From the IMG/VR virus record IMGVR_UViG_3300023440_000024, positions 1 to 24,893 of that record: a stretch of 24,893 nt of DNA. The stretch is one strand, 5' to 3'. Shown here in pieces: positions 1 through 24,893 of this stretch; position 1 is the first letter of the stretch, and each line of letters starts with the position of its first letter. A program made the position numbers and the translations under genes. Source of the DNA: a virus. The notes beneath the pieces are model-generated. The model searched no databases. It was not told the origin of the DNA and saw only the letters and a list, made by a program, of their open reading frames with translations.

Positions 1-1761
1 GTAAGAGCCGCTGTTAATGAAGGTACTGTAATTACACGAGTTGGTTGGGAGTATGAAGAGAAGGATGAAGAAGTAGTTGTACCTGATTATAATTATGCAC
101 CTACTCCCGAAGCACAACAAAAGATACAAGAACTAGCTCAATTACAACAAACTGATCCAATTACATTTAAAGAAAATGTTTCTGAGGAGTTACAAACAGC
201 ATTACAGTTATCTATACAAAATGGTGTACCTATGTTGCCTATTAAAATAGGTGAACATACAGAAACACAAACTAAAGTAATTACAAACAGTCCCACTTTA
301 GAAGTATGTAACATTAAGAATGTTATTATTGACCCTACTGCAATGGGAGATAGTAATAAGATTAGTTTTATTATATATTCATTTGAAACTTCATTAAGTA
401 AACTAAAGAAAGATGGTAACTATATTAATTTAGATAATATAAATATATCAAATACATCTATATTAAATAGTCCAGATCATTATGTAGATGATACTAGTTC
501 TTTTAATTTTAATGATAAACCAAGACAGAAGTTTGTAGCTTATGAATATTGGGGTTATTATGATATTCATGGTACTGGTATAGTAGAACCTATTGTAGTT
601 ACTTGGGTTAATGATGTAATTATTAGAATGGAAGAGAATCCATTTCCAGATAAGAAGTTACCTTTTGTTATTGTTCCATATTTACCTATTTTAAGAAGTA
701 TTTATGGAGAACCTGATGGAGCATTATTAGAAGATAATCAGAAAATATCAGGTGCAGTAACTAGAGGTATGATTGATATTATGGCTCGAAGTGCTAATGG
801 ACAAATGGCTACTAGAAAAGATGCCCTTGATATTGTAAATAAAAGGAAATTTAATAAAGGTGAGAATTATGAATTTAATGCTCAAGTAGATCCAAGACAA
901 GCATTTTATATGCACACATTCCCTGAAATACCTAATTCTGCTCAATATATGTTACAACAACAAAGTGCTGAAGCAGAAGCTCTTACAGGTGTAGTACCAT
1001 TTTCTAGCAGCAATAGCACACAATCCTTTGGAGACACTGCTACAGGTGTTAAGAGTGCATTAGACGCTACATCTAAAAGAGAATTAGGGATACTTAGAAG
1101 ACTTGCACAAGGAATTGAAGAAATAGGTAGAAAATTTATTAGTATGAATAGTGAATTTCTATCTGATGAAGAAGTCATAAGAATTACTAATGAAGAGTTT
1201 GTAACTGTTAGAAGAGATGATTTAGCAGGTAATATAGATATTAAACTTACTATATCTACTCCTGAAGCAGATGAACAGAAGGCTAAAGAATTAGCATTTA
1301 TGTTACAAACTACAGGGCAAACTATGGGTACAGAGTTTTCTAGTATAATTCTTAGTGATATAGCTAGATTAAGAAAAATGCCTAACTTAGCTAAAAAGAT
1401 AGAAAACTTTAAACCACAACCTAATCCAATAGAACAAGAAAAAGCTCAATTAGAATTAGAGTTACTTAAAGCACAGATAGCTAATGAGCAAAGTAAAACT
1501 ATGGAAAATCAAGCTAATGCTCAATTAGACTCAGCTAAAACTAATACTGAAAATGCTAAAGCTAGAAATCTTGGTTCAGATAGTGATATTAAGGATTTAA
1601 ATTTTCTTGAACAAGAGAAAGGTATTAAACATAATAGAGAAAGAGATAAGATTGAATTACAGGGAGATGTAAGCAATCAGAAGAATATCAATATTAAACC
1701 TCCTAAAGGTAATAATGATAGTAAAAACACTACTTCCTTTAATGGGATAAGTAGTGTGTAA
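1..1761 (+). CDS. Portal protein, N4 gp59-like (5' end missing)
   Basis: The frame is open from the first base, so only the last 586 residues are visible and the true start lies outside the window. The portal forms the dodecameric ring at the capsid vertex through which DNA and ejected proteins pass. I recognise it from the segment starting near visible residue 244 (EDNQKISGAVTRGMID), a later stretch with TATGVKSALDATSKRE, and the preceding IVPYLP-type motif, all typical of N4-type portals as I recall them. The last 110 residues (from about visible residue 475) are Q/E/K/N/A-rich and probably form a coiled coil followed by a disordered tail, as in many podophage portals. It is the first of the late virion genes here, and the 34-residue basic ORF follows 25 bases after its stop. 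The family call is fairly secure; the exact N4 gene equivalence is inferred from order. Confidence 0.85.
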   Translation, partial: VRAAVNEGTVITRVGWEYEEKDEEVVVPDYNYAPTPEAQQKIQELAQLQQTDPITFKENVSEELQTALQLSIQNGVPMLPIKIGEHTETQTKVITNSPTLEVCNIKNVIIDPTAMGDSNKISFIIYSFETSLSKLKKDGNYINLDNINISNTSILNSPDHYVDDTSSFNFNDKPRQKFVAYEYWGYYDIHGTGIVEPIVVTWVNDVIIRMEENPFPDKKLPFVIVPYLPILRSIYGEPDGALLEDNQKISGAVTRGMIDIMARSANGQMATRKDALDIVNKRKFNKGENYEFNAQVDPRQAFYMHTFPEIPNSAQYMLQQQSAEAEALTGVVPFSSSNSTQSFGDTATGVKSALDATSKRELGILRRLAQGIEEIGRKFISMNSEFLSDEEVIRITNEEFVTVRRDDLAGNIDIKLTISTPEADEQKAKELAFMLQTTGQTMGTEFSSIILSDIARLRKMPNLAKKIENFKPQPNPIEQEKAQLELELLKAQIANEQSKTMENQANAQLDSAKTNTENAKARNLGSDSDIKDLNFLEQEKGIKHNRERDKIELQGDVSNQKNINIKPPKGNNDSKNTTSFNGISSV

Positions 1762-1786
1762 TTTTAATTAATAGGAAACTATAATA

Positions 1787-1891
1787 ATGATGAAACCTAA
1801 GCGCAAACGTAAAGATTCTGATGGTGATATGGATAATAGCCCTAAAGGGGAAAAGAAACGTAAACCAGTTAAACGTAAAACTCGTAAGTAA
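1787..1891 (+). CDS. Very basic 34-residue peptide
   Basis: This short ORF lies in the gap between the portal and the 113-residue gene. It starts with two consecutive ATG codons. An AGGAAA ribosome binding site at 1773-1778 is 8 bases before the first, which favours 1787. The product is 34 residues with 16 Lys or Arg, in three basic clusters (KPKRKRK, KKRK, KRKTRK) around a short acidic DSDGDMD segment. It has no recognisable domain and too little hydrophobicity for a membrane segment. Such composition suggests nucleic-acid binding, for example condensing DNA in the head or binding RNA, but this is only inference. Its place inside the capsid gene cluster and the good ribosome binding site argue that it is translated. 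The next gene starts 39 bases downstream with its own binding site. Confidence 0.6.
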   Translation: MMKPKRKRKDSDGDMDNSPKGEKKRKPVKRKTRK

Positions 1892-1930
1892 TTTAATTTT
1901 AAAGTAATCTAATATAATTAGGACACAAAA

Positions 1931-2272
1931 ATGGAAAATGATTTAAAAGCTATTGAAGTAACTGAAGCTCAAGCTAAAAAAGCAGTTGAACTTAAAGATG
2001 CACTTGTTGAATTAACTAGTAATAGTTTATTTGAAAAAGTAATTTTAACAGGTTATTTTGAGAATGAAGCTAGTAGATTAGTATTACTAAAAGCTGAACC
2101 ATCATTACAAGATGATGAGAATCAAAAAGCTATTGATAAAGGTATTATTGCTATTGGTGAAGTAAGGCAGTATTTACGAGTTATTATGCATTTAGGTACA
2201 CAAGCAGAAAAATCTTTAGTTGATTGTGCTGAAGAACGTGTAAAGGTACTAGAAGAAGATACAGAAGATTAA
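1931..2272 (+). CDS. Small helical virion-cluster protein, possible N4 gp58 counterpart
   Basis: This is a complete 113-residue ORF with AGGA at 1920-1923, 7 bases before the ATG. The sequence is rich in Ala, Glu, Lys and Leu, with no Gly/Pro-rich breaks in its first half, and predicts a mostly alpha-helical soluble protein with an acidic C-terminus (EEDTED). No catalytic motif, signal peptide or membrane segment is visible. It sits between portal and scaffold genes, the position of the small gene 58 in N4, so it is probably a head-assembly or structural component. I do not recognise the family from the sequence itself; the link to gp58 is by position only. Confidence 0.75.
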   Translation: MENDLKAIEVTEAQAKKAVELKDALVELTSNSLFEKVILTGYFENEASRLVLLKAEPSLQDDENQKAIDKGIIAIGEVRQYLRVIMHLGTQAEKSLVDCAEERVKVLEEDTED

Positions 2273-2301
2273 TATATAATTATATTACTTAACATTAAAA
2301 C

Positions 2302-2334
2302 CCTCTTAGATAGCTGTATAACTACTCTAAGAGG
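2302..2334 (+). terminator. Hairpin before the scaffold gene (terminator-like or attenuator)
   Basis: A perfect 9-bp inverted repeat (CCTCTTAGA at 2302-2310, TCTAAGAGG at 2326-2334) encloses 15 bases, and the inner TAG/CTA could extend the stem past a one-base bulge. On the plus strand it is not followed by a U tract. On the minus strand it is followed by GTTTTAAT, so it resembles a terminator better in that direction. It may act on the plus strand as an attenuator or RNA processing/stability element between the 113-residue gene and the scaffold gene. Confidence 0.45.
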
Positions 2335-2358
2335 TATTAATACACTAAGGCAATACTT

Positions 2359-3462
2359 ATGGCAGATGATACAAATTACTTAGATATGTCTGATGAAGAC
2401 ATGTTAGAAGAACAACTACCTATTGAACCAACAGAAGAACAAGAAGACGTAGAAGATACAGTTACTAATGAAGTAGAAGATACAGAAGATACTTCCATAG
2501 ATAATGTAACTATAGAAGAAAAAGAAGAAGAGATTGAAGATGATAGTGAAGACTCTTCTAATAGTGAAGAATTAGATAATCATATTGAGTCAGAAGATAC
2601 TGAAGATGCAGATAGTACAGAAGATACTGCTACCACTGAAATCAATTATGAAGAAGAATATAAAAAGATACTAGCTCCTTTAAGAGCTAATGGTAAAGAA
2701 TTAAATATAGAATCTATTGAAGACTTAAGAAACTTAGCTTCAATGGGTGCTAATTATACTAAAAAGATGACAGCTATTAAGCCATCTTTAAAAGTATTAA
2801 AAATGTTAGAAAATAATAATCTACTTGATGAAGCTAAGATTAATTATTTAATTGATTTGGATAAAAAGAATCCAGATGCAGTTAAACAATTAATTAAAGA
2901 TAGTGAAGTAGATCCATTAGATATTGATACAGATGAAGAATCTACATATACACCTAACACCTATAATGTATCAGAACAAGAAATAGAACTAGATAATATT
3001 ATTAAAGATATTCAATCTAGTCCTAAATTTGATGAAACAATAGATGTTATTAGTAATAAATGGGATGATTCAAGTAAGCAAGTAATTGTAGAAACACCTC
3101 AATTAATTAAAGTAATTAATGAACATATTGAAACAGGGATATATGATCAAATTACATCAGTAGTTGAGAGAGAAAGATTGTTAGGTAGATTATTGGGAAT
3201 GTCTGATATTGAAGCCTATAAACAAGTAGGAGATGCTTTACAGGCAAATAATAAACTGAATGTACAAAATACTAACCCAGTTATTAATCCTGAACCGGCT
3301 AAACCTACGAGCAATACGGATAAAGACAAGAAACTAAAGAATAGAAAACGAGCTGCTAGTACAACTAAGACTGCTTCTAATGCTGTTGGTTTAGAAAATG
3401 ACTTTGATCCTTTAAGTATGAGTGATGAAGAATTTGAGAATATCTCAAGTAAATATATTTAA
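2359..3462 (+). CDS. Acidic scaffold-like capsid assembly protein, N4 gp57-like
   Basis: This is a 367-residue ORF with AAGG at 2347-2350, 8 bases before the ATG. The first ~95 residues are extremely rich in Glu, Asp, Ser and Thr and almost certainly disordered. A conserved-looking helical core follows (near residues 100-175), containing YKKILAPLRANGKEL, MGANYTKKM and YLIDLDKKNPDAV, which I recall from N4-type phage proteins encoded just before the major capsid gene. A basic linker (KDKKLKNRKR) lies near the C-terminus, before a short acidic end. Length, charge pattern, helical content and position immediately upstream of the capsid gene fit an internal scaffolding protein, where a basic C-terminal patch commonly contacts capsid subunits. 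The role is inferred from position and composition; no enzymatic motif is present. Confidence 0.75.
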   Translation: MADDTNYLDMSDEDMLEEQLPIEPTEEQEDVEDTVTNEVEDTEDTSIDNVTIEEKEEEIEDDSEDSSNSEELDNHIESEDTEDADSTEDTATTEINYEEEYKKILAPLRANGKELNIESIEDLRNLASMGANYTKKMTAIKPSLKVLKMLENNNLLDEAKINYLIDLDKKNPDAVKQLIKDSEVDPLDIDTDEESTYTPNTYNVSEQEIELDNIIKDIQSSPKFDETIDVISNKWDDSSKQVIVETPQLIKVINEHIETGIYDQITSVVERERLLGRLLGMSDIEAYKQVGDALQANNKLNVQNTNPVINPEPAKPTSNTDKDKKLKNRKRAASTTKTASNAVGLENDFDPLSMSDEEFENISSKYI

Positions 3463-3483
3463 TAAATTAAAGGAAATTTAATT

Positions 3484-4905
3484 ATGCCACAAAGTTATAA
3501 TAATCCTACAGGTGGTGTTCCATCTAGTGTAGGTAGTCAAGTAAGAACTGATTTTTATCAAAAGAAAGCTTTAATTGAAGCACGTAAAAAAGAGTTCTTT
3601 GGTCAATTAGCTGAAAGTACAGCATTACCTAAACATTTTGGTAAAGAGATTGTTCGTTATCATTGGTTGCCTATTTTACATGATGCTAACATCAATGACC
3701 AAGGTATTGATGCTTCAGGTGTTTCAACACTAAATGAAGTAACTATTGAAATTCTAGCACCAGATTTAACTGCTACAGGTAATGGTTGGGTTACTAGATA
3801 TGCAGTAGGTAATGGTACAACTGCTGCGTTAGCTTTAACAGATGCTAAAGTAAAAGCAGTAGATATTTTCAAAGAGTTAGGTGTATTTGTAACATCTTAT
3901 GCGGCTACTAAAACTGCATTATTAGCTCTTACACCTGCTTGGGTAATTACAGAGAATACTGCTGTAAGTGGTGCAGGTAATCTCTATGGTACAAGTAAAG
4001 ATGTAGGGTATATTGCACAAAGATTCCCTTCTCTTACTGAGTCTGGAGGTCTTGTAAACCAAGTAGGTAGTAAACGTATTACTCTTAGAGGTACTATTCA
4101 TAAATATGGTTTTTATGATAGTTATACACAAGAATCTTTAGATTTTGATACTGATAGTGAATTACTTATGCACATTAATCGTGAAATGATTAATGCTTCT
4201 TACGAAATGATGGAAGATTTATTACAAATTGATCTTCTTAATTCTGCAGGTGTAGTTAAGTATGCTGGTACTGCCACAAGTAAAGCAACTTTATCAGGTG
4301 AAACCGGTGCAGTTGATTTAGTTACTTATGATGACTTAATGAAGCTTGAAGTAGATTTAGATGTCAATAGATGCCCTAAAGATACTAAGGTGTTTACAGG
4401 TACTCGTAAGATTGATAATAAGACTATTGATGGTGCTAGATATATGTATATTGGAACTGAATTAGTGCCAATGTTTAAACGTATGACTGACCCATTTGGT
4501 AATGCGGCATTTGTTTATGCTAGACAGTATGCAGCTGGTACTACTTTAGCTGTAGGTGAAATTGGTTCTGTAGGTGGCTTTAGATTGATTGTAGTACCTG
4601 AAATGATGCACTTTGCAGGTGCTGGTGGTACTGTAACTAATAATGCAGGTTATAGACAGTCTAATGGTAAATATGATGTATATCCATTGTTAGTTGTTGG
4701 TTCAGAATCTTTTACCACAATCAGTTTTAAAGCCGATGGTAATGGCTCTAAATTTAAAATCAAGCATTCTAAGCCAGGTTCTCCTGAGAGCTATGCAAAT
4801 GATAGATTTGGTGAGACAGGATTCATGTCTATCAAATGGTATTATGGTTTCATGGTATTACGTCCAGAGCGTTTAGCTCTATTATTAACTGTAGCTGAAT
4901 ACTAG
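3484..4905 (+). CDS. Major capsid protein, N4-gp56 family
   Basis: This 473-residue ORF is preceded by AAAGGA at 3469-3474, 9 bases before the ATG. It is the main shell subunit of the head. Support comes from the N-terminal YQKKALIEARKKEFFGQLAE segment followed by a VRYHWLPIL-like strand, and from the C-terminal half with YMYIGTELVPMFKRM, YARQYAAG and GEIGSVGGFRLIVVPE, the E-loop/A-domain type pattern of the N4-gp56 capsid family. It is longer than N4 gp56 (about 400 residues). The extra length appears to be a Ala/Thr/Gly-rich stretch around residues 95-190, before GSKRITLRGTIHKYGFY, plus a C-terminal domain insertion. It lies directly after the scaffold gene and is followed by a strong terminator, consistent with high expression as a separate cistron. 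Confidence 0.88.
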   Translation: MPQSYNNPTGGVPSSVGSQVRTDFYQKKALIEARKKEFFGQLAESTALPKHFGKEIVRYHWLPILHDANINDQGIDASGVSTLNEVTIEILAPDLTATGNGWVTRYAVGNGTTAALALTDAKVKAVDIFKELGVFVTSYAATKTALLALTPAWVITENTAVSGAGNLYGTSKDVGYIAQRFPSLTESGGLVNQVGSKRITLRGTIHKYGFYDSYTQESLDFDTDSELLMHINREMINASYEMMEDLLQIDLLNSAGVVKYAGTATSKATLSGETGAVDLVTYDDLMKLEVDLDVNRCPKDTKVFTGTRKIDNKTIDGARYMYIGTELVPMFKRMTDPFGNAAFVYARQYAAGTTLAVGEIGSVGGFRLIVVPEMMHFAGAGGTVTNNAGYRQSNGKYDVYPLLVVGSESFTTISFKADGNGSKFKIKHSKPGSPESYANDRFGETGFMSIKWYYGFMVLRPERLALLLTVAEY

Positions 4906-4921
4906 AAATAGTTAAGTAAAT

Positions 4922-4953
4922 AAACACCTCTAGTAGAGATATTAGAGGTGTTT
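4922..4953 (+). terminator. Rho-independent terminator after the major capsid gene
   Basis: A perfect 11-bp stem (AAACACCTCTA at 4922-4932, TAGAGGTGTTT at 4943-4953) with a 10-base loop ends in TTTT (4951-4954). It starts 17 bases after the capsid stop codon. The stem core CACCTCTA is related to the stem of the hairpin at 2302-2334, so scaffold plus capsid genes are bracketed by similar structures. It probably limits or processes transcripts running from the capsid gene into the downstream ejection-protein genes. Confidence 0.8.
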
Positions 4954-4993
4954 TACAATTAAGCTACTAATTACACATTAATCTATTTAAAAG

Positions 4994-5024
4994 CTTATAT
5001 AAGGCTATATTAGCTCTATATAAG
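4994..5024 (+). promoter_or_regulatory. Near-perfect 31-base palindrome with a three-base loop
   Basis: The gap between the capsid terminator and the next gene contains an inverted repeat: 8 bp (CTTATATA/TATATAAG), an A-C mismatch, a G-U pair, then 4 bp (GCTA/TAGC) around loop TAT. It lies 27 bases before the next ATG. Three-base-loop hairpins are the recognition form of N4 vRNAP promoters, but those stems are shorter and lie at early genes, so this may equally be a late operator or RNA element. The flanking sequence is too AT-rich to define a sigma70 promoter. Confidence 0.35.
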
Positions 5025-5051
5025 TATGTATATAACTAAAGGTATAAGTAA

Positions 5052-5582
5052 ATGAATAAAGATCAACCAGTAGAAAGTATTGATGAGTTGACTATATTAA
5101 AGCAGAAAGCTAAATTATTAGGTATTAATTATCATCCTAGTATTGGTTTAGATAAGTTAAAAGAAAAAGTAAATTCAGTTATGACTACAGATACAGTAGA
5201 AATAGCTAAAGATGAAAGTGCTAATCAAATAAGAACTAGATTAAGGAATGAAGCAACTAAATTAGTAAGAATTAGACTTACATGTATGAACCCAGATAAA
5301 GGTGCATATAATGGAGAAGTGTTTACAGTAGGTAATAATGTTATTGGTACTATTAGAAGATTTGTTCCATTTAACGCAACTGAAGGATGGCATGTTGAAC
5401 AAATTATTTATAACATGATAGATCAACGGCAATATGTACATCATTACACAATTAAAGATGATAAAGGACAAGAGCTTAATAGACATAAGTTAAGTAAAGA
5501 GTTTTCTATTGAAACATTACCACCATTAACACCAGAAGAGCTACATGACTTAGCTATTAAACAAGCTATGAAAAATAAATAG
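5052..5582 (+). CDS. Virion-cluster protein with SAP/HeH-like N-terminus, N4 gp55 position
   Basis: This is a 176-residue ORF with AAAGG at 5038-5042, 9 bases before the ATG. Residues ~14-40 (KQKAKLLGINYHPSIGLDKL) have the pattern of a helix-extension-helix/SAP-like motif, common in phage head-completion and tail-joining proteins. The rest (residues ~65-160) is a mixed alpha/beta region with Tyr- and His-rich YVHHYTIKDDKGQELNRHK. No transmembrane segment or enzymatic motif is visible. It lies between the capsid gene and the heptad-repeat protein, the location of N4 gene 55. A structural or assembly role is likely; the precise one is not determined. Translation probably starts the second late transcript, since the terminator precedes it. 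Confidence 0.75.
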   Translation: MNKDQPVESIDELTILKQKAKLLGINYHPSIGLDKLKEKVNSVMTTDTVEIAKDESANQIRTRLRNEATKLVRIRLTCMNPDKGAYNGEVFTVGNNVIGTIRRFVPFNATEGWHVEQIIYNMIDQRQYVHHYTIKDDKGQELNRHKLSKEFSIETLPPLTPEELHDLAIKQAMKNK

Positions 5583-5607
5583 ATAATTTACTAAAAGGTT
5601 TCTAAGT

Positions 5608-7440
5608 ATGGCTATAATTAATAATTCAGATTTAACCACCAAACAGTTAGGTGGTACTGGTGTATTTGATACTCTAATGACTACTGTATCACTTCATTTA
5701 GATAGTGAAGTTAAAAAAGGTAGGATTAAAGGAAGTGAGTATGCAACAGTCTACTTAGGAGCTTTAACTTCAGTATTACAACAATCTATTTCTTTCTTAT
5801 TAAGTAAACAAGAAGCAGATGCTAAAGCTGAATTAGTAAAAGCACAAGTAGTTTCTCAAGGTATTCAAGATACCTTAGTAACAAACCAAGCAACAAAAGT
5901 ATTAAAAGATATTGATTTATCTACTGCTCAAATAGGTATAGCTAATAAAGATATTATCTTAAAACAGTCTCAAGTAGATTTAGCAACTAAAGACTTACTA
6001 TTAAAGGATAAACAGTTACTTATAGATACTGCTAAGTTAGCTAACATTCCTAAAGAAGGTACTAAGATAGATGCAGAAGTAGCTAACATAATTAAGAATA
6101 CCTTAGTAATAGATAAAGATATATTACTAAAACAAGCTCAAATAGATAACATTACTAAAGATTTAACACTAAAAGATAAACAGTTATTAATTGAATCAGC
6201 TAAATTAGTTAATATACCTAAGGAAGGGGCATTACTTGATTCTAAGAAAGTTAATATAGATAAAGAAGCTCTTAAGATAGTAGCAGATACTTCCTTAATT
6301 AATGCTGAGATACTTAACATACCTAAAAAAGGTATATTAATAGATAAGCAAACTTTAGAAGTAGTAGCTAAAACTGTAGGTATTACTAAAGATGGATTAT
6401 TGACTGATTCTAAGAAAGCTAATGTAGATAAGGAAACAGTTAAACTTACTTCAAATATTTCATTATTGAATGCAGAGGTACTCAATGTACCTAAGAAAGG
6501 TAGTTTAATAGATACTCAAATAGCTGAGTTAAATGCTAAGAATTTGATTATACCTAAAGAGGGTGCATTACTAGATGCTAAAACCAGTAACACAACAATT
6601 CAAACCAGTAAGGTTGTATCAGAGATTGGTTTAATAAATCAAAATACTGTTAATGCTACTTCTCAAAATACTGTAATTACTACACAAGGAAGTAAACTAG
6701 CTCAAGAAGTATTATTACTAACTGAACAGAAAATAAATACAGTAGCAGAAAGAGATGTAATTATTGGTAATAAGAATAAGCTAACTGCTGAAGTAGCTAA
6801 GTTAACTAAAGACTTATTGTATATAGACCAACAAATTGCATTTATGCAAGCTCAAGCCAATAAGATTACTGAAGAGGTTGGTTTAGTTACTAATAATAAA
6901 GCAAATGCTTTAGTAGAGCATACTGTATTAACTAATACAGCAAGTAAGTTAGCCAATGAATCATTACTTATAGGGCAAAATAAGTTAAATGCACAAGCTC
7001 AGAAACTATTAATTGATAATCAAGCTTCTAAAACACTTGAAGAGAAGAACTTATTGGCTCAAAAAGCTTTATCAGAGAAAGCCCAAATAACTGATGTAGT
7101 TGTAGGAACTGCACCTGTTACAGGTGTTGTAGGCAGACAATTAAAAGTTTATGATAAACAAATAGCTGGGTTTGATAGAGATGCAGAACAGAAGGCGGCT
7201 AGAATTTACACAGATATGTATAAGATAGATAGAAGTACAGCAACTGATCCAACAACTGTAGAGAGAGCTTTAGGGTATACATCTGAAGATGCTGGATTTG
7301 TTATGGCTAGATTAGCTAAAGGAGTAGGGGTTAATCCATCAGCTCCTTATGGTACTCCTCCAGGAGATTTAATACCAACTACCACTGCACAAACAATTAG
7401 TAAAGTAACACCATCATTAACTAATACTTACCCTGCATAA
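5608..7440 (+). CDS. Heptad-repeat structural/ejected protein, N4 gp54-like
   Basis: This is a 610-residue ORF with AAAAGG at 5593-5598, 9 bases before the ATG. The first ~70 residues (VFDTLMTTVSLHL, GRIKGSEYATVYLGALTSVL, FLLSKQEA) match my memory of an N-terminal module shared by N4-type and other podophage structural proteins. Residues ~75-500 form a long helical stalk with repeats. The motif NIPKEG or a variant occurs at residues 146, 202, 237, 258, 293 and 314, always a multiple of seven apart, and the block at 114-151 recurs at 170-207. The last ~110 residues are less repetitive and end in a Pro/Thr-rich tail. It is probably a fibrous or coiled-coil internal virion protein that leaves the head with vRNAP. 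Its stop overlaps the next start by one base (TAATG). Confidence 0.72.
   Translation: MAIINNSDLTTKQLGGTGVFDTLMTTVSLHLDSEVKKGRIKGSEYATVYLGALTSVLQQSISFLLSKQEADAKAELVKAQVVSQGIQDTLVTNQATKVLKDIDLSTAQIGIANKDIILKQSQVDLATKDLLLKDKQLLIDTAKLANIPKEGTKIDAEVANIIKNTLVIDKDILLKQAQIDNITKDLTLKDKQLLIESAKLVNIPKEGALLDSKKVNIDKEALKIVADTSLINAEILNIPKKGILIDKQTLEVVAKTVGITKDGLLTDSKKANVDKETVKLTSNISLLNAEVLNVPKKGSLIDTQIAELNAKNLIIPKEGALLDAKTSNTTIQTSKVVSEIGLINQNTVNATSQNTVITTQGSKLAQEVLLLTEQKINTVAERDVIIGNKNKLTAEVAKLTKDLLYIDQQIAFMQAQANKITEEVGLVTNNKANALVEHTVLTNTASKLANESLLIGQNKLNAQAQKLLIDNQASKTLEEKNLLAQKALSEKAQITDVVVGTAPVTGVVGRQLKVYDKQIAGFDRDAEQKAARIYTDMYKIDRSTATDPTTVERALGYTSEDAGFVMARLAKGVGVNPSAPYGTPPGDLIPTTTAQTISKVTPSLTNTYPA
5947..6228 (+). 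repeat. 168-base direct repeat encoding a 56-residue coiled-coil unit
   Basis: The coding sequence starting at 5947 recurs, diverged, at 6115, exactly 168 bases (56 codons, eight heptads) later. Both copies encode KDI.LKQ.Q.D..TKDL.LKDKQLLI..AKL.NIPKEG with only a few substitutions. Weaker units continue to about residue 320 of the protein. The repeat looks like old in-frame tandem duplication rather than a mobile element. Confidence 0.7.
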
Positions 7441-9665
7441 TGGCATGGAGTATAGCAACAGGTGTAGGGAGTAGCTCCTTACACCCTAACCCTCCTAATA
7501 TTAAGAAAGACTTAATAGTAAGTGCTTTAGGGCAAGGATACACTGTAGATGATGCTATTACATATTCATTGGATCATGGGTATGCACAAAGAGTAGATAA
7601 ATTTGTTAAATATTGTATTTCAGAAATTCCTGAATCAAAGGTAATAGGTAATGCTTATACAAAGATTTATAATAATGTAGTAAATAAACAAGCAGTATAT
7701 GATTTTATTAAACCATTAATAGATAATGTAATAACACTTAAATCTACTGGAATTAATACACTTAACAAGAAGTTAACTGAAGTAAATAAAGCAATACAAG
7801 ATAGTATTACTAAAGGATTTTCTTATACTTCATTAACTACTGAAAAGACTGCACTATTACTAAATATAGCTAAAGAACAAGCTGTAATAGATGATTTTAA
7901 TATATTTTTAACTAATAAGCAGTTAACTGTATTAAAAGCTGATCCAATAAACTTTTTATATATATATGATGTTGTTTTAATTAATATAGGAATACAAAAA
8001 AGAATAGGTTTAATTAATTCCTCAACTGGGGAACTTTATTCTAATATATCTGGAGTAACATCCGATCCATTAATAATTAAATCTATTAAAGGAGTTGCTG
8101 AGTGGGGTACTGGTTATGCAGCAGATGAGTTTTTTGCTGGGGGAAATGTTACATTCACTAATAATAAAACACAATTTATTGGAAGTACTATACCAGAATT
8201 TGTAAATTCAAGTGGATACGCAAAAGGTACTAGGGATTTTATTGATATTGTATTTAGTATCCCCAGCAGATCTAATGAAGAGTTTTATGCAGTTATCCCA
8301 GTATCTGCATCAAATACAATATTAGAGACTACATCTCAACAAGATAGTAATGTATTTCCTACTATTATGATTAGAGATGATAAAACTCAATTAAAGACTA
8401 CTGATGCTAAGTACCCTAAATATGAAAAAGCTTTAAAATATTTAGGAGTAGACTTAAAAGGGTTACTTAAAGGTATAACAGATACACCTAACTCTCAAGA
8501 TATGGCAGATATATTTATACTATTTGCTGTAAATATTACATCTACATCACAAGAAGTTAGAAGATATATAGTAAAGTTTTTAGGGGGTCTTAGACATAAT
8601 ATACCTGCAAAGGATTATGATCCAAGCAATTTACCTGTAAAATCCCCTGCATTAGTAACAAGTGATAATTTATTTTTAACCCAAATAAATGCTTTAGATG
8701 CTTCTTATATGAGTAAGACATACTCAGCATTGGATTTTAAAAGCTTATCTGTACATTTTGAAGCAAAGTATATTTATGAAAACGTATTCCCAAATACATT
8801 ACCAATTAATAGTGTACAAGTTAATAATATATCTACATCTATAATTCAATATGTATATCAATTTTCTAAAACAGATTGTGTTGAGTTAGTTGTATTTAAT
8901 CCTTCCATATCATATACAAATGAATGGATAGGTTTACATAAATCAGGACAGTATTCAAATACATTATTCCCTGCACAACAATATTCAGACTTAAATATTA
9001 TTCCATTAGATAAAGAAATACTTAAGTCTATGTCTAAATACGACCAAGACCAAATATTATTTAATTCATTACAATTAAATATATTTACAGTTGTACTTAC
9101 ATATATAAGTGGTTGGATGTCTTTTTTAGGGTTTATAATTCTTATAGTTGTAGCCATTGCATCAATATTTTTTCCACCATTAGCTTCATTACTTCCCGTT
9201 ATTGCAGTTGGGTTTATAGTTGGACAACTTATATCAGCAGTATTTACTGGTATTGTAGGTGATATTGTTAACGGTGTAATTAATGTTGCTATAGCTGCTG
9301 TAATGACTGTGTTATCTCTAGGAAGTGATATAGGTCAGTTAATATCTGCTGCACTTAATTTAGTAGCATCTGTAATATCTTTAACTGCTACTATAATGAA
9401 GTTAGGATTCTATGATTTAATTCAAAAAACAGATGACATACTTAACTTAATTACAACTGAACAAACTAAGTTAGATGAACAAACTAGTAACCTATTAAGC
9501 TCTAAGTATAAAGCAGTACAAGGAATAGACTTACTAATGAATCCTAATATTCCAATAGATAAGTATTATAATGATAAAGTAACAGCTAATAAGATAGATA
9601 ACTTATTACCTAAGTATACTTTTATAGACTTAGCCTTACAATTACCACCTACGAGTAAAATATAA
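7440..9665 (+). CDS. Large virion protein with hydrophobic C-terminal region, N4 gp53-like position
   Basis: This 741-residue ORF starts at the ATG that overlaps the upstream stop by one base; no ribosome binding site is visible before it, so reinitiation is likely. The N-terminal ~100 residues are soluble and helical (YTVDDAITYSLDHGYAQRVDKF), followed by a coiled-coil-prone segment near 100-150 and a long mixed domain. From about residue 553 to 665 the chain is strongly hydrophobic, including FLGFIILIVVAIASIFF and several further segments with small residues, giving perhaps four membrane-crossing or amphipathic helices. The last ~75 residues return to polar helix. A virion protein with such a region beside vRNAP fits an ejected protein that inserts into the host envelope to form part of a delivery channel; this function is inferred. 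The family was not recognised by sequence beyond position. Confidence 0.72.
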   Translation: MAWSIATGVGSSSLHPNPPNIKKDLIVSALGQGYTVDDAITYSLDHGYAQRVDKFVKYCISEIPESKVIGNAYTKIYNNVVNKQAVYDFIKPLIDNVITLKSTGINTLNKKLTEVNKAIQDSITKGFSYTSLTTEKTALLLNIAKEQAVIDDFNIFLTNKQLTVLKADPINFLYIYDVVLINIGIQKRIGLINSSTGELYSNISGVTSDPLIIKSIKGVAEWGTGYAADEFFAGGNVTFTNNKTQFIGSTIPEFVNSSGYAKGTRDFIDIVFSIPSRSNEEFYAVIPVSASNTILETTSQQDSNVFPTIMIRDDKTQLKTTDAKYPKYEKALKYLGVDLKGLLKGITDTPNSQDMADIFILFAVNITSTSQEVRRYIVKFLGGLRHNIPAKDYDPSNLPVKSPALVTSDNLFLTQINALDASYMSKTYSALDFKSLSVHFEAKYIYENVFPNTLPINSVQVNNISTSIIQYVYQFSKTDCVELVVFNPSISYTNEWIGLHKSGQYSNTLFPAQQYSDLNIIPLDKEILKSMSKYDQDQILFNSLQLNIFTVVLTYISGWMSFLGFIILIVVAIASIFFPPLASLLPVIAVGFIVGQLISAVFTGIVGDIVNGVINVAIAAVMTVLSLGSDIGQLISAALNLVASVISLTATIMKLGFYDLIQKTDDILNLITTEQTKLDEQTSNLLSSKYKAVQGIDLLMNPNIPIDKYYNDKVTANKIDNLLPKYTFIDLALQLPPTSKI

Positions 9666-10237
9666 TGAGTAAACCAGCATCATACCTAAACTTTAATACT
9701 CCTACCCCATTTGACACTAATACTTCAAACGCTTTTAATAGTGTTCTTGATAGTAATGGTGGTATATTAAGTAATAAATCTCCCTTATCTATGGATAGTT
9801 TAAATTTTAATGGATTAAATCCTATATCTAATACGTCTATGCCTCCAGTAATTGCACCTGGATTTATGGAAAGTGTTGGTAAAGGTAACTACATGGATGC
9901 TTTTACTAATCTATTTAAAGGAAGTATGACACCTGATACTAAAACAGGTATTACTCCTGCTGGTTCAGCTATGGGTATTGCTAATGCAGGTATGAATACT
10001 ATTATGGGAGGATTTAATATAGCTAATATGTTAAGTCAACAGAATTTAGCTAAAAAAGCTTTTGCAGCTAATCTTGCTTCATATAATCAAAATGGAGCTA
10101 ATCAAGTAAAATCCTATAATACTCAAATGGATAATAACATTAGAGCTAAATATGCTAGAGAAGGTAAAGGGTATACTCCAGATATGATTAATAATGAAAA
10201 TAAAGCTAAATACTTAGATTTTAATAAAGTTGGTTAA
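9665..10237 (+). CDS. Small internal virion protein, N4 gp52-like position
   Basis: This is a 190-residue ORF whose ATG overlaps the previous stop codon by one base, with no clear ribosome binding site. The N-terminal ~75 residues are Asn/Ser/Pro/Thr-rich and probably disordered. A Gly/Ala/Met-rich stretch (residues ~98-125, including ANAGMNTIMGGFNIANML) is compatible with membrane interaction, and is followed by a helical segment with LAKKAFAANLASYNQNG and many Asn. This layout resembles small ejection proteins of podophages (compare T7 gp14 in general character), but no homology is claimed. Coupled translation with the 741-residue protein suggests they act together in the ejected complex. 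Confidence 0.68.
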   Translation: MSKPASYLNFNTPTPFDTNTSNAFNSVLDSNGGILSNKSPLSMDSLNFNGLNPISNTSMPPVIAPGFMESVGKGNYMDAFTNLFKGSMTPDTKTGITPAGSAMGIANAGMNTIMGGFNIANMLSQQNLAKKAFAANLASYNQNGANQVKSYNTQMDNNIRAKYAREGKGYTPDMINNENKAKYLDFNKVG

Positions 10238-10278
10238 ATAGCTTTATATAGTCATATATAATACTTATTTATAGAATT

Positions 10279-10299
10279 ACTTAAGTAAATTATTTAAGT
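10279..10299 (+). promoter_or_regulatory. AT-rich 9-bp hairpin with a three-base loop
   Basis: In the 113-base gap before the 376-residue gene, ACTTAAGTA pairs with TATTTAAGT (one G-U pair) around loop AAT. It is the second intergenic three-base-loop hairpin in the late region. It could be a regulatory or RNA-processing element; with so high an AT content, chance is a real alternative. Confidence 0.25.
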
Positions 10300-10300
10300 G

Positions 10301-10330
10301 TCTTAAATCGCATTCTCGTAAGGATTTAGA
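10301..10330 (+). promoter_or_regulatory. Second hairpin in the leader of the 376-residue gene
   Basis: TCTTAAATC (10301-10309) pairs with GGATTTAGA (10322-10330) through 8 bp with a one-base T bulge and a 12-13-base loop. It ends 10 bases before the AGGA ribosome binding site at 10341-10344, so it may influence translation of the gene starting at 10351. There is no U tract after it, so it is not a standard terminator. Confidence 0.25.
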
Positions 10331-10350
10331 CCATATACATAGGACATCTA

Positions 10351-11481
10351 ATGCCATTATTTAATCCAACACAACAATTAAACTTAAATTATGCAGGATT
10401 AATGTCTTCTGCTAATGATAGTGCTAATACAGCTACAAAGATATTCCAAAATCTAGCACAACAACATCAAGCAAACCAAGATAAAACTAAAGCAGAATAT
10501 AGTAAATTTAATACTAATGCTCTCATATCTAAAGTACAAGGAATAGATACCTCTCTTACATTAGGACAGCAACAGCAAAAGAGACAAGAGATATTAGATT
10601 CTATTGGTTCTAATCAAAACTTAAACTTTGATGCTATTAATCAAGTAGTAGGTAATTCAGTTAAGTATGGTCAAGACGTATTTAATAAAAAAAGAGCATT
10701 TGATGAGACCGTAAAACAAGATACAGCTCAGAATTCATATAATTCTCAGCAGTTAACTAATAGTGCGAATAGAGCTAAATCCGCAGAACTAACTAGACTC
10801 GCTACTCTAGGTTACCAACAAAAGATGTTAGCACTTAAAAATAAACAGTTAACATTTGATCAAAACAATTCTCCTATTGCTCTCCAAGCTAGAGTAAATA
10901 AGGCTTTACATGATTCTATAGAAACTTCAACAGATGCTAATGGTAACACTGTAAAAAACTTAAATATGGATAACTTTAATGACGCTGTTGCTGGATTTCC
11001 TGCTAGTTATGTAAAAACCGCTGTTGATGGTTATAGATCAAATAATGGGTTAGATGCTAAGAGTGCTCAGGATAAAATAGAAAATGAACATGCATTTAAA
11101 GTAGCTACTCAACAATCACAGAATCTACTTACCAATTACAAAACACTTAAAGATAAAATAGCTACCCCAACTAATATACCTAAGAAAGAGTTAGAAAGTT
11201 TAGTTGAAACTTATGGTAATGCCCTAGATTACTTTAAAACAACTGATGGGGATAGGAATAGAATAAGACCAGCATTACAAGCTATGCTTAGGGCAGGTAT
11301 GAGCCTTAAAGATACACAAGCTAATGTAGCTGGTTTTAGGGGGTTTGGTGGGTTAACTATTGATGACCTAGTTGCTCAAGGTAATGACTATAGTGTTAGA
11401 ACACTTAATACAGAAAATAAAGCAAATGCCGCATTCCAAATATATAATAAAGCTATGAACTCTTCAAAAGGAAACCAATAA
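10351..11481 (+). CDS. Gln/Asn-rich internal virion protein upstream of vRNAP, N4 gp51-like position
   Basis: This is a 376-residue ORF with AGGA at 10341-10344, 6 bases before the ATG. It is soluble, strongly Gln/Asn/Ala-rich and mainly helical, with coiled-coil character around residues 20-60 and 120-180. A glycine-rich stretch (VAGFRGFGGLTIDDLVAQG) lies near residue 325-345. No catalytic motif, signal peptide or membrane segment is seen. It lies directly before the giant polymerase gene and its stop overlaps that start (TAATG), so the two are likely made in linked amounts. Position and composition suggest an internal protein packaged and ejected with vRNAP. The family is not independently recognised. 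Confidence 0.72.
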   Translation: MPLFNPTQQLNLNYAGLMSSANDSANTATKIFQNLAQQHQANQDKTKAEYSKFNTNALISKVQGIDTSLTLGQQQQKRQEILDSIGSNQNLNFDAINQVVGNSVKYGQDVFNKKRAFDETVKQDTAQNSYNSQQLTNSANRAKSAELTRLATLGYQQKMLALKNKQLTFDQNNSPIALQARVNKALHDSIETSTDANGNTVKNLNMDNFNDAVAGFPASYVKTAVDGYRSNNGLDAKSAQDKIENEHAFKVATQQSQNLLTNYKTLKDKIATPTNIPKKELESLVETYGNALDYFKTTDGDRNRIRPALQAMLRAGMSLKDTQANVAGFRGFGGLTIDDLVAQGNDYSVRTLNTENKANAAFQIYNKAMNSSKGNQ

Positions 11482-14400
11482 TGACTACTTATGGTTTTAC
11501 TGGATCTACTTATGGATTTACTGGAGATTCTAAGGAAGATATTGTAGCTAAAGCTTCTAAAGAGAAAGAAGATAACTTAATTAATACATCAGATATTAGT
11601 GTTATTGATGGAGATACCCTTAAAACTCCTGAAGGTAAGGTAAGATTAAATGGGTTTGATGCTTTTGAAATTAAAAAGGAACACCCAACTGTTGCACAAA
11701 CTAAACAGTTAAACCAAAATAGGGAATATTTAGCAGGAATATTTGGTTTGCCTACTGCATTAATACCTAATGAAAGTGTTTATAAGAGAGGGAATGAAGC
11801 TACTAAACTAACTTCAGATATTCTTAGTAAGCATGAGCAAGTAGCTATAGATAAGACAGGACAACATACCTTTGATAGAGTTGTAGCTAATGTTAGAGAC
11901 CCTAAAACCAATCAAGATATATTACAATCATTAAATACTCCTGAAAATAATCCTAATTGGGATTCAAGATACAATGCTGTAAATAAACTAAATTATACAC
12001 TTCAACAAGATATTATTGACTCTAAACCTCCTACACCAGGAGCATTATCTAATAATGAATCAGCTGATGGATTAGATTATCTAAATAACTTAGGTAGACA
12101 ATTTGGTTCAGGTCTTATAAGAACAGGTATAAACCTTGTTCAAACTGCAACTAAACCTGCAGAACTAAGTGGTAAAATTAGAATACCTAAAGAAAATTTA
12201 GATTTAGCTAAATCAATATCACTTAAAAAAGATAAGGGCATAGAACTAACTAAAGAAGAAAATAAATTTAGTAATAGTGTAGATTATTATGATGCTTCAA
12301 TAATTAACTTCTTTTCTTCATTTAATAAAGAAACAGATACATTTCAAAAGATAGTAGAAGATAGAGTAAATAATACTAAAGTAGCAAAATACCATAAGCA
12401 AGCAACAGATTTATGGAATTATGTTATTGCACCTAATTTAGAAAATGCTTCTAAACAGTTTGCAGAAGGTAAGTTTATTGATGGTAATATTTCATACATA
12501 AAAGCAACTACATCAGCCATAATAGGGCATTTTAACTTAGGTATTGATAATCCTAAAGCGGTTGGAGAAGTTGTAGCTAATAGCTTACCTGATTCTTATT
12601 TAGCAAAGAAAAGTATAGTGCTTGCAGGTATAAGTAACTTTGTAGATGCTACTGAAAAGAATTATAAAGAATTTGTAAAAGAACACAAAGGAAAAGAACC
12701 TAATACAAGTGATTGGGTAAAATTACTTACTTCTACATTTATAGGTACTGTTGCAGATGTAGGAGGGGATAAGTTTGTCTTTAAAGGTAAGCAAGACTTA
12801 GGTACTAAGTCCGTTGTTGAGGGTTTAAGTGAGAGTATTACAACAGCATCAGGACAAGTAGCTAGTGGTAAAGAGTTAGACCCTGCATCTATATTTGCAG
12901 ATGGGTCTATGGGTGCACATGCAGGTACAGTGACAGCATCATTAACTAATCCAATACAATCAGCTAAAGATATTAGAGATGCCTTTGCTCAATCATTAAG
13001 AGGAGCAGGTAATGTAGCAAGTATTCCTGTATCTATAGATAATGAATTAAGAAGACGTGCTAATGATAGACCTAAAGATAATTCTATTGACGTAACTGCA
13101 CCTGAAACACCCCCATTACTAAAAGCATTAAGTAAGATACCTAGAAAGGCTACTATAGGTACATTTAATGCAACAGATAAGATATTAACAGGTACAGCTA
13201 ATGTATTAGAAGGTAAACCAATCTTATCTGGTACTAATACTATACGTAATAACAATACAGTTAATAAAGCACCTAATGATGCTCTACATCCTAAAAATGT
13301 AGATAACTTAGGTAAAACTGTTAAAGAAGCTTCTGTTATTGCTGATGGATTTAAAACTAAAGCTATACCTACTGAAGAAGTTAAAGCTAAAACAATATCA
13401 GGTATTGATACATTAGTTAAAGAGTTAAATACAAAAGCATTACCATTCTTTAATGCAACTAATAAGAAAGTAGCTAAAGACCCTACATACGAACCAACAG
13501 ATAAAGAGAAAGAGGTAGCTTTAACAACTCTTAGCACTATATCTGGGTTACTTACTCGTAAAACAGAGTTAGAAGCTTCTAAAGCTCCTATTGCTGAAGT
13601 AGTAAAGAACTTACCTGATACTGAAGTATCTGATAAAGATTTTAATAATGTTATTGGTTCAGTTGAGTTTAGTTCAGATGAAGAAGTAGCTAAAGTTAAA
13701 GAAGAGTTAAAAGGAAAATTATCAAAAGAACAGTTAGATATACTAGATATAGCTACTACTAAAACATCTAAAGATGTTGGTGAAGAAATAAGAAAAGGTA
13801 CTGGAAAGAAGTTTAAAGGTATCAAATCACATATCTTAACAACACTTAGAGATATTGATGTAGCTAAAGAAATAGGCAATACTTCATTAGTAGAAGAAGA
13901 TTTAAGTAAATTATCTACTTGGAAAGATACCCAATTAGCTAAACAAAAAGGATTACAAGCAATATCGGATGTAATTAATACTGAAGGCTCTACAGTAGCC
14001 CAAATAGACAATGAAATAGCCAAACAGACTGATGCTGGGATGTTTTCAGAAGATATGGGTGATATTACCTATACCTCTAAAGAAGCCTTTAAAACGCTTA
14101 CAGACGCTGTAAATGAGGATACAACAGCAATAACTAAGGCTTACAGTGTTTTAGCTAGTAAAGCTAATAATGAGCTAAATTTAGATACCTTAAAAGTACC
14201 AGATACAAGCTCAGAAGATATATTAACTCCTACTGAAGTATTAAAAGAAGAATTACCTAAACAACGTAAACCACCTAAAACTACTGCTATTGCTGATGGT
14301 TTTGTATTACACCCTGCTGTAGATAGTATTGTAAGCGAACTTAATACTGATACAGGAAGCTTGGATAGTGAAGGTAAAAGACAACCATCAGTTAATCCAG

Positions 14401-17400
14401 AATGGTTTAAGAACAATTCTTTTTTACCTAGAAAAGTTAAAGGAACTGATGAAGAAGATAGAGTAAGTAAATCACCTTCAATTAAAAAAATAAGAGATAC
14501 CCTAGATTTATATAATAAAGGGGAAAACTTAACTAAATCAGAAGCTAGAATAATTGAAGAGTTACATGCTGTAGCTGTAGCAGAAGAAGAATTTAATAAT
14601 GAACAATATACTGAAGAACAAAAACAACTAACAATTAGAGTTAGAAATATTGAAAACTCTTTAATTGAGCAAGGTAAAGAAGATTTTATTGATGAATTAC
14701 ATGCTACTGTAGAAGACCCAACCATACTTCCACATGAACTAGACGAAGAGTTAAATGCTTATGAAACCAGTATCGAAAAGACTAACAAAGAAACAGAGAC
14801 AACAAACAGTGAAGTTACTAAAAAAGATGAGGAAATCAACACAACCAAAGGCTTAACTACAGATACTAGTAATACTGCTTTAGATACTTTACCTGATAAT
14901 ACTAATATAGAAGATACTATTAAGTATGATAATTATAATGAAGAAGATTTAAGTAATAATTATACCGAAGATGACTATAAGGTTGATCCAAATAATTATA
15001 CAGATTTAAAGGATGAAGTTGCTACAGATAAGCCTACTAAGGACAATACTGTAGAAGTACCTAATACTGATAACAATACTGGTTCTAATAAAATACCTAC
15101 AACACCTAAAGAAGCTTATTTATATACAGAAAAACAATTAGGTAAACCATTATTAAATCTTAAAAATTTTCCTAAAGAATTACAATATGTAGTAAAAGGA
15201 AGATTTGTAGAACATGTATATAATGGAGAATTTTCTGAAGATAGTAAAGGAAATATCCCTACTAGGTTAATTAATCCAAAGAAATTAGCATTACAAGCTA
15301 GATTATTTAATGCTGGTATTAGTTATGTATTAGATAGACGTGCAGGTAAAGTTAAACTCAATTACTTAACTAACTCTAAATCATTTATGTTAGGTAAATC
15401 TTTAGCAGAAAATATGATAGTTTCTGAATCTAAAGTAATAGGAGATACTCGTATAAATGATAAAGATTTTAAAGGTGCTATTACAGAAATTAATGGGGTA
15501 GATACATCTACTGTAGGTAAAATATTTCCTATAATTAAAAGTAAGATGAATACAACTGTAGGTGTTCAAGGAAAATATAATAAGACCTTACTTAATATAT
15601 TAGAAAAGGTTATAGCTAAAGATACTAGAATTGAGTTTTTATCTGAATTAACGTTTGAAGGACGAAGTGTAATAGGTCTTGCATATCCTGGAGATAAAAT
15701 TCAATTAGCTTTACCAACTAATGGTGATTTATCTGCATTAACTGTACTACAAGAAATCATTCACATGACTGTGGATGAAAAAATATTTGGTGATAACCCA
15801 ACACCTGATGCTATTAAGATTAAAAACGAAATTAAAGACTTAGTAACTAAATTTAGAAAAGCTATTGATGCAAGAGGTAATTCCTTAGGTAAACTAGAAA
15901 GAGATTATGTTAAACAATCAACTGACTCAAACTTAAATGAGTTTATTACTTATTCTTTAACTAATGAAGTTGTACAAAACTTAATGAGAGAAACTCCTTA
16001 TACTAGTACATCTAAATTTAATTTATTTCAAGTATTTACTAATAAAGTTAGAAGTTTACTTGGTTTAAAAAGTATTCCTAATACATTATTAGAACACGCT
16101 CTTTCAGTATCTTTTGCGGCTTTAAATGAAGCAAGCACTCAACCTAAAACACTTAAGTCTGATAGATTATTTTCATTTACTACAGATTCTTTCCCTAATA
16201 TACCCAAATATGTATTAAAGGGTTTTGAAGCTGATGCTACTAAAGATATTCAAGCAGAGTTAGATAGATTAACTACACCTGAAGATACTGAAGCAGATAT
16301 TAAAGAAGTAGAGAAGAGATTACATAAAGAGTATGCAACAGTATTTTCTAAACTAGCTAAAAAGGTAGTTAAACTAAACTTACCAAGTATTGTCGATATT
16401 GATTTGGATAAGTTTAAAGAAGAATTATTAAATGAATATACAAATACTAAGTTTAAAGGAATAGATACTTCTTGGATGAAGTCTATTAAAGTTAATGATA
16501 TTACTCCTGTTAAACAAGTATCTTTACAAAACACTTTAAACACTCATGATATACCTGTAAAGATAAATGCTTTAGGTTCTTTTGGTAAGAAAGGGATTGA
16601 AAAGTTAAGTAATGTAGTTAAGTTAAAACCAGTAAATAATATACTTAATAATTATTTAGATATATTTAAACCAGAGATTACTTCAACTATTCCTGAGTTT
16701 AAAGAATTATCTTCTAATGAGTTTAAAACTATTATAGAACTAAAGAAGTTTTTAATGCCATTTAAAGAAGCATTTATTAACTCAAGAGACCCTTATGTAA
16801 CAAGAAGAGGTACTGGAACTAATAAAGCTAAAACTAAGTTTAAAGTAGCTACTGACGATTTAATGGATTTATTAATTCCATTAGATATTTCTACCGACAC
16901 AATGAAAGATAAGTATGCTAATCTTTCCTATGCTCTAGGGATTAGTGGATTAAATTGGTTAAATACATCTGGTTTAGACTCTTTATACAATGATAAAGAT
17001 ACTATTAGAGCTACTTTAGGCATGAATCCTACTAATATTTTAAGTGATAAAACATACCATGCTTTCGCTAATTTAGGTACACAAAGATTACTAGTAGCTA
17101 ATAGTATTGGAGGAGACTTTTTAAATTCTATAGGCATTACAGCTAAGAAATCAGGTGTTCCTGCTGTTTTATTTGAAAAGCTAAAGACTTCTATAGGGTT
17201 ACATGCTATTACTCAGCTAGTAAGCTTAGGATACCTAGAAGAGTCTACAATGCCTTCTGATATATATAACAGCCATAAACAAGGTAATAGTGGTTTGGAT
17301 AAAGATGGTAATGAGTTTACTGAATTTAGTAATAATGAAGTAAATACATTTGTTAAAGCAGTACCTATAGATAATGCTGAAAATAAATATAAATTAGACT

Positions 17401-20400
17401 CAAGTATTTCAGAATTATTAAAGAATTTTAAAGGTAAAGAAGCTACTGCATTACTTAATAAATTATTTGGATTTAAATCTAAATTTACTAAAGTAAATAC
17501 AGAAATACCCACAAGAGAGGATATTCCTAAGCAATATAGAAATAGTGTAACAGACTTACCTGAAGCATTGATTGATGTAGTAGAAGCTTACTCAAGTATA
17601 CCAAGTCAACCTGATATAGCTGTACTAGATATGTATAAGCGTTTAGGTGATGATTTAGTTACTCAAATATTTGGTGGGTATTCTAAACAAGAGATAGATG
17701 AAGCTTATGTATTACAGCGGTTAGGTATGAAAGGTACTAATTTAGGTATTGAAAGACAGTTAAACATCCTTAGAGACTATAAAGAGAATACTGATATATC
17801 TTTACCTATTTACTTTAAAAACTGGTTAGGGAAGAATTTAAGGGTATTTATGGATGGCGATTTAAACACTCAATCATATAAAGCACACAGATATGCTATA
17901 GATCTTAAAGATTCTATTAGAACTATTGATAGTAATAAAAGTGAAGATAGAAAACAATTTATGATGATTGTTTTAGAAGCTTTAGGAGAGAAAGTAACAA
18001 ATACAAGTGAATACTCAACAGTTAAAGACAAGTTTGATTCTCTTATTAATACACCTAAAATAGCTAAAGCTATAGAAGCTATTAAAGGAGAGAATACTGA
18101 AGAAAATAATTTAGCTATTCTTACTGGTGTTAAGAAAGGAGGAGAGAAGGGATACTCATTTAAAGCTCTTATGGCTCTTACTAAGTATTCAGAAACAAAA
18201 GCATTTGAGACTGCACTAGTAAGAGAAGTAGATGGTACTACCAATGGTACAGCTAATGCTTTTATACAATTTGCAGGTAGTGTTAATAACGCTACACTAG
18301 ATAAAATACTAAATGCAGCAGGATTCTTTAGAAATAGTGTAGATAATTATGATACTCAAAAAGGTAATATAAAGAATTTAGATAACTATGAGAATACTGC
18401 AAGTACCTTTGTAGATATTAAACCAACATTAGATGAAGCATTACTTGAAGGAGCTAGTTCAATAACATTTGATGATATATCACTAGAACGTCAAAATATA
18501 CTTGATAATTCTTATAAAGCATTACAAGATATACTACCTGATACCAATATACACTCATTTATTGAAGCTATGACTGATGTTATAGGTACTCTTAAAAATC
18601 CAGAAGGTAAGGTATCTAGTGTAGCTAGGTCATTATTTAAGCCAGCATTAATGGTAATTAACTATGGAGCAGGTATTGCTAGTATTGTTAATGGAATGTC
18701 TGAAGAATTTTTAAATGATTTTTATATTAAATTATCAAAAGCAAATCTTATAGAGAATAAAGAACTTAGAGGAATAGAATTAACTAAACTAACCAATACA
18801 TTTAACACTATTGCATTAAATACTGGTAAAGATAAGGTTGATTTTAATGTAGATAAACCAATGGATTTATATATAAATCCTTCCTTACTTGAAACCTTTA
18901 AATACAATGCTGGATTATATTTAAGACCTATAGTTGGTGAAGCTCTTGGTAAAGATTTTAGTGAACTAAAAGAAAACTCATCAGTATTAAATGATGGTTT
19001 ATTAGTAATGTTTGAGATATTTAAACTTAAACATGCAAAAGCTATTATACAGTTTAAAAAAGATAATAAAGATAATACCCCATCAAAAGAAGAGCATGAT
19101 GAGATAATTAGAAGCTTAATTGATTATATACCTAGGATACATTTTAACGATTCTAATGAAGCATTAAATGATGCTTCTATACTATCTTCATCTAAAAAAG
19201 TATCTAAAGATCCATCAAGTAAAGTAAGTATTAGATATAAAGATAAAGAAGGTAATATAAAACAAGCTAAGGCAGGTGTACTAGAAGATCAGTTTGATGG
19301 TTTAGGTATAAGAGCTGTACCACAAGCAGTTATCATTACTGATGCACTTACAATGCACGAATTTATTAGACTTATGTCAGCAAAAGGTAATGGATTTACA
19401 GGTACACATGATGCTGGATACTTTGGTAAAGATATAGAAGAAAATGCTAAATTATTTAATCAAGCCCATAGTAATACACTAGATAACTATCATCCTGCTA
19501 AAGCAATCCAAGAAGTTGTATTAAAAGCATTAGATTTAGTAATTAATGATACTTCTATTACTAGAGAATTCCCTAAAATCTTTAAAACTATGGGTATAAG
19601 ATTCTATAATAGTAATGCTAAAACTAAGCATATTTACAATAATCTTAATGAATTTAAGAATTCTTTTAAATCTAAAACAGATTCAATAGTAGAAGATAGT
19701 TTAAATATTAAAAATGATTTTATTAATAGAGAAAACTATTATGCAGCTGGTAGTTTAGGTAAATCTGCTTATATTAAAGAGTCTGAAAATATCTCAGATA
19801 CTACCCCTAAAACAGAACAAACAGATTTATTAACTCAATTTAATGTTGAAATTGATAATGGATTAAACTCTAGTTCAGAAGCTTCTATACCTAAAGATGC
19901 TTTTAAAGGAGATAAAACAAAGGTAACTGTTAGTAATGCTTTAGAGGTGCTAAATTCTTTACCTGAAGGCTCTATTAAAGATTCTGAAGCACACAGTACC
20001 TATTTAAGAGAATCACTTTCAGAACTCATTACAGGACTTCTTAAACCAATAGATCTATATATACAAAATAATGATGGTAATACCTTTGGATTTATCACTA
20101 AGAATATGGATAAAATATTCTTAAATATAGCAAGTAAAGCTAATAAAGATATTCCTAATAGTGTAGTTCCTATGTCTCCTGCTACTACTTATGTACATGA
20201 GTTAAACCATGCAATAATAGTCCCTGCGTTGGAGGATAAAGCTAATTACACACTTAAACTCCAATTAAGTAGATTATTAAATAATGTTAGAAAAGCTGTA
20301 ATTGAAGATGATAAAGCCAATGGTACAGATAATTTTACTAAATATGCTCATATTTTTGATAATAAGAATGTTACTAAAATTATTAAAGAAAATGAAATAG

Positions 20401-23400
20401 GCAATAGTTCAGTTACTGAAACTAATATGGCATTAGCAGAGTTTAGTGCATTTACTAAATCTGAACCTGAATTTAGAAAACTATTAAATAGATTAGAAGG
20501 TACAGTAACTAGAAAAGTATTTGTTGGATCTATTATTCAAACAGTAGGTAATATAATTGCTAAGATACTACAATATTGGAATAAAACATTCAAAGACCAT
20601 GGTAGTAACTCTGCATTAGTACAAGCAGATAGACTCATACTATCTTTAGCAACTATTAATGCTAAAAGAGAAGCTAGTATGCTTGATAAGTTTGAAATAA
20701 GTAAAGCAATGGAAGATAAGCTAGATAGCTATCTACATAAAGCATCCAATTATGGACTTAATTTATTAAAGAAAGATTTTATATCTAAAAATTCATTAAA
20801 GATTATTAGAAACCCAGCTAATACTATAATTAAAGCTGTAGAAGCTAAGATAGTATTCCAAGCATGGCATGCTACAATGAATGAGTTTAGTCTTATGATG
20901 GGTACTACTGAACATAATATTATTAATGCTTTAGCTACTGAAGCTGAAGGAGAGACTGTATTAAGTAAAAATTACCATAGGTTACTGAGTTTATCTAATC
21001 ATGTTATTAACCAACTTAAAGAAACTAATAGTGAAGTATGGTCTAAGATGATACTAAACCAATATCATAAAGATACTAAACTAGATGATAGAACTAAACA
21101 AGCAATAGCTAAAGGCTTACTAGCTACAGATATGAGTTCATTAATGGATAAATATTCTCTTAATGATATGGCTAAACTGTTAACAGATACTAAGTATATA
21201 ACTAAGGAACTTAAAACTGTAAAAGATAAACTCACTTCTACTTATAAATCTAAAGGTACTGCACTAATAAACCAATCAATGAACTTAGGAGTGTATATGT
21301 CTTCTGGTTCATTTATTGAAGGAATAGATGGGGTACATAATGTAGCTCAAGTAATTAAGTTTGCTGGATTAAGTAACTTAAAGGAAGATGAATATAACAG
21401 TTTAGTTGAAGATATTACTCAACTATCAAGGTTATATGCTATTAAGTATACATCTAAAGAAGATAAAGATATTACTGCTAATGTTATTAAAGAAGAGTTA
21501 TCTAATCAAGCAAAAGACTCTAGTAAAGGTAATGGAATATTATTTACATTAGATCATCATAATCTTAACAAAGAAGAATATTTAAAAGATATTCTTAAAG
21601 GCAATAAAAATCTTATTAAAGATGGGTATACTAAAGATGTTTTTAATCCAAACTTATCAGTTGTTATAGGTACTTTAGATGAAGAAACTAGATTAATAAG
21701 TCAAGGTTATACTAGGTCATTACTACCTAAGATTAAATCTAAAATGGATGCTAGTAAAGAAGATCTTTATGTTTATACATCTAAAGTTGGTTCTAATATG
21801 TCATATCAAAAGATGATATTTTCTTTAACTAAACTTAATAATAATATATCTGATTACTCAGATGGTTATATTATGTCTGAAGATACTAGAGATACTATGA
21901 CTAAGTTTATTAAACCAAGATACATTAGAAGACAGTTAACACAGAGTAACTCAAGATTATTTACTAGGGTTCTTAATGAAGATACTATCTTAGATAATAC
22001 ATCAGACTTAGCTACTATTTATAATAAAGACTTAAAAATTATTGGTTATAAATATATTATGAACCATAATGATAAAAATACTTTATTAGAAAGAGATACT
22101 GATTTTAGTAACATACTTGCCATTGGTAGAGCAGAAATTGCTGATAAATTAAATACTCAAGATATTAATAAAAAAGCTGTAGACCTAATGTTTGAGGACT
22201 TTAATGATACTGTTCATAGAGGAAATGTATATGCAAAGCAATTTGTAGATATATCAACAGATAAAGAGTATGCAAATCAATTTAAAATGCTACCTGAAGA
22301 AACTAGAAACTACATTAATGGACTGTGGGGAGATAGTGAAGTATACATAAGAAGAGATATGGCTAAAATTCTCCTTGGATACAGAAACCAAACTATTACT
22401 GATTGGATTAGACCTACAGATATTACAGATAAACATGAAAACTCTTTATTAAGAGTTATGGGTAATAGTTTTAGTAAACTTATCAATCCTAAGTTTCTTA
22501 AAAACTCTGAATTAATACTAAAAGATTATGTAAAACTAAAGAAAGATGCCATTGTAATTAAATCTGGTACAGTTTTAGGATATAACATATTAAGTAATGA
22601 TACTCTTTTATGGTTAAAGGGAGTTAATGCACATGAAAGGATTAATGGATATGCTACTGCTTCTATAGCATTAGAGAATTACTTAGCAGATGCTAAAAAA
22701 TTAAATATTCTTAAATCCAGAATAGATATAGATAATACTAAACCATCTAACAATAGAACTTTAGCTACGAAACACAGAATAAGACTTAAAACATTGCAAG
22801 ATAGAGTAGATTCTAATCCTGTAAAAGACTTAATAGACTTAGCTGTATTTCAATCTTTTGTTGAAGATATTAGTAATAATGAACTAGATAATTCATTTAA
22901 AAGTAAAATCAATGAAATAATTGAACCAATTAATAATAAGATACCTAGTGGTCTTAAGACAATAGGTAATGAAGCTATTATGGGGCATGAGACTAAACTA
23001 TATCAATTCCTTAAACATACAACACAGTACAGTGATTTTGTAGCTAGATATATACTTAATGAGCATAATTTAAAGAGTGGTATGACTCAAGATGAAAGTC
23101 TTACAGATATTAATGAAACATTTGTACAGTATGACTTACCAACTCATCCAACACTACAATACTTAAATGATATTGGTTTAGTTATGTTTTCTAAATTCTT
23201 TATAAGAATACAAAAAGTAATATTAAAATCTGTAGTTAGGAAACCTGCAAGAGCTTTAATATTAATGCTTTCAAATACTTTATTTGGTTTTGATAACATA
23301 TTAAGCAGTACAGCTACACTAAACTCAGCTTTATTTAGAATAAGTAACCCAGTAAACCCTGAACCATTTACTGAATTACTTATATATAAACCTATTAATT

Positions 23401-23402
23401 AA
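11481..23402 (+). CDS. Giant virion RNA polymerase (N4 vRNAP-like) with added SNase-like and zincin-like domains
   Basis: This 3973-residue protein is longer than N4 vRNAP (about 3500). AAAAGGA at 11466-11472 supports the start. The RNA polymerase core spans roughly residues 1700-2800: an Arg-containing T/DxxGR-like segment (GKNLR, R2121, then LNTQSYKAHR), motif A (EVDGTTNG, D2251), motif B Rx3Kx7YG (R2383, K2387, Y2395, G2396) and motif C (THD, H2643, D2644). K-to-Y spacing equals that of N4 and T7 enzymes. Such enzymes are packaged, ejected and transcribe early genes from hairpin promoters on single-stranded DNA. Other parts: duplicated YGFTG at 4-15; SNase-like domain ~38-140 (D45, R55, D60, E63, R133); Gly/Ala-rich segment near 360-520; disordered acidic linker ~1085-1210; zincin-like module with degenerate QEIIH 1424-1428; second one with intact HELNH 2906-2910; ~900-residue helical C-terminus. 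Activity of the extra domains is inference. Confidence 0.9.
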   Translation: MTTYGFTGSTYGFTGDSKEDIVAKASKEKEDNLINTSDISVIDGDTLKTPEGKVRLNGFDAFEIKKEHPTVAQTKQLNQNREYLAGIFGLPTALIPNESVYKRGNEATKLTSDILSKHEQVAIDKTGQHTFDRVVANVRDPKTNQDILQSLNTPENNPNWDSRYNAVNKLNYTLQQDIIDSKPPTPGALSNNESADGLDYLNNLGRQFGSGLIRTGINLVQTATKPAELSGKIRIPKENLDLAKSISLKKDKGIELTKEENKFSNSVDYYDASIINFFSSFNKETDTFQKIVEDRVNNTKVAKYHKQATDLWNYVIAPNLENASKQFAEGKFIDGNISYIKATTSAIIGHFNLGIDNPKAVGEVVANSLPDSYLAKKSIVLAGISNFVDATEKNYKEFVKEHKGKEPNTSDWVKLLTSTFIGTVADVGGDKFVFKGKQDLGTKSVVEGLSESITTASGQVASGKELDPASIFADGSMGAHAGTVTASLTNPIQSAKDIRDAFAQSLRGAGNVASIPVSIDNELRRRANDRPKDNSIDVTAPETPPLLKALSKIPRKATIGTFNATDKILTGTANVLEGKPILSGTNTIRNNNTVNKAPNDALHPKNVDNLGKTVKEASVIADGFKTKAIPTEEVKAKTISGIDTLVKELNTKALPFFNATNKKVAKDPTYEPTDKEKEVALTTLSTISGLLTRKTELEASKAPIAEVVKNLPDTEVSDKDFNNVIGSVEFSSDEEVAKVKEELKGKLSKEQLDILDIATTKTSKDVGEEIRKGTGKKFKGIKSHILTTLRDIDVAKEIGNTSLVEEDLSKLSTWKDTQLAKQKGLQAISDVINTEGSTVAQIDNEIAKQTDAGMFSEDMGDITYTSKEAFKTLTDAVNEDTTAITKAYSVLASKANNELNLDTLKVPDTSSEDILTPTEVLKEELPKQRKPPKTTAIADGFVLHPAVDSIVSELNTDTGSLDSEGKRQPSVNPEWFKNNSFLPRKVKGTDEEDRVSKSPSIKKIRDTLDLYNKGENLTKSEARIIEELHAVAVAEEEFNNEQYTEEQKQLTIRVRNIENSLIEQGKEDFIDELHATVEDPTILPHELDEELNAYETSIEKTNKETETTNSEVTKKDEEINTTKGLTTDTSNTALDTLPDNTNIEDTIKYDNYNEEDLSNNYTEDDYKVDPNNYTDLKDEVATDKPTKDNTVEVPNTDNNTGSNKIPTTPKEAYLYTEKQLGKPLLNLKNFPKELQYVVKGRFVEHVYNGEFSEDSKGNIPTRLINPKKLALQARLFNAGISYVLDRRAGKVKLNYLTNSKSFMLGKSLAENMIVSESKVIGDTRINDKDFKGAITEINGVDTSTVGKIFPIIKSKMNTTVGVQGKYNKTLLNILEKVIAKDTRIEFLSELTFEGRSVIGLAYPGDKIQLALPTNGDLSALTVLQEIIHMTVDEKIFGDNPTPDAIKIKNEIKDLVTKFRKAIDARGNSLGKLERDYVKQSTDSNLNEFITYSLTNEVVQNLMRETPYTSTSKFNLFQVFTNKVRSLLGLKSIPNTLLEHALSVSFAALNEASTQPKTLKSDRLFSFTTDSFPNIPKYVLKGFEADATKDIQAELDRLTTPEDTEADIKEVEKRLHKEYATVFSKLAKKVVKLNLPSIVDIDLDKFKEELLNEYTNTKFKGIDTSWMKSIKVNDITPVKQVSLQNTLNTHDIPVKINALGSFGKKGIEKLSNVVKLKPVNNILNNYLDIFKPEITSTIPEFKELSSNEFKTIIELKKFLMPFKEAFINSRDPYVTRRGTGTNKAKTKFKVATDDLMDLLIPLDISTDTMKDKYANLSYALGISGLNWLNTSGLDSLYNDKDTIRATLGMNPTNILSDKTYHAFANLGTQRLLVANSIGGDFLNSIGITAKKSGVPAVLFEKLKTSIGLHAITQLVSLGYLEESTMPSDIYNSHKQGNSGLDKDGNEFTEFSNNEVNTFVKAVPIDNAENKYKLDSSISELLKNFKGKEATALLNKLFGFKSKFTKVNTEIPTREDIPKQYRNSVTDLPEALIDVVEAYSSIPSQPDIAVLDMYKRLGDDLVTQIFGGYSKQEIDEAYVLQRLGMKGTNLGIERQLNILRDYKENTDISLPIYFKNWLGKNLRVFMDGDLNTQSYKAHRYAIDLKDSIRTIDSNKSEDRKQFMMIVLEALGEKVTNTSEYSTVKDKFDSLINTPKIAKAIEAIKGENTEENNLAILTGVKKGGEKGYSFKALMALTKYSETKAFETALVREVDGTTNGTANAFIQFAGSVNNATLDKILNAAGFFRNSVDNYDTQKGNIKNLDNYENTASTFVDIKPTLDEALLEGASSITFDDISLERQNILDNSYKALQDILPDTNIHSFIEAMTDVIGTLKNPEGKVSSVARSLFKPALMVINYGAGIASIVNGMSEEFLNDFYIKLSKANLIENKELRGIELTKLTNTFNTIALNTGKDKVDFNVDKPMDLYINPSLLETFKYNAGLYLRPIVGEALGKDFSELKENSSVLNDGLLVMFEIFKLKHAKAIIQFKKDNKDNTPSKEEHDEIIRSLIDYIPRIHFNDSNEALNDASILSSSKKVSKDPSSKVSIRYKDKEGNIKQAKAGVLEDQFDGLGIRAVPQAVIITDALTMHEFIRLMSAKGNGFTGTHDAGYFGKDIEENAKLFNQAHSNTLDNYHPAKAIQEVVLKALDLVINDTSITREFPKIFKTMGIRFYNSNAKTKHIYNNLNEFKNSFKSKTDSIVEDSLNIKNDFINRENYYAAGSLGKSAYIKESENISDTTPKTEQTDLLTQFNVEIDNGLNSSSEASIPKDAFKGDKTKVTVSNALEVLNSLPEGSIKDSEAHSTYLRESLSELITGLLKPIDLYIQNNDGNTFGFITKNMDKIFLNIASKANKDIPNSVVPMSPATTYVHELNHAIIVPALEDKANYTLKLQLSRLLNNVRKAVIEDDKANGTDNFTKYAHIFDNKNVTKIIKENEIGNSSVTETNMALAEFSAFTKSEPEFRKLLNRLEGTVTRKVFVGSIIQTVGNIIAKILQYWNKTFKDHGSNSALVQADRLILSLATINAKREASMLDKFEISKAMEDKLDSYLHKASNYGLNLLKKDFISKNSLKIIRNPANTIIKAVEAKIVFQAWHATMNEFSLMMGTTEHNIINALATEAEGETVLSKNYHRLLSLSNHVINQLKETNSEVWSKMILNQYHKDTKLDDRTKQAIAKGLLATDMSSLMDKYSLNDMAKLLTDTKYITKELKTVKDKLTSTYKSKGTALINQSMNLGVYMSSGSFIEGIDGVHNVAQVIKFAGLSNLKEDEYNSLVEDITQLSRLYAIKYTSKEDKDITANVIKEELSNQAKDSSKGNGILFTLDHHNLNKEEYLKDILKGNKNLIKDGYTKDVFNPNLSVVIGTLDEETRLISQGYTRSLLPKIKSKMDASKEDLYVYTSKVGSNMSYQKMIFSLTKLNNNISDYSDGYIMSEDTRDTMTKFIKPRYIRRQLTQSNSRLFTRVLNEDTILDNTSDLATIYNKDLKIIGYKYIMNHNDKNTLLERDTDFSNILAIGRAEIADKLNTQDINKKAVDLMFEDFNDTVHRGNVYAKQFVDISTDKEYANQFKMLPEETRNYINGLWGDSEVYIRRDMAKILLGYRNQTITDWIRPTDITDKHENSLLRVMGNSFSKLINPKFLKNSELILKDYVKLKKDAIVIKSGTVLGYNILSNDTLLWLKGVNAHERINGYATASIALENYLADAKKLNILKSRIDIDNTKPSNNRTLATKHRIRLKTLQDRVDSNPVKDLIDLAVFQSFVEDISNNELDNSFKSKINEIIEPINNKIPSGLKTIGNEAIMGHETKLYQFLKHTTQYSDFVARYILNEHNLKSGMTQDESLTDINETFVQYDLPTHPTLQYLNDIGLVMFSKFFIRIQKVILKSVVRKPARALILMLSNTLFGFDNILSSTATLNSALFRISNPVNPEPFTELLIYKPIN

Positions 23403-23558
23403 TTATTTAATAGCTTCAATATTAGGTGTGTTACTACAAGCTACTTCAAATAAAATTTGATACTGTTTAACAGCGAGCATACCTAACATTGATACACTTA
23501 TAATCATAATTAGTATCATTAAAGTATTGGTTATGGAATCAATTAATTCAAGTTTCAT
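23403..23558 (-). CDS. 51-residue membrane microprotein
   Basis: This 51-residue ORF reads from 23558 to 23403. AGGAG lies 7 bases before its ATG, inside the end of the preceding gene, and the two genes overlap as ATGA. Residues ~10-30 (TLMILIMIISVSMLGMLAV) form one transmembrane segment with a short N-terminus, followed by ~20 polar residues with one Cys. Its stop codon directly abuts the vRNAP stop on the opposite strand. It may be a small lysis-related, envelope or superinfection protein, but no family is recognised. The good ribosome binding site and overlap support a real gene. Confidence 0.6.
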   Translation of the reverse strand: MKLELIDSITNTLMILIMIISVSMLGMLAVKQYQILFEVACSNTPNIEAIK

Positions 23559-23728
23559 TTATGTTCTCCTAGTACATAATCAATACCTTCTATAATTAGG
23601 TATACTGCTATCACTAAAAGTATACCTAAACCAATAAAACTAATAATAAATGGGAATACTGCTATACATATAAATATAAATATTACGCCCATACACCCTA
23701 GTATAAGTTCCCCAAATCTAACTAACAT
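23555..23728 (-). CDS. 57-residue protein with two membrane segments
   Basis: The 57-residue ORF starts two bases after the stop of the 106-residue gene. No ribosome binding site precedes this ATG, so translation could rely on reinitiation. An internal ATG at 23692 (45 residues, weak AGGG before it) is an alternative start. The chain is almost entirely hydrophobic: one segment around residues 7-24 and another around 27-46, then a charged end (EGIDYVLGEHK). This is the layout of a small two-helix membrane protein, for which a holin-like role is possible but not shown. It overlaps the 51-residue gene (ATGA), suggesting joint function. Confidence 0.58.
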   Translation of the reverse strand: MLVRFGELILGCMGVIFIFICIAVFPFIISFIGLGILLVIAVYLIIEGIDYVLGEHK

Positions 23729-23730
23729 TG

Positions 23731-24051
23731 TTATGTAAAGAGTGAAGTAGCTACAGAATCTTCTGTATCAGTTTCTTCTTCAATTTCTTCTACATATACC
23801 TCTTCTTCTACCCCTTCTAAAGGGTCTTTAGAATATTCTACTTCTGTAGTAATTGTTTCATCAGGTATTGATGTATTACTGGGTGTATTAGAAATAATTG
23901 TAATAGCAGCAGAGTAGCCATTAGCACCTCTACCTGCTGTCATCTGTACATTTACTTCTTTATTTGTTATATCAAGCCCTTGGTTTGCAATATATGCAAC
24001 TAAAGCCTCTTGAATAGCTTCAGAATCTATTGTAATTGTTAATCTTGCCAT
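23731..24051 (-). CDS. 106-residue protein with acidic tail, unknown function
   Basis: The ATG at 24051 overlaps the stop codon of the RusA-like gene (TAATG), and an AGGAA lies shortly upstream within that gene. The first ~60 residues look like a small alpha/beta domain (LTITIDSEAIQEALVAYI, then KEVNVQMTAGRG and SAAITIIS). Residues ~63-100 are rich in Glu, Asp and Thr, with EEEVYVEEIEEE, and are probably disordered. Acidic tails of this type occur on DNA-mimic and SSB-associated proteins, but nothing here proves such a role. It belongs to the presumed replication/middle operon. The family is not recognised. Confidence 0.68.
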   Translation of the reverse strand: MARLTITIDSEAIQEALVAYIANQGLDITNKEVNVQMTAGRGANGYSAAITIISNTPSNTSIPDETITTEVEYSKDPLEGVEEEVYVEEIEEETDTEDSVATSLFT

Positions 24052-24434
24052 TAGTTAAGTTCCTTTATTTGTATTTCTACTCTTGGATTTATTTTATCTA
24101 TTGAACCAAATCTATGAGTAGATTGTGTTAAATGATGATAATCATCATCAGGTATTTTTTTAAATTCTACTAAAGCATCTTCAAAGAATTTACCTACAGC
24201 AGAAGTAACATTTAATATATCAACTCTTCTATTAGTTTTAGGGTATAGAGTATAAATAATCTCTATTTTGTCCATAGGAGGTAATTCTTGAATTTGTTGC
24301 TTCATTGCTTGTTTATACTTTATCTTCATATTATTCATAGTCCTGTAATGACTATTTCTAAATATATTCTGATTAAGTATAAAATTCTTGGATTTAGTCC
24401 TTTGTAAGACTAAAGGGGATATTACTACATACAT
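24051..24434 (-). CDS. RusA-like Holliday junction resolvase
   Basis: I place the start at 24434 (127 residues) because AAGGAG at 24439-24444 precedes it by 4 bases. An ATG farther upstream at 24476 would put the start inside the terminator hairpin and lacks a binding site. RusA enzymes are small metal-dependent endonucleases that cut branched DNA. The signature here is RRVDILNV (D72, N75), then KFFEDALVE (K82, D86) and IPDDDY (D96-D98), followed by FGSIDKINPRVEI, a pattern I recall in phage RusA relatives. The canonical DxDN is DxxN here, with Leu in place of the second Asp. Compared with E. coli RusA (120 residues) the length is normal. It follows an SSB-like gene and precedes three small genes, fitting a role in resolving replication or packaging intermediates. 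Confidence 0.68.
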   Translation of the reverse strand: MYVVISPLVLQRTKSKNFILNQNIFRNSHYRTMNNMKIKYKQAMKQQIQELPPMDKIEIIYTLYPKTNRRVDILNVTSAVGKFFEDALVEFKKIPDDDYHHLTQSTHRFGSIDKINPRVEIQIKELN

Positions 24435-24450
24435 ATAACTCCTTATACAT

Positions 24451-24489
24451 AAAAATGCCCTAGAAGCTCTATACAAGCTCTCTAAGGCA
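24451..24489 (-). terminator. Rho-independent terminator after the SSB-like gene
   Basis: On the minus strand, TGCCTTAGAGAGCT pairs with AGCTTCTAGGGCA (one G-U pair, one bulged base) around a short loop, followed by TTTTT (24451-24455). The stop codon of the SSB-like gene lies 24 bases upstream. The flanking AAAG/TTTT lengthens the stem. The RusA-like ribosome binding site is only about 7 bases past the T tract, so expression of that gene needs read-through, processing or a promoter not seen here. Confidence 0.8.
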
Positions 24490-24513
24490 CTTTATTACAT
24501 TTATCTACTAAGA

Positions 24514-24893
24514 CTAACTAAATAAGCTTTTTGTTGGAATATCAGGCATTCCTGACGTAACACCAACATTATTAGGTGCTTTTACTTTAGCATTACGAAC
24601 TGTAATTTTATCACTAAACTTATCTTTCCATTTTTCTAAGAATACTGGAGTAGTCTCTCCTGAAGCTTTCTCAGCGTTTGTAAGACCATCTTCATCAAAC
24701 CACTTACTAAGCTCATTAAATTCTCTAAACTCTCCTGTACCCTCTGTATATGGCTTATTTTTAGGGTCTACACTATCTTTATTGGTTTTCTCTTCTTTAA
24801 CATGAAGAATACCTACTTGTGCAGGTAAACCAATTAATTCTACAAATACTTCTCGTTCTTCTGGTACATCCTTTCTTAAATCATAATTATAAA
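24514..24893 (-). CDS. Probable N4-type single-stranded-DNA-binding protein (C-terminal part only)
   Basis: Only the last 125 residues are in the window; the gene continues past the right edge. The visible part begins with a YDLRKDVPEEREV strand, then VELIGLPAQVGILHVKEEK, a variable loop with Thr-Gly-Glu, REFNELSKWFD, LTNAEKASG and FLEKWKDKF, and ends in a flexible Ser/Pro/Val-rich tail. This series resembles, from memory, phage SSB-like proteins encoded next to replication genes in N4-type phages (N4 gp45 position). N4 SSB binds single strands, helps vRNAP promoter recognition and activates late transcription by host polymerase. The identification depends on this pattern and on context, so an unrelated replication protein remains possible. 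Confidence 0.55.
   Translation of the reverse strand, partial: YNYDLRKDVPEEREVFVELIGLPAQVGILHVKEEKTNKDSVDPKNKPYTEGTGEFREFNELSKWFDEDGLTNAEKASGETTPVFLEKWKDKFSDKITVRNAKVKAPNNVGVTSGMPDIPTKSLFS

Follow-up and report, generated by a model that had tools for sequence, protein, structure and literature searches.

Phage N4 packages and ejects its virion RNA polymerase (vRNAP), which is found in association with the inner membrane (PMC12633501). N4-like RNA polymerases also belong to the polyvalent proteins, giant injected phage proteins of many domains, among which they have been found fused to a metallopeptidase (MPTase), a lysozyme, a PBECR RNase or an ADP-ribosyltransferase (ART) (Iyer et al. 2017; PMC5512222). 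The N-terminal part of the vRNAP is the least understood. The vRNAP described here carries at its N-terminus a domain resembling staphylococcal nuclease (SNase), an addition to the known fusions. An earlier report of an SNase or thermonuclease fused to a vRNAP was not found in the literature searched, which left most subscription papers out of reach.

The window analyzed is the complete 24,893-base contig of the IMG/VR virus record IMGVR_UViG_3300023440_000024. On its plus strand genes for a portal, a tape-measure-like protein, a major head protein and other virion proteins are followed by an ORF of 3973 amino acids, and RusA-like and SSB genes are located on the minus strand beyond this giant ORF. 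The gene order resembles the Schitoviridae arrangement in phages pVco-5 and phi 1. The giant ORF matches the virion RNA polymerase family phrog_2206 with an E-value of 2.5e-291, and tblastn led to 468 phage records, which among the matches listed were mostly schitovirus vRNAPs. D2251, R2383, K2387 and D2644 lie in columns that are invariant across five diverse vRNAPs and are presumably part of the single-subunit RNAP motifs A, B and C. Judged by its sequence, the ORF is an N4-like vRNAP, and by analogy with N4 it would be packaged in the virion and ejected (PMC12633501). The features of the locus are the following:

11481..23402, plus strand: giant vRNAP ORF of 3973 aa, N4-like (Schitoviridae-type), identified by phrog_2206, tblastn and the RNAP motifs
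11592..12005, plus strand: SNase-like (OB-fold nuclease) domain, residues ~38-175, supported by a thermonuclease profile, phrog_18798/452, hhalign, and AF2 with Foldseek/VIA-align
11607..11615, plus strand: D43-G-D45, equivalent to SNase D19-G20-D21 with the Ca2+ ligand D21; invariant in nine vRNAPs and the SNase of phage H4/4
11643..11645, plus strand: R55, equivalent to SNase R35; invariant in the nine vRNAPs and H4/4
11658..11669, plus strand: D60 and E63, equivalent to SNase D40 and E43; E63 invariant, D60 Asp in seven of nine vRNAPs
11670..11800, plus strand: stretch holding the insertion that separates E63 from the first SNase-type helix, at the position of the SNase omega loop, with an extra predicted helix (alignment, DSSP of the model)
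11877..11879, plus strand: R133, equivalent to SNase R87; invariant in the nine vRNAPs and H4/4
11946..11975, plus strand: C-terminal motif around N157 and N165, both invariant in the vRNAP set, at the start of the C-terminal helix (vRNAP alignments)
12072..12170, plus strand: beginning of the usual vRNAP N-terminal domain (NTD), matched by eye to N4 segment ~110-145

The giant ORF begins with an ATG that shares bases with the stop codon of the preceding frame, and it continues without interruption through the polymerase, indicating that the SNase-like domain is the true N-terminus of the vRNAP. The domain contains the motifs VIDGDT (residues 41-46; 11601-11618), VRLNGFDAFE (residues 54-63; 11640-11669) and TFDRVVANV (residues 130-138; 11868-11894). 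In the numbering of the ORF, D45, R55, D60, E63 and R133 lie exactly where an earlier note on this DNA, made from the sequence alone, had placed them. The same note gave the domain as 11592-11900; start and motifs were right, but the end was set too short, as the domain extends to roughly residue 175 (~12005). An insertion of ~26 residues separates E63 from the first SNase-type helix. Downstream, the stretch 12072..12170 can be matched by eye with residues ~110-145 of N4, a segment that has a hydrophobic peak at 121-141, so the SNase-like domain precedes the ordinary NTD. The protein is a candidate polyvalent protein: it is multidomain, with RNAP, an HExxH motif at residues 2906-2910 and the SNase-like domain, and by the N4 example it would be injected. 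The HExxH copy reads HELNH (20196-20210) and is located in the C-terminal domain of the vRNAP, as known from N4. Ahead of the RNAP core there is another copy of the motif in degenerate form, QEIIH (residues 1424-1428; 15750-15764), which may be the remnant of a decayed metallopeptidase domain.

The domain is too divergent for the standard family model. The Pfam SNase model PF00565 gave no match in the window or the clade members, which stay below its gathering threshold, and a phmmer search of the PDB with the single window sequence returned nothing. This threshold limits detection and does not define the fold. Since PF00565 does not match, we speak of a divergent SNase-like domain and base the assignment on profile-profile and fold evidence. 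Two phage protein families, phrog_18798 and phrog_452, match the window domain at about 3e-5, and the same families are matched by three genuine plasmid thermonucleases. A profile built from nine plasmid thermonucleases (A7) found only two stretches in the entire contig, 11532-11714 and 11781-11909, in the correct order (E 5.7e-6 and 2.5e-4). A7 also matched the vRNAP of contig L062 and, with an E-value of 7.9e-28, the ejection protein of phage H4/4; in the same search it had no match in nine viral contigs with SNase-less vRNAPs or in two cultured schitoviruses. As the negative controls stayed empty but the profile missed six of the eight other contigs that carry the domain, it is specific and not sensitive.

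Comparison by hhalign of A7 with a profile of eight vRNAP N-termini (A5) resulted in 94.8% and a score of 55.6. The controls gave at most 0.2% and a score of at most 14.0 for 60 column shuffles, 6.5% for the reversed alignment, and 0.03% with a score of 8.6 for ten SNase-less vRNAP N-termini. The absence of a Pfam match, together with a single-sequence AF2 prediction of the window domain that showed no fold (pLDDT 40), might suggest that some unrelated N-terminal domain happens to contain a DGDT-type motif. This explanation is very improbable, because independent tests by profile, profile-profile alignment, fold and conservation lead to the same answer and are accompanied by shuffled and negative controls; the shuffled-column and SNase-less vRNAP controls of hhalign led us to reject a chance match.

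With the eight-row A5 alignment as input, AF2 produced a model of moderate confidence (pLDDT 69, pTM 0.62) with the element order beta-beta-beta-beta-helix-helix-beta-beta-helix. A prediction lacking an SNase fold had been named beforehand as the result that would speak against the assignment; instead, the best 50 Foldseek rows from the PDB were all staphylococcal nuclease (prob 0.96-1.0), at E-values of only 5e-3 and up and TM-scores of 0.37-0.50. VIA-align superimposed 108 residues on 1sta with an rmsd of 3.2 and a middling Z of 8.1. The catalytic residues sit on the expected secondary-structure elements, with low confidence for the loop containing E63 (pLDDT ~47). The fold of the model also resembles the extended Tudor domains of SND1, TDRD1 and Qin.

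Searches of IMG/VR with the vRNAP core revealed the same N-terminal domain in eight more vRNAPs of uncultured phages, whereas a scan of IMG/VR with the window N-terminus alone found no relative. A DGDT scan first drew attention to L062 and L070, the reading of N-termini to L064, L047 and L010, and a profile to L021, L103 and L120. Seven of the eight are only 20-26% identical to the window domain. When these nine vRNAPs were aligned with the SNase of the unrelated H4/4 ejection protein (ten rows), the only invariant columns were D43, D45, R55, E63 and R133. The nine vRNAPs alone have seven invariant columns out of 160, which include four of the five residues that the earlier note had listed (hypergeometric P 7e-6); omitting D45, because DGDT had served to spot two of the rows, P is 2e-4. 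The position of D60 is occupied by Asp in seven of the nine vRNAPs and by Asn in L064 and L103, and Asn is found at the D40 position of two plasmid-borne thermonucleases as well. Some carriers of the domain have long insertions in the active-site loop. The vRNAP frames of L062, L064, L070, L047, L057 and L105 comprise ~4100-4530 residues, compared with ~3500 in N4.

The likeness to extended Tudor domains, the omega-loop insertions and the Asn at the D40 position in two members could mean that the SNase fold was retained only for binding of nucleic acid or protein in the manner of Tudor-SN, without catalysis. We regard such a binding-only role as unlikely: the equivalents of D21, R35, E43 and R87 are invariant in nine divergent vRNAPs, a set that OB domains used for binding would not need in exactly this form, and the Asn is shared with plasmid-borne thermonucleases. 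Profile, fold and conservation tests uphold the domain assignment and residue mapping made earlier, and demonstrate that the N-terminus of the window vRNAP is homologous to SNase and has kept the catalytic residue set.

It had been noted before that the vRNAP of N4 is not known to carry such a domain, and inspection of the N4 sequence confirmed that an SNase-like N-terminus is missing; the same holds for the cultured schitoviruses inspected, pVco-5, PT15-A5, FMD5 and phi 1. A tblastn search of cultured phages with the 300 N-terminal residues of the window protein found nothing at E<=1, and at a limit of 10 only weak matches outside vRNAP genes, one of which, the internal virion protein of H4/4, is a real SNase. 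Using the domains of the window, L120, L062 and L021, tblastn, which is weak at such divergence, detected no cultured vRNAP carrier, and the GTDB genome contigs contained no relative by the patterns used. A FastTree phylogeny built on 53 vRNAP cores places the window and six other domain carriers in one well supported group and the remaining two, L047 and L070, in a second one, so that the domain needs two changes on the tree. L047 and L070 are on long branches, which makes the placement of their group unsure, and for both reasons we do not claim a single origin. Identity between L064 and L103 is 67% for residues 1-246 and falls to 18-26% in the next ~350 residues. This drop indicates that the SNase block behaves as a module, and it points to mosaic exchange of the block between these vRNAPs. 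Within the block, dN between these two is 0.16 and dS 0.48 (dN/dS about 0.34).

SNases cut both DNA and RNA and are Ca2+ enzymes. The domain is likely to be a non-specific nuclease that is active and injected. In the reading that we favor, and consider somewhat better than an even bet, the first ~190 residues of the window vRNAP are an added SNase-family module that is delivered with the genome and serves as an early conflict effector against nucleic acid on the host side. By comparison with characterized families, the module would hydrolyze DNA and RNA with Ca2+, the R35- and R87-type arginines and the E43-type acid. As part of a vRNAP that follows the N4 example, it would be packaged in the virion, be threaded through the tail and, as infection begins, arrive together with the genome at the inner membrane or close to it. 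Host DNA or RNA, or resident rival DNA, would most likely be degraded, the exact target being a guess; the contig contains no clue to the target or to self-protection. In other vRNAP-type polyvalent proteins, which are known to carry conflict enzymes, the same slot is filled by an RNase or an ADP-ribosyltransferase, and their repertoire of MPTase, lysozyme, PBECR RNase and ART (PMC5512222) makes an injected nuclease fit an early role in host takeover. The proposal of the earlier note that the nuclease cuts host or rival DNA, or acts during DNA entry, is plausible. More tentatively, one lineage of schitoviruses may use a nuclease tethered to the transcriptase against incoming or resident DNA at the site of ejection, sparing its own genome by spatial or Ca2+ control, as a virion-borne nuclease for superinfection exclusion or host takeover.

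The level of free Ca2+ in the cytoplasm is normally low for an SNase, which counts against a cytoplasmic nuclease. The main alternative is a role in the periplasm or the entry channel, with the N-terminus outside the inner membrane at high Ca2+, where the enzyme would clear rival-phage or transforming DNA or aid the passage of the genome. It is the main alternative because SNases want Ca2+ and because the SNase of H4/4 follows an endolysin-annotated ORF; in H4/4 and R8W the SNase is near the front of the ejection protein, and in the window it precedes the NTD of the vRNAP, a domain that in N4 inserts into membranes (PMC12633501). Against it, the first 1000 residues of the window vRNAP have no clear hydrophobic membrane segment, and we consider the periplasmic role rather doubtful. 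On the favored reading, N4-like phages have a nuclease among the transcriptase-fused enzymes that they inject. When a non-specific nuclease is packaged next to the genome of its own phage, a question of control arises: the phage genome might be spared by an unfolded state of the domain in the capsid, by low cytoplasmic Ca2+ acting as a switch, or by physical separation. The Ca2+ dependence of SNases could moreover reveal which compartment the N-terminus of the vRNAP occupies.

Other phage SNases differ in context. In the Alteromonas phages H4/4 and R8W, too, an SNase lies close to the front of a giant gp16-like ejection protein, annotated as internal virion protein, but these phages are T7-like (H4/4 belongs to the Autographiviridae) and without vRNAP, and the SNase of H4/4 is closer to ordinary thermonucleases. 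In H4/4 (L004:5501-6400) the endolysin-annotated ORF is joined to the SNase-fronted gp16-like protein by an annotated -1 frameshift. The SNases of Moraxella phage Mcat8 and Curvibacter phage TJ1 were rejected as precedents, as they are separate ORFs of <=240 aa. The family phrog_8809, 2317 positions long and of unknown function, contains an SNase-like stretch at ~1075-1242 and could be one more giant virion protein that has a nuclease in its interior. The best viral Foldseek match, BFVD A0A516LXN0_1, is a 983-aa piece and may represent another long viral protein bearing an SNase-like domain.

With the staphylococcal nuclease/thermonuclease family (PF00565) the window domain shares the fold and the catalytic pattern D-x-D, R, (D/N), E, R; it differs by the fusion to a vRNAP, the insertion in the omega-loop region and a divergence below Pfam detection. 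Among the polyvalent proteins, an SNase is absent from the main text of PMC5512222. Like the vRNAPs of N4 (gp50) and other Schitoviridae, the window protein has the vRNAP core and an HExxH-bearing C-terminal region, and its gene follows those for portal, coat and ejection proteins. The NTD of N4 has been described as helical and membrane-inserting (PMC12633501); to this architecture the window vRNAP adds an SNase-like N-terminus.
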